Source: Prevotellaceae bacterium KH2P17 | GTDB lineage: Bacteria > Bacteroidota > Bacteroidia > Bacteroidales > Bacteroidaceae | Direction: 5' to 3' | Assembly (NCBI GenBank): GCA_900199655.1 | Contig: FZRE01000001.1 | Location: forward strand, 1-64,000 | Length of the DNA: 64,000 nucleotides | Shown: positions 1 through 64,000 of the stretch, piece after piece | Layout: every line of letters begins with the position of its first letter | How positions within the stretch are numbered: the first letter of the stretch is position 1 | Program-made: the position numbers and the translations under genes | The notes under the pieces: generated by a model | What the model was told of the DNA's origin: nothing | What the model saw: only the letters and a program-made list of their open reading frames with translations | Databases searched by the model: none

Positions 1-299
<299 letters not shown>

Positions 300-401
300 A
301 AACTTTCATCCGGCAGCCGTGCTTCAGCCGTATAGGCGTTCCGCCGCGTGCATTAAACCCACGCAGCGCAGTCATTGTCTGTGTACGATACGTCACCCTT
401 T

Positions 402-512
<111 letters not shown>

Positions 513-523
513 TTTTAGAACAG

Positions 524-559
524 AAGCCTTCAGGACAGCAATGTCTTGGAGGCTTTTTT
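524..559 (+). terminator. rRNA operon intrinsic terminator
   Basis: A 14-bp stem (arms 524-537 and 542-555, with two G-U pairs) closed by a GCAA tetraloop and ending in six T residues. It sits 12 bases after 5S and is the obvious transcription stop for the rRNA operon. Confidence 0.93.
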
Positions 560-630
560 CGTGCCCTAATCCTTCGTCTTTCCTCAAATGAAATCCCCCG
601 TTGTGGCAGGCGGGAAAACAGGAGCTATGC

Positions 631-689
631 TTCAAGGCGCTTGAAGGATAGGTTCAAGGCGCTTGATGATGGCAGTCAAGAGGCTTGAA
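631..689. repeat. 22-bp phased palindrome array, TTCAAG family, copy 1
   Basis: Three copies of the interrupted palindrome TTCAAG-NNN-CTTGAA begin at 631, 653 and 675, exactly 22 bp apart. Centres are GCG, GCG and AGG; the third copy has GTCAAG as its left arm. It lies about 70 bp beyond the rRNA terminator. Relatives lie at 12472, 29877, 35108, 44384, 51708 and 56876. Confidence 0.9.
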
Positions 690-783
690 GGATATCTCTG
701 TTATGGCTGATACTGGGGAGAGGGGTGGATACGGCATGGATAACGGGGAATGATGGGCCGAAAGAAGGTGCTTTTCAGCACCG

Positions 784-860
784 ATTGATACAATATTCCG
801 CACTGATTGATACAATATTCAACACCGATTGATACAATATTCCGCATCGATTGATGCAAT
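784..860. repeat. 22-bp phased palindrome array, ATTGATACAAT family
   Basis: Four copies of the 11-bp interrupted palindrome ATTG-ATA-CAAT start at 784, 806, 828 and 850, exactly 22 bp apart; the last reads ATTGATGCAAT. The linking sequence (ATTCCGCA or similar) is also conserved. The arms are unrelated to the TTCAAG family but the period is the same. Together with copy 1 of that family it fills most of the 385-base gap between the rRNA terminator and the next gene; no clear promoter was seen for that gene. Confidence 0.9.
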
Positions 861-948
861 ATTCTGCGGTGAACGGCGTTTAAAGGGTATTGGGAAGCGG
901 GCGCCGTAAGCTCGGACAGGCTTCTGCGAAATGCTAATCTGACGCGTC

Positions 949-3900
949 ATGAAAAAGACTTTATTGGTATTCTTATTGCTTTTGGCAGCCGTGGCGATGA
1001 GCGGCCAGAGTTACGAAAACCTGTGGCAGCAGTACGTGAACAACCGGGAACTGAAACCGCAGACGGCTCTCAACGAGCTTGACCGGATGATACGCAAGGC
1101 CGAAAGCGAAGGTGCTGCCGGCCAGTTGCTCCGTGCCCAGATGGCCAAAGGACAGTTGCTTTCTACCATCTCGCCCGACAGCGTAGCCCCGTTCATTGTG
1201 ACTGTGAAGCGCCGGGAGGCCGCCTGCCGGCAGAAAAGCCCCGTTCTGGGTGCCGTCTATGCCGCCTTCCTGCACCGCCAGATAGCTTCCGACACGCTCT
1301 ACCGCCACCTCGCCCTGGCCAACATGCCGCTATTGGCCGCCACCAAGGCATCGGATTTTGCCCCTGCAGTGGAACTTGGTACCGATAGCCGCTACTTCGG
1401 CAACGACTTGTTGAGCGTGCTCGGCTACTATGTAGAAGATTTCCGTGCACTCAACTCCTATTATACACGCACCGGAAACCGCACGGCCGCCCTCCTTACC
1501 GGCCTCAAGTTGCTTGATGCGAAGCGCCCATCAAACATCACGCAGGCCCACTCTTCGCGTTTTGTTCACTCCCTCGACTCGCTCCGGTCGCTCTATGCAG
1601 ACCTCGATTTGGCCGCCGAGATAGCCAAAGCCAAGTACCGCGTGCTGGCCGGCTGCACCGATGTAACCGACCAGCAGCGGTACAGCTTCCTTACCGAAGC
1701 CCTGCAGCGCTACCGCAACTATGCGCATTTGGAATATCTGAAAAACAGCCTCGCCTACCTGACGAGGCCCTCCTGCAGCCTCAAACTGCTGAAAGACGTG
1801 TGCACAACGAGCGACTCCGTGCGCCTTACTTTCCATAACCGCAACCTGCACAGCGCCCAAGTGGCGATATACAGGGTGCTGCTCTCATCGGTCGAGTACG
1901 ATGCCCTGACCAGCCAGCAGCGTTCTTTCGCCGCGCTGGATTCAGCCGGCAGTCTGCAATACCTGCCCGGTCGCGAGGTCAGCAGGCACTGGCAGGCGGC
2001 CCAACCCTATGCCGACAGCGCCGATACGCTGCTCATTGAGCCCCTGCCCGTGGGCATTTATCTGCTGCGTATCACGGCTCCCGAAACCGAAAAAGACACT
2101 ACCAGCATGCTCCTCCGTGTGAGTAACCTGCGCATGTTGTCGCTGGGGTTGCCCGGAAATAACAGCTGTCGCGTCGTTGTAGTAGATGCCCTGACCGGCC
2201 GACCCGTGCCCGGTGCATCCGTGAGGCATGGCGGCAGGCTGTACAACTGCAACTCCGAGGGCGAACTCACGGTAAAGGGCAACGGCAAACCACTGTGGGT
2301 TTACACCGATAGTGACCGTGCCTGCCCGGCAGTCAACGCGCATTCGTACAACGATTATGATGACGACGACGAGTCCGTCGACGAACTTTCGCTCTATACG
2401 GACCGCCAGGTTTACCGGCCGGGGCAGACGGTCAACGTGGCCGGTATCTATTACCGCCGCCGGCATCGCGACTTCCAGGCGAAGCCGAACAAGCGGCTCA
2501 CGCTCTCTCTTTACGATGCCAACTCGCAGAAAGTGGCCGAGCAGCAGGTTGTAACCGATGACTTCGGCACCTGCTCTGCTTCCTTCACGCTGCCCTCGGG
2601 CGGCCTTACGGGGGCGTTCCTCATAGGTGGAGAAGACGGTTCGGTGTCTTTCTGGGTCGAAGAATACAAGCGCCCCACCTTTGAAGTGACCGTTGATAAG
2701 GTAGATTACGCCTACACCGCCGGCGACACGCTGCACCTGCAGGGCCACGCCCGCTCGCTCATGGGCGAGCCGGTACAGCGTGCCGGGGTAGAGTACAGCA
2801 TCTATCACAGCATTGGTTTCGGCCAACCAGACCTCGACTCCCGTCCCGACACGGTGCTCACTACGCAGACCGACACGGCCGGAAACTTCACCCTGCACGT
2901 TCCGCTCACGGCCGATTTCAGCGAGAACAAAGACCTTTCGTACACCTTCCAGGTAGTGGCAAGGGTGACCGATGCGGCCGGCGAGAGCTGCGAAAACCAG
3001 CAGTGGTTCCGTCTCCGGGCCAAACCGGTCTCGCTGTCGACCACCTTCTACGACGACCAAATAATGGAGCAGTCGTTTATCGAGCAAGCAAAATTCTTCA
3101 TCTCGAACAACAACAACACGCACATAGAGGGCCAGCTGAACTATTGGTACAAGGGTTACGAGGGGCAGAAGTTCAGCTGGCGCACCGGCGACAAGGCCGG
3201 GTTGCAGCTGCCCTCGGGCTTTGTTGCCGGCCAGTTGCAGCTGGTGGCCGTGTGCCGGGGCGACACCCTGCGCCGCCGCTTCGTGGTGTTTAACAAGCAG
3301 CAACGCCGCCCCTGCTACCGTACCGGGCAGTGGTTCTACACCGACAATCCCCTCTTTGACCCCACGGGGCGCACGCCCTCCACCGTCTACATTGGTTCGT
3401 CGGAGCGCAATGTGCATGCTTACTACGTGGTGTATTCCAACAGCAGGCGGATAGAAAGCGGCACTTTAGACTTCTCCGACTCCATTTGCGCGCTGCCGTT
3501 CAGGTATAAATCCGAGTACGGAGACGGCATCGTGGTGGCCGTGGCGTGGTATCGCAACGGCCGGGGGCATGCCCACACGTTCATGTTGCGTACACCCAGC
3601 CCCGACAAAAGCCTGCAGCTGAAGTGGCAAACCTTCCGTAACAGGCTCCGTCCGGGCGACACCGAGGAGTGGCAACTGCGCATCACCAAGCCCGATGGCC
3701 GCCCCGCAGCGGCTCAACTCATGGCAACGCTCTACGATAAGGCCCTCGACCGCGTGGCCGGTAAGCATGAGTGGGAGTTCTCTACCGATTTTAACCGGGC
3801 CCTGCCCAGCGTGGAGTGGGAGTTCTCTCGCTCCACATGGTCCTGGCAGAGCATGGCTGCCAAGCCGCAACTGGTGCCCGAAACCGGGCTTGCCTTGAGC

Positions 3901-6624
3901 CAACTGGCCCTTGGCGGACTGCTGGGCATGGTGCAAGGAACCGTTACCGATGCCTACGGCGAACCTGTTATAGGCTGCACGGTACAAGTGCCGGGAACCC
4001 AGCGGGCCACGGTAACCGACATGGATGGCCGCTTCTCCATCCGCGCCTCGGTAGGAGAGGTGCTGCAATTCAGGTACATCGGCATGGAGACAAAGGAGCT
4101 GGCGGTTGCTTTAGGCGCAATGGACGTGATGATGGAAGACTCTGGTGCAGACCTCCAAGAAGTGGTGGTGGGCTATGGAAAGGGCAACTCGCGGAGCACG
4201 CACTACACGGGGGCTGCCGTTGAGTATGCGCTGGCGGGGTCGGTACGCGGCCTTTCGTCGCCCCTGTACGGTAGCAGGGCTGCCGCAGAAACCTCCCTGA
4301 TAGTTGACGCCGACAGGCTTTCGGCCGGCTCGTCCGAGGCTGCCGACCCGCTGCGAGGCCTTCCGGTACGCGAGAACCTGAACGAGACGGCCTTCTTCAT
4401 GCCGCGTCTCGTGGCCGATGCCGATGGCAAGGTGAGCATCCGCTTCACCGCTCCGGAGAGCATCACGGCCTGGCGCTTCCTCGGATTGGCACACACCCGC
4501 AACCTCGACTACGGGCTGATAGGGGCCGATGCCACCACGAGTAAGGACTTCATGGTGCAGCCCAACCAGCCCCGCTTCCTGCGGGTAGGCGACCGCGGAA
4601 CCATCAGTGCCCGCATCTTCAATACCACTAAACGGGCCATAAAGGGCGCTGCACTCCTGCAACTCATCGACCCCGAGACCGAGCGAACTGTCTACCAGCA
4701 GCGTTCGGAGTTCTCTGCACCGGCCTCGGGGCAGCAAAGTGTGACCTTCGACTATACGCCGCAACCCGCTGACCCGTCGCTGCTCATCTGCAAGATTGTG
4801 GCCTCGGCGGGCGGCGCAAGCGACGGCGAACAACACTATCTGCCCGTTGTAATGAACCGGGAACTGTCGTTGCGCACCTTTACTTTTACCCTTACGGAGC
4901 CCGGCGAGCGCAGTTTCGACCTGCGCGAGCTCTTCCCCACGCCCGACAAAGACAACCTGCTGACGGTGGAATACACTGCTAACCCGTCGTGGCTGCTCAT
5001 TCCCGCCCTGCATCGTTATGCCCATCCGTGGGACGACTGCGCCCTCTGTCAGGCCGGTTCCTACTACGTCAACACCCTGGCCCGCCACATCCTGACCTCC
5101 GTTCCCGCCGTAAAAACGGCCGTGAAGGAATGGGAGAAAGACACAACCATGGTGAGTCCGCTGCAGCGGAACGAGCAGGTAAAGAACATACTGCTGGCCG
5201 AAACGCCGTGGGTAGCAGCCTCGCAGCGGGAGACAAGGCAAGGAGCAGAGCTGGCCGACTTCTTCCGCGAGGGCCGCATCAACGCCGAGCTGCATTCCGC
5301 CCTGCGCAAGTTGCGGCGGCTGCAGCGCACGGACGGCTCCTGGAGCTGGTTCCCCGGAATGGACGGCAGCTTCTATGTAACGCTCTCGGTTGCCGAAACG
5401 CTGGCCCGTCTCGGCACCATTACGGGTAACGACAAAGATGTGGCAGAGTTGCTGCAGCCGGCCTTCGGCTACCTTGGAAAGCAAATCGTGAAGGCCGAAG
5501 CCGACCTCCGCAAGCGTGGCGAGAGGCAGTTGACGGCCGACATGCTGGAGTATCTCTACACCTGCGCTATCGCCCGGCCGCCTCTCCCGCCCGATGTGCA
5601 GGCCGCCAACGCGCGCCTCATCGGGCTCATAGAGGCCAACGAGCCCCTGCAGTCCATGCTGGCGCGGGCGCTGAGTGCCGTCATCCTCTACCATGCTGGC
5701 CACGCCGAGAAGGCCCGCACCTACGTGGAAAGCCTGAAAGAGCACACCGTTTACCGCGACGACAGGGGCCGTTACTTCGACAGCCCGCGTGCTGTGGCGT
5801 CCTGGCGCAGCTATAAGATACCCACGCAGGTGGCTGCCATCGAGGCCATGCAGCTGGTAACGCCGGCCGACAGCATGACCATTGGCCAGATGCAGCGCTG
5901 GCTCTTGCAGGAAAAACGTACCCAGTATTGGGAGAACTCCGTAGTAACGGTAGACGCCGTGCATGCCTTCATGGCCGGCCGCAGCAATGTCTTCAGCACC
6001 CGCATATCGCCTTTCAGCATCGAGGCTGATGCCAACGTCCACGCTTCTCCTGCCGCCGCGGCCGTTGGTTACCTAAAGGAGACGGTGCTGCCCGATGGCG
6101 GCACGCGCCTTACCATCAAGAAGGAGGCGCCCGGCATGAGCTGGGGAACGGTCTACGCGCAGCGCATGAGCCCGGCTGCCGACATCGAACCATCGGGCAC
6201 AGAGCTGCATGTAAAGCGCGAAATCGTGAAAAACGGGCGCGTGGTGGCGGCCAACGGCATGGCCGAAGCGGAGCCTCTGCGCGTTGGCGACAAGGTTACG
6301 GTGCGGCTGACGATTACCGCCGAGCGCGACCTCGACTTCGTGCAGGTGAGCGACAAGCGGCCGGCGTGCCTGGAACCCGTGGGCCAACAGAGCGGTTACG
6401 ACCCCACGCTGCGCTGTTACTGCAGCCCCAAGGACACGCAGACGCAATACTTCTTCGACAAACTCCGCAAGGGCAGGTGGGTGATAGAGCACCCTTACTT
6501 CGTTGACCGAGCCGGAACATACGCCTCGGGCACCGTGACCGTGCAGTGCGCTTATGCCCCGGAGTTCTACGGAACCGAAGGAACGGTGGTGCTCAAGAGC
6601 CTCCCGCAGGCCTCCTTGCCATAG
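949..6624 (+). CDS. alpha-2-macroglobulin family protein with embedded carboxypeptidase-regulatory/plug-start domain
   Basis: A giant exported protein of 1891 residues. The N-terminal signal peptide (MKKTLLVFLLLLAAVAMSG) has no lipobox. Macroglobulin (MG) domains of the bacterial YfaS/alpha-2-macroglobulin type follow, including the segment DRQVYRPGQTV typical of the family. Residues about 994-1074 are a carboxypeptidase-regulatory-like domain ending in EVVVGYG, exactly as SusC proteins begin. The MG10/thioester-domain-like region follows (about 1100-1600, with TDGSWSWFPGMDG near 1458). The thioester motif GCGEQ is not seen at the expected place, which reads DDCALCQAGSYYVN. In the family these proteins trap proteases or protect the envelope; here the action is inferred, in the periplasm or at the outer membrane. 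It appears monocistronic, and the insertion of a SusC-like N-terminal module is unusual. Confidence 0.9.
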   Translation: MKKTLLVFLLLLAAVAMSGQSYENLWQQYVNNRELKPQTALNELDRMIRKAESEGAAGQLLRAQMAKGQLLSTISPDSVAPFIVTVKRREAACRQKSPVLGAVYAAFLHRQIASDTLYRHLALANMPLLAATKASDFAPAVELGTDSRYFGNDLLSVLGYYVEDFRALNSYYTRTGNRTAALLTGLKLLDAKRPSNITQAHSSRFVHSLDSLRSLYADLDLAAEIAKAKYRVLAGCTDVTDQQRYSFLTEALQRYRNYAHLEYLKNSLAYLTRPSCSLKLLKDVCTTSDSVRLTFHNRNLHSAQVAIYRVLLSSVEYDALTSQQRSFAALDSAGSLQYLPGREVSRHWQAAQPYADSADTLLIEPLPVGIYLLRITAPETEKDTTSMLLRVSNLRMLSLGLPGNNSCRVVVVDALTGRPVPGASVRHGGRLYNCNSEGELTVKGNGKPLWVYTDSDRACPAVNAHSYNDYDDDDESVDELSLYTDRQVYRPGQTVNVAGIYYRRRHRDFQAKPNKRLTLSLYDANSQKVAEQQVVTDDFGTCSASFTLPSGGLTGAFLIGGEDGSVSFWVEEYKRPTFEVTVDKVDYAYTAGDTLHLQGHARSLMGEPVQRAGVEYSIYHSIGFGQPDLDSRPDTVLTTQTDTAGNFTLHVPLTADFSENKDLSYTFQVVARVTDAAGESCENQQWFRLRAKPVSLSTTFYDDQIMEQSFIEQAKFFISNNNNTHIEGQLNYWYKGYEGQKFSWRTGDKAGLQLPSGFVAGQLQLVAVCRGDTLRRRFVVFNKQQRRPCYRTGQWFYTDNPLFDPTGRTPSTVYIGSSERNVHAYYVVYSNSRRIESGTLDFSDSICALPFRYKSEYGDGIVVAVAWYRNGRGHAHTFMLRTPSPDKSLQLKWQTFRNRLRPGDTEEWQLRITKPDGRPAAAQLMATLYDKALDRVAGKHEWEFSTDFNRALPSVEWEFSRSTWSWQSMAAKPQLVPETGLALSQLALGGLLGMVQGTVTDAYGEPVIGCTVQVPGTQRATVTDMDGRFSIRASVGEVLQFRYIGMETKELAVALGAMDVMMEDSGADLQEVVVGYGKGNSRSTHYTGAAVEYALAGSVRGLSSPLYGSRAAAETSLIVDADRLSAGSSEAADPLRGLPVRENLNETAFFMPRLVADADGKVSIRFTAPESITAWRFLGLAHTRNLDYGLIGADATTSKDFMVQPNQPRFLRVGDRGTISARIFNTTKRAIKGAALLQLIDPETERTVYQQRSEFSAPASGQQSVTFDYTPQPADPSLLICKIVASAGGASDGEQHYLPVVMNRELSLRTFTFTLTEPGERSFDLRELFPTPDKDNLLTVEYTANPSWLLIPALHRYAHPWDDCALCQAGSYYVNTLARHILTSVPAVKTAVKEWEKDTTMVSPLQRNEQVKNILLAETPWVAASQRETRQGAELADFFREGRINAELHSALRKLRRLQRTDGSWSWFPGMDGSFYVTLSVAETLARLGTITGNDKDVAELLQPAFGYLGKQIVKAEADLRKRGERQLTADMLEYLYTCAIARPPLPPDVQAANARLIGLIEANEPLQSMLARALSAVILYHAGHAEKARTYVESLKEHTVYRDDRGRYFDSPRAVASWRSYKIPTQVAAIEAMQLVTPADSMTIGQMQRWLLQEKRTQYWENSVVTVDAVHAFMAGRSNVFSTRISPFSIEADANVHASPAAAAVGYLKETVLPDGGTRLTIKKEAPGMSWGTVYAQRMSPAADIEPSGTELHVKREIVKNGRVVAANGMAEAEPLRVGDKVTVRLTITAERDLDFVQVSDKRPACLEPVGQQSGYDPTLRCYCSPKDTQTQYFFDKLRKGRWVIEHPYFVDRAGTYASGTVTVQCAYAPEFYGTEGTVVLKSLPQASLP

Positions 6625-6706
6625 CTACTGGCGCGCCGCCGACAGGCTTTCGCAGCCGTAAATGAGTTTAAGCGCAGCGCAGGCAGCCGTTTCGGGAGAT
6701 TTTGCG

Positions 6707-6714
6707 TATATTTG
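6707..6714 (+). promoter_or_regulatory. -7 promoter element TATATTTG
   Basis: A perfect TAnnTTTG element only 5 bases before the ATG at 6720. It implies a very short or absent leader and supports 6720 rather than the upstream TTG at 6702 as the start. Confidence 0.6.
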
Positions 6715-6719
6715 CAACC

Positions 6720-7325
6720 ATGAATGTTTGTACCAGATTAAACCGCCTGCTGCACGGAGTGGGCCATGCAAAGGGCTACGGCGTGCAGTCGCCGGCAGCC
6801 TATCAGTTCGTGCGGCAGGTGCTCTTTGCCCCCGCCGACCCTGCCGTCAGCGATGCCATCGGCAACCAGTGGCCCCGCATGGACAGGCGTACGCGCCGCC
6901 TGGGCGAGCTGTATTTCCGCCTCGCCCGCCATCTGCAGCCCGGCCTCGTGGTAGATTTTGCCCCTGCGGCCGATGCCTGCCGGGCTTATCTGACGGCCGG
7001 ATGTCCCGATGCGGTGATGCAGGCTGTGCCGCCTGGGCAGAAGTTCAGCGATTACAGCGAGCTGGTTCAACAGTTGGGAACCATCGACCTGGCCCGCATC
7101 ACCCTGTCCGATGGCTGCGACGGTTTTGTGGAATCGGCGCTTGACAACGCCTCTGCAGCGTCGGTCTTCATCATCGAGAACATCTGGCGCGACGACCTCT
7201 CGCGCCTCTGGTGGGACGAGTTGCGCCGTGACGAACGCGTCTCCGTGAGCTACGACCTGTACCTCTGCGGCCTGCTCACCTTCAATCCAAAACTCTACAA
7301 GCGCACCTATCTCCTCAATCTTTGA
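6720..7325 (+). CDS. SAM-methyltransferase-like protein, function unknown
   Basis: 201 residues starting MNVCTRLNRLL. The segment HAKGYGVQSPAAYQFV (about residues 15-30) and the C-terminal run SYDLYLCGLLTFNPKLYKRTYLLNL resemble a Bacteroidales family annotated as class I methyltransferase or hypothetical. No convincing SAM-binding glycine loop is visible (the equivalent region reads VVDFAPAADACRAYL), so catalysis is uncertain. The ATG is preferred because a TATATTTG promoter element ends 5 bases upstream. It stands alone, between the macroglobulin gene and a separately promoted DUF2795 gene. The family call is from memory of the conserved N- and C-terminal motifs. Confidence 0.7.
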   Translation: MNVCTRLNRLLHGVGHAKGYGVQSPAAYQFVRQVLFAPADPAVSDAIGNQWPRMDRRTRRLGELYFRLARHLQPGLVVDFAPAADACRAYLTAGCPDAVMQAVPPGQKFSDYSELVQQLGTIDLARITLSDGCDGFVESALDNASAASVFIIENIWRDDLSRLWWDELRRDERVSVSYDLYLCGLLTFNPKLYKRTYLLNL

Positions 7326-7404
7326 TGCCTTCATGTTTTTAATGTTTATTTGTACATGCTGCAAAAAAACATGTCCAAAAACTTGCGGTTTCAGCTAAAA
7401 GTGT

Positions 7405-7412
7405 TATTTTTG
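7405..7412 (+). promoter_or_regulatory. -7 promoter element TATTTTTG
   Basis: A TAnnTTTG match 34 bases before the ATG at 7447, with a TTG box about 20 bases further upstream. It drives the DUF2795 gene. Confidence 0.6.
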
Positions 7413-7446
7413 CATGCAAATTAAACCTTGAAAGTATTAAAACATT

Positions 7447-7668
7447 ATGTATTGGACGCTTGAATTGGCTTCAAAACTTGAAGACGCACCCTGGCCTGCA
7501 ACGAAGGAAGAGTTGATAGACTATGCCATTCGTTCCGGTGCTCCTCTCGAGGTGCTCGAGAACTTGCAGGAAATAGAGGATGAGGGCGAGGTATATGACA
7601 GCATCGAAGATATTTGGCCCGACTATCCCTCCAAGGATGACTTCCTCTGGAACGATGATGAATACTAA
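7447..7668 (+). CDS. DUF2795 domain protein
   Basis: A small, very acidic protein of 73 residues (MYWTLELASKLEDAPWPATKEELIDYAIRSG...). The pattern LEDAPWPATKEELIDYAIRSGAP...VLENLQEI is that of DUF2795, a small soluble domain of unknown role that is widely conserved as a stand-alone protein in Bacteroidales. The C-terminal half is rich in Asp and Glu. It has its own promoter (TATTTTTG at 7405) and its own strong terminator at 7688, so it is a single-gene unit. No enzymatic motif is seen. Confidence 0.85.
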   Translation: MYWTLELASKLEDAPWPATKEELIDYAIRSGAPLEVLENLQEIEDEGEVYDSIEDIWPDYPSKDDFLWNDDEY

Positions 7669-7687
7669 CATTCTGATGTGAATAGAC

Positions 7688-7720
7688 AAGGGGATACGCC
7701 ACCAGGCGTGTCCCCTTTTT
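7688..7720 (+). terminator. intrinsic terminator of the DUF2795 gene
   Basis: A 13-bp stem (7688-7700 with 7705-7717, one G-U pair) with loop ACCA, running into a T tract. It lies 20 bases after the stop codon. Confidence 0.9.
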
Positions 7721-7753
7721 GCGTCTTTTTAGGTGTTGAAAGACGCCTTCGGC

Positions 7754-7821
7754 AACTTTCGACACTTGTCGCACGATTGTGTGACAGGTGTCGAATTCAT
7801 GTGCGACAAGTGTCGAAAGTT
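7754..7821. repeat. 22-bp phased palindrome array, GACA family, copy 1
   Basis: Three 10-bp palindromes GACA-NN-TGTC start at 7761, 7783 and 7805, exactly 22 bp apart, with centres CT, GG and AG. The whole element is also a large inverted repeat: the 21-bp arm 7754-7774 is the exact reverse complement of 7801-7821. Two relatives at 16971 and 24948 share the 12-bp linkers, but this copy is inverted relative to them. Confidence 0.92.
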
Positions 7822-7873
7822 CCCGAAGCATAGTTTTTGCCTCCCGTTAGTTGAAATGTCGCTACCGTTTAAA

Positions 7874-8088
7874 GACAGAGTAACAAAGTAGTTTTTTGCT
7901 TGCTGCGGGGGTTAAAAGACAGAGTAACAGAGTTGTTTTTTACTTGCTGCGGGGGTTAAAAGACAGAGTAACAAAGTAGTTTTTTGCTTGCTGCGGGGCT
8001 TAAAAGACAGAGTAACAAAGTAGTTTTTTACTTGCTGCGGGGTATAAAAGACAGAGTAACAGAGTTGTTTTTTACTTGCTGCGGGGTT
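7874..8088. repeat. 44-bp tandem array, five units
   Basis: Five near-identical 44-bp units start at 7874, 7918, 7962, 8006 and 8050. Each begins GACAGAGTAACA and ends near CTTGCTGCGGGG. There are no variable spacers, so this is not CRISPR. 44 is not a multiple of three, so no protein repeat is encoded. The GACAGAGTAACA box recurs in the composite repeats at 16838, 36301, 44079 and 44229. The rest of the gap up to 8296 holds a CCTCCCC pair and otherwise nothing recognisable. Confidence 0.92.
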
Positions 8089-8140
8089 GTTTGCTTGCAG
8101 AAACATGCAAAAGGCTACAAGCAGCAAGTCTGACTGGTAT

Positions 8141-8247
8141 CCTCCCCTTGGAAAGGGGAGGCGGAGGAGGGGATGATAATAGGGTTTCACTCAATCGGTT
8201 GCTGCGTGTATCATCCCCTACTAACCTCCACTTGTAAAGGTGGAGAG
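8141..8247. repeat. CCTCCCC hairpin repeat pair, inverted
   Basis: A forward unit (8141-8177) has the hairpin CCTCCCCTT/AAGGGGAGG followed by GGAGGGGATGAT. A decayed reverse unit (about 8211-8247) has ATCATCCCCT and a CCTCCACTTGTAAAGGTGG hairpin. Ten such units occur in the window, in opposed pairs. Confidence 0.85.
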
Positions 8248-8296
8248 CAGCTGCTAAGCGCTTGGTTGTTCTGAATTACAAGCAGTAAACGACGTT

Positions 8297-9508
8297 TTAA
8301 TTGGATGGTAGCTTCGGGATGGTAGCTTGTGTTTCGCCAAACAGCTTGTAGTGTCGCGGCATTTCCTTTTGTATGGCTACTCTATTGCGCGCATGACGCT
8401 TTGACTCGGTGTAAATGATGGCCCAATGGATTTCGTGTGGAACATCGTAAAAGCGTGATGTGGGTGCATCTTGTGTTGGGCTAAGTGCTAACGATGCCTC
8501 CCTGTTAACAAAGTATTGGATGAGTTGCTTGTGCTTGGCTGAAGCCAATTTGTTGTAGTTTGACCGTTTTTCAAAATACTTGAAGGTGACAGACTGCGGG
8601 TAGTATATGCCGTTGATGTTCTGAAAACGGATGGTGTTGTCAATGGTCCAGTCTTCGTATTCCAGGCCAATGGCAAGTTTGGCAACTGAGAGCACAAATG
8701 AATTCATTTTGTGATTGAGGTTATAGGTCAACCCTGTAGTGTGCCGTGCTTCTATGATGGCACAGGTTGTTGTGTCCATCAGAATGTATCCCTTGTCCTC
8801 TTTGAACCGTTCAGACCAAAAGTTAATCTGTACGATTGACCGGTTGTCGTTGTCGTACTCCTTGTTTTCGCCGAACCGATGTCTCTTTATGAACTTGCTG
8901 TCCAGCTCGGTCACGGCATTCTCATACAGCATTAGCTGCATGTCATAGAAGTCTGGTCCGGCTGTTGTATCTTTGTACTGGATGATATTCAGGTCAGGAC
9001 TTATCCGGTACATGCTGTCTTTCTGGATGTGAGCCGTTGAGGGGATGTACATCAAACCTTTGCTCTGGAAAGCGTATCCGGAAGAGTCGCCCACGTTGGT
9101 CTTGTTGTATTCGTAGCGCATCTGGCTGTCGGCTGTTTGGTAAAGGGTGCCTTTGTTTTCAAGAAAGGTGCGGAGTTTCTTCCTTATCCATTGCGGTTCG
9201 CTGTTGTTAACAACGACTTCGGGCAGTAATTCATATTTAGGTTTGAGGAAGATGGTGTCCTTCAGGTGAGAAATCTGTTGTTGTTCGTAGTTGATATGCG
9301 ATACAGTGAGCTCGCGGAAAGGGAATGACACGGTAAAGGAACCATTCTCATCAGAAGATGTTGCCAGTACATTGCCGCCTTGGTTGGTGTAGATACTGGC
9401 ATGGGATATGGGCAGTTGGTTGTCTTTATCCCAGAGTATTCCTCTTTGGGCATTCGAAGAAAGAGCATATACAACACATAATGCCGCCAAGAAAGTCCTT
9501 TGTTTCAT
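8297..9508 (-). CDS. carboxypeptidase-like regulatory domain protein
   Basis: 403 residues starting MKQRTFLAALCVVYALSSNAQ, a signal peptide. The start at 9508 is chosen because it begins the signal sequence and lies 32 bases after a TACTTTTG promoter element. Residues about 20-95 form a carboxypeptidase-regulatory-like beta-sandwich (RGILWDKDNQLPISHASIYTN...DENGSFTVSF...LLPEVVV), the module found at the N terminus of SusC proteins. The remaining 300 residues (DUF5686-like in general style, not firmly assigned) have no recognised catalytic motif and no obvious 22-strand barrel. It is likely an envelope protein of unknown function. It stands alone, convergent with the repeat region and divergent from porP. 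Confidence 0.7.
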   Translation of the reverse strand: MKQRTFLAALCVVYALSSNAQRGILWDKDNQLPISHASIYTNQGGNVLATSSDENGSFTVSFPFRELTVSHINYEQQQISHLKDTIFLKPKYELLPEVVVNNSEPQWIRKKLRTFLENKGTLYQTADSQMRYEYNKTNVGDSSGYAFQSKGLMYIPSTAHIQKDSMYRISPDLNIIQYKDTTAGPDFYDMQLMLYENAVTELDSKFIKRHRFGENKEYDNDNRSIVQINFWSERFKEDKGYILMDTTTCAIIEARHTTGLTYNLNHKMNSFVLSVAKLAIGLEYEDWTIDNTIRFQNINGIYYPQSVTFKYFEKRSNYNKLASAKHKQLIQYFVNREASLALSPTQDAPTSRFYDVPHEIHWAIIYTESKRHARNRVAIQKEMPRHYKLFGETQATIPKLPSN

Positions 9509-9540
9509 GGAAATAAATCGATAAATAGTTTTATGAATGA

Positions 9541-9548
9541 CAAAAGTA
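9541..9548 (-). promoter_or_regulatory. -7 promoter element TACTTTTG (minus strand)
   Basis: A TAnnTTTG match on the minus strand, 32 bases before the start at 9508. It supports that start over an in-frame ATG at 9559, which lies upstream of the promoter. Confidence 0.6.
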
Positions 9549-9730
9549 GCAATAACCAATGGGTTTGTCTGCTTATTTACAGATTATTATAGTTATTTTA
9601 AGAAGTGACAACAAATGTCAATGCCGGTAGGGTACAAGGAACGTGCGTTGGGCAGGGAGCGGGACGGACAGGTGGGAATGATAAGCGCGGACTGATACAA
9701 TAAAAGCGGAGGGACAAGCGTTATAAGAGC

Positions 9731-10669
9731 GTGTTTAAAAAGATTTTCACCCTCATAGGCGTGTTCCTCTGCGGCTTGCAGGCCGTGCGGGCGCAGTACG
9801 ACGTCAGCTTCAGTCACTATTTCGACCTGGAGCCGTCGTTCAATGCGGCGGCTGTAGGCAAGCAGTCCAAAATAAACATCACCGGTGCCTATGCCCTCGA
9901 CATGGTCGGCTTTGAGCATAATCCACGCACGATGTACGTGGCCGCGGACATGCCTCTGTACTTCCTGAAGGCTTACCACGGCGTAGGCGTGCAGCTGATG
10001 AACGACAAGATAGGCCTCTTTAACCACAAGCGGCTGGCCGTGCAGTATGCCTACAAGCACGCGCTGCTGGGCGGAACGGTGAGCGTGGGCGTGCAGGCAG
10101 GACTGCTGAGCGAGAACTTCGACGGCACCAAACTGGACCCCGAGGACGCCAGCGACCCTGCGTTGATAGGGTCGGAGGTGTCGGGTTCGGGGCTCGATTT
10201 GGGTCTGGCGCTCTACTACATGCACGGTCCCTGGTACGTGGGTGTGTCGGGGCAGCATCTTAACGGGCCGCTCATAGAGCTCGGCGACCGCAATGAACTG
10301 CAGATAGACCGCACGTATTATTTAACGGGAGGATACAATATTAAACTCAGAAATCCGTTTTTAACAATAAAGCCGTCGGTACTCGTGCGCACTGACGGAA
10401 CCGCCTACCGGGCTGACATCACAGGAAGGCTGGTCTATACGAACGAGAAGAGGACCCTCTACGGAGGCGTATCGTACAGCCCCACCAACTCGGTTACGTT
10501 TCTGGTTGGCGGCAGTTTCCACGGTGTAGTGGTGGGTTACAGCTACGAACTCTACACATCGGCCATTGGACCGGGCAACGGCAGCCACGAACTGTTTGTG
10601 GGTTACCAGCTGGATGTGAACCTTGTAAAGAAGGGACGGAACCGCCACCAGAGCGTGCGAATACTGTAA
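9731..10669 (+). CDS. porP: PorP/SprF family type IX secretion membrane protein
   Basis: 312 residues, with a GTG start and the signal peptide FKKIFTLIGVFLCGLQAVRAQ. The mature start YDVSFSHYFDLEPSFNAAAVGK is the family signature, followed by beta-barrel strands (for example GVGVQLMNDKIGLFNHKRLAVQYAYKH). PorP/SprF proteins are outer-membrane barrels tied to the PorK/N ring and, in some systems, to anchoring of T9SS cargo. It heads the porP-K-L-M-N operon; porK begins 32-47 bases later. No ATG alternative fits the signal peptide, so the GTG start is likely real. No C-terminal T9SS sorting domain was seen on other proteins in the window. Confidence 0.92.
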   Translation: MFKKIFTLIGVFLCGLQAVRAQYDVSFSHYFDLEPSFNAAAVGKQSKINITGAYALDMVGFEHNPRTMYVAADMPLYFLKAYHGVGVQLMNDKIGLFNHKRLAVQYAYKHALLGGTVSVGVQAGLLSENFDGTKLDPEDASDPALIGSEVSGSGLDLGLALYYMHGPWYVGVSGQHLNGPLIELGDRNELQIDRTYYLTGGYNIKLRNPFLTIKPSVLVRTDGTAYRADITGRLVYTNEKRTLYGGVSYSPTNSVTFLVGGSFHGVVVGYSYELYTSAIGPGNGSHELFVGYQLDVNLVKKGRNRHQSVRIL

Positions 10670-10716
10670 CGGCGTACCCGAGAGAAAGAGATAAAGATTA
10701 AATGACATACAAGAAT

Positions 10717-12168
10717 ATGAAGAAAAGTGTTGCGGCCATGCTGGCCGTTGCCGTTTCGCTGACCCTCACAGCCTGCTTCGGCAGCAAGTCAATGTCTTCT
10801 TCCGGCAGGGGAGGAGAGGTTATCGGCGTTGGCGGAGGCAAGGCCTTCTCGGAGCCAACGCCCTACGGAATGACGAAGATAGACCGCGGCTACCTGCGCA
10901 TGGGCCTGCTCAAGGAAGACAGCCTGTGGGGTAAGGCCACGCCGGTAAAGGACATCTCCGTCGACGGATTCTGGATGGATGAGACCGAAGTGACCAATTC
11001 CAAGTACAAGCAGTTCGTGAAGTGGGTGACCGACAGCATCCTGCGCACCCGCCTGGCCGACCCTGCATACGCCGGCGACGAGACCTACATGATAACCGAA
11101 GACAAGTACGGTGACCCCGTGACGCCGCACCTGAACTGGAAGAAACCGCTGCCCCGCAAGCCCAACGAGGACGAGCAGCGGGCTTACGAGAGCCTGTACG
11201 TAACCAATCCGGTAACGGGCGAGAAGCTCATCGACTACCGCCAGCTGAACTACCGGTACGAGATTTACGACTATACAGCTGCCGCCCTGCGCCGCAACCG
11301 CATGAACCCACAGGAGCGCTCGTTCAATACCGACGTGACGGTAAACCCCGATGAAACGGTCATGATATCCAAGGACACGGCGTACGTTGACGACTCCGGC
11401 AACATTGTTCGCGAGACCATCAACCGCGAACGCACCGGTCCGTGGGACTTCCTGAATACCTACATCGTGAACGTATATCCCGACACCACGTGCTGGGTCA
11501 ACGACTTCAAGAACTCGGACAACGAGACCTACCTGCGCAACTACTTCAGCAACCCCGCCTACAACGACTATCCGGTGGTGGGAGTAACGTGGGAACAGGC
11601 CAACGCCTTTTGTGCCTGGCGCACCGAATACCTACTCAAAGGCCTCGGATCCGAAGCTCGCTACGTGCAGCGTTACCGCTTGCCCACCGAAGCCGAGTGG
11701 GAGTATGCCGCCCGAGGCAAAGATGGAACGGAGTTTCCCTGGGAGAACAAAGACGTAAAGAACGGCGACGGCTGCTTCTATGCCAACTTTAAACCCGACC
11801 GCGGAAACTACACCAAGGACGGCAACCTCATCACCAGCAAGGCCGGCATCTACGCATCAAACAGCAACGGACTGTACGACATGGCCGGCAACGTGGCCGA
11901 GTGGACCAGCACCATCTACACCGAATCGGGCGTTGACGCCATGAACGACCTCAACCCCGAGCTCACTTACAACGCCGCCAAGGAAGACCCGTACAGGCTG
12001 AAGAAGAAGAGCGTGCGCGGCGGCTCGTGGAAAGACCCCGAGTCGTACATACGGAGTGCGTGGCGAACGTGGGAATACCAGAACCAGCCTCGTTCCTACA
12101 TAGGCTTCCGGTGCGTACGAAGTCTGGCCAATACAACAAGTGGTAAACAGAAAAAAAGCAAAAGATAA
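10717..12168 (+). CDS. porK: type IX secretion lipoprotein PorK/GldK
   Basis: 483 residues. The start MKKSVAAMLAVAVSLTLTAC ends in a lipobox with Cys20; an in-frame ATG at 10702 would add five residues (MTYKN). The body is a formylglycine-generating-enzyme/SUMF1-like fold (PVVGVTWEQANAFCAWR, YRLPTEAEWEYAARG, GLYDMAGNVAEWTS, VRGGSWKD). In GldK/PorK this fold is a structural part of the periplasmic ring with GldN/PorN under the outer membrane. The stop codon overlaps the gldL start by one base, so translation is coupled. Membership of the family is clear from the domain plus operon order. Confidence 0.95.
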   Translation: MKKSVAAMLAVAVSLTLTACFGSKSMSSSGRGGEVIGVGGGKAFSEPTPYGMTKIDRGYLRMGLLKEDSLWGKATPVKDISVDGFWMDETEVTNSKYKQFVKWVTDSILRTRLADPAYAGDETYMITEDKYGDPVTPHLNWKKPLPRKPNEDEQRAYESLYVTNPVTGEKLIDYRQLNYRYEIYDYTAAALRRNRMNPQERSFNTDVTVNPDETVMISKDTAYVDDSGNIVRETINRERTGPWDFLNTYIVNVYPDTTCWVNDFKNSDNETYLRNYFSNPAYNDYPVVGVTWEQANAFCAWRTEYLLKGLGSEARYVQRYRLPTEAEWEYAARGKDGTEFPWENKDVKNGDGCFYANFKPDRGNYTKDGNLITSKAGIYASNSNGLYDMAGNVAEWTSTIYTESGVDAMNDLNPELTYNAAKEDPYRLKKKSVRGGSWKDPESYIRSAWRTWEYQNQPRSYIGFRCVRSLANTTSGKQKKSKR

Positions 12169-12917
12169 TGGCTGAATACAGTAAATACAATATCGTTTAT
12201 CGTCTGCAGAAGTGGATGGATAGCGTGCCCGGGCAGACGTTCCTGAACTATGCCTACAGCTGGGGAGCCTCCATCGTCATCCTGGGTACTCTCTTCAAGC
12301 TCACCCACTTGCCGGGAGCAAACATCATGCTCTTTATCGGCATGGGCACCGAAGTGTGCGTTTTCTTCATCTCGGCATTCGACCGTCCGTTCGATAAAAC
12401 AGCCGACGGACGCGACCTTCCCACCCATCTCACGGAAGAGTATCTGGAGAGCGGCCAGGCCGAACCTGCCGTTCAAGCCTCTCGAAGGTATCCTTCGGCG
12501 GCCTTGAACACGGCATCCAAGGAGCTTGAAGGACACGTCTCTCCCGCCGCCCGTACAGACTACGTTCCGCAGATGACCAGCGAGGAGGCCCAAACTCTTA
12601 ACGAGGCACAGGCCAACTATGTGGAAGAACTCAGGAAACTGGTGGATACCTTGGGCAAGGTTAACGAGCAGAGCGCCCGCCTGACGCGTGACAGTGAGGA
12701 GATGGAGAACCTGAACCGCACCCTTACCGGCATCACCAAGGTGTACGAGATGCAGCTCAAGAGCGCCAGCCGGCAGATAGGCACCATCGACGAAATAAAC
12801 GACCAGAGCAAGAAGATGGCCCAGCAGATAGAACAGCTGAACAAGATTTACGCCCGCATGATAGAGGCCATGACGGTTAACATGAACGCGGCGGGTCACA
12901 ACAACATACAAGGTTAG
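12168..12917 (+). CDS. porL: type IX secretion motor protein PorL/GldL, with repeat-derived 22-residue insert
   Basis: 249 residues. Two transmembrane helices (about 27-47 and 54-72) are followed by a long cytoplasmic coiled-coil-like part (about 135-245). With PorM it forms the proton-driven inner-membrane motor of the T9SS. It shares one base with porK (TAATG). In the linker after TM2, residues about 102-123 (VQASRRYPSAALNTASKELEG) are encoded by a copy of the TTCAAG 22-bp phased array. Three palindromes start at 12472, 12494 and 12516, so 66 bp adds 22 codons without breaking the frame. The effect on function is unknown, and the linker position suggests it is tolerated. Confidence 0.94.
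   Translation: MAEYSKYNIVYRLQKWMDSVPGQTFLNYAYSWGASIVILGTLFKLTHLPGANIMLFIGMGTEVCVFFISAFDRPFDKTADGRDLPTHLTEEYLESGQAEPAVQASRRYPSAALNTASKELEGHVSPAARTDYVPQMTSEEAQTLNEAQANYVEELRKLVDTLGKVNEQSARLTRDSEEMENLNRTLTGITKVYEMQLKSASRQIGTIDEINDQSKKMAQQIEQLNKIYARMIEAMTVNMNAAGHNNIQG
12472..12530. repeat. 22-bp phased palindrome array, TTCAAG family, inside gldL
   Basis: Units start at 12472, 12494 and 12516, exactly 22 bp apart, with 2-3 mismatches to the consensus arms in the first two. It is the only family member lying within a gene. Confidence 0.85.
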
Positions 12918-12972
12918 CCCCCTGCTGCTGCCCCCGCAGCCCGCAGCCGGCTATGAACCTGAACCCACAGAC

Positions 12973-14529
12973 ATGGCAATAAAGAAACGACCGATATCTC
13001 CACGCCAGAAGATGATTAACCTCATGTACGTCGTCTTGATGGCAATGCTCGCGCTCAACATCTCTACCGAGGTGCTCAACGGCTTCTCGATAGTGGAAGA
13101 AAGCCTGAACCGCACCACCTCGAACGCGTCGAAGGAGAACGAAGCTCTGTTCGGTAACTTCGCCGACCAGATGAAGGCAAACCCCGAGAAGGTGCGCGCC
13201 TGGTTCGAGAAAGCTACCGAGGTGAAGCAGATGAGCGACTCGCTTTACGACCTGGCGCAGCAACTCAAGGAGGCCATCGTGCGCGAGGCCGACGGCAGCG
13301 ACGGCAATGTGCGCGACATCCGGAATACCGACAACCTGGAAGCTGCAGGCATTGTGATGCTCGCCCCGGGGTCAGGCAAGGGCAAGCAGCTGTACAGGGC
13401 CGTGAACAGTTACCGCGAACGCATCCTCTCCATGATAACCGACCCGCACCAGCGGCAGATTATCGAGAGCAACCTAACCACCAAACTGCCGGCCAAGGCA
13501 CATACTATGGGCAAGAATTGGCAGGAATACATGTTCGAAGACATGCCCGTGGCAGCGGCCGTAACGCTGTTGTCGAAGCTGCAGAACGACGTGCGCTACG
13601 CCGAGGGCGAGGTGCTTCACACCCTCGTCTCGCAAGTTGACGTGAAGGACATCCGCGTGAACAAGCTCGATGCCTTTGTCATTCCGGAGAAGACGGTGCT
13701 CTATCCGGGCGAGCGCTTCAATGCCAATATCGTCATGGCAGCCGTAGACACCACGCAGCAACCGGAGGTTTACGTCAACGGTTCGCGTGTAAACACGGCC
13801 CGCGGGCAGTACACCTTCATGGCCGGAGGGGTGGGTGAGCACCAGTTCAGCGGCTATATCATGATGCACAATGCTAACGGCGACGTGCTGCGCCGTAACT
13901 TCCGGCAGTCGTACAGCGTCATTCCGGCACCCAACGGAGCCACCGTAGCAGCCGACCTGATGAATGTTCTCTACGCCGGATTCAGCAACCCCATCAGCGT
14001 GAGCGTGCCCGGTGTGCCGGCCAATGCGGTGTCGGTATCCATGCAGGGCGGCTCGCTCACGGCCCGTGGTAACGGCCATTACGTGGCCGTTCCGTCGGCA
14101 GTGGGGCGCGACGTAACCATCAACATCACGGCCAACGACAAGGGTCAGGTGCGCCGCATGCCACCTTTCGTGTTCCATGTGCGCAAACTGCCCGACCCAA
14201 CGGCCTACATCAACGTGGGCACCACGCGCTTCAAGAGCGGTCCGCTGGCTAAGGCGTCGCTCATGGGAGCCACCGGCATACAGGCTGCCATCGACGACGG
14301 ACTGCTCGACATACCCTTCCGCGTGCTGGGATTTGAGACCGTTTTCTTCGATAACATGGGCATGGCAGTGCCCATGGCATCATCAGGAGCGTCGTTCTCC
14401 GAGCGCCAACGCGAGCAGTTCCGCAAGCTCTCGCGCAACCGCCGCTTCTACATTAACCGCGTGAGGGCCGTGGGTCCCGACGGCATTACGCGCACCCTGC
14501 CCGGCTCCATGGAGATTATCGTCAGGTAA
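12973..14529 (+). CDS. porM: type IX secretion motor protein PorM/GldM
   Basis: 518 residues. A cytoplasmic N-terminal stretch (MAIKKRPISPRQKM) is followed by one transmembrane helix (about 14-36, INLMYVVLMAMLALNISTEVLNGF). That helix carries the family's conserved acidic residue at its end. A large periplasmic part of helical and beta domains follows (about 40-518). In the T9SS, PorM pairs with PorL in the membrane motor and spans the periplasm to touch the PorK/N ring. It lies 55 bases after porL and 36 before porN in the same operon. Confidence 0.95.
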   Translation: MAIKKRPISPRQKMINLMYVVLMAMLALNISTEVLNGFSIVEESLNRTTSNASKENEALFGNFADQMKANPEKVRAWFEKATEVKQMSDSLYDLAQQLKEAIVREADGSDGNVRDIRNTDNLEAAGIVMLAPGSGKGKQLYRAVNSYRERILSMITDPHQRQIIESNLTTKLPAKAHTMGKNWQEYMFEDMPVAAAVTLLSKLQNDVRYAEGEVLHTLVSQVDVKDIRVNKLDAFVIPEKTVLYPGERFNANIVMAAVDTTQQPEVYVNGSRVNTARGQYTFMAGGVGEHQFSGYIMMHNANGDVLRRNFRQSYSVIPAPNGATVAADLMNVLYAGFSNPISVSVPGVPANAVSVSMQGGSLTARGNGHYVAVPSAVGRDVTINITANDKGQVRRMPPFVFHVRKLPDPTAYINVGTTRFKSGPLAKASLMGATGIQAAIDDGLLDIPFRVLGFETVFFDNMGMAVPMASSGASFSERQREQFRKLSRNRRFYINRVRAVGPDGITRTLPGSMEIIVR

Positions 14530-14565
14530 CGGGATTGAAATACGGACATCAAACATAACAAGATA

Positions 14566-15591
14566 ATGAAACGCATATTATTCATACTGCTGGCAGCCTG
14601 CATGGTGCAGGCCGTTGCTGCCCAGCCCGAGCGGCGCAGGGCACAGCAGGAGGCTGCGGCAAGGAGCAACGCCAACAACATTACTCCGCGCGCCCAGCTC
14701 ACCTTCCCCACCGAGGCAGGCATGTCGGAGGACGTGGTCTGGCGCCGCGACATCTACCGACTGCTCGACCTGAACGACGATGCAAACGCCGGACTCTACT
14801 ATCCCGTGGAGCCTGTAGGCAGCCAGATGAACCTCTTTACCTACATCTTCAAGCTCATGATGACGGGCAACATCCGCGCCTACGAGTACCGGCTTGACGG
14901 CAACGAGGTGTTTAACGACGAGGCGAGGGTGAAGCCGCTGGCCTTTCTCGACGACCATCACATCTTCTACGAGCGCACGGACAGAGGCGTACATCTGGAC
15001 GACAGCGACATTCCCTCGCGCGAGGTGAAGTCTTATTATATTAAGGAGAGCGCCTACTACGACCAGTCCACGGCCACCTTCCACACCAAGGTGCTGGCCT
15101 TGTGCCCCATCATGGAGCGCGAAGACGACTTCGGCGAGGGTGCCACCAAGTACCCCCTGTTCTGGGTGAAGTACGAAGACATTGCGCCGTTCCTTACCAA
15201 GCAGACCATCATGACGAGCAATTTGAACAACGCGGCCATAATGAGTGTGGACGATTACTTTACCCGCAACCTCTACAAGGGCAAGATATACAAGACCAAC
15301 AACATGCTCGGCAAGACGCTGGCACAGTACTGCACAACCGATTCTGCCATGACCCGGGAGCAGAAACGGATAGAAGCAGAGATACGGGAGTTTGAGAAAA
15401 ACATGTGGGGCGACCCCGTTCGGAAGGACTCCTTGGACAGTATTGCCAAGTTAGATAAAAAGGAACTCAAGGCCCGTAAGCGCACCAACCGCCGCAGCAG
15501 CACAAGTGTGCGCCGCGCGCGCCGTTCTTCCGGCAGCAGTTCTTCAACCTCTTCGGCACCCCGAGTGACGGTTCGCCGGCAGAGACATTAA
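14566..15591 (+). CDS. porN: type IX secretion ring protein PorN/GldN, long basic tail
   Basis: 341 residues, with signal peptide MKRILFILLAACMVQAVAAQ. The family region runs from about residue 50 (EDVVWRRDIYRLLDLNDDANAGLYYPVEP) to about 290 and ends the porP-K-L-M-N set. PorN binds PorK to form the periplasmic ring of the T9SS. The last 40 or so residues are unusual: a run of Arg/Lys and Ser (KARKRTNRRSSTSVRRARRS, then Ser-rich). Such basic, low-complexity tails occur on some homologues but vary; the function is not known. Confidence 0.93.
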   Translation: MKRILFILLAACMVQAVAAQPERRRAQQEAAARSNANNITPRAQLTFPTEAGMSEDVVWRRDIYRLLDLNDDANAGLYYPVEPVGSQMNLFTYIFKLMMTGNIRAYEYRLDGNEVFNDEARVKPLAFLDDHHIFYERTDRGVHLDDSDIPSREVKSYYIKESAYYDQSTATFHTKVLALCPIMEREDDFGEGATKYPLFWVKYEDIAPFLTKQTIMTSNLNNAAIMSVDDYFTRNLYKGKIYKTNNMLGKTLAQYCTTDSAMTREQKRIEAEIREFEKNMWGDPVRKDSLDSIAKLDKKELKARKRTNRRSSTSVRRARRSSGSSSSTSSAPRVTVRRQRH

Positions 15592-15612
15592 TCATTTTAA
15601 ACCATTATTATT

Positions 15613-16194
15613 ATGAAAAAGTTGTTTTCAGCGGTCATCATCGCCCTGGCGTTGATGTTTTCGGTCAATGCCAACGCACAGTTGCAGTTTGGCGTTAAGG
15701 GCGGACTGAATGTCACGCAGATGTCATTCAACCGCGATGTTCTGAACTCTTCGAACCGTGCCGGCTTCTATATCGGCCCCACGGTCAAGTTCACTCTCCC
15801 CATTGTAGGTCTCGGAGTAGACGCCTCGGCACTGTATGACCAGCGCTCGGCCACCGTCGAGGTAGCCGATGCCGGTGAGGAGAAGCTCACCCAGAAGCAG
15901 ATTATCCTGCCCATCAACCTGCGTTACACCATCGGACTGAGCAGCGTAGCGAGCCTCTACTTCTTTGCAGGACCGCAGTTCGGGTTCAATGTCGACAAGG
16001 ATAACGACGCCGACTGGACCTGGAAGGGGTCAAACATAAGCGCCAACCTGGGCGGCGGCGTCATGCTGCTCAACCATCTGCAGGCCAACGTGAACTACAA
16101 TATCGGCTTCGGAAAGACGGGCGAATTCAAGGCCTCGGAGCTGGGTCACGGCCGTTCCAACGGCTGGCAGATAGGCTTGGCCTACTACTTTTAA
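15613..16194 (+). CDS. outer-membrane beta-barrel protein (PorT-like family)
   Basis: 193 residues, with signal peptide MKKLFSAVIIALALMFSVNANAQ. The mature start LQFGVKGGLNVTQMSF is typical of the outer-membrane beta-barrel family that includes PorT. Alternating strands end in the aromatic terminus GWQIGLAYYF, a barrel-assembly signal. It begins 22 bases after porN, is probably co-transcribed, and is followed by a terminator. Small size and position suggest an accessory envelope role with the T9SS, but it is not firmly PorT itself. Confidence 0.8.
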   Translation: MKKLFSAVIIALALMFSVNANAQLQFGVKGGLNVTQMSFNRDVLNSSNRAGFYIGPTVKFTLPIVGLGVDASALYDQRSATVEVADAGEEKLTQKQIILPINLRYTIGLSSVASLYFFAGPQFGFNVDKDNDADWTWKGSNISANLGGGVMLLNHLQANVNYNIGFGKTGEFKASELGHGRSNGWQIGLAYYF

Positions 16195-16234
16195 GGTTCC
16201 GGAACCCATCGCCGGTTCCTCTGAATGTATAAAG

Positions 16235-16271
16235 GACAGATGTCTCCACAGTGAGATGTCTGTCTTTTTTT
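16235..16271 (+). terminator. terminator of the T9SS operon
   Basis: An 11-bp stem (GACAGATGTCT with AGATGTCTGTC, two G-U pairs) at 16235-16264, then seven T residues. Confidence 0.85.
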
Positions 16272-16273
16272 GT

Positions 16274-16360
16274 GGGTGTTAGGTGGTGGGGGATTGGGTG
16301 ATAGGTGTTGGGTGATGGGTGTTGGTGGTTGGATTTATTGGGTGTTAGGTGGCGGGTGAT
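16274..16360. repeat. GGGTGTT/GGGTGAT low-complexity tract
   Basis: An imperfect run of 7-base words such as GGGTGTT, GGGTGAT and AGGTGTT. Similar tracts lie at 17824-17887 (inside waaA) and 35990-36050. Confidence 0.8.
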
Positions 16361-16466
16361 GAACATTAGGACTTTGATTTTCTTTGTATTTGGTGTTGAT
16401 GGAGTGATTGTTAGAGCATAAAATAATGCGAGTTGGATATTGATAGGGTAGGAGCCGCTTGTTAAA

Positions 16467-16649
16467 TCATCCCCTCCTGCACCTCCCCTTTCTAAGGGGA
16501 GGAAGCTATGCCGTCATTTCTTGTTATATGCTTCGCCCCCTTTCACTCTCTGCCTCTCCCTAATCAGTAAAGCGACCGCAGCCCCCCTGAATATCCAAAA
16601 GCCAGCCACGGTTCCTCCCCTTAGAAAGGGGAGGTTAGGAGGGGATGAT
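16467..16649. repeat. CCTCCCC hairpin repeat pair
   Basis: A reverse unit (16467-16502) and a forward unit (16614-16649) in opposite orientation, about 110 bases apart. Each carries a CCTCCCCTT/AAGGGGAGG stem next to a GGAGGGGATGA motif. Confidence 0.85.
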
Positions 16650-16726
16650 GAAGTGAGCAGCAAAAGCAAGGGAATGGTTTAAATGGGGAGGATATGCAAG
16701 CTGCTCAATGGTTTTCTTGCTGCCCG

Positions 16727-16912
16727 TCATCCCCTCCTCCGCCTCCCCTTTCCAAGGGGAGGTTACCGGTTTGTTTTGTGGGTACTGATGTGCTATCTGT
16801 TACTACCAAGATGCAACCTCGCAGCAGTTTAAATATACTCTGTTACTCTGTCTTTTATTGAGTTGTTGCCACGGTTCCTCCCCTTAGAAAGGGGAGGTTA
16901 GGAGGGGATGAT
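16727..16912. repeat. composite mosaic repeat (CCTCCCC unit, GTTACTCTGTC box, CCTCCCC unit)
   Basis: In order: a reverse CCTCCCC unit (16727-16762) with the tail GGTTACCGGTTTGT, a CTCTGTTACTCTGTC box at about 16838, and a forward unit (16877-16912). The same order and tail occur at 44115-44300, so the roughly 190-bp block is a dispersed element. The gap 16195-17273 holds only such repeats; no gene is seen there. Confidence 0.85.
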
Positions 16913-16961
16913 GATTTGGCGGCAGAACAAATACGAAAAAAAGGTACGAATGATAGAAGCA

Positions 16962-17034
16962 GGAACTTTCGACACTTGTCGCACATGAATTCGACAGGTG
17001 TCGCACAATCGTTTGACACTTGTCAAAAGTTCCC
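16962..17034. repeat. 22-bp phased palindrome array, GACA family, copy 2
   Basis: GACA-NN-TGTC units start at 16971, 16993 and 17015 (22 bp apart; centres CT, GG, CT), within flanks GGAACTTT and AAAGTTCC. Its linkers contain ACATGAATTC and ACAATCGT, as in copy 3. Confidence 0.9.
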
Positions 17035-17273
17035 GAAGGGATGCAATGAGCGGACGGCAGGTATCGGAAAAGACCCAAAAAACCGCCCATTTTTCCGTCT
17101 GTTGCCACCGTTAAGACGCATGTCTGCATTCTTCCCAGCCTCTTGTACTGCTTCTTTCTAAATAAAGGCAATGCTGCGGAAGAGCTTTGGAGTGGGTTTG
17201 CCTACGTGATAGAGCAATCGCGCAAAGCTGTAGAACCGAACAGTCTGCCCGGACGGTGATAGATGGCAGTGGG

Positions 17274-18557
17274 CTATAAGTTGACCGAGCGCAGGATGAG
17301 TTGGGTGGCTCCGGCGCGGCTCTTGACAAACTGGCCGGCGCTGTTGCCGGCCTGCTGCAGGAAGGGAGCATCGCTGCTGAAGCGGTTCATGAGGCTCACA
17401 AACCCCGGATAGTCGGTTATCTCGAAGCCGCCTTGCGCCGTCAGCAGCCCTTGGGCCTCGTGGAACTGGCGGTTGTTGGGGCCGAAGACAACGGGAATGT
17501 CCCATACCCCGGCCTCCAACACGTTGTGTATGCCCACGCCGAAACCGCCGCCCACGTAGGATACTGTGCCGTAGCGGTAGATGCTGGAGAGCAGACCAAA
17601 GCAGTCGATGATGAGGCAATCGGCCGCTGCTGCACTCTCCTCCGTGGCCTGGGTGTAGCGCACGACGCGGCCGTCGAGCTTGGCGACAATCTGCGAAAGG
17701 TGCTCCTCGTCTATTACGTGCGGTGCTATGATGAGCTTCCAGTCCTTGTGCACGTTGAAATAACGGATGAAGATGTCCTCATCAGGTGGCCAACTGGAGC
17801 CTGCGATGAAGACTTTTGGGGCTTGGGTGATGGGTGATGGGGGCTGGGTGTTGGGTGTTGGGGGCTGGGTGTTGGGTGACGGGTGATGGTGCAGGAAGGC
17901 CTCAACAAGGGGCAGGCACTTGCTGGCTTCCTTGATTTGGAGCACGCGGTCGAAGCGTGTATCGCCGCTAACGGTCACGTTGTCGAGCCCGATGCCGTGG
18001 AGCAAAGACTTGCTTATCTGGTTCTGAACGAAGAAGTGGGTAAAGCATTTCAGCACCCGTCCGTACTGCGCACCGTACCATTTGAAGAATACCTGGTCGG
18101 GCCTGAAGATGCTGCTCACGCTGTACACGGGTACGCCCCGGTGCTTGAGGATGTGCAGGTAGTTGTACCAGAACTCGTACTTGATGAAGAATGCCATCTC
18201 CGGACGCACCGCCCGCAGGAAGCGGCGGGCATTGCGGATGGTGTCCAGAGGCAGGTAACAGACGATGTCGGCTCCCTCGTAGTTCTTCCGCACCTCGTAA
18301 CCGGAGGGCGAGAAGAAGGTGAGCAGAATTCTGTATTCAGGGTGTTGGCGGCGTATCTGCTCCATAAGAGGGCGCCCCTGTTCGAACTCTCCGAGCGATG
18401 CTGCATGGAACCAGATGTAACGGGCATTGGGGTCAACGCGCTCCTTGAGTATCTTCACGGCCTGTCGTTCGCCGCACCACATCTTCTTCACCTTCTTGTT
18501 GAAGAGGGAGACTACGGCTACGCCACACAGATACAGGTAGATGACAAGATTGTACAT
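17274..18557 (-). CDS. waaA: 3-deoxy-D-manno-octulosonic acid (Kdo) transferase, with repeat-derived insert
   Basis: 427 residues starting MYNLVIYLYLCGV, an N-terminal membrane anchor; an upstream ATG would add seven residues. It is a GT-B glycosyltransferase that adds Kdo to lipid A at the inner membrane. Seen: the conserved segment WFHAASLGEFEQGRPL with the catalytic-base Glu of the family, and the C-terminal nucleotide-sugar lobe (GGGFGVGIHNVLEAGVWDIPVVFGPN). Between the lobes, residues about 222-247 are a Pro/Thr/His-rich run (PSPNTQPPTPNTQPPSPITQ) encoded by a GGGTGTT-type tract identical in style to intergenic ones. It lies 47 bases downstream of gltX and is probably co-transcribed. Confidence 0.93.
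   Translation of the reverse strand: MYNLVIYLYLCGVAVVSLFNKKVKKMWCGERQAVKILKERVDPNARYIWFHAASLGEFEQGRPLMEQIRRQHPEYRILLTFFSPSGYEVRKNYEGADIVCYLPLDTIRNARRFLRAVRPEMAFFIKYEFWYNYLHILKHRGVPVYSVSSIFRPDQVFFKWYGAQYGRVLKCFTHFFVQNQISKSLLHGIGLDNVTVSGDTRFDRVLQIKEASKCLPLVEAFLHHHPSPNTQPPTPNTQPPSPITQAPKVFIAGSSWPPDEDIFIRYFNVHKDWKLIIAPHVIDEEHLSQIVAKLDGRVVRYTQATEESAAAADCLIIDCFGLLSSIYRYGTVSYVGGGFGVGIHNVLEAGVWDIPVVFGPNNRQFHEAQGLLTAQGGFEITDYPGFVSLMNRFSSDAPFLQQAGNSAGQFVKSRAGATQLILRSVNL
17824..17887. repeat. GGGTGTT/GGGTGAT tract inside waaA
   Basis: The same low-complexity 7-base words as at 16274 and 35990, here in frame in waaA on the minus strand and encoding Pro-Asn-Thr-Gln-Pro type repeats. Confidence 0.85.
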
Positions 18558-18604
18558 ATATTCTTTCTGGGGCCTCATGCTCCGCAGCGGAGCGCGCCCT
18601 TGGT

Positions 18605-20122
18605 TTATTTCAGAACTTCGATGGCGCGCTGCAGGCGCTTGAGTGTTTCTTCCTTGCCTAAGAAAGCGGAGATATCAAACATGCCGGGACCCTTGCCTAT
18701 GCCCACCAAAGCAAGGCGGAAAGCGTTCATCACGTCGCCCAGCTTGTAGCCTTTGGCCTCTACCCACTGCATGACAACGGGCTCTTGGCCCTCGACGGAG
18801 AAGTCTTCGATGCCCTGCAGCACGCCGGCCAGCTCGGCCATCTGCTGCGCGGAATAATCCTTCCAGCGCTTCTTGACGGTCTTCTCGTCGTACTCCGTGG
18901 GGGCAATGAAGAAGAAGGAACAGAGCGGCCAGAGCTCGTGGACAAAGTTCACGCGGTCTTTCATCATGTGAACTACTTGCTTTACGCGGTCAAAAGTCTC
19001 GTCAACGCCGTTGCCGGCAACGATGGGCGCAAAGAGTCGGGCTATCTCGTCGTCGCTCTTCTTGAGAATATATTCGTGGTTGAACCAGATGCCTTTCTGG
19101 TAATCGAACTTGGCTCCGGCCTTTGAACACTTGCTGATATCGAAGGCGCTGACCAGCTCTTCGAGCGTGAAAAGTTCCTGTTCGGTGCCTGGGTTCCATC
19201 CTAACAGGGCGAGGAAGTTGACCACCGCCTCGGGAAAGTAGCCGCTCTCGCGGTAGCCGGAGCTAACTTCGCCGGTCTTGGGGTCGTGCCATTCCAGCGG
19301 AAAAACGGGGAAGCCGAGGCGGTCGCCGTCGCGTTTGCTCAGTTTGCCCTTGCCCTCCGGCTTGAGCAACAGCGGCAGATGGGCGAAGCGGGGCATGGTG
19401 TCGGCCCAGCCGAAGGCCTCGTACAGCAGCACGTGGAGCGGTGCGCTGGGCAGCCACTCCTCGCCGCGGATAACGTGGGTGATTTCCATCAGGTGGTCGT
19501 CTACGATGTTGGCCAGGTGATAAGTGGGCAGTTCGTCGGCGCTCTTGTAGAGCACCTTGTCGTCTAAGATGTCGCTCTTGATGACTACCTCGCCGCGAAT
19601 CATGTCGTTGACGCGTATCTCGCGGCCCGGTTCTACCTTGAAGCGCACGGTAAACTGCTCGCCTTCGGCCATGCGGCGCTCACATTCTGCCGCGTCCATG
19701 GTAAGCGAATTGCGCATCTGCATGCGGGTATGGGCGTCGTACTGGAAGTTCTGAACCTCGCTGCGTTTGGCCTCCAGCTCCTCAGGAGTGTCGAAAGCGT
19801 AGTAAGCCTTGCCCTCGTCGAGCAGCTGCTGCACGTACTTCTTGTAAATGTTCCGGCGCTCGCTCTGCCGGTAGGGGCCATGATTGCCGCCGAAGCTCAC
19901 GCCCTCGTCGAACTTGATACCTAACCAGCGGAAGGACTCGATGATGTAATCTTCGGCTCCGGGAACGAAACGATGGGAGTCTGTATCCTCAATCCTGAAA
20001 ACCAGCTCGCCGTTATTCTGACGGGCGAAGAGGTAATTGTACAATGCTGTTCTTACGCCTCCGATGTGCAGCGGACCCGTAGGACTTGGTGCGAAACGCA
20101 CCCTTACTTTTCTTTCAGACAT
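18605..20122 (-). CDS. gltX: glutamate--tRNA ligase
   Basis: 505 residues from [16 protein letters not shown]; this start is chosen over an ATG 22 codons upstream because it gives the standard N terminus and follows a promoter. It is a class I synthetase that charges tRNA-Glu. The HIGH-type motif is PLHIGG (H19-G22) and the KMSKS-type motif is KLSKR (260-264). The length is normal. waaA follows after 47 bases. It is divergent from the 7TM-HD gene. Confidence 0.97.
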
Positions 20123-20155
20123 CTCGACAAATGATGATAAGCTATAAATTTTTTG

Positions 20156-20163
20156 CAAAATTA
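20156..20163 (-). promoter_or_regulatory. -7 promoter element TAATTTTG (minus strand)
   Basis: A perfect TAnnTTTG match 33 bases before the gltX start. Confidence 0.6.
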
Positions 20164-20172
20164 ATACTTTTC

Positions 20173-20204
20173 TTTGACTATTGGGCATTTTTTTCGTAAT
20201 TTCG
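20173..20204 (+). promoter_or_regulatory. promoter of the 7TM-HD gene
   Basis: TTTG at 20173-20176 and TAATTTCG at 20197-20204, separated by 20 bases. It faces away from the gltX promoter. Confidence 0.55.
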
Positions 20205-20234
20205 CAAGGTACAAACAGAATAACGAAGACGCAA

Positions 20235-22328
20235 ATGAGAAATGTCAGAACGCTTGGAGAGCATTATTGGCGCAATCTTCTCACCCGGGTGGTGCTTGTT
20301 GCTATAACCGTTGTACTCATCGTGTGGTTCCTGCCACGCAATGAGAGCATGCGTTTCAGGTACGATGTGGGGCGCCCGTGGATGTACGGTTCGTTCATTG
20401 CCCGGTTCGATTTCCCCATCTACAAGACCGATGAGGCCCTGCAGCGGGAGAAGGATTCGCTCACTACTCTCTTCCAGCCATACTACAACTACAAGGCATC
20501 GGTGGAGGCGAAGGAGATTGCCAAGTTCAGGGAAAACTTCAAGGGAGGCATTCCCAACGTACCCGACAAGTACCTGCCCGTCATCATCGACAGGCTGCAC
20601 AGGCTCTACCAGTCGGGCATCATCAACACTCCGGAGTACAACGACCTGTCAAAAGACTCCACGAACATGGTCAGGGTGGTGAACGGAAAGAACGCCCAGA
20701 GCCTCGAGATAAGGTGTATCTTTTCCACTCTCTCGGCCTATGAGCAGCTGTTTACCGACGAGCAGCTGGCCCCCATGCGCCAGGCACTGCAGAAATGTAA
20801 CCTCAACGAATACATTGAACCTAACCTCGTTTACGACAAACAGCGCAGTGAGACGGAGCTGGACGACATTCTGAGCGGCATATCTCCGGCCAGCGGCATG
20901 GTTCTGAGCGGCCAGAAGGTGATTGACAGGGGTGAGATAGTAGATGAGTACGACTACCGCGTGCTCTCCTCCTTTGAGCAGGAGATGAAGCGCCGCAGTG
21001 CTACCAAGGCCGAAATCACCACAACCGTCATCGGCCAACTGCTCTTCGTGCTCATCATGGTGTCGCTCTTCACGATGTATCTGGCGCTCTTCCGCCGCGA
21101 ATACTTTGAGAAGCCGCGCAGCATCACGATGCTGTACACCATGATAACCCTGTTCCCCATCCTCGTCTCACTTATGATGGAGCACCGCCTCTTCAGTGTC
21201 TACATCATCCCGTTTGCCATGGCTCCCATGTTCATCCGGGTGTTCATGGACTCGCGCACGGCGTTCATCACGCATGCCGTGATGATATTGCTCTGCGCTG
21301 CTGCGGTGAAGTACCAGTACGAGTTCATCATTGTGCAGCTCGTGTCGGGGCTCGTGGCCATTTATTCCCTGCGCGAGTTGTCCAAGCGGTCGCAGCTTTT
21401 CAAGACGGCCTTCCTCGTTACGCTGGCCTCGTGTGTTACCTACTTTGCCCTGCAACTCATGCAGGAGAGCGACCTCAGCAAGCTGGACCAGAGCATGTAC
21501 TTCCACTTCATCGTCAACGGAGTGTTCCTCTTGCTGGCTTACCCGCTGATGTTCTTGATTGAAAAGACCTTCGGTTTCGTCTCCAACGTCACCCTCTTTG
21601 AGCTCTCCAACACCAACAAGGGAGTGCTGCGCGACCTCAGCGAGATTGCGCCGGGCACCTTCCAGCACAGCATCACGGTAGCCAATCTGGCCGCGGAGAT
21701 AGCCAACCGCATTGGCGCCAACAGCCTCTTGGTGCGTACCGGCGCCCTCTACCACGACATAGGCAAGATGGCAAACCCCGTGTTCTTTACCGAGAACCAG
21801 GCCGGAGTGAACCCTCACGACAAGATGACTTGCAAGGAGAGCGCCCAGGTCATTATTGGGCACATTGCCGAGGGCGTCAAGCTGGCCGAGAAGTACAACC
21901 TGCCGCCGTTCATCAAGGACTTCATCCTCACCCATCAAGGGCGCGGAATGGCCAAATACTTCTACATTAAATATAAGAACGAGCATCCCGACGAGGAGGT
22001 TGACCCCGAGCCCTTTACCTACCCGGGGCCCAATCCGTTCACGCGCGAGCAGGCCATCCTCATGATGGCCGACGCCGTTGAGGCTGCCTCACGCTCGCTG
22101 ACGGAATACACGGAAGAGAGCATCAGCGGGCTGGTTAACAAGCTCGTGGACGAACAGATGGACTGCGGCTTCTTCAAGGAGTGCCCCATCACGTTCCGCG
22201 ACATTGCCCTGGCCAAGCTGGTTCTTATCGAGCGGCTGAAAGTCATCTACCATACCCGCATCCAATATCCCGAACTCAACACCGGCGAAACCGCCCATAC
22301 CCCGGTCTCGCAGCCAGCGGCGAACTGA
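20235..22328 (+). CDS. 7TM-HD family (PgpH/YqfF-like) HD phosphohydrolase
   Basis: 697 residues starting [14 protein letters not shown]. One transmembrane helix (about 15-33) is followed by an extracytoplasmic 7TMR-HDED domain (about 34-270). A seven-helix membrane block follows (about 275-460), then a cytoplasmic HD domain (about 480-690). HD metal residues are visible in [10 protein letters not shown] (H507-D508), [11 protein letters not shown] and DFILTHQG. Relatives (PgpH) hydrolyse cyclic-di-AMP; the same reaction is inferred here. The start is set by a promoter at 20173-20204; an upstream ATG at 20181 overlaps that promoter. Confidence 0.9.
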
Positions 22329-22371
22329 CGGCCGGACGAGTTCGGAGCAGCGGACTGCAAGAAACAGCCAG

Positions 22372-22425
22372 ACCGAGCCTTTTCCTCGTGCAGATGATAG
22401 CATTTGTACGAGGAAAAGGCTCGGT
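22372..22425. other. 18-bp perfect inverted repeat
   Basis: The arms 22372-22389 and 22408-22425 are exact reverse complements (ACCGAGCCTTTTCCTCGT) around an 18-base loop. It lies 44 bases after the HD gene and before the fadL promoter. It lacks a trailing T run, so it may be a terminator of unusual type or an mRNA 3'-end stabiliser. Confidence 0.75.
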
Positions 22426-22482
22426 TCGGTTAACATAGCTTAAATATTCATCTTAAAAAAGCGAAGAATAGAACAATATTCC

Positions 22483-22490
22483 TAACTTTG
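22483..22490 (+). promoter_or_regulatory. -7 promoter element TAACTTTG
   Basis: A TAnnTTTG match 26 bases before the fadL-type gene. Confidence 0.6.
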
Positions 22491-22516
22491 CAGCCAATAT
22501 TTTACAGAAAATTAAG

Positions 22517-24052
22517 ATGAACAAGTTAAAAACAGTCTTCATGGGGCTTTCCATGCTGACTTTTTCCGCACCACTCCTGGCCGGCGGACTTCTAACGAAC
22601 ACCAATCAGAACATCGCTTTCAACCGAAACTTCGCCCGCGACGGCGCCATCGGCATCGACGGTGTTTACTCCAATCCTGCCGGCGTAGCCTTCCTTGGCC
22701 GCGGACTCCATCTCTCTCTCAATATCCAGAACGTGTACCAGACGCGCGTCATCAACAGTGGCATCACCGTGCCGGCGCTTGAGGGCACCCCTTACTACCA
22801 GCCTTTCAGGTTCAACGGAGGCGATGAGAACGGCATCAAGCAGTTCAAGGGCAAGGCCTCCGTGCCCATCCTGCCCTCTTTCCAGGCTGCACTTAACTAT
22901 GATAACTGGGGCTTCCAGCTCGGTTTTGCCCTCCACGGAGGCGGTGGCCGCGCCACTTTTAACGACGGCCTCGGCTCCTTCGAGCGGCAGATAGCCCTCA
23001 TTCCGGCACTGCTCTACCAGCAAGGACTCACCTCCGACAAGCCCGGCTACAGCGTGAGCAGCTACGTCTCAGGCCAGCAGTACATCTATGGCGTGCAGAT
23101 GGGTGCCACGTACAAGATAAACAAACACATGGCCGTGTACGGCGGTTTCCGCTTTAATTACATCTGGAACAAGTACGAAGGCAACATTACCAACATCTCC
23201 GCAAACATCGGAGGGGCCAATGAGAACCTCTTCAACTACTTCTCCAGTCAGGCCGAAACCTACAAGAACATGGCTTTCTACTACAAGATGCGGGCCACGG
23301 AGATGGCCTCCAATCCCGAAGCACAGGCGCAGTATCAGGCCATCTCGGCACGATATGCGCAGGGGGCCGAGCAGATGGACGCCACCAAGGCACAGTTTGC
23401 CGACAAGTATCTGGACTGTACACAGGAGGGATGGGGCATCACGCCCATCATCGGATTTGACTACAACTTCGGCAAACTCAATCTGGCAACGCGCCTGGAG
23501 TTCACTACACACTTCAACATCGAGAACCATACCAAGCGCGATGACACCGGGCTGTTCCAGGACGGAGTAAATACACCCAACGACCTGCCCGGCGTCTGGA
23601 CCCTCGGTGCACAGTATTCGGTGTCGCCATCGGTACGAGTAATGGCCAGCTACCACTACTTCTTCGACAAGGATGCAGAGATGGCAGACAACAAACAGAC
23701 CAAACTCTCCGGCAACACGCAGGAGTTTCTGGCCGGCGCCGAGTGGGACATCACCCGCCACATCACCGTCAGTGCAGGCGGACAGCGTACCAGCTACGGC
23801 CTTGGCGACGGCGGTTACCTGAACGACATGAGCTTTGTAACGAGCAGCTACTCCTTTGGCTTCGGCGCCAAAGTTAAGATTGCAAAGAACGCGAGCATCA
23901 ACATTGCCTACTTCTGGACCGACTACGAGCACTTCAACAAGGAGTACCCGCAGACCATCTCGGCCGCAGGCAGGAGCGTAGAGGTGCACAACACCGACAA
24001 CTTCACGCGTACCAACAAGGTGTTGGGCGTGGGTCTCGACATCGACTTCTAA
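22517..24052 (+). CDS. OmpP1/FadL family outer-membrane transporter
   Basis: 511 residues. A signal peptide (MNKLKTVFMGLSMLTFSAPLLA) is followed by the FadL-type mature N terminus GGLLTNTNQNIAFNRNFARDGAIGIDGVYSNPAGVAFLGRG, in which the N-terminal plug and the 'NPAG' motif are family hallmarks. The barrel strands end with NKVLGVGLDIDF. FadL proteins carry long-chain fatty acids or other hydrophobic molecules across the outer membrane; the substrate here is not known. Residues about 250-310 form a helical insert (MRATEMASNPEAQAQYQAIS) not typical of FadL. It has its own promoter. Confidence 0.9.
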   Translation: MNKLKTVFMGLSMLTFSAPLLAGGLLTNTNQNIAFNRNFARDGAIGIDGVYSNPAGVAFLGRGLHLSLNIQNVYQTRVINSGITVPALEGTPYYQPFRFNGGDENGIKQFKGKASVPILPSFQAALNYDNWGFQLGFALHGGGGRATFNDGLGSFERQIALIPALLYQQGLTSDKPGYSVSSYVSGQQYIYGVQMGATYKINKHMAVYGGFRFNYIWNKYEGNITNISANIGGANENLFNYFSSQAETYKNMAFYYKMRATEMASNPEAQAQYQAISARYAQGAEQMDATKAQFADKYLDCTQEGWGITPIIGFDYNFGKLNLATRLEFTTHFNIENHTKRDDTGLFQDGVNTPNDLPGVWTLGAQYSVSPSVRVMASYHYFFDKDAEMADNKQTKLSGNTQEFLAGAEWDITRHITVSAGGQRTSYGLGDGGYLNDMSFVTSSYSFGFGAKVKIAKNASINIAYFWTDYEHFNKEYPQTISAAGRSVEVHNTDNFTRTNKVLGVGLDIDF

Positions 24053-24152
24053 TCTCTCTTTCTACCAAAAACCTCCCGGAGCCATTCCCGCCGCCGCCAA
24101 AGGCACGCAGGAATGGCTCCTATTTTAGTTTGTATCGGCCCGAAACGGGATG

Positions 24153-24671
24153 TTATTTAAGTATTGTTATGCCCAGCGAAGCGAACACAATGCTCATGTT
24201 TTGCATGCCCGGCGTGCGAGAGTCCACATATTTGTAGCCCACGGAAAATACAGGCGAGAACTTTGACGAGCTGTCATCGGTCAGCGAGAGCCACAGTTCG
24301 TAGTTGGTATGTTTCCAGTCTGGGCTCCCGTAAGTGGTGTTTACGCGGCCGCGAACCTCGATGGCGTGCGGATTGTCTCCCTCATAGAAGTTGATGCCAT
24401 CCCACAGTCTGTAACCCAGACCGCCGCCAATAGAGGCGCTCTTCAGATAAGTTTTCACGCCCTCCGTTTTACGCAGAGCCAGCGTACCGGGCAGGTCGAA
24501 GTACACCGTAAACTTGTTCACCGGCTCTACTCCTACTGCAAAGTGGCTCGTCAGCAGAGCTACATCATGCTGTCTGGGGCTCACCGTAAAGTCTTCTTCT
24601 ATGAAAAGCTTTTGCCCGAACAGCAACATTGGCGACAAGCAGGCTAACAACAGTAATGCAATCTTTCTCAT
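24153..24671 (-). CDS. predicted outer-membrane barrel protein, unknown
   Basis: 172 residues, with signal peptide MRKIALLLLACLSPMLLFGQ. The rest is a series of alternating beta-type strands (FTVYFDLPGTLALRK, SIGGGLGYRLWDGINFY, FSPVFSVGYKYVD) ending in FASLGITILK. It looks like a small outer-membrane or periplasmic barrel of the type encoded in many Bacteroidales genomes. No family was recognised with confidence. It is convergent with the FadL gene and downstream of priA, but 366 bases separate it from priA, so it is probably separately transcribed. Confidence 0.65.
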   Translation of the reverse strand: MRKIALLLLACLSPMLLFGQKLFIEEDFTVSPRQHDVALLTSHFAVGVEPVNKFTVYFDLPGTLALRKTEGVKTYLKSASIGGGLGYRLWDGINFYEGDNPHAIEVRGRVNTTYGSPDWKHTNYELWLSLTDDSSSKFSPVFSVGYKYVDSRTPGMQNMSIVFASLGITILK

Positions 24672-24937
24672 ATTATTATTTATTTAGATGGGTATGCCGT
24701 TTCTCCTCTGTAATAGCAAGGTGGTATGATCAATGGGTTTGATAGCAAATTGAGTGTTTCTTATAGCGCAAATATAGGAAAAGAATGCAATGGTTGTAAA
24801 CGATTATTTACTTTATTTAGATTTATTATACAAAAAAAACAAATCTATTAACTTTATTTAAGATAACAAGTGTCAATCTCAAGACATTGTAATGGAGTTG
24901 CCGGAAGCTACCTGCAACGGTTCAGAAGATGCCTTTC

Positions 24938-25013
24938 GGGAACTTTCGACAGGTGTCGAAGATGAATGCGACAAGTGTCGAACAATCGTGCGACAGGTGT
25001 CGAAAGTTCCCGG
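24938..25013. repeat. 22-bp phased palindrome array, GACA family, copy 3
   Basis: GACA-NN-TGTC units start at 24948, 24970 and 24992 (centres GG, AG, GG), within flanks GGGAACTTTC and GAAAGTTCCCG. It begins 25 bases downstream of the priA stop, in the gap 24672-25037, which otherwise holds only AT-rich sequence. Confidence 0.9.
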
Positions 25014-25037
25014 AGGATGTTTCCGGGCCGCCCGAGG

Positions 25038-27308
25038 CTACTGCGGGTCAACGTCGTAATATACTTGCAGGGCGGCAAAGCGCTTGTCCTGCATGAGCAG
25101 TTGCCGGGCCTGGCGCAGGTACTGGCGCACGGCGGCGCGGTCGAGTCCGTTCTCCAGCTTGAGCACTATCTTGCGTATGTTCATCGACTTCACGCGGGCA
25201 ACGGCCGGTTTGTCGGGCCCCAGCACGCGCGCTCCGAACCACTGGCGCAGCTGGCTGCCCATCATGATGCCGGCGGTTTCCACGAGGCTGTCCTTTGAAT
25301 GCTTGAGGTACACGTACACAAGGTGGTAGAAAGGCGGATAGCGGAACAGCCGGCGCTCCTCCATCAGCTCGTTGTAGAAGCCCTCGTAGTCGTGGCCCAC
25401 CACCTGGCGGATAACAGCAAGGTCGGGGTTCTTGGTCTGCAGCATCACCAGTCCGCGCTTTCCACGCCGTCCGGCGCGCCCACTGACCTGCGACATCATC
25501 ATGAACGCGTGCTCGTAGGCACGAAAGTCGGGGTAGTTAAGCATGGAGTCGGCGTTCAGAATGCCCACTACACTCACGCGGTCGAAGTCGAGTCCCTTGC
25601 TTATCATCTGCGTTCCGATGAGCACGTTGGTGCGTCCTTCGGCAAAATCGCTTATCAGTCGCTCGTACGCCTGCCGTGTGCGGGTGGTGTCAAGGTCCAT
25701 TCGGGCCACGCGGGCCTCGGGTATCAGGTCGCGGATGTAGTCCTCTATCTTCTCCGTACCGTAGCCCCGGCCGGTGAGGTCGGTGTTACCGCAGTTGGGG
25801 CAGGCCGCCGGCACCTGGTACGTAAAGCCGCAGTAGTGGCACGTGAGCTGGTTCAGGTTCTTGTGATAGGTAAGCGACACGTCGCAGTTCTTGCACTTAG
25901 GAACCCATCCGCACACCTTACACTCCAGCATGGGGGCGAACCCCCGCCGGTTCTGAAACAAGATTACCTGCCGTTGCTGGCCCAGAGCCTCGCGCACGGC
26001 AGCCAGCAGCTGGGGCGAGAAGGGGCCGCTCATGAGCTTTCGGCGCTGCAGGTCTTTGATGTCAACCACCTGTATCTGGGGCAGGCTGATGCCCTTGTAA
26101 CGGGTCGAGAGCTGCACGTAGCCGTACTTGCCCGTCATGGCGTTGTGGTACGACTCCATGCTCGGAGTGGCCGTACCCAGCACGGTCTTGGCCCCGGAGA
26201 GCCGTGCCAGCATGATGGCTGCACTGCGCGCATGGTAGCGGGGGGCCGGTTCCTCCTGCTTGAAGGAGGTCTCGTGCTCCTCGTCAACAATGACCAGACC
26301 GAGCTGGCGGAACGGAAGAAAGACGGCGCTGCGTGCCCCCAGGATGATGTCGTACGGGTGCGGAGAGAGCTGCTTCTTCCATATCTCCACGCGTTCGGCG
26401 TCGGAATACTTGGAGTGATAGATGCCCAGGCGGCTTCCGAACACCCGTTGCAGGCGCGAGGTTATCTGCACCGTGAGGGCTATCTCGGGCAAGAGGTAGA
26501 GTACCTGGCGGTGTTCCTGCAGGGCCTTGGCTATGAGATGGATGTAGATTTCGGTCTTGCCGCTCGACGTAACGCCATGCAGCAGCACCACGTTCTTGCT
26601 CATCGATTGCAGCAGAATGTGGTTGTAGGCATCCTGCTGGGCCTCGTTCAGGCGTTTGATGTTCTCCGGATGGGGCTCGCCGCCGCGGTTCAGGCGTCCC
26701 ACCTCACGCTGGTAGGCTACCAGGAACTTGCGTTCGGTGAGCGACTTGATGACAGCAGCCGTGCAGTGGGTGGTGTTCATCAGCTCGTCGCGCGTGATTT
26801 CTTCCACCTCCTCGGCCGTTGCGTCGCCCTCGAGCGTGTCCCAGTGCGACATGGCCAGATACTCCATGAACACTTGCTGCTGCCTGGCGGCGCGGCCGAA
26901 GGTGCTCAGCGCCACGTGCAGTGCGTGCTCATGGCGCAGCGGTTCGGCCAGTTTAACGTACAGTTCGGTGCGTGGACGGTAGCCGTCCTCGGCCTTCAGC
27001 CCCGCCGGCAGGGCCGCCTTGTACACGTCGCCCAATGGAGCCATGTAGTAATCGGCTATCCACTGCCAGAGCGAGAACTGCGTAGAGAGCAGCACGGGCT
27101 CGTCATCAAGCACGGCGTAGATGTCGCGCACGTCGAAGTCGGGCTTGCTGTCGTGCTGTCGAAGCACCAGGGCAGTGTAGGTCTTGGTCTTGCCCAGCGG
27201 CACCAGTACGCGCACGCCGGCCACCGCCTTGGACTGCATGGCGGCGGGAACGGCATAAGTGAAAGTGCCCTCAAGGGGCAACGGCAGGATTACGTCGACG
27301 TACTTCAT
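25038..27308 (-). CDS. priA: primosomal protein N' (replication restart helicase)
   Basis: 756 residues. PriA reloads the replicative helicase at stalled forks. Seen: the N-terminal DNA-binding domain (MKYVDVILPLPLEGTFTYAV), Walker A GVTSSGKT (245-252), the DEEH Walker B box (342-345, followed by ETSFKQEEPAPRYHARS), and two zinc-binding clusters (CKVCGWVPKCKNC and CHYCG...CPNCG). The helicase C domain follows (MISKGLDFDRVSVVGILNAD). The length is normal, the start is MKYVDV at 27308, and there is no gene partner. Confidence 0.97.
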   Translation of the reverse strand: MKYVDVILPLPLEGTFTYAVPAAMQSKAVAGVRVLVPLGKTKTYTALVLRQHDSKPDFDVRDIYAVLDDEPVLLSTQFSLWQWIADYYMAPLGDVYKAALPAGLKAEDGYRPRTELYVKLAEPLRHEHALHVALSTFGRAARQQQVFMEYLAMSHWDTLEGDATAEEVEEITRDELMNTTHCTAAVIKSLTERKFLVAYQREVGRLNRGGEPHPENIKRLNEAQQDAYNHILLQSMSKNVVLLHGVTSSGKTEIYIHLIAKALQEHRQVLYLLPEIALTVQITSRLQRVFGSRLGIYHSKYSDAERVEIWKKQLSPHPYDIILGARSAVFLPFRQLGLVIVDEEHETSFKQEEPAPRYHARSAAIMLARLSGAKTVLGTATPSMESYHNAMTGKYGYVQLSTRYKGISLPQIQVVDIKDLQRRKLMSGPFSPQLLAAVREALGQQRQVILFQNRRGFAPMLECKVCGWVPKCKNCDVSLTYHKNLNQLTCHYCGFTYQVPAACPNCGNTDLTGRGYGTEKIEDYIRDLIPEARVARMDLDTTRTRQAYERLISDFAEGRTNVLIGTQMISKGLDFDRVSVVGILNADSMLNYPDFRAYEHAFMMMSQVSGRAGRRGKRGLVMLQTKNPDLAVIRQVVGHDYEGFYNELMEERRLFRYPPFYHLVYVYLKHSKDSLVETAGIMMGSQLRQWFGARVLGPDKPAVARVKSMNIRKIVLKLENGLDRAAVRQYLRQARQLLMQDKRFAALQVYYDVDPQ

Positions 27309-27399
27309 AGGTGCAAAGATAACACATTTCGGCCAAACTCCATCGTCTCGCCAGGGCTAAAACCTCGTATTTGCCTATTGTTTGGCCATTGATGATGGC

Positions 27400-27425
27400 T
27401 TTGTGAGAATAATTGCGTACTTTTG
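27400..27425 (+). promoter_or_regulatory. promoter of the hexosaminidase gene
   Basis: TTTG at 27400-27403 and TACTTTTG at 27418-27425. The spacing (14 bases) is short, so the -33 assignment is weak. It supports the start at 27448 rather than the ATG at 27382, which lies upstream of it. Confidence 0.5.
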
Positions 27426-27447
27426 TAAGCAAGAAACCAGAAACCAG

Positions 27448-29721
27448 ATGAAAACCTTCAAGCTAACAATGATTGTCGGCTTGCTGTGCGTGAGCCTTGC
27501 GGCAGCGGCCCAGCAGCAGGCCTTGATTCCCGTGCCCAACCATGTAGAGTGGGGCAGCGGGCAGTATCTGCTCCCCCGGAGCGTAACCATCAGTTGCCAG
27601 AATGCAAGTCTGCGGCCGGCCGCGCAGTACCTATCAGGGCTGCTCTCGCGTGCTACCGGCTACAAAATAGGCCTGACAAAATGCGGCGGCACCATCCGCT
27701 TGGCCCTGCAGACCGGGGGCAAGACGGGCGCCTACAGGCTCTCCGTGGGCCGCGGGGGCGTACAGATAAGCGGCTGCGGTTACGCCGGCGTCGTCAATGG
27801 TATTGCCACCCTGCGGCAGCTCTTTGACGATGCGGTGGAGCTGAAGACGGCCTCCGCCGGCCGCCGGTGGACGCTGCCGTACGTCGAGATAGCCGATGAG
27901 CCGCGCTTCGAGTGGCGTGGCATGGAGCTCGACTGCTCGCGCCACTTTTTCACCAAGCAGGAAGTAGAGGAGCTGCTCGACGTACTCGCGCTCTATAAAA
28001 TCAACAAGTTCCACTGGCATCTCACCGATGACCAGGGCTGGCGGATAGAAATCAAGAAGTATCCTCTGCTCACTCAGAACGGCGGATGGCGCACGTACAA
28101 CAACCAGGACAGCACCTGCCTCAGCCGCGCCAAGGCCGAGGATAACCCCGATATGGTGGTAGATAAAACCAAGACCCGCACCGACGCGCAGGGCCGCACG
28201 CTCTACGGAGGCTACTACACGCAGCAGGACATCCGCGAGATAGTGGCCTACGCCGGCACAAGAGGCATAGAGGTGATACCCGAAATAGACATGCCGGGCC
28301 ACAGCCTGGCCGCCATCAATAACTACGAAGGCCTCTCCTGCTTCCCCCAAACGGGGTGGGGCAAGTTCTTCACCACGCCACTCTGCCCCGGTAAAGACAA
28401 GATGCTGGACTTCTGTAAGGACGTGTGGCGCGAGGTGTTCGGCCTCTTTCCGTCTAAATATGTGCACATTGGAGGCGATGAGGTGGACATGACCAACTGG
28501 AAGAAATGCCCCGACTGCCAGCGCCGCATGCGTGAGAACGGACTGCAGACCGAGGCCCAGTTGCAGGCGTGGTTCCTGCATCAGATGGAAGACTTCTTTA
28601 CATCAAACGGCCGGAAGATGATAGGCTGGGACGAAATCATTGAGGGCGGGCTCTCTGCTACGGCCACTGTAATGTGGTGGCGCACGTGGGCACCGCGCGC
28701 GATGAAGCAAACCACCGGCCACGGTAACCACGTTATCTGCACGCCCAACGCACAGTTCTACCTCGACTACGAGGAAGACAAGAACAGCATTGCCAACATC
28801 TACCGCTTCAATCCGCAGCCCGCCGACCTCACCGAGGCCGAAAGGCAGCTCGTACTGGGTGTGCAGGGAAACCTCTGGACCGAGCAGGTACCCACGCGCG
28901 AGCGCATGTTCCACATGGCTTTTCCGCGCATGCTGGCCGTTGCGGAGCTTGGGTGGAGCAAGCCCGAGACGATGAACCTCGGCGACTTCAACCGTCGCCT
29001 GGCCGGCCACTACAGCCGCTTGCGCCGGCTGGGCGTTACCTACCGCATACCTGACCTTACGGGCTTTTACAACACCAACGTGTTTACGGACCGCGCGCAG
29101 GTTAAGATTGGCTGCCTCGACCCGTCGGCCGTAATCCGTTACACCACCGACGGCACCTTGCCGCAGGCCGACTCCAAGCGCTACGAAGGCCCCTTCGAGA
29201 TAACCGAGAGCACCGACTTCACGTTCCGAACCTTCGGCCCCAATGGCCGCAAGGGCGGCGTGGTGAAGTGCCGTTATATAAAAGAGGTGTTGTCGCCTGC
29301 CGTCAATGCGCAGCCCGGCCGGCCGGGATTGCAGGCCGTGTGGCATGATTTCGGCGGCGTGCGCTGTGCCGATATCGACAAAGCCAAGGTGAACGGACGC
29401 TACGAAGTGCGCGATGTGCTGATACCGGAAGGCGTGAAAGGCAACATCGGCCTGGTGCTCACAGGCTACATCAACATACCGGCCGACGGCATCTATACCT
29501 TCGCCCTGCTCTCCGACGACGGCAGCTGGCTGAAGATAGACGGGCAGATGGTGGTCGACAACGACGGCGAACACTCGCCCCGGGAGCTCATCGGACAGCG
29601 TGCACTCAAAGCAGGAATGCACCCGATAGACGTGCATTACTTCGACCACAACGGCGGTCAGCTCCGCCTGCGCGTGCTCGACGCGGGTGGAAAGCCGCTC
29701 TCCGGTTGCTTCAAATTCTAA
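27448..29721 (+). CDS. beta-N-acetylhexosaminidase (GH20) with PA14 domain
   Basis: 757 residues, with signal peptide MKTFKLTMIVGLLCVSLAAAA. The domains are GH20 N-terminal (about 25-140) and the GH20 catalytic barrel (about 145-510). The barrel has the substrate-assisted pair D344-E345 in HIGGDEVDMTNW, plus HWHLTDDQGWRIEIKKYP and the WMWWRTW-like segment TVMWWRTWAP. A chitobiase C-terminal type module (about 545-600) and a PA14 domain (about 640-745, YTFALLSDDGSWLKIDGQMV) follow. It removes terminal beta-linked GlcNAc or GalNAc from glycans. No lipobox is seen, so it is periplasmic or released. A SusC/SusD pair begins 468 bases later, separated by a TTCAAG array and its own promoter. Confidence 0.95.
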   Translation: MKTFKLTMIVGLLCVSLAAAAQQQALIPVPNHVEWGSGQYLLPRSVTISCQNASLRPAAQYLSGLLSRATGYKIGLTKCGGTIRLALQTGGKTGAYRLSVGRGGVQISGCGYAGVVNGIATLRQLFDDAVELKTASAGRRWTLPYVEIADEPRFEWRGMELDCSRHFFTKQEVEELLDVLALYKINKFHWHLTDDQGWRIEIKKYPLLTQNGGWRTYNNQDSTCLSRAKAEDNPDMVVDKTKTRTDAQGRTLYGGYYTQQDIREIVAYAGTRGIEVIPEIDMPGHSLAAINNYEGLSCFPQTGWGKFFTTPLCPGKDKMLDFCKDVWREVFGLFPSKYVHIGGDEVDMTNWKKCPDCQRRMRENGLQTEAQLQAWFLHQMEDFFTSNGRKMIGWDEIIEGGLSATATVMWWRTWAPRAMKQTTGHGNHVICTPNAQFYLDYEEDKNSIANIYRFNPQPADLTEAERQLVLGVQGNLWTEQVPTRERMFHMAFPRMLAVAELGWSKPETMNLGDFNRRLAGHYSRLRRLGVTYRIPDLTGFYNTNVFTDRAQVKIGCLDPSAVIRYTTDGTLPQADSKRYEGPFEITESTDFTFRTFGPNGRKGGVVKCRYIKEVLSPAVNAQPGRPGLQAVWHDFGGVRCADIDKAKVNGRYEVRDVLIPEGVKGNIGLVLTGYINIPADGIYTFALLSDDGSWLKIDGQMVVDNDGEHSPRELIGQRALKAGMHPIDVHYFDHNGGQLRLRVLDAGGKPLSGCFKF

Positions 29722-29876
29722 CAGCAGAGGCCCCGGCAGGCTCCCCGCAGCCTGCTTGGGGTGGCATGCGCCCGTGCGAAGGCTGTCGGGTTCAGCCCCA
29801 TGACATAACCATCAGAAAGCGCTGTAAGCCAGTGCATTACCCTCTCTGCTGCCCTCCCATTTTCCCGGAGGTGCCG

Positions 29877-29935
29877 TTCAAGCCTCTAAAAGGTATCGTT
29901 CAAGGCCCTTGGAGCTATCCTTCAAGCGGCTTGAA
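29877..29935. repeat. 22-bp phased palindrome array, TTCAAG family, copy at 29877
   Basis: Units start at 29877, 29899 and 29921 (22 bp apart). The first unit's right arm has decayed to CTAAAA. It lies about 155 bases downstream of the hexosaminidase stop, in the gap 29722-30189; the remainder of the gap is AT-rich leader for susC. Confidence 0.9.
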
Positions 29936-30143
29936 CGATACCTTTTGTTTTTCCGTTCGGCAGAGGCTGTCTTTTCCGCCGGGTGCTGTGGCCAGGCTGA
30001 AGCCTGTCAGCAAGCGTGCTGCTCACTGTCATTTCATTTGCTGATAGCTGTAATTAATGCCGATATTGTAATTGTTTTTCGATTTTTCTGGTAAGCAACG
30101 AAATTATTTTTCGAAATCTCTTGCATATATTAAAAGTATAGTC

Positions 30144-30151
30144 TAAATTTG
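30144..30151 (+). promoter_or_regulatory. -7 promoter element TAAATTTG
   Basis: A TAnnTTTG match 38 bases before the susC-type start at 30190. Confidence 0.6.
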
Positions 30152-30189
30152 CGAATGATTACTTAATCATTTAATATAACTATCTAATT

Positions 30190-33100
30190 ATGAGTAGCCA
30201 GAAACATGAAAAACGATTGAGAAAGGTCTCCTGTGCCTTTCTGCTTGGCCTGTTCTGTCTCAATGGCGGTGCTGCCAAGGCAGTAACACACGTGCCGGGC
30301 ACCCTGCTTGCACAGCAACAGGAACGCACAATCAATGGTATTGTGCTGGATGAGACGGGCGAACCCGTCATCGGAGCCAGCATCAAGATGGACGGAACGG
30401 GCGTGGGCGCCGTGTCGGACGTTGACGGCAAGTTCTCCATCACCATCAAGGGAGAGGGAAACCTGTTGGTTTCTTACCTCGGTTATCAGTCACAAACCAT
30501 CGCCACTGCAGGCAAGTCGGACTTCCGCGTGGTGCTTCAGCCGGGCGACAACAGCCTGGACGAGGTCGTGGTAACGGCCTTGGGCATCAAGCGAGAGAAA
30601 AAAGCGCTGGGCTATGCGATGCAGGAGGTGAAGACCGATGGGCTCACGGAGAACAAGAACTTCAGTGTGGCCAACATGCTGCAGGGCAAGGTTGCCGGCG
30701 TTCAGATAGCCCAGTCGGGCACGGGCTTGGGCGGTTCAACGCGCATCATCATGCGCGGTCTCAACTCGCTTAGCGGCAACAACCAGCCGCTGTGGGTGGT
30801 AGACGGCATGCCCATCAGCGACAACAGCGTGGGCCAGGCCGACCAGTGGGGCGGTTCCGACTACTCGGGCGCCGCTGCCGAGATAAACCCGGAGGACATA
30901 GAGAGCATCTCCATCCTCAAAGGAGCCAATGCTGCAGCCCTCTACGGGTCGCGTGCACAGAGCGGTGCCATCGTCATCACGACCAAGAAAGGGCGCCTCA
31001 ACCAGCCGTTGCGCGTTGAGTACAACGGCACGCTGAGCATTACCAACGCCTATTCTCCTTACGACTACCAGAACATCTACGGCCAAGGAAACGCCGGAAA
31101 GTATGACATCCAGTCGAAGATGAGCTGGGGTCCGCGCATGCAAGGGCAAACAATAGACAACTGGCGGAGCGTGTTCTACGGCGATACTCGTTACGAGCCG
31201 TACGCTCTCACGCCGCAGAAGGACTACATCAAGGACTTTTACGAGACCGGAGTTGCCTACACCAACACCCTTACTGCTACGGCCGGAGGCGACAATCTGA
31301 TGGGGCGCTTCTCCTTCACCGACTCCCGTGCCAACGACATCGTGCCTAACTACAAGCAGAACAGGCAGTATTTTGACCTGAATACGGAGTTCCGCAGCGG
31401 CTTCCTCACATTGGGCGCCAAGGTAAACTACATGCACGAGAAGACTTACAACAGGCCCGGACAGGGCGAATACGGCCTCATGGTGCAGCTGGTAAAGATG
31501 CCCCGGGGCATCCGCCTGGCCGACTTGCGCAGCCCGCGCGGCATCGGCAACTACATATATAATAATGTGAACTGGTCTGGACCGAGTGATAATTACGCCA
31601 ATCCGTATGCCCTCACGATGTCCGAAAACGGCAACCGCATGGATCGCAACCGGCTGATAGGGCAGGTGAGTGCCTCGTTCAGGTTCACCGACTACCTGCA
31701 TCTGACGGGCCGTGCGGGCGTAGACTGGTTCAATGACCAGATAAAGAACTTCAATACTCTGCCCGACCCAACGTCTTCGGCATCGCAGTACGTGAACAAT
31801 TCGCTTACCAACAAGGAGTTCAATGCCGACCTGATACTCTACTTCGACAAGACTTTCGGCGACTTTTCCGTCAATGCCAACGCCGGTGCTTCGGTGATGA
31901 ACCGCCGCAACGACGGGCTGGCAGGCTACTCCGGGCTCTTTGCCACGCCCGGTGTTATCGGCCTGGCAAACGGCCTGACGCAAACAGTAAGCGAGGCATA
32001 CGCCAAGAAGGAAATCCAGTCTCTGTTCTTCTCAGCCTCTTTCGGGTACAAGAACTTCGCCTACCTGGACATCACCGGCCGCAACGACTGGTCGTCTACG
32101 CTGCCCAAGACCAACCGTTCGTACTTCTATCCATCGGTGAGCGCCAGCGTTATTCTGTCCGAGGCACTCAAGCTCCCGGCATGGGTAACGTACTGGAAGG
32201 TAAGAGGCTCGTGGGCCCAAGTGGGCAACGACACCGATCCCTACAAGCTGGCAGAGCTCTACTACCTCTGGACTTCGGGCGATAAACTTGATGCCTCGGG
32301 CGACAAAGTGAACCCCGCCATCATCAAGGAGTACAAGAGCAAGGTTAAGGCTCTGGCCGATCTGAAGCCCGAGAAGACCAATTCGGCCGAGATAGGTACC
32401 GAAGCCCACTTCCTCGACAACCGCCTGAGCGTGGACTTCACCTACTATACAACCAGCACGACCAACCAGATTTTGAGCGTCAACATGCCCGGTTCGTCAG
32501 GCTACATATCAAAAAGCATCAACGCGGGAAAGATAAAGAGCCACGGTGTTGAGCTCATGCTGGCCGGTACTCCTGTCAAGACGCAGGACTGGCAGTGGGA
32601 TGTAAGCCTGAACTGGGGCCTGAACCGCACCCGTTGTGAGACACTTGACCCGGAGATTTCGCGCTTTTCGCTTGGCGGAACGCGTGTAGGAGAAGTCGTG
32701 GTGAACGAAGGCGGCAAGTTTGGTGACATCGTTGGCAACGCCTACAAGCGTGATGCAAACGGCAACATCGTGGTAGACGCCAACGGCCTTCCGGAGAAGG
32801 AGTCGGACAAGGTGATAGGTAACATGCTGCCCAACTGGACCGGTTCGCTGGGCACAACACTGCGTTGGCGAGACCTCTCCTTCTCTGCACTGCTCGACAT
32901 ACGGCAAGGCGGCAAGTTCATCTCTAACACCGACAACTACGCCTGCCAGCAAGGAACGTCGGCAAAGACCGTCTACGGGCGCGAGAACGGTGAGCAGATA
33001 GTGGTCAAAGGCGTAACAGCAGACGGCCAGCCCAATACCAAGGGCGTGAGTGCCGAGAACTACTGGACCAACATAGCAGGCCCCGAAGGCATTGCCGAGG

Positions 33101-33357
33101 CCTTCCTCTACAGCGGCAGCTACGTCAAGATGCGCGAGATGTCGGTAGGTTACATCCTGCCCCAGGCATGGTTCAGCCGCACGCCCATTAAGTACGTGAA
33201 GCTCTCACTCGTAGGCCGCGACCTCTTCTACCTGCACAAGAGCGCCCCCGTTAACCCCGAGGGAGCCTTCTCGCGCAATGACTACGCGCAGGCATTCGAG
33301 CTCGCCTCCATGCCTCCTACGCGCTCTATAGGCTTCTCACTCAATGTTAAATTCTAA
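30190..33357 (+). CDS. SusC/RagA family TonB-linked outer-membrane protein (pair 1)
   Basis: 1055 residues. After a signal region comes a carboxypeptidase-regulatory-like domain (about 45-115, TINGIVLDETGEPVIGASIK). The start of the plug follows (DEVVVTALG, 124-132) with the typical LQGKVAGVQI and IIMRGLNSLSGNNQPLWVVDG segments. A 22-strand barrel then ends with SIGFSLNVKF. It imports glycans or peptides across the outer membrane with the SusD lipoprotein, which begins 11 bases after its stop. The substrate cannot be read from the sequence. The GH20 hexosaminidase immediately upstream suggests an amino-sugar glycan, which is inference. Confidence 0.95.
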   Translation: MSSQKHEKRLRKVSCAFLLGLFCLNGGAAKAVTHVPGTLLAQQQERTINGIVLDETGEPVIGASIKMDGTGVGAVSDVDGKFSITIKGEGNLLVSYLGYQSQTIATAGKSDFRVVLQPGDNSLDEVVVTALGIKREKKALGYAMQEVKTDGLTENKNFSVANMLQGKVAGVQIAQSGTGLGGSTRIIMRGLNSLSGNNQPLWVVDGMPISDNSVGQADQWGGSDYSGAAAEINPEDIESISILKGANAAALYGSRAQSGAIVITTKKGRLNQPLRVEYNGTLSITNAYSPYDYQNIYGQGNAGKYDIQSKMSWGPRMQGQTIDNWRSVFYGDTRYEPYALTPQKDYIKDFYETGVAYTNTLTATAGGDNLMGRFSFTDSRANDIVPNYKQNRQYFDLNTEFRSGFLTLGAKVNYMHEKTYNRPGQGEYGLMVQLVKMPRGIRLADLRSPRGIGNYIYNNVNWSGPSDNYANPYALTMSENGNRMDRNRLIGQVSASFRFTDYLHLTGRAGVDWFNDQIKNFNTLPDPTSSASQYVNNSLTNKEFNADLILYFDKTFGDFSVNANAGASVMNRRNDGLAGYSGLFATPGVIGLANGLTQTVSEAYAKKEIQSLFFSASFGYKNFAYLDITGRNDWSSTLPKTNRSYFYPSVSASVILSEALKLPAWVTYWKVRGSWAQVGNDTDPYKLAELYYLWTSGDKLDASGDKVNPAIIKEYKSKVKALADLKPEKTNSAEIGTEAHFLDNRLSVDFTYYTTSTTNQILSVNMPGSSGYISKSINAGKIKSHGVELMLAGTPVKTQDWQWDVSLNWGLNRTRCETLDPEISRFSLGGTRVGEVVVNEGGKFGDIVGNAYKRDANGNIVVDANGLPEKESDKVIGNMLPNWTGSLGTTLRWRDLSFSALLDIRQGGKFISNTDNYACQQGTSAKTVYGRENGEQIVVKGVTADGQPNTKGVSAENYWTNIAGPEGIAEAFLYSGSYVKMREMSVGYILPQAWFSRTPIKYVKLSLVGRDLFYLHKSAPVNPEGAFSRNDYAQAFELASMPPTRSIGFSLNVKF

Positions 33358-33368
33358 TTCAGATACTC

Positions 33369-34955
33369 ATGAAACGCAATATCTTACAACGAATAGGAAG
33401 CGCCTGCATGATGGTCGTGCTGACTGTTAGCTGCACCGACGACTTCGACAACATGAACAAAGACCCCATGGGCATTACCGACGGCGACCCTGCCTACATG
33501 CTCCCCTACATCGAGGAGCAAGGGTCAAGGATGGGGTCGTGGGAATATCAGGTGGGCGACAACCTGCACACCAACCTCTACGCACAGTATTTTGCCAACT
33601 CGGCGGCCTACTTCAACTCCGGCAGCTATACCTACAACAGCGCTTGGGTGACAGATGGATTCTGGAATTCGTACTACGTCGGCGTGCTCAAACAGAAGAA
33701 GGCAGTGGACGAGATGATGGCTTCGCATCCCGAATACGGCAACATCTACCAGGTGATACGCATCTTCACGGCACGCTGCACGGCGCAGACGACCGACATC
33801 TTCGGCGACATTCCCTACACCGAAGCGGCCCTGGGAAACAGCAATGCCAAGTATGACAGCCAGCAGAGCATCTACAACGACATCTTCAAGGAGCTGACCG
33901 AAGCCTCTGAGGAGCTGTCGGCACACCTCACCGATGCCATGATGGTGGGCTTCAAAAACAACCAGGACCTCATCTACAACGGCGACCTGAGCAAGTGGGT
34001 GAAGCTGGCCAACTCGCTCCGCCTGCGCTATGCGCTGCGCCTGAGCTATGTTGACCCCGCCAAGGCCAAGGCCGAAGGCGAGGCTGCACTCAAGGCTCAG
34101 GGCGGGCTCTTGGGTGCAAATGCCGACAATGCCGGCGTCTACATCTCCGGCACCGGTGCCAACGGGTGGCCTTTGTTCCAGATTTCAGGCTGGGGAGAGT
34201 TCTGCATGAGCAAGACGATGGAGAACATGCTGAAGCACACGAGCACCGTACTCGACCCGCGGACAGCGCTCTGGTTCGGCCATACCAAGAAGTCGAAGGC
34301 CGCCTCGCCGCAATATGCAGGCGTGCCCAACGGACTGGCTTCCGAGGCTCTTGCTGCCTATCCCGACGACAGCCGCTCGTATGTGTGGGGTCTGCAGGCC
34401 ATGCCCGGCTGGAACACCAACGACAACAGCGAGAGCACCTTCTGCATCTCCAAGCGCATGAAGATAATGGACTACTCCGAAGTCTGCTTCCTCCGGGCCG
34501 AAGCCGCGCTGCATGGATGGGCCGGGGCAGGTGATGCCAAGGCTGCCTACGAGGCCGGCATACAGGCTTCGTTTGATGCAGAACGCGAGGGAGTGGACAA
34601 GTCCTACTATTCTACTGCCAACGACCAGACCTACAAGACCACAGGCAGCGTGAAGTGGGAGTCGCAGAGCAGCGAGGAAGGTCACCTGGGTCAAATCATC
34701 ACGCAGAAGTGGCTGGCGCTCTATCCCGATGGCGTTGAGGCCTGGAGTGAGTTCCGCCGCACGGGCTATCCGGCCCTCATGCCGGTGGCCGTGACCCTCG
34801 AAACGACTCTTCCCGCAGGCCAGTTCATCAAGAAACTGCGCTATACGGACGACGAACTGCGCGAGAATTCCAACGCTTCTGACAAGGCGCTGAACAGCGG
34901 AAAGGGTGATGGCATGAGCGTGCGTGTTTGGTGGGACACGGGCAGAGTGCACTGA
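33369..34955 (+). CDS. SusD/RagB family lipoprotein (SusD-like 2 type, pair 1)
   Basis: 528 residues. The signal peptide ends in the lipobox-like VVLTVSC (Cys22), followed by TDDFDNMNKDPMGITD. This start, together with the downstream SWEYQVGDNLHTNLYAQYFAN, fits the SusD-like_2 branch rather than classical SusD. As a surface lid it would hold substrate over the partner SusC barrel 11 bases upstream. The operon ends with a strong terminator at 35015. Confidence 0.93.
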   Translation: MKRNILQRIGSACMMVVLTVSCTDDFDNMNKDPMGITDGDPAYMLPYIEEQGSRMGSWEYQVGDNLHTNLYAQYFANSAAYFNSGSYTYNSAWVTDGFWNSYYVGVLKQKKAVDEMMASHPEYGNIYQVIRIFTARCTAQTTDIFGDIPYTEAALGNSNAKYDSQQSIYNDIFKELTEASEELSAHLTDAMMVGFKNNQDLIYNGDLSKWVKLANSLRLRYALRLSYVDPAKAKAEGEAALKAQGGLLGANADNAGVYISGTGANGWPLFQISGWGEFCMSKTMENMLKHTSTVLDPRTALWFGHTKKSKAASPQYAGVPNGLASEALAAYPDDSRSYVWGLQAMPGWNTNDNSESTFCISKRMKIMDYSEVCFLRAEAALHGWAGAGDAKAAYEAGIQASFDAEREGVDKSYYSTANDQTYKTTGSVKWESQSSEEGHLGQIITQKWLALYPDGVEAWSEFRRTGYPALMPVAVTLETTLPAGQFIKKLRYTDDELRENSNASDKALNSGKGDGMSVRVWWDTGRVH

Positions 34956-35014
34956 CGCGCCGCCTGAAAGCCACCTCCGCATCATCTGTTTTTCAGGATT
35001 TCACTCTATAAACA

Positions 35015-35059
35015 AGCCGGATACAAGAGCAACTTGCTGCTTGTATCCGGCTGTTTTTT
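35015..35059 (+). terminator. terminator of SusC/D pair 1
   Basis: A 13-bp stem AGCCGGATACAAG (35015-35027) with CTTGTATCCGGCT (35040-35052), then GTTTTTT. Confidence 0.92.
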
Positions 35060-35107
35060 GCCTTCTTTGTAAAGTGCTGATAATGAACGGCTTTCCCGAA
35101 GCTGCCG

Positions 35108-35166
35108 TTCAAGCCGCCTGAAGGTATCGTTCAAGGGCCTTGGAGCTATCCTTCAAGCGGCTTGAA
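35108..35166. repeat. 22-bp phased palindrome array, TTCAAG family, copy at 35108
   Basis: Units start at 35108, 35130 and 35152, with centres CCG, GGC and CGG and linkers GGTATCG and GCTATCC. It lies about 50 bp beyond the SusD terminator. Confidence 0.92.
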
Positions 35167-35224
35167 CGATAGCTTTTGCTTTGCCACGTGGCTGCGGCTG
35201 CATTCCTGCTGCGGTGTTTGCGGC

Positions 35225-35986
35225 TTATTCACCGCGGTCGATGAGGCTGCTGATGGTGGCCCGCACGCGGCGCGGGGTGGTGTAGAGAAGGGTGTCCTCG
35301 TCGGCATCGGGGCTGCCCATGAACACGGCGGGGTTCCGGAACAGCATCTTGCCGGCCACGCGTTCGCGCGCCGAGAAGTGGTACTCGCGTATGCCGGTGG
35401 CGGCGTAGATGGCGTGTATGTTCGTTTCGTTTACCCCGCAGCCGGCCAGCAGGATAATGCGGCCGGCGGCCTGGCGGTGCAGGCGGGCCAGCAGAGCGGT
35501 GCCCTGGTCGGCCGTGGGTTGCTGTCCGGAGGTGAGAATGCGGTCGAAACCCAGGCTGATGAGCTGTTCCAGCGCCGCCGTAGGATTGCTGCAGCGGTCG
35601 AAAGCGCGGTGAAAGGTAACGCTCATGCCCTGGGCCGAGGCCAGCAGGCGGCTGTTGGCTTCGGCGTCGATGCTGCCGTCGGGGTTCAGGCAGCCGAAGA
35701 CCACGCCGTCGGCTCCCAGCTCCTTGGCCGCGCGGATGTCGGCTTCCATGCGCTCCAGTTCCAGGGGCGAGTAGACAAAGTGGCCGCCGCGCGGGCGGAT
35801 GATGACGTGCAGGCGGGTGGTGGTGAGCAGCCGCCGGGCCACTGTTATTTCTCCGTAAGAGGGTGTGGTGCCGCCTTCGGGTATGCCGGCGCACAGTTCT
35901 ACTCTGTCTGCTCCGCCCTCTTGGGCGGCCAGACAGCTCTCAACGCCGTTGGCGCAAATCTCGAATTTAAAGTTTTCTCGGGTCAT
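35225..35986 (-). CDS. cutC: CutC family protein (copper homeostasis)
   Basis: 253 residues. The TIM-barrel CutC signature is seen from the N terminus (FEICANGVESCLAAQEGGADRVELCA) through IIRPRGGHFVYSPLELERME to the C-terminal segment ILTSGQQPTADQG. In Escherichia coli CutC was linked to copper tolerance, but the biochemical role is still unsettled. Length (about 250) and motifs are normal. It is convergent with SusD and separated from it by a terminator and the TTCAAG array. Confidence 0.93.
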   Translation of the reverse strand: MTRENFKFEICANGVESCLAAQEGGADRVELCAGIPEGGTTPSYGEITVARRLLTTTRLHVIIRPRGGHFVYSPLELERMEADIRAAKELGADGVVFGCLNPDGSIDAEANSRLLASAQGMSVTFHRAFDRCSNPTAALEQLISLGFDRILTSGQQPTADQGTALLARLHRQAAGRIILLAGCGVNETNIHAIYAATGIREYHFSARERVAGKMLFRNPAVFMGSPDADEDTLLYTTPRRVRATISSLIDRGE

Positions 35987-35989
35987 GGG

Positions 35990-36050
35990 GGGTTGGGTGT
36001 TGGGTGTTGGAATTACGGGTGTTGGATGTTAGGTGATGGGTGATGATGGA
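35990..36050. repeat. GGGTGTT/GGGTGAT low-complexity tract
   Basis: An imperfect tract of 7-base words directly upstream of the cutC start, matching the tracts at 16274 and inside waaA. Confidence 0.75.
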
Positions 36051-36119
36051 GTGTTTTGTTGCTGATTTTTGTTTATGGGGGGCTTACCTATTATAATCAG
36101 CAGTGGTGGCGTAGCGTTT

Positions 36120-36318
36120 CCTCCCCTTAGAAAGGGGAGGTTAGGAGGGGATGATATCTTAAGCAGCCTTGCTAATTCCTGCTATCAAGTCATCCCCTCC
36201 TCCGCCTCCCCTTGGAAAGGGGAGGTTACCAGTTTGTCTTCTTGCAAATTGTTGCTGATTTATTCTTGCTATCAAACAAGCTCATCGCAATCGAAAAAAT
36301 ACTCTGTTACTCTGTCTT
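36120..36318. repeat. CCTCCCC hairpin pair plus GTTACTCTGTC box
   Basis: A forward unit (36120-36155) and a reverse unit (36190-36225) with the tail GGTTACCAGTTTGTC, then CTCTGTTACTCTGTC at about 36302-36316. The parts are those of the composite elements at 16727 and 44079 in another order. The gap 35987-36382 holds only repeats. Confidence 0.85.
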
Positions 36319-36382
36319 TAATCATTAGGAGCTAATCAGCAGGAAACCTGCAGCTGCCTTTCCTCTTCTTAAAAAGGGCAGA

Positions 36383-37546
36383 TTACCGGGCCAGCACGCG
36401 GGCGATACGCTCCAAACCTTGCATCATGCGGGCGCGTGGACAGGCGATGTTGATGCGCAGGTAGCCCTCGCCGGCCTGCCTGCCGTACATCGTTCCGCTG
36501 TTTACCAGCACGCGGCCCTCCTTCAGCAGCTTGTCGGTGGCCTCGTCGGAGGTTATTCCCAGCGCCGTGATGTCTACCCAGACGAGGTACGTTCCCTCAA
36601 GTCTGATGACCTCCAACTGCGGCATCCGCTCGGCGAAAAACCGCTTCAGCTCCGTGTAGTTGCCCCAGATGTAAGCGTTGAGCTGCTCGAGCCACTCCTC
36701 TCCCTCATTGTAGGCAGCCTCCAGGGCGATGGGGCCGAAGGGGTTGACGTCGCAAACCTCGTTGATGTTGATGGCCCTGTCAATCCTCCGTCGGGTCTCC
36801 GCGTCGTTGCAAATGATGTTGGCTATCTGCAAACCGGCTGTGTTAAACGACTTGGAGGGCGAGTTCAGCGTCACGCTGTTATTGAGGCAAGCCTGCGAGG
36901 CGGCAGCAAACGGCGTGTAGGTGTGGCCCGGCATGGTGAGCTCGCAGTGTATCTCGTCGCTTATCACGCGTACATGGTGCCTCTGGCAGATGTCGTTCAT
37001 GCGCGTGAGTTCTTCCTTCGTCCACACGCGGCAGGCCGGGTTGTGAGGGTTGCAGAGCAGGAAGAGGGTCGTTTTCTCGTCGGAGCACTTGCTCTCAAAG
37101 TCGTCGAAGTCGATGCTGTAGCTGTCGCCCTGCCTGATGAGCGGGCTCTCCACGACCTCGCACCCTTGGTTGCGGATGGAGGAAAAGAAGCAGTTGTAGA
37201 CCGGCGTCTGCACGAGTACGCGCTCTCCCGGCATGCTGAGCGCCTTGATGGCGCACGATAGGGCGGGCACAACCCCTGATGTGTAGAGTATCCACTCGCG
37301 GTTGATGGACCACCCGTGGCGCCGGCCGAACCAGCTGATAACGGCCTCGTAGTACGTTTCGGGCACCAGCGTGTAGCCGAAGATGCCGTGGTCAACGCGG
37401 CGCCGGAGAGCCTCCGTGATGCACGGAGCAGTCTCGAAGTCCATGTCGGCCACCCACATGGGCAGCACGTCGCTCTCGGCCGTGATGTCCCACTTATAGG
37501 AGTTGGTGCCGCGGCGGTGGGTATCCTTGTCGAAACTGTAGGTCAT
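36383..37546 (-). CDS. MalY/PatB family PLP-dependent C-S lyase or aminotransferase
   Basis: 387 residues of fold-type I. Seen: MWVADMDFETAPCITEAL near the N terminus, typical of MalY/PatB; LLCNPHNPACRVW; the DEIHCEL segment contacting PLP; and the PLP lysine in SPSKSFNTAGLQ (K232). Relatives cleave cystathionine to homocysteine or act as cysteine desulfhydrases; the exact substrate is not decided by sequence. Its start overlaps the end of the DUF3737 gene by 4 bases (ATGA), so the two are translationally coupled. It is on the minus strand and downstream in that pair. Confidence 0.92.
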   Translation of the reverse strand: MTYSFDKDTHRRGTNSYKWDITAESDVLPMWVADMDFETAPCITEALRRRVDHGIFGYTLVPETYYEAVISWFGRRHGWSINREWILYTSGVVPALSCAIKALSMPGERVLVQTPVYNCFFSSIRNQGCEVVESPLIRQGDSYSIDFDDFESKCSDEKTTLFLLCNPHNPACRVWTKEELTRMNDICQRHHVRVISDEIHCELTMPGHTYTPFAAASQACLNNSVTLNSPSKSFNTAGLQIANIICNDAETRRRIDRAININEVCDVNPFGPIALEAAYNEGEEWLEQLNAYIWGNYTELKRFFAERMPQLEVIRLEGTYLVWVDITALGITSDEATDKLLKEGRVLVNSGTMYGRQAGEGYLRINIACPRARMMQGLERIARVLAR

Positions 37547-38388
37547 GCGCGTGTCTCGATGATGCAGTCGTGGCCTTTGGCAAACTCGTCGTAGGTTACG
37601 GAACCTATGCTGTCGGCCACTATCCGGCCCGAAATGGGGTTCTTGATGTTGGTGATGGCGCCCTTAATCTGTGCGCTGATGTTGGTGCAGTCCTCAAAGG
37701 CGCGGTCGCAGGCGGCATCGAAGGTGCAGTCTTCGAGCGTGATGTGGTCGGCATAACAGAGCGGTTGCTCACCGCCGATGTGGCAGCGCACCAGCCTTAC
37801 ATTCTTGCTGTGCCAGGCCAGGTACTCGCCATCAATCTCCGAATCGTAGATGGTCACGTTGTTACACTCCCAGAAGGAGTCCTTTGTAACAATCTTGGCA
37901 TGGTGCAGCTCCACGTTTTCGCAGTACTGGAACACGTACTTCGCGTCGGACGTAAGTCCGTTTACGTAGATGTTACGGGAAAACATGAAGGGGTAGGTTC
38001 CCTCGTGCAGCTCCACGTTCTTGAGCCTGAGACCGTCTACTTTCCAAAAAGTTTCGTCGGCATCGTTAATCTTCACGTTCTCCAGTTCAAGGTTCTTCAT
38101 CTCGCGGAAGAACTTGGGGCCGTCGATTACGCAGTCCTTCATCACCATGTCGTTGCTGTACCAGATGGCCGAGCGGCTGCCCGGCGCAAAGTAGCAGTTG
38201 CTGATGAGGCTGCCGTCAACGTGCCACCAGGGGTACTTACCGTAGAATTTCGAGTTGTTGCATTCCAGGTTCTGACAGCATTTAATGCCCGACTCGCCGT
38301 CGGTAATGGTAATGTTTTCCAGTCGGAAATCGTGCATGCCGAACAGCGGACGCTCGCCTCCGAATTCCTTATCCTTAACTAAATCCAT
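37543..38388 (-). CDS. DUF3737 family right-handed beta-helix protein
   Basis: 281 residues. The repeating short strands (LENITITDGESGIKC, NLELENVKINDADETFWKV, VRLVRCHIGGEQPLCYAD, ITLEDCTFDAACDRAF) match the DUF3737 family, a cytoplasmic beta-helix of unknown role that lacks a signal peptide. It is the first gene of the two-gene operon with the MalY/PatB-type enzyme (4-base overlap), with its own promoter. A link to sulphur amino-acid metabolism would be inference from context only. Confidence 0.88.
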   Translation of the reverse strand: MDLVKDKEFGGERPLFGMHDFRLENITITDGESGIKCCQNLECNNSKFYGKYPWWHVDGSLISNCYFAPGSRSAIWYSNDMVMKDCVIDGPKFFREMKNLELENVKINDADETFWKVDGLRLKNVELHEGTYPFMFSRNIYVNGLTSDAKYVFQYCENVELHHAKIVTKDSFWECNNVTIYDSEIDGEYLAWHSKNVRLVRCHIGGEQPLCYADHITLEDCTFDAACDRAFEDCTNISAQIKGAITNIKNPISGRIVADSIGSVTYDEFAKGHDCIIETRA

Positions 38389-38423
38389 TTTTACTTATAC
38401 CTATTATTATATATAACTCGGTG

Positions 38424-38431
38424 CAAAGGTA
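38424..38431 (-). promoter_or_regulatory. -7 promoter element TACCTTTG (minus strand)
   Basis: A TAnnTTTG match on the minus strand, 35 bases before the DUF3737 start. Confidence 0.55.
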
Positions 38432-38535
38432 CAAATAAAAAACGTAACCCCGCAGGCTGATACTTACCTGTAAGCAGGCAAAACGTACATTTTTGCAGGC
38501 TGAATTATATTTTTTTTAAATTTCGGTGAAAAGAG

Positions 38536-38566
38536 TTTGATAATATGAAAAAGATGTTTAATTTTG
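38536..38566 (+). promoter_or_regulatory. promoter of SusC/D pair 2
   Basis: TTTG at 38536-38539 and TAATTTTG at 38559-38566, 19 bases apart, 43 bases before the start. Confidence 0.7.
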
Positions 38567-38609
38567 CAATACCTTACAAAAAACTTATTATTTACTTAAT
38601 TTATACAGA

Positions 38610-41600
38610 ATGGTTAATACTAAACTATCTTTCTCATTGAGAGCTATGTTTACAGCCTTCTTGTGCTTTTTCGCTGTTGCTGCACTCTACGCGCAGAACA
38701 TTACGGTGAAGGGTACGGTTGTAGACCAACAGGGTGAGCCTATTGTTGGTGCCAGCATCCACGTGTTGGGGACCAATGGCGGCACGACGACGAACATCGA
38801 CGGCGAATTCACCGTTACCTGTGACGGCAATGCCAAGTTAGAAGTAACCTACATCGGGTTCGACAAGCAGACCGTTAACGTAGGCAACCGCCGCTCGCTG
38901 AACATTGTCATGAAGGAGGGCGACGAGACCCTGAATGAGGTTGTTGTTACCGCTCTGGGCATGAAACGCGAGACTAAAGCCCTGGGTTATGCCGTAACCG
39001 AGGTGAAGTCGGACGAAATTGAACGTGCCAACACCATTTCTCCGGTGGCCGCCCTGCAGGGCAAAGTGGCCGGCGTAGAAATCAACCAGTCGGACGGAGG
39101 CATGTTCGGCTCCACGAAAATACAAATCCGCGGCGCCTCTACTCTGAACAAGAATAACCAGCCGATCTTCGTTATCGACGGCGTAATCCTTGACAACCCG
39201 AGCTCCAATACGGGTGATGCAGACTGGGATTCGAACATCAACGACTACGGTAACCAGCTGAAGAACCTGAACCCGGACGACTTTGAAAGCGTGTCGGTGC
39301 TGAAGGGTGCCGCCGCCACAGCCCTCTACGGCTCGCGCGGCTTGAACGGTGCCGTGGTGATAACCACCAAGACCGGCAAGAGCGGTCGGGGCCTGGGCAT
39401 CAGCTTCTCGCAGACTCTGGGCATCGACTATGTGTACAAGGCGCCCGATTTACAGAACGAGTATCTGGAAGGAGCGTTCCCCGGACTGGTGCAGTACGGC
39501 GACGATTACGACAAAACCGGTAACAGGTGGAGCGACAACATGAGCGCTTATTCACGCAATAACGACGGCGAATACTCCATGATTGAGCAGCACAACGGCA
39601 ACGCCGGAGGCGTAGGTTGGGGCCCGCACAAGTCATGGGCTGCCGGCAAACAGTTCGAGCAGTACGACGGAACCATGGGTTCGTTGAGCATCTATCCCGA
39701 CAACTACAAGGATGCTTTTAACACCGGGTTCAATACAAACACCAATGTATCGCTGCAGGGCGGTACGGACAAGACTACGTTCTACGCCTCCGCATCCTAC
39801 AAATACAATAAGGGACTCACGCCGCGCAACACCTTCAACCGCTTTTCCTTCCTGGGTAAGGCTTCGCAGAAGATTGGAAACCGCGTGATGCTCGATTTCT
39901 CCATCAACTTCGTTCAGTCCAAGCCGCGCAATGCACAGATGAATATAGGCGAGGCTTTTGCCAGCGGAAACATTCCCCGCGAGTACGACGTGAACAAGTA
40001 CAAGCATCTTTACAAGGGCGAGCACGGTGGCTTGGCCAGCGCCACTTACGGCGACCAGTACCGTTCGGTACCTGCCCGCGACATGTGGTGGAATATCTAC
40101 GAGAACGATTACTACCAGAAGGAGACTACCGTTAGGCCTGTAGTAAACCTTACGGTTGATGCTGCCAGCTGGCTTCAGCTCAAGGCAGGAGTCAACTTCA
40201 ACTATTACTATATCGACACTGAAGGCAAGGCTCCGGGCGCCGGCTACGCAAATGAAGGAGGCTCGTACTCACTCTCTCACAGCTCTGTCAAGCAGGAGAA
40301 TGCCTACGTGAGCGCAAATGTGAACAAGCGACTGAACGACGATTTCGAGGTTCATGGCTTCCTTCGTGAAGAATACTTCAACCAGCACGCCCAGTACAAC
40401 GGCGAACATACCAACGGCGGATTGGTGGTTCCACTGCAGTACTTCATTGCAAACTCCAAGGACCAGGCATCGTTCGAAGGCTACAAATACAACACCAAGC
40501 GCATCGTTTCCACTATTTTTGCCGTTGGTGCAAGCTGGAGAGACCAGCTCTTCCTCGATGTTACAGGCCGTAACGACTGGTCGTCGGCACTGGTATATAC
40601 CAGCGGTCACGGCAACTTCTCCTACTTCTATCCCTCCGTTTCGGGCTCTTGGATTGTCACCGAGACCCTGCGCGGCAAGCTTCCCTCATGGGTTTCGTTT
40701 GCCAAAATACGCGCTTCGTGGGCACAGGTAGGTAACGATACCGACCCTTACTACATTAATTCAGGCTACACGCTCCGCAGCTATACCAAGAGCGGAAAGG
40801 TGTACGGACTCGAGCTCCCCTCTGAAATCAAGAGCACAAACCTGAAACCTGAGCGCAAGAACTCATGGGAAGTAGGTCTCGACTGGCGCTTCCTGCAGAA
40901 CCGCATCGGCATTGATTTCACTTATTATAAGGAGAACACGAAGAACCAGATTATGTCAGTATCCGTTCCGGGATGGTCGGGTGTAACCAATGAGTTGATT
41001 AACGCAGGCGACATCCAGAACTCAGGATTGGAGATAGCACTCAACACCACGCCCGTGAAGACACGCGACTGGCAGTGGGACTTGAACTTTACTTACACCC
41101 ACAATGCCAACAAGATTGTCTCGCTTCACGAAGACGTAGCCAACTGGATAGTGCTCGACGGCTCGCCCGACTATGGTAACTACCGCGTAGGTTCGGTGGC
41201 CAAAGTTGGCTCCAGCTACGGTTTGCTGATGTCGGATGCCAAACCCAAGATTGACGAAAAGACCGGTTTGCCCGTTATTACATGGCTAAATGGCTATCAT
41301 TCACCATATACGCTCCGCTCCGGTGTGGTAGAAGAGATTGGTTCCATGAACCCCGACTTCCTCGGTTCCCTCAACACAACCCTCCGATGGAAGAACCTGA
41401 GCCTCTACATGATGCTCGATGCCCGTTTCGGCGGTTACGTTGCTTCCTACAACTCGCGTTATGCTACGGCCTACGGTTATTCGGGCACTTCGCTCAAATA
41501 CCGCGAGGGCATGCAGTGGGTGAGCCAGTATGAAAACAGCAAGGGCATAACCTACTACGATGGATTTATTCCCAACGCCGTGTTCGATGCCGGAACCACC

Positions 41601-42002
41601 GTTACAACCCCGTCGGGTGCAAGCCAGGATGTAGGCGGCATGACCTATCAGCAGGCTTACGATGCCGGCTATGTGGAGCCCGCACACCTGCAGTCGTGGG
41701 CCTACTTCTCCAATAGCTGGGGTCAGGGCGTTGTCAACAGCGACTGGTTGAAGAAGCTCAACTACATCTCGCTGCGCGAGATAAGCCTCTCGTACAATGT
41801 TCCGCAGAGCATTTTCCGCTACATCGGAGCCCGCAGTCTCTCCGTAACTCTTACGGGTCGCAACCTCTGCTACTTGCTCAACACGGCGCCCAACCATGAG
41901 AACCCCGAGTCCATTCGTGGCACCGGAGCCTCCAACTTCCGTATGCGTTCGTTCAGTCCGTACACGGCCAGCTACCTCTTTACTATCAATGCAACATTCT
42001 AA
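38610..42002 (+). CDS. SusC/RagA family TonB-linked outer-membrane protein (pair 2)
   Basis: 1130 residues. A signal peptide (about 1-29) is followed by the carboxypeptidase-regulatory-like domain (about 30-105, VKGTVVDQQGEPIVGASIHV) and the plug start EVVVTALG (110-117). LQGKVAGVEI and IQIRGASTLNKNNQPIFVIDG are also seen. The barrel ends in SYLFTINATF. It forms a SusCD pump with the lipoprotein at 42022. No glycosidase, protease or sulfatase is adjacent, and its near neighbours are metabolic genes. Peptide or cofactor import is therefore as likely as glycan import; the substrate is unknown. Confidence 0.95.
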   Translation: MVNTKLSFSLRAMFTAFLCFFAVAALYAQNITVKGTVVDQQGEPIVGASIHVLGTNGGTTTNIDGEFTVTCDGNAKLEVTYIGFDKQTVNVGNRRSLNIVMKEGDETLNEVVVTALGMKRETKALGYAVTEVKSDEIERANTISPVAALQGKVAGVEINQSDGGMFGSTKIQIRGASTLNKNNQPIFVIDGVILDNPSSNTGDADWDSNINDYGNQLKNLNPDDFESVSVLKGAAATALYGSRGLNGAVVITTKTGKSGRGLGISFSQTLGIDYVYKAPDLQNEYLEGAFPGLVQYGDDYDKTGNRWSDNMSAYSRNNDGEYSMIEQHNGNAGGVGWGPHKSWAAGKQFEQYDGTMGSLSIYPDNYKDAFNTGFNTNTNVSLQGGTDKTTFYASASYKYNKGLTPRNTFNRFSFLGKASQKIGNRVMLDFSINFVQSKPRNAQMNIGEAFASGNIPREYDVNKYKHLYKGEHGGLASATYGDQYRSVPARDMWWNIYENDYYQKETTVRPVVNLTVDAASWLQLKAGVNFNYYYIDTEGKAPGAGYANEGGSYSLSHSSVKQENAYVSANVNKRLNDDFEVHGFLREEYFNQHAQYNGEHTNGGLVVPLQYFIANSKDQASFEGYKYNTKRIVSTIFAVGASWRDQLFLDVTGRNDWSSALVYTSGHGNFSYFYPSVSGSWIVTETLRGKLPSWVSFAKIRASWAQVGNDTDPYYINSGYTLRSYTKSGKVYGLELPSEIKSTNLKPERKNSWEVGLDWRFLQNRIGIDFTYYKENTKNQIMSVSVPGWSGVTNELINAGDIQNSGLEIALNTTPVKTRDWQWDLNFTYTHNANKIVSLHEDVANWIVLDGSPDYGNYRVGSVAKVGSSYGLLMSDAKPKIDEKTGLPVITWLNGYHSPYTLRSGVVEEIGSMNPDFLGSLNTTLRWKNLSLYMMLDARFGGYVASYNSRYATAYGYSGTSLKYREGMQWVSQYENSKGITYYDGFIPNAVFDAGTTVTTPSGASQDVGGMTYQQAYDAGYVEPAHLQSWAYFSNSWGQGVVNSDWLKKLNYISLREISLSYNVPQSIFRYIGARSLSVTLTGRNLCYLLNTAPNHENPESIRGTGASNFRMRSFSPYTASYLFTINATF

Positions 42003-42021
42003 AGGTGTAAAACTTCAAGCT

Positions 42022-43935
42022 ATGAAATATAAGAATATCATCAATAAGTCCTTTACCGCCCTGCTCATGGGAGCCGCACTGCTCGCCACAGGCTGTAGTA
42101 AGGACGACTTCGCAGAGATTAACACCAACCCTGCCAGCATCGGTACGCCTAACGTACCCTATCTGCTCACGCAGGCCCAGGTAAGCTATCAGCCCTTCGA
42201 CTACCTGCTCTGGTACTACGACGGCATCTATACAACCCAGTTCGTGCAGTCATATACGCCTGCCGGGAGCTTCGGAGACCGCTTCAACGAGATGGGCGCC
42301 CTGGGCGGCAACGGTTCGCAGTTCCTCGGCGTGCGCAAGTATGAAAAGGAGATAGAAGACGTTATCTCCCGCCTCGACAAGGGCAATCAATATGCCGCCA
42401 TGAAGGGTATTACAAACGTGCTCTCCATCTCGCTGGCCATCAACGACGCCGACATGTTCGGCTCCATGCCCTATTCGGAGGCCTCGATGCTCAAGTACGG
42501 CGGCCCCCTTACGCCCAAGTACGACACGCAGGAGGAGCTCTTCAACGAGTGGCTGCAGGAACTGGATGCCGACATCGCGGCCTTCAAGGATCCCGACCAG
42601 ATACAGGCAGGCGCCAACGACATCGTTTACGGCGGCGACCTAAGCAAGTGGACCAAGTTTGCCAACGGCCTCAAGCTCAAGATAGCCGTGCGCCTGCTGC
42701 ACCAGAACAAGGCCAAGGCCCTGGAAATAGCCAAGGAGGTGGGCGCCAGCCAGGACAACATCATGAGTGGACTGGCCGACGACTACATCTATAACCGTGG
42801 CACTGATGTGAACGATGGCAAAAATGGAGACTACGCATACCAGACCGGCAACGGCCTGAATGTGCAGGCCTCGAGCAAGAATGTCATCGACTTCATGAAG
42901 AAGAACAAGGACCCGCGCATGCTTGTCATGTTCACCAAGAACAGCTACAACGCCGAGGTAATACAGGCGTTCTTCGACGCACAGGCCGCCGGCGACACCC
43001 GCTGCTCCGTGCCCAAGTACATCCTGGACAACGTGGAGACCACTACCGACGCCGCTGGCCACAAGCACTTCAAGGCCTGGAAGGGCGACGGCGAGCCCTG
43101 GGTGCGCTACTACGGCATACCGGTAGGCAAGAACCTGGACGACGACGCCCGCTACATAGGCGACGACAACTACTTTGTAACCACCCGCTGGACCGTTACC
43201 GTGGGCGATGCCAGCAAGACCTACCGCCCGTACTCCACCTTTAACGAGGAACTGATGCGCGGCCGCGTGGACTTCACCTTCCCCACCAAACCCGGCGGCC
43301 GGGTCATTCAGGACACCGACGACAACCCCTGGTGGGGCATGACCATGAGCACCGCCGAGATGAACCTCTACCTCGCGGAACTCAAAACGCTGGGAGCCGA
43401 CCTGCCCAAGACGGCACAGGACTACTTCACCACCGCCCTGCGGGCCTCGGCCGAGGAGTATAACCGCCTGGCAACCCTCAACAAGATACCCTACTACTCT
43501 GACACCCAGTGCTACGACGGACTGCAGGACAAGCCCGTGGTTTACGGTGAGAACGAGATAAACGACATGCTCGCACACTCCGATTATCAGCTTACGGGCA
43601 ACAAGAGTGCCGACCTCGAGAAGATTTACATCCAGCAGTATCTGCACTTCTACTATCTGCCCATCGACCAGTTCGTAACCGTTCGCCGTTCGGGAGTGCC
43701 CAAGGTGGGCAGTACGCTCATCCCTTGGGTCAACATAAAGGAGAGCAATCAGATACCGAGACGCTTCTATCAGGTTCAGCCCGACGAGCGAGAGAAGATG
43801 CGCACGCAGATGGAAGAGGCCTTCAGCGAGCAGGGTTTCACCTTCTGCGACGGCACTCGCCCCGAGACACTCAACGCAGAACGCGTTTGGTACGATAAGG
43901 GCGCGCCCGCATTTGGCGAGGGTCCCAACTATTAA
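42022..43935 (+). CDS. SusD/RagB family lipoprotein (SusD-like 2 type, pair 2)
   Basis: 637 residues from MKYKNIINKSFTALLMGAALLATGC (lipobox LATGC, Cys25), followed by SKDDFAEINTNPASIGTPNVPYLLTQA, a SusD-like_2 N terminus. An in-frame ATG at 41896 lies within susC and is rejected because the lipoprotein signal starts at 42022, 19 bases after the susC stop. It would bind and deliver substrate to the SusC barrel. At 637 residues it is longer than the pair 1 partner (528). A terminator follows. Confidence 0.93.
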   Translation: MKYKNIINKSFTALLMGAALLATGCSKDDFAEINTNPASIGTPNVPYLLTQAQVSYQPFDYLLWYYDGIYTTQFVQSYTPAGSFGDRFNEMGALGGNGSQFLGVRKYEKEIEDVISRLDKGNQYAAMKGITNVLSISLAINDADMFGSMPYSEASMLKYGGPLTPKYDTQEELFNEWLQELDADIAAFKDPDQIQAGANDIVYGGDLSKWTKFANGLKLKIAVRLLHQNKAKALEIAKEVGASQDNIMSGLADDYIYNRGTDVNDGKNGDYAYQTGNGLNVQASSKNVIDFMKKNKDPRMLVMFTKNSYNAEVIQAFFDAQAAGDTRCSVPKYILDNVETTTDAAGHKHFKAWKGDGEPWVRYYGIPVGKNLDDDARYIGDDNYFVTTRWTVTVGDASKTYRPYSTFNEELMRGRVDFTFPTKPGGRVIQDTDDNPWWGMTMSTAEMNLYLAELKTLGADLPKTAQDYFTTALRASAEEYNRLATLNKIPYYSDTQCYDGLQDKPVVYGENEINDMLAHSDYQLTGNKSADLEKIYIQQYLHFYYLPIDQFVTVRRSGVPKVGSTLIPWVNIKESNQIPRRFYQVQPDEREKMRTQMEEAFSEQGFTFCDGTRPETLNAERVWYDKGAPAFGEGPNY

Positions 43936-43960
43936 TCATTGCTTTTCAGCAGCCAACTTG

Positions 43961-43995
43961 TGGGGTGTGCCGGCTCGTCCGGCACGCCCCATTTT
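43961..43995 (+). terminator. terminator of SusC/D pair 2
   Basis: A 13-bp stem (43961-43973 with 43979-43991, one G-U pair) with loop CTCGT and a short TTTT tail. Confidence 0.82.
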
Positions 43996-44078
43996 CGTTT
44001 CCGGCCCCCTGCCACGCTCCTTTTTTGTATCTCCTGGCTGTGCGGTGATGTTTTTCTGCGCCGTGGAGAAATGATAGA

Positions 44079-44300
44079 GACAGAGTAACAAAATATTTTT
44101 TTTCTGCTGATTTATCATCCCCTCCTCCGCCTCCCCTTTCCAAGGGGAGGGTACCAGTTTGTCTTTTTGCTCATCATTCCTTATTTATCACTATCTGCTA
44201 TCAACCCCGCGACAACGGAAAAAAGACTTTGTTACTCTGTCTGTAAATAATATCAGCAGCGTTTCCTCCCCTTAGAAAGGGGAGGTTAGGAGGGGATGAT
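44079..44300. repeat. composite mosaic repeat
   Basis: In order: GACAGAGTAACA (44079-44090), a reverse CCTCCCC unit (44115-44150) with the tail GGTACCAGTTTGTC, GTTACTCTGTC (about 44231-44241), and a forward unit (44265-44300). The same architecture is seen at 16727-16912. The gap 43936-44590 contains this element and a TTCAAG array but no gene. Confidence 0.88.
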
Positions 44301-44383
44301 GGCAGCAGAAAAAGCCCTTTTTAGAGCCTGTTTGCAAAGTATTGAAAATCAAGAGCTTACAAACGAGAATGTAAAAGGTGCCC

Positions 44384-44442
44384 TTCAAGCCTCTTGAAGC
44401 ATACGTTCAAGGCGCTTGACCGATACCTTCAAGCTCCTTGAA
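44384..44442. repeat. 22-bp phased palindrome array, TTCAAG family, copy at 44384
   Basis: Units start at 44384, 44406 and 44428 (centres CCT, GCG, CTC), with linkers GCATACG and CGATACC. Arms are nearly perfect. Confidence 0.92.
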
Positions 44443-44547
44443 CGATACCTCCGCCAAATCTGCTCCTGGCTCGCGGCAGCGTAGGTGTCGGTTCTTAATA
44501 AATGCTAATATATGGAGGCGGGGTGTTGCTGTTAAGCAGTTGTTGCT

Positions 44548-44555
44548 TATTTTTG
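44548..44555 (+). promoter_or_regulatory. -7 promoter element TATTTTTG
   Basis: A TAnnTTTG match 35 bases before the small membrane protein gene. Confidence 0.55.
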
Positions 44556-44590
44556 CATTGGGTTAACCCATACATCAAACTACCAGGGAA

Positions 44591-44884
44591 ATGATAACAA
44601 CCGAAGAATTTGAGAAACTAAGGGATAAGGAAGGCTGGCTTGACCTCATTTGGGCTGTGCTCGTATTGCTGTCTACTATCAGCCATGGACATAAGTTGTC
44701 GTGGCTTATCATAGTCAGCACTGTGGGGTTAACGGTATGTGCGTTTGGGTACGTCCTTTACCTGCACCGGCTCATGCAGGTCGACAAGCAGATACCTGGC
44801 CGGCGGCACGAGGTAATCAGTTCATGGATATATCTGCTTCTTAGTGTTATGGGTGTGGTTAATAACGTGGTGAGCTTGGTGTAA
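44591..44884 (+). CDS. small predicted membrane protein, unknown
   Basis: 97 residues starting MITTEEFEKLRDKEGWLDL. Three likely transmembrane helices lie at about 17-32 (LIWAVLVLLSTISH), 37-59 (SWLIIVSTVGLTVCAFGYVLYLH) and 78-97 (SWIYLLLSVMGVVNNVVSLV). No family was recognised. It has a good promoter (TATTTTTG at 44548) and stands alone between a repeat-filled gap and the mdh terminator. The 147 bases between it and mdh contain only that terminator, so it may be expressed, but no function can be given. Confidence 0.65.
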   Translation: MITTEEFEKLRDKEGWLDLIWAVLVLLSTISHGHKLSWLIIVSTVGLTVCAFGYVLYLHRLMQVDKQIPGRRHEVISSWIYLLLSVMGVVNNVVSLV

Positions 44885-44963
44885 CGGCATGCGAGCGGCC
44901 GCAGCATGCAGTGCAGCCGCTTTTTATGTGTGCAGCGGGCGTGCTGTTGTAATGGCAACACAT

Positions 44964-45005
44964 CAAAAAAGGCTGCCCGAAGTGTTGATGCTTCGGGCAG
45001 CCTTT
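44964..45005 (-). terminator. mdh terminator (possibly bidirectional)
   Basis: A 15-bp stem AAAGGCTGCCCGAAG (44968-44982) with CTTCGGGCAGCCTTT (44991-45005). Read on the minus strand it ends in six or more T residues, 22 bases after the mdh stop. Confidence 0.9.
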
Positions 45006-45026
45006 ATGGTTGGTAAGCGTGAGTGC

Positions 45027-46037
45027 TTAGAGGTTCGGGTTTATTTCGCTCCACTTTTCTACCGGTGGCAGGGCGCCGAGGGCGATAACCTGGTCGCGCA
45101 TACCTTGCAGGTGAGCGTAGGATGCGTCGAGAGCAGCAACCTCGTCGGCTGTGCCCTGTACGGGCTTGGTGTACACGCCGTCGGCTGTAATGCGTGTAGG
45201 CATGGCCATCATCACGTGGTTGTAGCGTGCCGTGTCAGCGTAGGTGCCGGCCGGGTAGGTAAATTCCTCACCGCCCATGGCAGCCTCTATCATCTTGACA
45301 GCAAGGTAGGCAGGGCTCTGGAACGAGCTGCGGCGGCGGAGTTCGATAATCTTTGCGCCGCCCTTGGTTACTTCTACCTGCATATCTTTCCATTCATCAG
45401 CGGTCAGACCCTTGCCGTTCACGGTTGCTTTTCCGGCGATAACGTCGGTCAGCTTCACGCCGTCAACGGTGGTGGGCGATGCAAACACGGCCATCTTCTC
45501 ACCGTGTCCGCCGTAGGTGTAGGCGTTCTTTATGGCGGCCTGGCTTACGCCGAAGTGCTTTGCCAGTGCGCCTTTGAGGCGGGTGGAGTCGAGGGCTGCG
45601 AGGGTGGCAACCTGGTTCGGCTTCAGTCCGGAGTGTACGAGGGTTACCAGACCGGTGATGTCGGCCGGGTTGAAGATAACGACGCAGAAGCGTGCATCAG
45701 GGCAGAACTTCTTTATGTTGTCGCCAAGTTCCTCGGCGGCTTTGGAGTTTCCGACGAGCAAATCTTCGCGTGTCATGCCTTCTTTGCGTGGAGCACCGCC
45801 TGAAGAGATGATGTACTTGGCGCCGGTGAAAGCTTCCTTGGGGTCGGTGGTGGCAACGATGTTGGCATCGTCGAAACCGCACTGGCGCATTTCTTCGGCC
45901 ACTCCTTCGGCTGAGAACACGTCGTAAAGGGTGATGTTAGGAGTGAGACCCAGCATCAGAGCTGTCTGGGTCATGTTTGAACCAATCATGCCGGCAGCAC
46001 CGACGATGACGAGTTTGTCGTTAGTTAAGTATCCCAT
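45027..46037 (-). CDS. mdh: malate dehydrogenase
   Basis: 336 residues. It oxidises malate to oxaloacetate with NAD; in Bacteroidales the reaction runs mainly in reverse, toward fumarate and succinate. Seen: the Rossmann nucleotide loop IVGAAGMIGSNM (about 10-21), ARFCVVIFNPADIT, and the catalytic region TYGGHGEKMAVF with its His. The family is the Bacteroidetes type, close in style to lactate/malate dehydrogenases. The promoter lies in the DNA duplicated next to the KilA-N gene (TAACTTTG on the minus strand at 46119-46126). Confidence 0.95.
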   Translation of the reverse strand: MGYLTNDKLVIVGAAGMIGSNMTQTALMLGLTPNITLYDVFSAEGVAEEMRQCGFDDANIVATTDPKEAFTGAKYIISSGGAPRKEGMTREDLLVGNSKAAEELGDNIKKFCPDARFCVVIFNPADITGLVTLVHSGLKPNQVATLAALDSTRLKGALAKHFGVSQAAIKNAYTYGGHGEKMAVFASPTTVDGVKLTDVIAGKATVNGKGLTADEWKDMQVEVTKGGAKIIELRRRSSFQSPAYLAVKMIEAAMGGEEFTYPAGTYADTARYNHVMMAMPTRITADGVYTKPVQGTADEVAALDASYAHLQGMRDQVIALGALPPVEKWSEINPNL

Positions 46038-46118
46038 AACTTTTAATTATTTAAAGTTTTAAATTAAAATCTTCCGCTTTCACGCGTCGCCTTGTCGCCT
46101 CTTGGCAGCTTGGCACCG

Positions 46119-46126
46119 CAAAGTTA
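46119..46126 (-). promoter_or_regulatory. -7 promoter element TAACTTTG of mdh (minus strand)
   Basis: A TAnnTTTG match, 81 bases before the mdh start. It is the first element of the 117-bp duplicated segment; its duplicate at 47284-47291 is placed to drive the KilA-N gene. No clear -33 box was found. Confidence 0.5.
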
Positions 46127-46235
46127 ACAAAAAAAGGCGTATCACCGCCATTTCCATTGCTATTAATTTGTGATTAATTCTTAAAAGAGTTATCTTTGTA
46201 ATGTCTAATTATCAAAAAGCCGTATGAATGAGTTT
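46119..46235. repeat. 117-bp direct repeat, left copy
   Basis: It matches 47284-47400 over 117 bp with two mismatches (A/G near 46200 and T/A near 46210). It contains the mdh-facing TAACTTTG element, the pepP-facing promoter (TATCTTTG at 46191-46198) and the first four codons of pepP (MNEF). Left of it is the native mdh leader; right of it the sequence is unrelated to pepP. Confidence 0.95.
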
Positions 46236-46343
46236 CCCGGCCCGAAGGTGTACGGGCGGCGGCTTGAGGCGGAAGAGCCGGCCATGTGGAAATGGCTTCT
46301 CCAAACGCAGGTGAGCCGTGGCTGCCGGCCGGTTTCGGCTTAA
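46224..46343 (+). other. 39-codon chimeric frame fused to the duplicated pepP start
   Basis: Starting at the duplicated pepP ATG, MNEF is followed by 35 unrelated residues (PGPKVYGRRLEAEEPAMWKW...VSA) and a stop at 46341. It has a full copy of the pepP promoter and leader, so it is likely transcribed. It is most simply a by-product of the duplication; there is no evidence that the peptide has a function. Confidence 0.5.
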
Positions 46344-46346
46344 AAA

Positions 46347-46384
46347 GAAACGGGGAGACGATGAACCGGCCGTTTCCCCGTTTC
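46347..46384 (-). terminator. terminator of the KilA-N gene
   Basis: A 10-bp stem GAAACGGGGA (46347-46356) with TCCCCGTTTC (46375-46384). On the minus strand it ends in TTTTT just after the KilA-N stop at 46387. It may also stop transcription from the duplicated pepP promoter. Confidence 0.75.
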
Positions 46385-46386
46385 CT

Positions 46387-47187
46387 TTATTTCAGCAGCT
46401 TCCGGTTATTCGAGTCTTCGAGTACCTGCATTTGCTGAATGGCTATCTGATTGAGACGCAGCAGCCGCTTGCCTTGCGGCAGGCCGTCGTTGATGAGTAC
46501 GGCATTGATGTTTTCCATGTTGGAGAGGCATATCAGCTCGTTGATGGTGGCATAATCGCGTATGTTGCCTTTCAGTTCAGGATTGGCGTCGCGCCATTGC
46601 TTAGCCGTCATGCCGAACATGGCTACGTTCAGCACGTCGGCTTCTTCCGCATAGATGGCTCCGGCTTGTGCCGCCGTGACCTCGGCCGGTATCAGGTGGC
46701 TTTTCACAGCATCGGTATGAATGTGATAGTTGATTTTAGACAGCTCCCTCTTGGCCGTCCATCCAAGCGCTTTCTGTTCCTCCGCCTTCATGCGTTGGTA
46801 CTCCTTGACAAGCAGCAGTTGGAATTTCGGGCTCATCCACATGCCGAAGTGGTAGGCTATGTCACGATGGGCGTAGGTTCCGCCGTAACGTCCGGCTTTG
46901 GAGAAGATGCCTATGGCCCCCGTCTTTTCTATCCAAGTCTTGACAGAGAGCACAAAGTTGTTGCTGCCGGCCATGTTTCTAATTGTACCGAATTCGGTAC
47001 AATTAAAAGCTGGGTTGTATAGTTTTTCCCATTCGCCGAGGTACTCTATGGTGTTCTTCAGGCTGAGCCAGCGGAAGATAATGTGTTCTTGCAGCTGGCT
47101 GCGAGCCATGTCGGTGAGCGAAATATAATCGTCGTCGCGGCGCGAGATGATGCTGATTTCCGTGTTCTGGACTGTGATTTTGGCCAT
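46387..47187 (-). CDS. KilA-N domain protein
   Basis: 266 residues. The N-terminal half is a KilA-N domain (DDDYISLTDMARSQL...IIFRWLSLKNTIEYLGEWEKLYNP...WIEKTGAIGIFSKAGRYGGTYAHRDIAYHFGMWMSPKFQLLLVKEYQRMK). This is a DNA-binding-type domain found in phage and large-virus proteins. The C-terminal half (HYHIHTDAVKSHLIP...AMFGMTAKQWRDANPELKGNIRDYATINELICLSNMENINA) recurs in stand-alone Bacteroidetes KilA-N proteins. No partner phage genes are nearby. The gene sits between two 117-bp copies of the mdh/pepP promoter region and points the same way as mdh. The right copy supplies a TAACTTTG element about 97 bases upstream of its start. Confidence 0.88.
   Translation of the reverse strand: MAKITVQNTEISIISRRDDDYISLTDMARSQLQEHIIFRWLSLKNTIEYLGEWEKLYNPAFNCTEFGTIRNMAGSNNFVLSVKTWIEKTGAIGIFSKAGRYGGTYAHRDIAYHFGMWMSPKFQLLLVKEYQRMKAEEQKALGWTAKRELSKINYHIHTDAVKSHLIPAEVTAAQAGAIYAEEADVLNVAMFGMTAKQWRDANPELKGNIRDYATINELICLSNMENINAVLINDGLPQGKRLLRLNQIAIQQMQVLEDSNNRKLLK
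46980..47005. repeat. 26-bp perfect palindrome within the KilA-N gene
   Basis: Positions 46980-47005 are exactly self-complementary, centred on GAATTC, and also contain GGTACC-like GTACC/GGTAC halves. It encodes FNCTEFGTI in the KilA-N domain. Confidence 0.85.
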
Positions 47188-47283
47188 AGGTTCGTATTTC
47201 TGAAAATAGAGTTTGTTGCAGTTTGCAGGGTTGGTGCAGGTTCCGGTGGGTCAGCATAGGCTGCAAAAGCCGCCGTTATTCTA

Positions 47284-47400
47284 CAAAGTTAACAAAAAAA
47301 GGCGTATCACCGCCATTTCCATTGCTATTAATTTGTGATTAATTCTTAAAAGAGTTATCTTTGTGATGTCTAATAATCAAAAAGCCGTATGAATGAGTTT
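47284..47400. repeat. 117-bp direct repeat, right copy
   Basis: It matches 46119-46235 with two mismatches. It runs from TAACTTTG on the minus strand (47284-47291) to codon 4 of pepP, and so includes the complete functional pepP promoter. Confidence 0.95.
47332..47363 (+). promoter_or_regulatory. pepP promoter
   Basis: TTTG at 47332-47335 and TATCTTTG at 47356-47363, 20 bases apart, 25 bases before the pepP ATG. An identical copy lies at 46167-46198. Confidence 0.75.
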
Positions 47401-49176
47401 GTAACCGAAAGAATAGCTAAAATCAGGGAAATCATGCAGCGGGAAAGCCTCGGAGCGTTTGTTTTTCCGAGTACGGATCCGCACAACAGCGAGTACGTTT
47501 GCGACCACTGGAAAGGCCGCGAGTGGATATCAGGCTTCAATGGGTCGGCCGGCACGGCCGTTGTTACCATGCACTCGGCCGCTCTGTGGACCGATTCGCG
47601 CTACTTCCTTGCCGCCGCCGAGCAGCTGGAAGGCACGGAATTCCAGCTCATGAAGCTGAAGGTGGAGGGCACGCCCACCATTGCCGAGTGGATAGGCAGT
47701 GAGCTGCAGGGCGGCGGGTTGACCGAGGTGGGGCTCGACGGGATGGTGAACAGCTACGCGTTCGTACAGCAACTTACGGCCGACTTGCGCCATCAAGGCG
47801 GCCTCACCCTACGTACCAACCTCGATCCTCTTGCCCTCGCATGGGCCGACAGGCCTGCCCTGCCTGCCAATAAGGTGGAAATCCAGCCCCTGGAATATGC
47901 CGGCGAGGACACCCGCTCCAAACTGCAGCGCCTGCGCAAGGCCCTGCGCAGCCGCCATGCCGACGGCATGCTGGTGGCTGCCCTCGACGACATAGCCTGG
48001 CTGCTCAACCTCCGCGGCACCGATGTTCATTGCAATCCCGTGTTCGTTTCCTATCTCCTTGTCTCCACGAACCGTGTCACCTTATATATAAATAAGGAGA
48101 AACTAACGGCCGAGGTGGTGGCCTATCTGCAAGCGCAAGGGGTGGAGACCGACGACTACAGCCGCGTATCAGCAGGGCTGAAGGACTACGGCGAGTACAA
48201 TATCCTCATCGACCCACAGGCCACCAACTACACGCTTACCAAGTTGGTGAAGTGCCCCGAGGTTGTCCATGCACCCTCGCCGGTGCCCGAGATGAAGTGT
48301 GTGAAGAACCCCACAGAGATAAACGGCTTTCGCAACGCCATGCTCCGTGACGGCATAGCGATGGTTCAGTTCCTGAGATGGCTGCCATCCGCCGTGGCTG
48401 CAGGTGGCCAGACGGAGCTTTCAGTAGATCGTATGCTCACCTCGCTGCGCCGCAGTCAGCCCCTTTTTCGCGACATTTCGTTCGATACCATTGCCGCCTA
48501 TCAGGAGCACGGAGCCATCGTCCATTACGAGGCAACGCCTGCAACAGACGTGCCGCTACGGCCCGAGGGCTTCCTGCTTCTTGACAGCGGAGCGCAGTAT
48601 CAGGACGGAACAACCGACATTACGCGCACCATTCCGCTCGGCCCTCTTACCGACGAGCAGCGCCACATCTACACCCTCGTGCTCAAGGGGCACATCCGGC
48701 TGGAGCTTGCCAAGTTCCCCGATGGCGCCACGGGCACGCAGATTGATGCCCTGGCCCGCGAGACCATGTGGCGCGAAGGCCTCAACTACTTGCACGGAAC
48801 GGGCCACGGAGTGGGCAGCTACCTGTGCGTTCACGAGGGCCCTCACCAGATACGGATGGAGTACATGCCCACACCGTTGCGCAGCGGCATGACCGTTACC
48901 GACGAGCCCGGCATCTATCTGGCCGGCCGCTTCGGCGTGCGGATAGAGAACACCCTGCTCATAACCGATTACAAGGAGACCGAGTTCGGCCGCTTCCTGC
49001 AGCTGGAGCCGCTCACGCTGTGCCCCATCAGCACCGCGCCCATTGACCGCCGGCTGCTTTTACAGGAAGAAATCGACTGGCTGAACAGCTACCACCGCAT
49101 GGTCAACGAGCGGCTCTCGCCCTATCTCTCGGCCGATGAGAAAGCGTGGCTCGATGAAGCCACGCGTGCAATCTGA
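47389..49176 (+). CDS. aminopeptidase P family protein (M24 Xaa-Pro aminopeptidase, long form)
   Basis: 595 residues, the long three-domain APP1-like form. Two creatinase-like N-terminal domains (about 5-300) precede the M24 pita-bread domain (about 310-530) and a C-terminal extension. Metal ligands are all present: D399 and D410 (LLLDSG...GTTDITRT), H473 (GTGHGVGSYL), E506 (TDEPGIYL) and E520 (RIENTLL). It removes an N-terminal residue before proline. There is no signal peptide, so it is cytoplasmic. Its promoter, leader and codons 1-4 are duplicated 1165 bp upstream, beyond the KilA-N gene, showing that DNA was inserted at its 5' end without breaking it. A short terminator follows. Confidence 0.95.
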   Translation: MNEFVTERIAKIREIMQRESLGAFVFPSTDPHNSEYVCDHWKGREWISGFNGSAGTAVVTMHSAALWTDSRYFLAAAEQLEGTEFQLMKLKVEGTPTIAEWIGSELQGGGLTEVGLDGMVNSYAFVQQLTADLRHQGGLTLRTNLDPLALAWADRPALPANKVEIQPLEYAGEDTRSKLQRLRKALRSRHADGMLVAALDDIAWLLNLRGTDVHCNPVFVSYLLVSTNRVTLYINKEKLTAEVVAYLQAQGVETDDYSRVSAGLKDYGEYNILIDPQATNYTLTKLVKCPEVVHAPSPVPEMKCVKNPTEINGFRNAMLRDGIAMVQFLRWLPSAVAAGGQTELSVDRMLTSLRRSQPLFRDISFDTIAAYQEHGAIVHYEATPATDVPLRPEGFLLLDSGAQYQDGTTDITRTIPLGPLTDEQRHIYTLVLKGHIRLELAKFPDGATGTQIDALARETMWREGLNYLHGTGHGVGSYLCVHEGPHQIRMEYMPTPLRSGMTVTDEPGIYLAGRFGVRIENTLLITDYKETEFGRFLQLEPLTLCPISTAPIDRRLLLQEEIDWLNSYHRMVNERLSPYLSADEKAWLDEATRAI

Positions 49177-49198
49177 TACAAGCAGAACAAAAGAAAGA

Positions 49199-49221
49199 AA
49201 GGCGTTACGGCGCCTTTTTTT
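49199..49221 (+). terminator. terminator of pepP
   Basis: A short stem AAGGCG (49199-49204) with CGCCTT (49211-49216), then a seven-T tract. Confidence 0.8.
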
Positions 49222-49282
49222 GTTATCAAAAAAGTTGGAAGGCCGGTGTCACAATCTGCCTTCTCGTCCGTTTACCCTTTGA

Positions 49283-49792
49283 ATGGCGATGGAAACAGAA
49301 GAGTTCGGCAAACACATCATGGCCTTTCGCGGCAAGTTGATGCGGCAGGCGCAGGCTTTCGGCGAGACGGATGTCTCGGCCGAGGACCTTGTTCAGGAAA
49401 CTTTGCTCCGCCTCTGGGACATGCGCCATCGGCTGAAGACCCATCCCAACTGCGAGGCGCTGGCTTTCAGCATCCTGCGCAACATGGCCCGCGACCACTG
49501 GAGGCACCGACAGATAGAGCGCGAAGAATGGTCCGGGCGCAGGGAAATACCTGTTGATGACCGCCAAGTGGAGGCAACGGACGAGGTGAGGCTCATCTCC
49601 CGGATTGTGGAAGGGCTGCCCGCGCTGCAGCAACGGATATTCCGCATGAAGGAGATAGAAGGCTACACCACCGCCGAAATTATCCGGATAACCGGCTGCA
49701 CGGACGAGTCTCTCAGGCAGAACCTCTCAAGAGCCAGGCGGCATATACGTGAGGAGTTTATCAGAATGACGAAAGAAAGGACACCGAAATGA
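49283..49792 (+). CDS. ECF-type RNA polymerase sigma factor
   Basis: 169 residues with sigma region 2 (about 25-90, VSAEDLVQETLLRLWDMRHRL and AFSILRNMARDHWRHR) and region 4 (about 115-160, GLPALQQRIFRMKEIEGYTTAEIIRITGCTDESLRQNLSRARRHIREEF). There is no region 3, so it belongs to group 4 (ECF). The next gene overlaps by 4 bases (ATGA) and looks like its anti-sigma factor, so this is a signalling operon. The target genes probably include the downstream envelope proteins, but that is inference. Confidence 0.93.
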   Translation: MAMETEEFGKHIMAFRGKLMRQAQAFGETDVSAEDLVQETLLRLWDMRHRLKTHPNCEALAFSILRNMARDHWRHRQIEREEWSGRREIPVDDRQVEATDEVRLISRIVEGLPALQQRIFRMKEIEGYTTAEIIRITGCTDESLRQNLSRARRHIREEFIRMTKERTPK

Positions 49793-50235
49793 ACAAGGAA
49801 GAAATACAGAAACTCTTAGAACGGTACTTGGACGGGCTCACCACCAACGAGGAAGAAGGCCGGCTGCGCGATTACTTTACCCGTGCAGGCCAGCAGGTGC
49901 CGGCCGAGTGGCGGGTGTACCGGGCGCTGTTTGCCTACGAGCAGGCTGAGGCAGCGGCTCTGCAGCAGCAGGCTGCCGTACCCGCCGCTACGCTCCGGCA
50001 GGGCTTCCAGAGGCATTGGCTGCCGGTGGCGTTGGCCGTGGCCGCTGCCGCAGTGGCGCTCCTGGTGCTGACGGTGCAGCTTCCGCAGTCCGGAAACAAC
50101 TACGCCATAATAAACGGAAAAGTCATTCATAACAAGGAAATAATCAACCGAGAGGCCGAGGCTTCGCTCAACATGGTGTCTGCTGATGCCGACGAAGACT
50201 TCGACGCGCTCTTTCAAATGGAGACAGCAATATGA
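49789..50235 (+). CDS. probable anti-sigma factor, single membrane segment
   Basis: 148 residues. The N-terminal cytoplasmic part (MNKEEIQKLLERYLDGLTTNEEEGRLRDYFT) has the short helical pattern of zinc-free Bacteroidetes anti-sigma factors. A membrane helix lies at about 82-100 (WLPVALAVAAAAVALLVLTV), with a periplasmic tail of about 45 residues. It overlaps the sigma gene by 4 bases and the next gene by 4 bases, so all three are coupled. The family call rests on topology and position, not on a signature sequence. Confidence 0.75.
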   Translation: MNKEEIQKLLERYLDGLTTNEEEGRLRDYFTRAGQQVPAEWRVYRALFAYEQAEAAALQQQAAVPAATLRQGFQRHWLPVALAVAAAAVALLVLTVQLPQSGNNYAIINGKVIHNKEIINREAEASLNMVSADADEDFDALFQMETAI

Positions 50236-50678
50236 AACAGATAACCGTTAAGCGCCTGCTGGCGCTGCTGATGCTCCTTGTGCTGCCCCTTACCGTGGCC
50301 CGGGCACAGGCCGACCTGCAGGTAGCAGAGCTGTTCGAACGCTACGGCCACGCCAAGGGATGCAAGATGGTGGTGCTCAACAACACCACGCTGCGGGGCT
50401 TCCACCTCAACGTTTACCGTTCGCTGGTGTACAAGCATCTGGCTGCCGAGGCGTCGGCATGCCTGAAGGCCGACCGCAAGCGCGCCCGCAAAATACGCGA
50501 GGTGATAGAAGACGGGCAGGTAGTAAGCGGCTACTACCTGATGCCCCAGCTGCAGAAAGACGTGAACCGGTACGTGCTCTTCTCAAATGGAAAGGGCGAG
50601 AGTGGCGCCGTTATCTACATAGAAGGCCCCCTGAGCCCCGACGATATCATGAAACTATGTTACACGAAACGCAAATAA
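50232..50678 (+). CDS. exported protein of the sigma operon, unknown
   Basis: 148 residues, with signal peptide MKQITVKRLLALLMLLVLPLTVARAQA. The mature part (DLQVAELFERYGHAKGCKMVVLNNTTLRGFHLNVYRSLVYK...LYFSNGK-like VLFSNGKGESGAVIYIEG) resembles small proteins found next to ECF sigma operons in Bacteroidales (DUF4252/DUF6108 style). I do not assign a specific family. It begins in a 4-base overlap with the anti-sigma gene and ends 12 bases before the barrel gene. Confidence 0.7.
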   Translation: MKQITVKRLLALLMLLVLPLTVARAQADLQVAELFERYGHAKGCKMVVLNNTTLRGFHLNVYRSLVYKHLAAEASACLKADRKRARKIREVIEDGQVVSGYYLMPQLQKDVNRYVLFSNGKGESGAVIYIEGPLSPDDIMKLCYTKRK

Positions 50679-50690
50679 TACATTCGCAAT

Positions 50691-51521
50691 ATGAAAAAGC
50701 TATTCTTTTTGTTGGCTGTTCTGGCAACGCTCAGCGTAAGGGCCAACGAAGTGGGAGACACGACATTCGTAGTTAAGAACAAGAAAATTGTGGTCAACGT
50801 AGACAGCATCGAGACGCATGTCCAGGTGTTCGACACCCTTGGCAACGAGCTTTCAAAGACCCGCGAAACCACCTTTGTAGACGGTCAGGAGATAGAGAAG
50901 GTCTACGTTTCGTCGCCTTTTGTGCCCACGAAGAAGAAGAAAGGCTTCCTTTCTCATCACCCCGACTTCTACATAGGCACCAATCTGCTGGGCGGAGGCA
51001 GTGCCATGCACAACCGCGACTCGCGTTCGCTGGAGTGGGGGATGACGCCTTTTACCATTGATGTAGCCCTGAACGAGCAGGCCAATCTCGGCTTCTCGGC
51101 CTGCGTTCAGATAGGTTTTGTGCACAACCACTTCAATGTAGGCTACGTGATGGATAATGTAGACGGCGTGACTACGATGGTGCAGAACCCCGTGGAGAAC
51201 GTTCGGACCAGCTTCCTGAAGTACACCTACTACAAGGTTCCGCTCACCTTGGAGTGGAACTACAGCTCCGGCAAGTTCCGTCCGTACGTGGGCGCCGGCC
51301 TTTCTCTTGAACTTCGGGGCGGCGACAAGACAAAATACCGCGTGCGGCACGATAAAACCACCGTTACCGAAGACGTGAACATGCGCCCCTTGGGGGCCAA
51401 CCTCGAGTTCTACGCGGGCGTTTCGGGCTTCACGCTCTACCTGCATTACGCCCTGACGGGCCTCTTCAAGAACGGCCCCGAGTGCCATCCGCTGGGCGTG
51501 GGCATCGGCTTCACGCTGTAA
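50691..51521 (+). CDS. predicted outer-membrane beta-barrel protein of the sigma operon
   Basis: 276 residues, with signal peptide MKKLFFLLAVLATLSVRA. The N-terminal 90 residues are a Lys-rich linker (FVPTKKKKGFLSHHPDFYIGTNLLGGGSA). Barrel-type strands follow (LTLEWNYSSGKFRPYVGAGLSLELRG, FYAGVSGFTLYLHYALTG), ending in GVGIGFTL. It is the last gene of the sigma/anti-sigma operon, a plausible envelope target or sensor, with a strong terminator after it. No named family was recognised. Confidence 0.72.
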   Translation: MKKLFFLLAVLATLSVRANEVGDTTFVVKNKKIVVNVDSIETHVQVFDTLGNELSKTRETTFVDGQEIEKVYVSSPFVPTKKKKGFLSHHPDFYIGTNLLGGGSAMHNRDSRSLEWGMTPFTIDVALNEQANLGFSACVQIGFVHNHFNVGYVMDNVDGVTTMVQNPVENVRTSFLKYTYYKVPLTLEWNYSSGKFRPYVGAGLSLELRGGDKTKYRVRHDKTTVTEDVNMRPLGANLEFYAGVSGFTLYLHYALTGLFKNGPECHPLGVGIGFTL

Positions 51522-51568
51522 GCAGCACGCCTGCGGGCGCCCCGGCGGCCAGTCCGCAGGAGCCTGAA

Positions 51569-51621
51569 AACAAAGAGTGGAGGAACAGGCTGTGCCCAGT
51601 TCCTCCACTCTTTGTTTGTTT
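51569..51621 (+). terminator. terminator of the sigma operon
   Basis: An 18-bp perfect stem (51569-51586 with 51599-51616), followed by a T-rich tail GTTTTT. Confidence 0.93.
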
Positions 51622-51707
51622 TTACGCTGCTGGTAGGCTGCGTTTCTGCCCCTCGAAAGCAGCTTCGCGCCGCCCCATGCTGTCACGCGGTTGCCGTATA
51701 GCTATGC

Positions 51708-51766
51708 TTCAAGGCGCTTGAAGCTATGGGTCAAGCGCGCTGAACGATACCTTCAGGCGCCTTGAA
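51708..51766. repeat. 22-bp phased palindrome array, TTCAAG family, copy at 51708
   Basis: Units start at 51708, 51730 and 51752; the second has left arm GTCAAG and the third TTCAGG. It lies about 90 bp past the sigma-operon terminator, in the gap 51522-51882; the rest of the gap shows nothing else. Confidence 0.9.
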
Positions 51767-51882
51767 CGATACCTCTTTGGCAGTTGCCTTGAACAGGGGC
51801 TTTGGCGGCAGGTGCTTTCTGCCGTCGCCGGTCGGCGTCTCCGGCGCTCCGGAGAGCCGTGGACAGAGGGTGGGGCAGCGCC

Positions 51883-53379
51883 CTATTCCTCCACTATCTC
51901 TTTGGCTCTGTTCCATCCCTTGGCGTTGCGATAGGCCTCGGCAGTGCCAAGGGGCACGCAGAGTGTGGCGTTCTGGCTAACGCCGAAGCGCTCCAATACA
52001 GGCGGAGTGGTCCACTTCAGGTGGATGCGGCGGGCCGAAACGTGGCCTAAAATGCCCTGATTTTCGATGATGCGGAGCGTTGACGGGAAGTAAATATCGT
52101 CTAAAGTGCTGCCCGTAGCCAGTGCGTACGACCCCAAGGTTTCGAGCTTCGAGTCGGCCGGTAGGGTGAGTGTCGTCAGCTTCTCGCAGTTGGCAAAAGC
52201 CCAGCCGCTGATTGTTTTCACACTGGCCGGTATCTCTACGCGCTCCAGCTGGAGGCACATATAGAAGGCTTTTTCGCCGATTTTCTCCAGTTCTTTGGGC
52301 AGTACGACCGATTGCAGGTACGTTCGCGCAATGAGAAAGGCGTCCTGGCCCAGTTCATTGCTGTCCTGGCGGTAGTCCTTGATGCTTGATGCAACGCTGG
52401 GTTCGCTGTACGTTCCCCTGCCTGCTACGAGCTTGCAGTCGCGGAGGTCGAGGTGTTGCAGGTGCAGGTTCACCTGCATCGTGATGGTTACATTGCCCTC
52501 GTCATTGGTTTGGGCGAAGCTGACTTCCGGCCGTAACAGCGTCTGCACCACCTGCATGTCGGTGGCATTAAGCGTTCCGGAGAGCTTTAGCGAGTTTATG
52601 TTTGCCCAGTCCCGCACGTTGCCTCCTATGAGTGTGGCCAGCTGTCCGGGCTCGGCAACGTGTATGCTCTCCGTTTCCTGCAGCGGCCGGCACCACTGGT
52701 GAACGTCCACCACCACGTCTCTCGCACCCTTGGCCTTGAACGTTACGCGCGCCATCCGGCCCCAGTCGGTATTCCGTTCGGCCTCAAAGCGGAAGGTAAT
52801 GGATACAGGCTGTTCGCCCACCGGATTGTGGTGGGCTACCTGGCGGTCAACATACTTGAGCCACGAGGCCGTCTCCGCCGTTTCTACCTCGGGCATTGTG
52901 TTGGCCTGCAGCGTAATGTACACGTAGCCGCCCTCGTCGGTCACGTCAATGTGAGGGCGTTGTGCAACCATCTGCGGGCCAGCTTCCTGGTAGATGGTGA
53001 TGCGGTACACCTCGCTGCCATGGGTCAGTCGGAGCAGTGCCCGGCGGCTTACCATACCCTCGTTGGCCTGCGTCGTGACAGTTATCGTCCACCCGCCGGC
53101 CGTCTGCTCGGCATGGGCTTGGCACCAGTCGGCGTCCTCACCTTCTCCTGCCGGCAGTATGCTGGCCTCCCAGTCGGTGCCGTCGTCGGTCAGAAAAAGG
53201 TTCACCGTGTGTGCTGCAGCATCCAGATTGAGCCTGCCCTCCTCAATGGTTTTCAGGGTTTCGGCATCGTTACTGATGGCGTTCTTTGTGTCCTCATCGT
53301 TGCAGGAAGCAAGTGTGAACATGGCGAGCAGCATGAGCCACGCGCCAAATAATCTGGTTTTTCGTTCTCTGGTTTTCAT
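51883..53379 (-). CDS. BACON-domain, leucine-rich-repeat (BspA-type) surface lipoprotein
   Basis: 498 residues from MKTRERKTRLFGAWLMLLAMFTLASC, a lipoprotein signal with Cys26. This start is chosen because it begins the signal peptide and follows a TACTTTTG promoter. Two BACON-like beta domains come first (about 40-220, for example ADWCQAHAEQTAGGWTITVTTQANEGMVSRRALLRLTHGSEVYRITIYQEAG). The C-terminal part has BspA-type LRR_5 repeats (about 330-470, LEKIGEKAFYMCLQLERVEIPASVKTISGWAFANCEKLTTLTLPADS). Such proteins bind host or polymer surfaces. It is divergent from the sialidase-GH123 gene, so the two may be co-regulated. Confidence 0.85.
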   Translation of the reverse strand: MKTRERKTRLFGAWLMLLAMFTLASCNDEDTKNAISNDAETLKTIEEGRLNLDAAAHTVNLFLTDDGTDWEASILPAGEGEDADWCQAHAEQTAGGWTITVTTQANEGMVSRRALLRLTHGSEVYRITIYQEAGPQMVAQRPHIDVTDEGGYVYITLQANTMPEVETAETASWLKYVDRQVAHHNPVGEQPVSITFRFEAERNTDWGRMARVTFKAKGARDVVVDVHQWCRPLQETESIHVAEPGQLATLIGGNVRDWANINSLKLSGTLNATDMQVVQTLLRPEVSFAQTNDEGNVTITMQVNLHLQHLDLRDCKLVAGRGTYSEPSVASSIKDYRQDSNELGQDAFLIARTYLQSVVLPKELEKIGEKAFYMCLQLERVEIPASVKTISGWAFANCEKLTTLTLPADSKLETLGSYALATGSTLDDIYFPSTLRIIENQGILGHVSARRIHLKWTTPPVLERFGVSQNATLCVPLGTAEAYRNAKGWNRAKEIVEE

Positions 53380-53428
53380 CTCAAGGGTGTAAAGACAGGT
53401 TTTAGGTTTGTTTTCTTGTATGTAGTGG

Positions 53429-53436
53429 CAAAAGTA
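53429..53436 (-). promoter_or_regulatory. -7 promoter element TACTTTTG (minus strand)
   Basis: A TAnnTTTG match 49 bases before the lipoprotein start at 53379. Confidence 0.6.
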
Positions 53437-53581
53437 ATGATAAACTTCGATAGTCGTCTTTTTATTTTGTATTTTTAACGCAGATACCGTTCGCCTGCCC
53501 TCCTCATGCCTTTTCGGCGGCTTGCAACAGGCGTGGATGGAGCAGGAAGGATAGCGCCGGAACTTTTGCCCGGTGTTTTTC

Positions 53582-53607
53582 AGCCTGCTGCCGGCAGCGG
53601 GCTTTTT
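53582..53607 (+). terminator. terminator-like hairpin upstream of the sialidase gene
   Basis: A 9-bp stem AGCCTGCTG/CAGCGGGCT (one G-U) with loop CCGG, then TTTTT. No plus-strand gene ends here, so it could block antisense read-through from the divergent lipoprotein side or act in attenuation. Confidence 0.5.
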
Positions 53608-53656
53608 CACTGTTTCGTGCTCTCTAAGCACGCGGTGCAGGCAAAAACGAGGGCAA

Positions 53657-53664
53657 TAAGTTTG
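53657..53664 (+). promoter_or_regulatory. possible -7 element TAAGTTTG for the sialidase gene
   Basis: A TAnnTTTG match 146 bases before the start at 53811. The implied leader of about 140 nt contains GC-rich self-complementary stretches (GGCAGC with GCTGCC). Confidence 0.45.
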
Positions 53665-53810
53665 TGTATCTCGGAAAAAATGCCGAATATTGCATGTTAG
53701 TTGTAGGCTGGCAGCACGGCCGGTGGCCTTTGGGGCTGCCGGCAGAGCGAACTTCTGCTGCGGTTGGCCGGCCTCACACGCAATCTTATACTACCATTTA
53801 CAAACCCGTG

Positions 53811-56702
53811 ATGAACAAAAAACTGCCACTTGCTCTGCTGCTTTCATTCGCTTTTATGGCTGCTTCTGCGGCCGTAAACCGCCCGCACCGGTTGCCTGCT
53901 GCTGCTGATGAGGGCTACCGTACAACCGTTTTCGACAATGCCAACAGCGCTGTTCCGTTCCGTATTCCGGCCCTCACGCAAACCCGCCGGGGCCGGTTGC
54001 TGGCCGCGTGCGACTTCCGCATCAGCAAGACCGATGTGGGTTGGAACAACCGCAACGGCCTGTGGCAAATCAATGTGGTCATGAAGACGAGCGACGACCG
54101 TGGCCGCACGTGGAGCGACTCCGTGTGTGTGGCCCGCGGAAACGAGCATGCCGCCGATGCTGTTCGCACGGCTTTCGGCGACCCGAGCATCGTGGCCGAC
54201 CGCACGTCGGATAACGTCTTGCTGCACTGTGTGGCCGGTAAGACGGGCTACCCGCATGCTACGAGGCAGAATCCGCAGCATGCCGTGTTCTTCCGCAGTA
54301 CCGACGGCGGCCGCACATGGGACCACGGCACCGACCTGACGGAGATGATTTACGGCCTGTACGACAACAAGCTGCCCAACGGGGGCAGTGCCGACGGCAT
54401 CTTCCTCACCTCGGGCAAGATTATGCAAAGCCGCTACGTGCGCAAGGAGAAGTTCTACCGGCTCTACATGGCGCACCCTGTCAGGCAGCGCGGAGTGGGC
54501 CGATGCGGCACGTTCGTCATCTATTCGGACGACTTCGGGGCCACCTGGCATTCGCTCGGAAGGCCGGACGTGGCGCCAAGTGTGGCCCAGGACGAGTCTA
54601 AAGTGGAAGAACTGCCCGACGGCAGCGTGCTGCTCAGCTGTCGTGATGCACAGGGCGGCCGCCGCTTCAACGTGTTTACTTACACCGATGAGCTGGCTGC
54701 CGAGGGCCATTGGGGCCGGGAGATAATGCCCGAGAACATGACGGCGCGGCAGGTGAATGCCTGCAACGGCGGCATTCTCGTTGTGCCGGCACGCCGCTGC
54801 AGCGATGGCCGGAGCCTCTATGTGGCGCTGCAATCGGTTCCGCTCAGTGCCCGTCGGGACAGCGTGGGGTTCTTCTACAAGGAGCTGGCCGCGTACTCCG
54901 ACTATTCCACCGCGCAGCAGTTAGGCGCCGGCTGGATAAAGGGGCTGCGCGTAACTGATGCCACTTCGTGCTATTCGACAATGGTTCGGATGGACAACGA
55001 CCGCATAGGACTGCTCTTCGAAAATAACTTCCACAACGAGGGTTACGACATCGAGTTCAGGAGTTTGTCGCTCGCCGAGATTACGAACGGCGCGTACGAG
55101 ATACTGCCCTTTGCCGACCGGTCGCAGTACATGATAGATGCAGCGTTGGCGCGGCAGCCCATGGGGGCGCTGCGGCAGCCGGTATCGACCTCTGCCAACG
55201 TGCAGATATTGACGTTGTGGCGCGGCGAACGGGCGGGTTTTGAGGTGGCTCTGAATGCTGACGTGACCCGTCCGCTGCAGCTGCAGGTTACGGGCAGCGG
55301 GCGCGGCAAGCGTCTGGCAGCCCACGCCAGGGCAGGGTTTCTGCGCACGGTGCTGACCGACAACTTCCGCGGTTGCGGCAATCCGCCCGATACATTGCAG
55401 GCTTGGGCGGTGGCCGATGTAATTGGCGGCCCGGCTATCACCGGCCGCGAAGGCACTGTAGCCAAAGCGGCATGGTGCACGATAGAGGTTCCGCGCAACA
55501 TGGCTCCGGGCCGGTACAAGCTCCGCCTGGTGCTGCGCGAGGGGCAGCGGGTGGTGCAGGAGCAGCCCGTAACGGTGCAGGTGCTGGATCGCACGTTGCC
55601 GGAGACGCCGCACTTCAACCTCAACTTCTGGATGCAACCTTATGCCGTGAGCCGCTACTACGGCGTGGCACCGTGGAGCCAGGCCCACTTCGACGCCCTG
55701 CGCCCTTACATGCAGATGCTGGCAAAGGCCGGACAGCGCAAGGGGTTCGCCACACTCTTCTACGAACCTTGGGGCAAGCAGAGCAACGACAAATTCGATG
55801 CAATGATACAGACCACACGCCGCGCCGACGGCACCTGGAGCTACGACTACAGCGTCTTCGACCGTTGGGTAGCCTTCCTCGACTCATGCGGCATCACCGG
55901 CGACATCAACTGCTACTCCATGGTGCCGTGGGATATGGCCTTCGACTATTACGACGAGGGCTCCGGAACGTACAAGAGCCTGCGTACAACGACCTCCGAC
56001 AGCACTTATGTCGGTCTTTGGACGCCGTTCCTGCAGTCCTTCGCCGCCCATCTCAAGGCCAAGGGGTGGTTCAATCGCGCCGTTATCGCCATGGACGAGC
56101 GCAGCCTCGACGCCATGCTCGACGCCTGGAAGGTGGCGCAGCAGGCTGCTCCCGGCATCAAGATGGCCCTGGCCGGAAACTACCACAAGGAGCTGGTGGA
56201 CAAGATTTACGACTATTGCATAGCGTGGAACCAACACTTCAGCGCCGACGAACTGGCCCGGCGCAACAGTCGCGGATGGATTTCAACCACCTACACCGCC
56301 TGCCCCGACCAGATGCCCAACATCTGTTCGAACAACGACCCCGCAGAGGCAGTCTACCTGCCCATGTACTGCGTGGCCAATGGCTTTAACGGTTTTCTGC
56401 GTTGGGCGTGGATGAACTGGACGGCGAACCCGATGTTCGACACCCGCTTCCGCCTCTTTACGCCCGGCGATACGTATGTGGTGTATCCCGGAAACCGTTC
56501 GAGCCGCCGCTTTGAGCAGATGATAGAAGGCGTGCAGAACGTGGAGAAACTGCGCGTGCTGCAGGCCGAATACGGCCGCAAAGGCAACAGCAAAGCCCTC
56601 GAAGAGCTTAACCAAGCCGTGGCAACGTTCCGCTCTGCCACGCCCGATGCCGCCGCCGTGCGCAGCAGCATCGCCCGCATGGAGCAGCTGCTCAACAGGT
56701 AA
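53811..56702 (+). CDS. sialidase (GH33-like) fused to a DUF4091/GH123-like domain
   Basis: 963 residues from MNKKLPLALLLSFAFMAASA, a signal peptide; an upstream in-frame ATG at 53664 overlaps the promoter and is rejected. The N-terminal half (about 35-440) is a six-blade sialidase. It has the FRIP motif (VPFRIPAL, Arg51) and Asp boxes at about 94-101 (SDDRGRTW), 163-170 (STDGGRTW) and 239-246 (SDDFGATW). The C-terminal half (about 465-960) is DUF4091/GH123-like, with FNLNFWMQPYAVSRYYGVAPW and the acidic pair D762-E763 in IAMDERS. GH123 enzymes remove beta-GalNAc using a neighbouring Asp-Glu pair. One protein might thus release sialic acid and GalNAc. It is divergent from a surface lipoprotein and ends at a strong terminator. 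Confidence 0.88.
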   Translation: MNKKLPLALLLSFAFMAASAAVNRPHRLPAAADEGYRTTVFDNANSAVPFRIPALTQTRRGRLLAACDFRISKTDVGWNNRNGLWQINVVMKTSDDRGRTWSDSVCVARGNEHAADAVRTAFGDPSIVADRTSDNVLLHCVAGKTGYPHATRQNPQHAVFFRSTDGGRTWDHGTDLTEMIYGLYDNKLPNGGSADGIFLTSGKIMQSRYVRKEKFYRLYMAHPVRQRGVGRCGTFVIYSDDFGATWHSLGRPDVAPSVAQDESKVEELPDGSVLLSCRDAQGGRRFNVFTYTDELAAEGHWGREIMPENMTARQVNACNGGILVVPARRCSDGRSLYVALQSVPLSARRDSVGFFYKELAAYSDYSTAQQLGAGWIKGLRVTDATSCYSTMVRMDNDRIGLLFENNFHNEGYDIEFRSLSLAEITNGAYEILPFADRSQYMIDAALARQPMGALRQPVSTSANVQILTLWRGERAGFEVALNADVTRPLQLQVTGSGRGKRLAAHARAGFLRTVLTDNFRGCGNPPDTLQAWAVADVIGGPAITGREGTVAKAAWCTIEVPRNMAPGRYKLRLVLREGQRVVQEQPVTVQVLDRTLPETPHFNLNFWMQPYAVSRYYGVAPWSQAHFDALRPYMQMLAKAGQRKGFATLFYEPWGKQSNDKFDAMIQTTRRADGTWSYDYSVFDRWVAFLDSCGITGDINCYSMVPWDMAFDYYDEGSGTYKSLRTTTSDSTYVGLWTPFLQSFAAHLKAKGWFNRAVIAMDERSLDAMLDAWKVAQQAAPGIKMALAGNYHKELVDKIYDYCIAWNQHFSADELARRNSRGWISTTYTACPDQMPNICSNNDPAEAVYLPMYCVANGFNGFLRWAWMNWTANPMFDTRFRLFTPGDTYVVYPGNRSSRRFEQMIEGVQNVEKLRVLQAEYGRKGNSKALEELNQAVATFRSATPDAAAVRSSIARMEQLLNR

Positions 56703-56720
56703 CACGGCGCAGCAAGTACA

Positions 56721-56770
56721 AACGCAAAGAGCCGGCAGGAAATTTCTACCTGCCGGCTCTTTGCGTTTTC
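56721..56770 (+). terminator. terminator of the sialidase gene
   Basis: A 19-bp perfect stem (56721-56739 with 56749-56767), ending in TTTTC. Confidence 0.92.
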
Positions 56771-56875
56771 TGTCGTTTCAACTTCACTTCGGAAGGACTG
56801 CCGGAGGCTTCCGCCACTCCTCTTTCTGCCCTCCCGCAATCGCCCTGTTTATGGGGGGTGGAGAAAGAGGTATCG

Positions 56876-56934
56876 TTCAAGCCGCTTGGAGATGCCCTTC
56901 AAGGCGCTTGGAGGTATCGTTCGGCGCCCTTGAA
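56876..56934. repeat. 22-bp phased palindrome array, TTCAAG family, copy at 56876
   Basis: Units start at 56876, 56898 and 56920 (right arms CTTGGA, CTTGGA, CTTGAA). It lies about 105 bp past the sialidase terminator, in the gap 56703-57060, which otherwise holds only the hsdM-stub promoter. Confidence 0.9.
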
Positions 56935-57018
56935 CGATACCTCCAACAATCTGCCCCGTAACCTGCGGCATGCGGAAAAGATAGTGGCGCTTTCTTCGTT
57001 TTTCTCGTTATAAAATCC

Positions 57019-57026
57019 TATATTTG
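57019..57026 (+). promoter_or_regulatory. -7 promoter element TATATTTG
   Basis: A TAnnTTTG match 34 bases before the hsdM-like start. Confidence 0.6.
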
Positions 57027-57060
57027 CAAACTAAATCAAGAACAAACACCAACAGCAATA

Positions 57061-57306
57061 ATGACAAGCACAAAGCAAAGAGACGACCTGCAGGCTGCTA
57101 TCTGGAAAATAGCCAACGAGGTGCGGGGCGCCGTAGACGGATGGGACTTCAAGCAGTTTGTTTTGGGAACCCTCTTCTATCGGTTCAATGCCGTTCTGCC
57201 CAAGATGAGCCCTCTGAATCCGCAATACCTGACGAAGAAGCAAAGCGTTTTCCAAAAGATTTCAGCTTTCATTGAAAAGTTCAAGGGCATAGGCGGAAAT
57301 GTGTAA
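57061..57306 (+). pseudogene. hsdM 5' remnant (type I restriction-modification methyltransferase fragment)
   Basis: 81 residues. The first 43 or so ([42 protein letters not shown]) match the HsdM N-terminal domain, which normally heads a protein of about 500 residues. From there the frame runs into unrelated residues ([20 protein letters not shown]...) and stops. No methyltransferase motifs, hsdS or hsdR follow; the next gene is rpsU 166 bases on. The promoter and start region are intact. It is most likely a deletion remnant. A role for the short protein is possible but unsupported. Confidence 0.8.
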
Positions 57307-57399
57307 AACAGCCGGATGGTGAGAGTAAAAAATGTAGAGCAAAACCGGAATGTAAGAACAAAAAACGGCTAAAAACTTGTTTTATTCATAAATAAGATG

Positions 57400-57407
57400 T
57401 AATTTTG
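57400..57407 (+). promoter_or_regulatory. -7 promoter element TAATTTTG
   Basis: A TAnnTTTG match 65 bases before rpsU, with a TTG box about 22 bases upstream. Confidence 0.6.
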
Positions 57408-57472
57408 CACCCGCAAATTGTGGCATTGTGCCCCAATAGTGTTGAACAAAATAAATATTTAAAACAAAAAAC

Positions 57473-57664
57473 ATGATTATTGTACCCGTAAAAGATGGCG
57501 AGAACATCGAAAGAGCTCTCAAGAAGTTCAAGAGGAAATTCGAGAAGACCGGTGTTGTAAAAGAACTCCGCGCACGTCAGCAGTTCGACAAGCCGTCTGT
57601 TAAGAAGAGACTCAAGATGGAGCACGCTATCTACGTACAGAAGCTGCGCCGCGAGGAGGAATAA
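57473..57664 (+). CDS. rpsU: 30S ribosomal protein S21
   Basis: 63 residues, a full-length bS21 (MIIVPVKDGENIERALKKFKRKFEKTGVVKELRARQQFDKPS) with the typical basic C terminus. It sits in the 30S platform and helps mRNA engagement. It has its own promoter. The xer-type recombinase gene follows after 145 bases, an arrangement kept in many Bacteroidales. Confidence 0.97.
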   Translation: MIIVPVKDGENIERALKKFKRKFEKTGVVKELRARQQFDKPSVKKRLKMEHAIYVQKLRREEE

Positions 57665-57809
57665 TCTTTTTCCTCCTAAAAATTTGGTAGTTTGAATTAA
57701 ATTCCGTATATTCGTTGCCGAAAACATCTTCTGAATGAATTTGCCGGTGTGAAACCGGTCGAAGCTCAAGGGGAGATAAAGTTATACGTTGTGATGTAAA
57801 CGGCGCTGA

Positions 57810-58691
57810 ATGATGATAGACGAATTTTTGAACTACCTGAAGTATGAGCAGAACTGCTCACCACTGACGGTTAAAAGCTACGCCGAAGACCTCAAGGCCT
57901 TTGAGACGTATTTCAAAAATTTAGATGGTCAACTCTCATGGGAGTCGGTAGACTCGGATGTTATCCGTGACTGGATGGAGAGTATGATGGATAAAGGAAA
58001 CAATGCCACCTCAATCAACAGGAGATTGAGTGCTTTGCGTTCCCTGTTTCGTTTTGCCCTCGCTCATCATTTGGTGGAGAAGGATCCCTCGCGAGCCCTT
58101 CGTGGACCAAAGGTTGGCAAGCCTCTGCCGCAGTTCGTAAAGGAAACGGAGATGAACCGGTTGCTGGACGACCTGCCTTGGGGCGACTCCTATCAGGAAG
58201 TTAGGGCAAGGACTATCTTGCTGACATTCTACGCTACAGGCATGCGACTGGCTGAATTGATAGGGCTGGATGACTCGGCGATTGATTTCGCAAACCGCCA
58301 GCTGAAAGTTACCGGCAAACGCAACAAGCAGCGCATCATTCCCTTCGGTGAAGAACTGGAGGCGGCTCTAACCTTATATTTAAACACGCGCGAGAGCCAA
58401 GTTTCGGGGCAGACGGAAGCGCTGTTCCGGACTGATAAAGGCGAGCGGATGAACCGCAACCAAGTACGCTACGAGGTAAAGAAATACCTGAGCTGCGTCT
58501 GCACGCTCAAGAAGCGTACGCCACACGTGCTGCGGCATACCTTTGCCACGGCCATGCTGAACCATGATGCAGGGATAGAAAGCGTAAAGAAACTGCTCGG
58601 ACATGAGAGTCTCTCAACGACAGAGATTTATACTCATACCACTTTCGAGCAGTTAAAGCGAGTTTATACGAATGCCCATCCAAGGGCTTAA
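57810..58691 (+). CDS. xerC: XerC/XerD-type tyrosine recombinase
   Basis: 293 residues. The N-terminal SAM-like core-binding domain (about 1-90) and C-terminal catalytic domain carry all active-site residues: R146 (ATGMRLAEL), K170, H239 and R242 (HVLRHTFAT), H265 (LLGHESLSTT) and the nucleophile Y274 (TEIYTH). It would resolve chromosome dimers at dif. The position beside rpsU and raiA, away from mobile genes, argues for the housekeeping Xer rather than an integrase. XerC versus XerD is not certain. The stop lies 22 bases before the raiA ATG. Confidence 0.92.
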   Translation: MMIDEFLNYLKYEQNCSPLTVKSYAEDLKAFETYFKNLDGQLSWESVDSDVIRDWMESMMDKGNNATSINRRLSALRSLFRFALAHHLVEKDPSRALRGPKVGKPLPQFVKETEMNRLLDDLPWGDSYQEVRARTILLTFYATGMRLAELIGLDDSAIDFANRQLKVTGKRNKQRIIPFGEELEAALTLYLNTRESQVSGQTEALFRTDKGERMNRNQVRYEVKKYLSCVCTLKKRTPHVLRHTFATAMLNHDAGIESVKKLLGHESLSTTEIYTHTTFEQLKRVYTNAHPRA

Positions 58692-58713
58692 CCTTTTAAA
58701 ACTGGAGGTAACT

Positions 58714-59013
58714 ATGGAGATTAAAATTCAGTCGATACACTTCGACGCTACCGAAAAATTACAGGCGTTTATCGAGAAGAAAACAGCCAAGTTGGAAAAA
58801 TCGTATGAAGATATTCAGAAAGTAGAGGTGCAATTAAAAGTCGAGAAGCCCGCTACCGCATTAAATAAAACGACGAGTCTGACGGTCTCGGTTCCCGGAA
58901 ACAAGCTGTTCGTGGAGAAGACCTACAATACCTTTGAGGAGGGCATTGACGAGTGTGTAGATGCGATGAAGGTGCAGCTGACGAAATACAAGGAAAAACT
59001 GCGCAACAAATAA
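58714..59013 (+). CDS. raiA: ribosome-associated inhibitor / hibernation factor (RaiA/short HPF)
   Basis: 99 residues from MEIKIQSIHFDATEKLQAFIEKKTAKLEKSY, the short HPF/YfiA fold, with a clear GGAGG ribosome-binding site at 58704; an in-frame ATG 14 codons upstream is within xer and lacks one. It binds the ribosomal A/P region in stationary phase. It is probably in one transcript with the recombinase gene. Confidence 0.93.
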   Translation: MEIKIQSIHFDATEKLQAFIEKKTAKLEKSYEDIQKVEVQLKVEKPATALNKTTSLTVSVPGNKLFVEKTYNTFEEGIDECVDAMKVQLTKYKEKLRNK

Positions 59014-59031
59014 AAAAAACTCGGAAAAAGT

Positions 59032-59062
59032 TTTGGCGATATAAAAAATATGAGTATCTTTG
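59032..59062 (+). promoter_or_regulatory. promoter of the tRNA-tuf operon
   Basis: TTTG at 59032-59035 and TATCTTTG at 59055-59062, 19 bases apart; the first tRNA begins 53 bases downstream. Confidence 0.75.
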
Positions 59063-59114
59063 CAGCCGTTTTACAACGCATCCAAAACGAGGCCGATTGC
59101 GGCTGCATGGATAT

Positions 59115-59188
59115 GCCTCTTTAGCTCAGTTGGCCAGAGCACGTGATTTGTAATCTCGGGGTCGTTGGTTCGAATCCGACAAGAGGCT
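59115..59188 (+). tRNA. tRNA-Thr (TGT)
   Basis: A cloverleaf with 7-bp acceptor GCCTCTT/AAGAGGC. The D arm (AGCTCAGTTGG) and T arm (GGTTCGAATCC) are intact, and the anticodon loop TTTGTAA gives TGT. CCA is not encoded. Confidence 0.97.
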
Positions 59189-59234
59189 CGGAGAGTAACA
59201 GAGGCGCAGAATTCCTAAGGAGTTGCTGAAACAA

Positions 59235-59316
59235 GGGTGGTTACCAGAGTGGCCAAATGGGGCAGACTGTAAATCTGCTGGCTATGCCTTCGGTGGTTCG
59301 AATCCATCACCACCCA
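59235..59316 (+). tRNA. tRNA-Tyr (GTA)
   Basis: 82 nt with a long variable arm, acceptor GGGTGGT/ACCACCC and anticodon loop CTGTAAA giving GTA. Confidence 0.97.
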
Positions 59317-59337
59317 CTTCAGTAGAATCAATGTTTT

Positions 59338-59410
59338 GCGGAAATAGCTCAGTTGATAGAGCACTAGCCTTCCAAGCTGGGGGTCGCGGGTTTGAGTCCC
59401 GTTTTCCGCT
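59338..59410 (+). tRNA. tRNA-Gly (TCC)
   Basis: 73 nt, acceptor GCGGAAA/TTTCCGC, anticodon loop CTTCCAA giving TCC. Confidence 0.97.
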
Positions 59411-59420
59411 CTAAATCAAT

Positions 59421-59492
<72 letters not shown>

Positions 59493-59574
59493 CTACTTCG
59501 GTTCTATCTGATAGGCAGAAGAAAAACAAGAATTTAATTTCAGATTATTCATTATATAAATAAAAAGTAAAGCT

Positions 59575-60774
59575 ATGGCTAAAGAGACATTTCAGCGTAC
59601 CAAACCACATGTTAACATTGGTACTATTGGTCATGTTGACCACGGTAAGACTACTTTGACAGCTGCAATCTCTAAGGTTCTTCACGACAAGGGCTTTGGT
59701 GGTGAGGATGTTAAGTCATTCGACCAGATTGACAACGCTCCCGAGGAGAAGGAACGCGGTATTACGATTAACTCTTCTCACATTGAGTATGAGACTGCAA
59801 AGCGTCACTATGCGCACGTAGACTGTCCGGGACACGCCGACTATGTGAAGAACATGGTTACTGGTGCTGCTCAGATGGACGGTGCTATTCTGGTAGTTGC
59901 TGCTACTGATGGCCCTATGCCACAGACACGTGAGCACGTACTTCTCGCCCGTCAGGTAAACGTACCTCGTCTGGTTGTATTCCTGAACAAGTGTGACCTC
60001 GTTGAGGATGAGGAAATGTTGGAGCTCGTTGAAATGGAGCTTCAGGAGCTTCTCGCTCAGTACGACTACGAAGAGGATACTCCTATCATTCGCGGTTCTG
60101 CACTCGGTGCACTGAACGATGTTGAAAAGTGGGTTGACTCTGTAATGAAACTGATGGACACCGTTGACGAGTGGATTCAGGAGCCTGTACGTGAGGTTGA
60201 CAAGCCTTTCTTGATGCCTGTTGAGGATGTATTCTCTATCACCGGTCGTGGCACCGTTGTTACCGGCCGTATTGAGACTGGTAAGTGCAAGATTGGTGAT
60301 GAAATCCAGCTGCTCGGTCTTGGTGAAGATAAGAAGTCGGTTATCACTGGCGTTGAAATGTTCCGCAAGATCCTTGACGAGGGTGAAGCTGGCGACAACG
60401 TAGGTCTGCTGCTCCGCGGTGTAGACAAGGATGAGGTTAAGCGTGGTATGGTTGTTGTGCACCCGGGTGCCATCACTCCGCACGATCACTTCAAGGCTTC
60501 GGTTTACGTGCTGAAGAAAGAAGAAGGCGGCCGTCACACTCCGTTCGGCAACAAGTATCGTCCGCAGTTCTACCTCCGCACGATGGATTGCACCGGCGAA
60601 ATCAAACTTCCGGAGGGAGTGGAAATGGTTATGCCTGGTGACAACGTAGAGATTGAGGTCTCCTTGATTTACAAGGTGGCTCTGAATGAGGGTCTTCGTT
60701 TTGCTATCCGCGAGGGTGGTCGAACTGTAGGCTCCGGTCAGATTACAGCTATCCTCGACGACGTTCAGCAGTAA
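59575..60774 (+). CDS. tuf: elongation factor Tu
   Basis: 399 residues. It delivers aminoacyl-tRNA to the ribosome with GTP. The P loop GHVDHGKT, the DCPGHADY switch region and NKCD base motif are all present, followed by the two beta-barrel domains ([13 protein letters not shown]...). Codon choice (many T-ending codons) differs from the GC-rich neighbours to the left, as expected of a highly expressed gene. It is transcribed with the four upstream tRNAs and ends in a terminator just before tRNA-Trp. Confidence 0.98.
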
Positions 60775-60804
60775 TTCTGAATAAGTTCAAGTATACATAC
60801 ACTC

Positions 60805-60838
60805 AAGTTCCCGCAACTGCGGTTACGGGAACTTTTTT
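60805..60838 (+). terminator. terminator after tuf
   Basis: A 9-bp stem AAGTTCCCG (60805-60813) with CGGGAACTT (60826-60834), then a T run that ends at the first base of tRNA-Trp. Confidence 0.85.
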
Positions 60839-60911
60839 ACGGGTTTAGCTCAGTTGGTAGAGCACTGGTCTCCAAAACCAGGTGTCGAGAGTTCGAGTCT
60901 TTCAACCCGTG
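60839..60911 (+). tRNA. tRNA-Trp (CCA)
   Basis: 73 nt, acceptor ACGGGTT/AACCCGT, anticodon stem CTGGT/ACCAG and loop CTCCAAA giving CCA. It directly precedes secE, as in many bacteria. Confidence 0.97.
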
Positions 60912-60927
60912 CAAAACAGAAGATAAT

Positions 60928-61119
60928 ATGTTCAAGAAGATAGTAAATTATTGCAAGACTTGTTACGACGAACTTGCACATAAGACAACTTGGCCTACAC
61001 GTGCCGAACTTACTCACAGTGCAATGATTGTATTATCTGCTTCACTGATAATCGCACTGGTTGTGTCTGCTATGGACACTGTGTTCAGAATTGTCATGAC
61101 CGCTATCTATCCAAATTAA
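60928..61119 (+). CDS. secE: preprotein translocase subunit SecE
   Basis: 63 residues, single-helix type. The cytoplasmic amphipathic region (YCKTCYDELAHKTTWPTRAELTHSAM) carries the conserved TWP and precedes one membrane helix (about 33-55). It clamps SecY in the SecYEG channel. It lies 17 bases after tRNA-Trp and 15 before nusG. Confidence 0.96.
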   Translation: MFKKIVNYCKTCYDELAHKTTWPTRAELTHSAMIVLSASLIIALVVSAMDTVFRIVMTAIYPN

Positions 61120-61134
61120 TCAGAGGTAAAGGAA

Positions 61135-61680
61135 ATGGCTGAGAAGGGAAAGAATTGGTATGTGTTGCGTGCTGTAAGTGGAAAAGAGGCTAAGCTCAAA
61201 GAGTATATAGAGGCCGAGATGAAACACAACACGTTGCTCAATTCGCATGTCTATCAGATCCTTATACCCATGGAGAAGCATGCCTCCGTACAAAACGGCA
61301 GAAGGGTAGAGAAGGAAAAGGTAAGCCTTCCCGGATATCTGTTTGTTGAGGCTAGCTTGGAAGGTGATGTGGCTCATTTGCTACGTTTCATGCCAAATTG
61401 TTTGGGCTTCCTCGGCGGGCTTGACAATCCATCACCGGTTCCGCAGTCGGAAATCAATCGGATGCTTGGAGCTGCAGAGGCTTCCGACCTCGAAAATACA
61501 ACTGATATTCCGTATGTACTCGATGAGACAGTGAAAGTAATTGATGGTCCGTTCAGCGGTTTCAGTGGAGTCATAGAGGAAATCAACAACGAGAAGCGCA
61601 CGCTGAAGGTAATGGTTAAAATCTTCGGTCGCAACACTCCGTTGGAGCTCAGCTTCATACAAGTAGAAAAAGAAGGATAA
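61135..61680 (+). CDS. nusG: transcription termination/antitermination protein NusG
   Basis: 181 residues. The NGN domain (about 3-115, KNWYVLRAVSGKEAKLKEYIEAEM) and KOW domain (about 125-180, VKVIDGPFSGFSGVIEEINNEKRTLKVMVKIFGRNTPLELSFIQVEKE) are complete. It binds RNA polymerase and couples it to the ribosome. It lies between secE and rplK, the standard order. Confidence 0.97.
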   Translation: MAEKGKNWYVLRAVSGKEAKLKEYIEAEMKHNTLLNSHVYQILIPMEKHASVQNGRRVEKEKVSLPGYLFVEASLEGDVAHLLRFMPNCLGFLGGLDNPSPVPQSEINRMLGAAEASDLENTTDIPYVLDETVKVIDGPFSGFSGVIEEINNEKRTLKVMVKIFGRNTPLELSFIQVEKEG

Positions 61681-61772
61681 ACGCATATTGTTACGATGTG
61701 CTTATTCTAACAGGTTGGAGAGGCTTCCACTCTTTCGACTTATAATGAAATCAATTAATTATTAACAGAAAA

Positions 61773-62213
61773 ATGGCTAAAGAAGTTGCTGGATTAATCA
61801 AATTACAGATTAAAGGTGGCGCTGCTAATCCTTCCCCACCAGTAGGTCCCGCCTTGGGTTCTAAGGGTATCAACATTATGGGATTTTGCAAGGAATTCAA
61901 CGCCCGTACCCAGGATAAGGCCGGCAAGATTTTACCGGTTGTTATCACATACTACACTGACAAGTCATTCAGCTTCATTATCAAGACCCCTCCCGCTGCC
62001 GTACAGTTGAAAGAGGCTGCTAAGGTAAAGAGTGGATCCGGTCAGCCTAACCGTCAGAAAGTTGCTTCCGTAACATGGGAGCAGGTGAAGGCTATAGCAG
62101 AAGATAAAATGGCAGACTTGAACTGTTTTACAGTTGAAAGCGCTATGAAGCTCGTTGCAGGTACAGCAAGAAGTATGGGTATCACTGTAAAAGGGGACTT
62201 CCCTGGTAAATAA
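61773..62213 (+). CDS. rplK: 50S ribosomal protein L11
   Basis: 146 residues, a complete uL11 starting [39 protein letters not shown], with the C-terminal rRNA-binding domain. It forms the GTPase-associated stalk base. The first gene of the rplK-A-J-L set; 92 bases separate it from nusG. Confidence 0.98.
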
Positions 62214-62301
62214 TATGATTAGGGATTAATGATTAGCGATGACGGCAAATCCTAAATCAATATTCAACAATCACTAATCCAATTAAACTTCAATTAAGAA
62301 A

Positions 62302-62994
62302 ATGAGTAAACTGACAAAAAATCAAAAATCAGTAGCTGAGAAGGTTGAAGCAGGGAAGGCATACACATTACAGGAGGCTTCGGAACTGGTAAAGGAAATT
62401 ACCACTACCAAGTTCGATGCTTCGCTTGATATTGATGTACGTCTGGGTGTAGACCCGCGCAAGGCAAACCAGATGGTTCGTGGCGTGGTTTCGCTGCCCT
62501 ATGGTACCGGAAAGGTTACCCGCGTGCTCTGCCTCTGTACTCCCGATCAGGAAGCTGCTGCAAAGGAAGCTGGAGCCGACTATGTTGGTCTCGATGAATA
62601 TATTGAGAAAATTAAAGGTGGCTGGACAGATGTTGATGTCATCATCACCATGCCGTCTTGCATGGGTAAGGTAGGTCCTCTGGGTCGAGTTCTCGGTCCG
62701 CGTGGTCTCATGCCGAACCCCAAGAGCGGTACCGTGACTATGGACGTTGCTAAGGCAGTGAAGGACGTAAAACAAGGTAAGATAGACTTCAAGGTTGACA
62801 AGGCTGGTATCATCCACACGTCAATCGGCAAGGTCAGCATGACCGCGGAGCAGATTTGCGGCAATGCCAAGGAGTTCATCGCTACCGTTATACGTTTGAA
62901 GCCTGCTGCTGCTAAAGGTACATACATTAAGAGTATCTTTATTTCAAGCACGATGAGTAAGGGTATCAAGATTGATCCTAAATCAGTTGAATAA
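62302..62994 (+). CDS. rplA: 50S ribosomal protein L1
   Basis: 230 residues, a complete uL1 ([36 protein letters not shown] is the signature). It forms the L1 stalk and in many bacteria represses its own operon by binding its mRNA. An imperfect inverted repeat (GGATTAATGATTAG near 62222 with CAATCACTAATCC near 62268) lies in the 88-base gap before it; a regulatory role is only possible. Confidence 0.98.
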
Positions 62995-63012
62995 CTCTAA
63001 AAGTTTTGTAAA

Positions 63013-63531
63013 ATGAAGAAAGAAGTAAAAGATACTATAATTGTAGAACTTGGCGAGAAGCTCAAGGAATATCCTCATTTCTATCTGGTAGACGTTACCG
63101 GACTGACTGCTGAGGACACCAGTAAGCTGCGTCGCAAGTGCTTCAAGAGTGAAATCAAGATGGTGGTTGTGAAGAACAAACTTCTTCACAAGGCTTTCGA
63201 GGCTTCGGATGTTGATTTCGAACTGCTGTACTCAGCGCTCAAGGGCAACACGGCTGTGTTCTTCTCGAATGTAGCCAATCAGCCTGCAAAGCTGCTGAAA
63301 GAGTACAAGGATAAAGAAGTTCCAACACTGAAGGCTGCTTACGCAGAGGAAAGTATCTACGTTGGTGCCGACAAGCTCGAAGAACTGGCTGCTCTCAAGA
63401 GCAAGAACGAGGTTATTGCAGAGATTGTAACTTTGTTGCAGAGTCCTGCAAAGAACGTCGTATCAGCTCTCCAGTCAGGCGCAAACACTATTCACGGTGT
63501 GCTTAAGACTTTAGGCGAGCGTCCTGAATAA
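63013..63531 (+). CDS. rplJ: 50S ribosomal protein L10
   Basis: 172 residues, uL10 (MKKEVKDTIIVELGEKLKEYPHFYLVDVTGLTAEDTSKLRRKCFK). It anchors L7/L12 dimers to the stalk. It begins 18 bases after rplA and is followed by rplL after 82 AT-rich bases. Confidence 0.97.
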   Translation: MKKEVKDTIIVELGEKLKEYPHFYLVDVTGLTAEDTSKLRRKCFKSEIKMVVVKNKLLHKAFEASDVDFELLYSALKGNTAVFFSNVANQPAKLLKEYKDKEVPTLKAAYAEESIYVGADKLEELAALKSKNEVIAEIVTLLQSPAKNVVSALQSGANTIHGVLKTLGERPE

Positions 63532-63613
63532 TCAGTAATTGCAATGCAAGTTGACAATTATATTAAGGTCACAATATATTTATTTAAAACGAACAATTAA
63601 AATTTAGAATAAA

Positions 63614-63991
63614 ATGGCAGACGTAAAAGCTATTGCAGAAGAGTTAGTAAATCTTACTGTTAAAGAAGTTAATGAGTTGGCAACAGTCCTGAAGGACGAG
63701 TATGGTATCGAGCCTGCTGCTGCAGCTGTTGCTGTAGCTGCTGGTCCTGTAGCCGCTGCTGCTGGTGCAGCAGAGGAGAAGACAGAGTTCAATGTTGTTC
63801 TCACAGAGGTTGGTCCTAACAAGCTGAAGGTTGTAAAGGCCGTTAAGGAGGCTTGTGGTCTTGGTCTGAAGGAAGCTAAGGACCTTGTAGACGGCGCTCC
63901 TTCTACGCTGAAGGAAGGTCTCGCTAAGGCAGAGGCTGAGAACCTGCAGAAGACCATCGAGGCTGAAGGTGCCAAGGTAGAGCTCAAGTAA
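63614..63991 (+). CDS. rplL: 50S ribosomal protein L7/L12
   Basis: 125 residues, complete. The N-terminal dimerisation part, Ala-rich hinge ([22 protein letters not shown]) and C-terminal factor-binding domain ([41 protein letters not shown]) are all seen. rpoB is expected just beyond the right edge. Confidence 0.98.
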
Positions 63992-64000
63992 CAGAACTTT

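What the first reader, a model, noticed from the sequence alone, without database searches (positions are those of the whole stretch)
46119..47400. KilA-N gene bracketed by a duplicated bidirectional promoter
117 bp are repeated with two mismatches at 46119 and 47284. The repeat runs from the mdh-facing TAACTTTG element to codon 4 of pepP, so it is the whole mdh/pepP promoter region. Between the copies lies one KilA-N gene with its own terminator. The right copy keeps pepP intact and can drive KilA-N; the left copy keeps mdh intact. This looks like an insertion that rebuilds the target promoter on both sides, as integrative elements do with tRNA ends, but here only a single gene is carried and no integrase is present.
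Basis: partly seen in the sequence, partly recalled or inferred. Interest (0 to 1): 0.8.

Follow-up and report, generated by a model that had tools for sequence, protein, structure and literature searches.

The report
Lone defence-type gene with duplicated target
A single gene of a suspected virus-defence family appears to have been inserted between two housekeeping genes of a Prevotella-type bacterium without carrying any transposase, copying 117 bases of the landing site to both sides, and the same signature recurs around some similar lone genes in related bacteria.

Summary
A 117-bp repeat (115 identical) flanks a 1,048-bp insert holding one KilA-N gene. Of 31 relatives checked, 19 have mdh directly beside pepP and none has KilA-N there. 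Left flank + one copy + right flank is the native layout, so this is an insertion with an exact target duplication. The only Bacteroidetes-type -7 motifs in the region are the four in the two copies; KilA-N's likely promoter is the duplicated mdh promoter.

It is not unique. Clean flanking repeats (23-228 bp, different at each site) occur at 20 of 156 KilA-N, 5 of 46 RhuM and 8 of 47 DUF1016 loci, but at 0 of 29 four-helix (PF05635) loci, 0 of 30 pepP loci and 5 of 765 ORFs of a congeneric genome. The tested members of the three positive families match PADLOC PDC-S22, PDC-S05 and PDC-S02, unvalidated phage-defence candidates.

[quoted passage not shown] pylori. This is a new variant, with non-RM lone genes as cargo. 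The joining mechanism is inferred; about 87% of these loci show no clean repeat.

The parts
46119..46235 (.). left copy of the 117-bp target duplication; serves mdh
47284..47400 (.). right copy of the duplication; serves pepP and probably (minus strand) KilA-N
46236..47283 (.). inserted segment, 1,048 bp; KilA-N is absent from this site in 31 of 31 relatives examined
46387..47187 (-). KilA-N gene, 266 aa; PADLOC PDC-S22 (E 1.7e-126)
46343..46388 (-). terminator-like hairpin directly after the KilA-N stop codon
   Evidence: (I2)
47284..47291 (-). TAACTTTG -7 motif of the duplicated mdh promoter, flush with the insert; the only consensus -7 motif found upstream of KilA-N
46119..46126 (-). TAACTTTG -7 motif of the mdh promoter (left copy)
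47333..47363 (+). TTG ... TATCTTTG promoter-like element of pepP (right copy)
46168..46198 (+). same pepP promoter-like element in the left copy, now pointing at the KilA-N terminator
46224..46343 (+). 39-codon chimeric reading frame: pepP codons 1-4 joined to insert sequence; no PHROG family match
46236..46342 (.). 67% GC tail of the insert beyond the terminator, possibly carried over from an earlier site; the stretch 46236-46390 matches only the own genome among 398 congeneric genomes
45027..46037 (-). mdh (malate dehydrogenase), intact
47389..49176 (+). pepP-like M24 aminopeptidase, intact

Best explanation
A lone KilA-N gene of the PADLOC PDC-S22 family was inserted into the mdh-pepP divergent promoter region, and the insertion duplicated 117 bp of the target. 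Shown: the insertion (empty sites in congeners), the exact duplication, the intact neighbours, and the recurrence at other sites and in two other lone-gene families. Inferred: the right copy's mdh promoter now transcribes KilA-N; the duplication arose because a short DNA fragment was joined into a staggered break (two nicks, or a gap, tens to about 230 nt apart) whose single strands were then filled in, or by an equivalent template switch during replication; selection kept the events in which both neighbours stayed whole and the incoming gene was expressed. The insert carries no transposase. The two 117-bp copies should let homologous recombination loop the gene out again and restore the original site (not tested).
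For: Exact flush junctions and 98% identical copies. In 31 relatives KilA-N is at the site in none and mdh is beside pepP in 19; the flanks plus one copy reproduce the native order of G024. At both mismatches the left copy carries the base seen in G024 and G069. Second site: a 201-bp duplication of an exonuclease-family gene's 3' end in L104; of 8 congeners looked at (of 30 loci fetched), KilA-N is absent in 7, including G077 and G089 whose protein is 91% identical; the eighth, G004, carries a truncated KilA-N at the same left junction. Recurrence with controls: 20/156, 5/46 and 8/47 against 5/765, 0/30 and 0/29 (Fisher against 5/765: 3e-12, 1e-4, 7e-8); in-locus control intervals 3/260 against 17/72. 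None of the 33 remaining cases has a second copy of the gene family in its locus. The inserts are gene-limited: 3' flank at most 25 bp in 16 of 33 (without L184).
Against: 136 of 156 KilA-N loci have no clean repeat (126 none at all). In ten pairs of similar KilA-N genes in different contexts (20 tests, 18 distinct loci) a duplication flush with the end of homology was found in one, L129. The empty sites are from other species, not strains of the same species. The joining mechanism was not tested. The ORF control is a single congener, while the gene loci come from many families, and PF05635 is the only lone-gene negative.
Confidence: 0.8

Rival explanations
1. Single-crossover integration of a circle: KilA-N with one copy of the target piece (looped out of another strain's repeat-flanked allele) recombined with the homologous mdh/pepP region of a naive strain. 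This is the 'circular product' model proposed for transposed Arabidopsis genes.
For: Near-identical copies are what such an integration leaves; the model is argued in PMC2869330. It could spread an existing allele within a species. In G004 and L104 the same exonuclease/KilA-N junction is shared by two lineages.
Against: It does not explain the first arrival at each of the different sites, where no donor with matching flanks was found; the insert's tail matches nothing but the own genome among 398 congeneric genomes.
Confidence: 0.2
2. Integrase-type integration with the 117 bp as an att duplication, the integrase supplied in trans.
For: Rebuilt target on both sides and a small cargo.
Against: No recombinase gene in the insert (the rest of the genome was not searched for one); no common core seen among the clean repeats, whose length varies from 23 to 228 bp.
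Confidence: 0.03
3. Retroposition: a KilA-N transcript was reverse-transcribed into a nicked target, giving a variable-length duplication as LINE-type elements do (comparison recalled).
For: Variable long duplications fit; in the window the insert begins flush with a -7 motif.
Against: The insert runs about 107 bp past the terminator hairpin; in other cases insert ends lie inside the ORF, or promoter-like motifs upstream of the gene are included in the insert.
Confidence: 0.05
4. KilA-N is ancestral here and the repeat arose later by tandem duplication, or the repeat is an assembly artefact.
For: One draft genome holds this exact arrangement.
Against: KilA-N absent at the site in 31 of 31 relatives; the copies differ by two substitutions and lie inside a 322-kb contig; the same pattern occurs in other assemblies.
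Confidence: 0.03

Closest known systems
Insertion with long target duplication (Nobusato, Uchiyama, Ohashi, Kobayashi 2000, Gene 259:99), restriction-modification genes of Helicobacter pylori. Original paper not seen; known here through passages of PMC1643837 and PMC3031569.
   Same: Genes inserted with a long, variable direct repeat of the target that is single in a related genome; cargo is a DNA-defence gene.
   Different: Cargo is one KilA-N gene (RhuM and DUF1016 genes elsewhere), not an RM complex; host group is Bacteroidales; the duplicated target can supply a promoter, start codon or stop codon to the incoming gene.
Transposed genes of Arabidopsis with flanking direct repeats (Woodhouse et al. 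2010, PMC2869330; abstract and two sections read)
   Same: Single genes at new sites, flanked by direct repeats homologous to the target site of the relative; a rate of the same order (22 of 126 with repeats over 15 bp, against 6 of 102 controls).
   Different: Plant genome; the authors favour circle excision and homologous reinsertion, some repeats being shared with the donor site.
PADLOC PDC-S22 / Pfam KilA-N (PF04383) lone genes
   Same: Same family over nearly the whole length (E 1.7e-126); the model's N-terminal domain resembles the Mbp1 DNA-binding domain (Z 7.2, rmsd 2.7, 82 aligned).
   Different: PDC entries are treated as unvalidated, and none of my paper searches showed a mobility mechanism for them.

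Membership tests
Insertion with long target duplication | insert flanked by a long direct repeat of target sequence | tested here: met
   117 bp, 98%
Insertion with long target duplication | related genome has the site empty with one copy | tested here: met
   species-level relatives, not strains
Insertion with long target duplication | repeat length and sequence vary from site to site | tested here: met
   33 clean cases, 23-228 bp
Insertion with long target duplication | restriction-modification genes as cargo (as first described) | tested here: not met
   cargo is KilA-N / PDC-S22; hence 'variant', not member
Insertion with long target duplication | presence/absence polymorphism between strains of one species | not testable with these tools
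   one genome per species held
tRNA-type integrative elements (tyrosine recombinase) | element encodes an integrase | tested here: not met
   the insert's one recognisable gene is KilA-N
tRNA-type integrative elements (tyrosine recombinase) | common att core at different insertions | tested here: not met
   junctions read by eye, no formal motif search
Insertion sequence / DNA transposon | terminal inverted repeats | tested here: not met
   none of 16 bp or more at the insert ends; a 9-bp inverted match lies 21 and 8 bp inside them
Insertion sequence / DNA transposon | short, fixed-length target duplication | tested here: not met
   117 bp here; 23-228 bp elsewhere
PDC-S22 single-gene phage-defence candidate | profile match over the whole protein | tested here: met
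   E 1.7e-126, residues 3-264
PDC-S22 single-gene phage-defence candidate | protects against phage | not testable with these tools
   needs plating experiments

The most novel reading that the evidence does not exclude
Single-gene phage-defence candidates of Bacteroidales (PDC-S22 KilA-N, PDC-S05 RhuM, PDC-S02 DUF1016) form a class of bare mobile genes. They spread as little more than an open reading frame through a transposase-free pathway that opens the target with staggered nicks up to about 230 bp apart and borrows promoter, start or stop codon from the duplicated target, possibly helped by the gene's own DNA-binding or nuclease product.
Probability: 0.2. Interest if true: 0.85.

Novelty: new variant of a known kind. 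Interest (0 to 1): 0.6.

Why it matters
How lone defence genes move without a transposase or integrase is open. The signature described for H. pylori restriction-modification genes is found here, with controls, around three non-RM defence-candidate families across Bacteroidales. It gives a computable mark of arrivals, a way to date them (divergence of the copies), sites where the empty allele should regenerate by recombination, and a direct experimental question: what opens the target. It also shows how an incoming gene can land in a core operon or divergent promoter while both neighbours stay whole.

Tried and rejected
Literature: searches listed no paper whose listing concerned mobility of KilA-N, RhuM or DUF1016 lone genes with flanking repeats (searches returned nothing). 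One pipeline paper, PMC10782964, lists RhuM and DUF1016 among transferred genes (passages). One search found 'long target duplication' in 19 papers; passages of seven were read, in two of which (PMC3874152, PMC2654758) the phrase is only in the reference list. The 2010 NAR paper on mobile RM forms is not held.

Rejected repeats: L005 and L026 are REP-like palindrome clusters; L100 is a tandem KilA-N array; the four IVP cases and KilA-N L083, L112, L119 are internally repetitive, and L096, L115, L118, L156, L361 have a third copy in the locus. Two RhuM cases were taken out by hand after the automatic filter: L194, whose right copy is at the very contig end, and L184, which has a second RhuM gene in the locus. 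That changes RhuM from 7 of 47 to 5 of 46. Use of target start or stop codons (start inside the left copy in L129, L357, L241, L248, L384) cannot be told from chance microhomology in most cases.

Dropped before the counts: seven fragmentary relatives' hits (L024, L026-L031). Of 170 KilA-N loci given, 2 were duplicates and 12 too short; 3 of 50 RhuM, 3 of 50 DUF1016 and 1 of 30 IVP were too short.

Searches for an empty site at L357 and L384 failed: each genus holds two genomes. A donor for the insert tail was not found (the 39-aa frame has no PHROG). Short duplications at the ends of homology of ten KilA-N pairs: 1 of 20 tests. In one relative, L047, mdh lies about 1.4 kb from pepP with a 321-aa frame between; no KilA-N and no long direct repeat there. 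The first structure model was poor (pLDDT 47); the second is usable (79). No Foldseek match at E <= 0.001. In the second look Mbp1 (Z 7.2) and DdrC of D. radiodurans (Z 6.0, rmsd 6.3, 159 aligned) appear, in the range that the tool calls common, so no function is drawn from DdrC.

Full report
OBSERVATION. The 117-bp direct repeat 46119-46235 / 47284-47400 is there, with substitutions at two positions. A search of the own genome (3.30 Mb, 40 contigs) finds only these two copies. The copies start at the -7 motif TAACTTTG that faces mdh on the minus strand and end with codon 4 of pepP. Between them lie 1,048 bp with one recognisable gene, 46387-47187 on the minus strand, 266 aa, KilA-N E 4e-22, followed at once by a strong hairpin with a T run. 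mdh and pepP are intact. It is of one genus with G004, whose exonuclease region is 91-94% identical to that of L104, a record titled 'uncultured Prevotellaceae bacterium', hence 'Prevotella-type' (inference).

EMPTY SITE. pepP was found in 88 of 100 congeners and 30 loci were fetched. Leaving out the own one and adding two more genomes gives 31 relatives: 19 have a whole mdh directly next to pepP, one has mdh about 1.4 kb away with another frame between, 11 have no mdh within the fetched 1.5 kb, and none has KilA-N there. In the closest (G024, mdh 87.5% identical) the intergenic region aligns as left flank + one copy + right flank. At both positions where the copies differ, the left copy carries the base seen in G024 and G069. 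The layout is therefore an insertion with an exact duplication of the target.

EXPRESSION. A scan of 46030-47450 for the Bacteroidetes -7 motif TAnnTTTG (motif recalled, not from a call) finds four hits, two per copy, and none inside the insert. The one in the right copy facing KilA-N is flush with the insert, so KilA-N most likely starts from a second mdh promoter. The left copy's pepP promoter now reads into a 39-codon chimeric frame and the KilA-N terminator. These are inferences from sequence.

RECURRENCE. A scan of genome contigs kept 80 named KilA-N loci out of 562 relatives. Seventeen of 72 testable ones had direct repeats within 500 bp on both sides, against 3 of 260 control intervals in the same loci. 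A stricter test on more loci used the ORF plus 500 bp on each side, at least 20 bp, E < 1e-4; 'clean' means not internally repetitive and with no third copy in the locus. It gave: KilA-N 30 any / 20 clean of 156; RhuM 8 / 7 of 47; DUF1016 12 / 8 of 47; four-helix PF05635 4 / 0 of 29; pepP 0 / 0 of 30. Two RhuM cases were removed afterwards, L194 (copy at a contig end) and L184 (a second RhuM gene in the locus), leaving 5 of 46; none of the KilA-N or DUF1016 cases has such a second gene. In 1.2 Mb of the complete congener G016 the figures are 8 any / 5 clean of 765 ORFs of at least 150 aa. Fisher tests against 5 of 765: KilA-N 3e-12, DUF1016 7e-8, RhuM 1e-4; PF05635 1.0. The 33 repeats are 23-228 bp, 77-100% identical, each from its own site.

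WHAT IS DUPLICATED. Sites are often ordinary genes: the 3' end of an exonuclease/endonuclease-family gene (L104, 201 bp), the region from the end of a BatA-like VWA gene to the start of a TPR gene (L236, 80 bp, 98.75%), the junction of an N6-methylase gene and a type I specificity gene (L384), beside a RelA-like gene (L025), and before a histidyl-tRNA synthetase (L115, repeats partly low-complexity and not counted as clean). In L357 (107 bp, 100%) KilA-N is joined to the first eight codons of the following Bro-N gene. In L384 the DUF1016 gene takes its start codon region from the left copy and its stop codon from the right one. At the L104 site, KilA-N is absent in 7 of 8 congeners looked at (of 30 loci fetched), and in G089 the exonuclease gene is followed by a terminator-like sequence resembling the one after L104's right copy. 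G004, the eighth, shares the left junction with a truncated KilA-N and has no right copy in the stretch held. In L104 the two copies share bases that G004 and the others lack, although G004 shares the junction; conversion between the copies or exchange between lineages would explain this, and I did not resolve it.

WHAT THE GENES ARE. The window protein matches PADLOC PDC-S22 (E 1.7e-126), as do two other KilA-N proteins tested; the three tested DUF1016 and two tested RhuM proteins match PDC-S02 and PDC-S05; the two tested PF05635 proteins match nothing. PDC means PADLOC defence candidate and is treated as unvalidated in a recent paper (PMC12813430, passages). RhuM, DUF1016 and PF05635 were picked as lone-gene comparison families before the PADLOC scans, so the coincidence was not selected for; but PF05635 is the only lone-gene negative, so 'defence-specific' is not established. 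An orphan DUF6169 gene in G016 with a 43-bp repeat has no PADLOC match, which speaks for a wider route. Relatives of the KilA-N protein occur in 13 phage records and 25 plasmid records. A model with 52 sequences (pLDDT 79) shows a KilA-N domain like Mbp1 (Z 7.2, rmsd 2.7, 82 aligned) plus a helical C-terminal part; an overall resemblance to DdrC (Z 6.0, rmsd 6.3) is within the range that the tool calls common.

MECHANISM. The inserts are gene-limited: 592-1,454 bp for KilA-N, and 16 of the 33 clean inserts end within 25 bp of the stop codon or before it. No shared ends were seen, and the window insert has no terminal inverted repeats and no enzyme of its own. That argues against transposons and integrases. 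The tail beyond the terminator in the window, and ends inside ORFs elsewhere, argue against retroposition of a transcript. A staggered break or gap filled in around a captured fragment, or a template switch, accounts for variable, exact, target-derived duplications; this is inference. The circular-product model could explain spread within a species.

AGAINST. 136 of 156 KilA-N loci have no clean repeat. In 20 tests on ten pairs of similar KilA-N genes (18 loci), one shows a flush duplication. So either old repeats decay, or other routes (larger elements, homologous exchange) carry most copies. Strain-level empty sites are lacking. Some of the shorter or more diverged repeats (e.g. L077, L125, L160) may be chance.

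KNOWN OR NEW. 'Insertion with long target duplication' was described for RM genes from two H. pylori genomes (Nobusato et al. 2000, cited in PMC1643837 and PMC3031569; passages). [quoted passage not shown] Arabidopsis shows an analogue (PMC2869330; abstract and two sections read). None of my searches showed it for KilA-N, RhuM or DUF1016 genes or for Bacteroidales; most subscription papers are not covered. Verdict: new variant of a known kind.

Noticed in passing
L297:19300-19794 (G016): A lone DUF6169 gene in a 794-bp insert flanked by a 43-bp, 93% direct repeat; the clearest single-gene case among five low-copy repeat pairs in 1.2 Mb of G016. No PADLOC match.
   Followed up: partly
L218, L226, L227, L230: Lone four-helix-bundle (PF05635) genes sit inside internally repetitive, low-complexity sequence, a different pattern from target duplication.
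   Followed up: partly
L005:1296-2690; L026:1295-1759: KilA-N genes among REP-like palindromes (GATCAGGGGACGGTTCTGTGATCA and CTCACAAGGGGTCTGACACTTTGTGAG); in L026 a KilA-N fragment lies between copies of the palindrome.
   Followed up: no
L384:1391-2691: A DUF1016 (PDC-S02) gene inserted at the junction of a type I RM methylase gene (PF02384) and specificity gene (PF01420), with a 78-bp duplication supplying its start and stop codons.
   Followed up: partly
L100 (Barnesiella sp. WM24): Tandem array of KilA-N genes with near-identical intergenic regions.
   Followed up: no
window 59334-60899: 65-bp, 75% direct repeat around tuf is a pair of tRNA genes (Gly and Trp); ordinary.
   Followed up: yes
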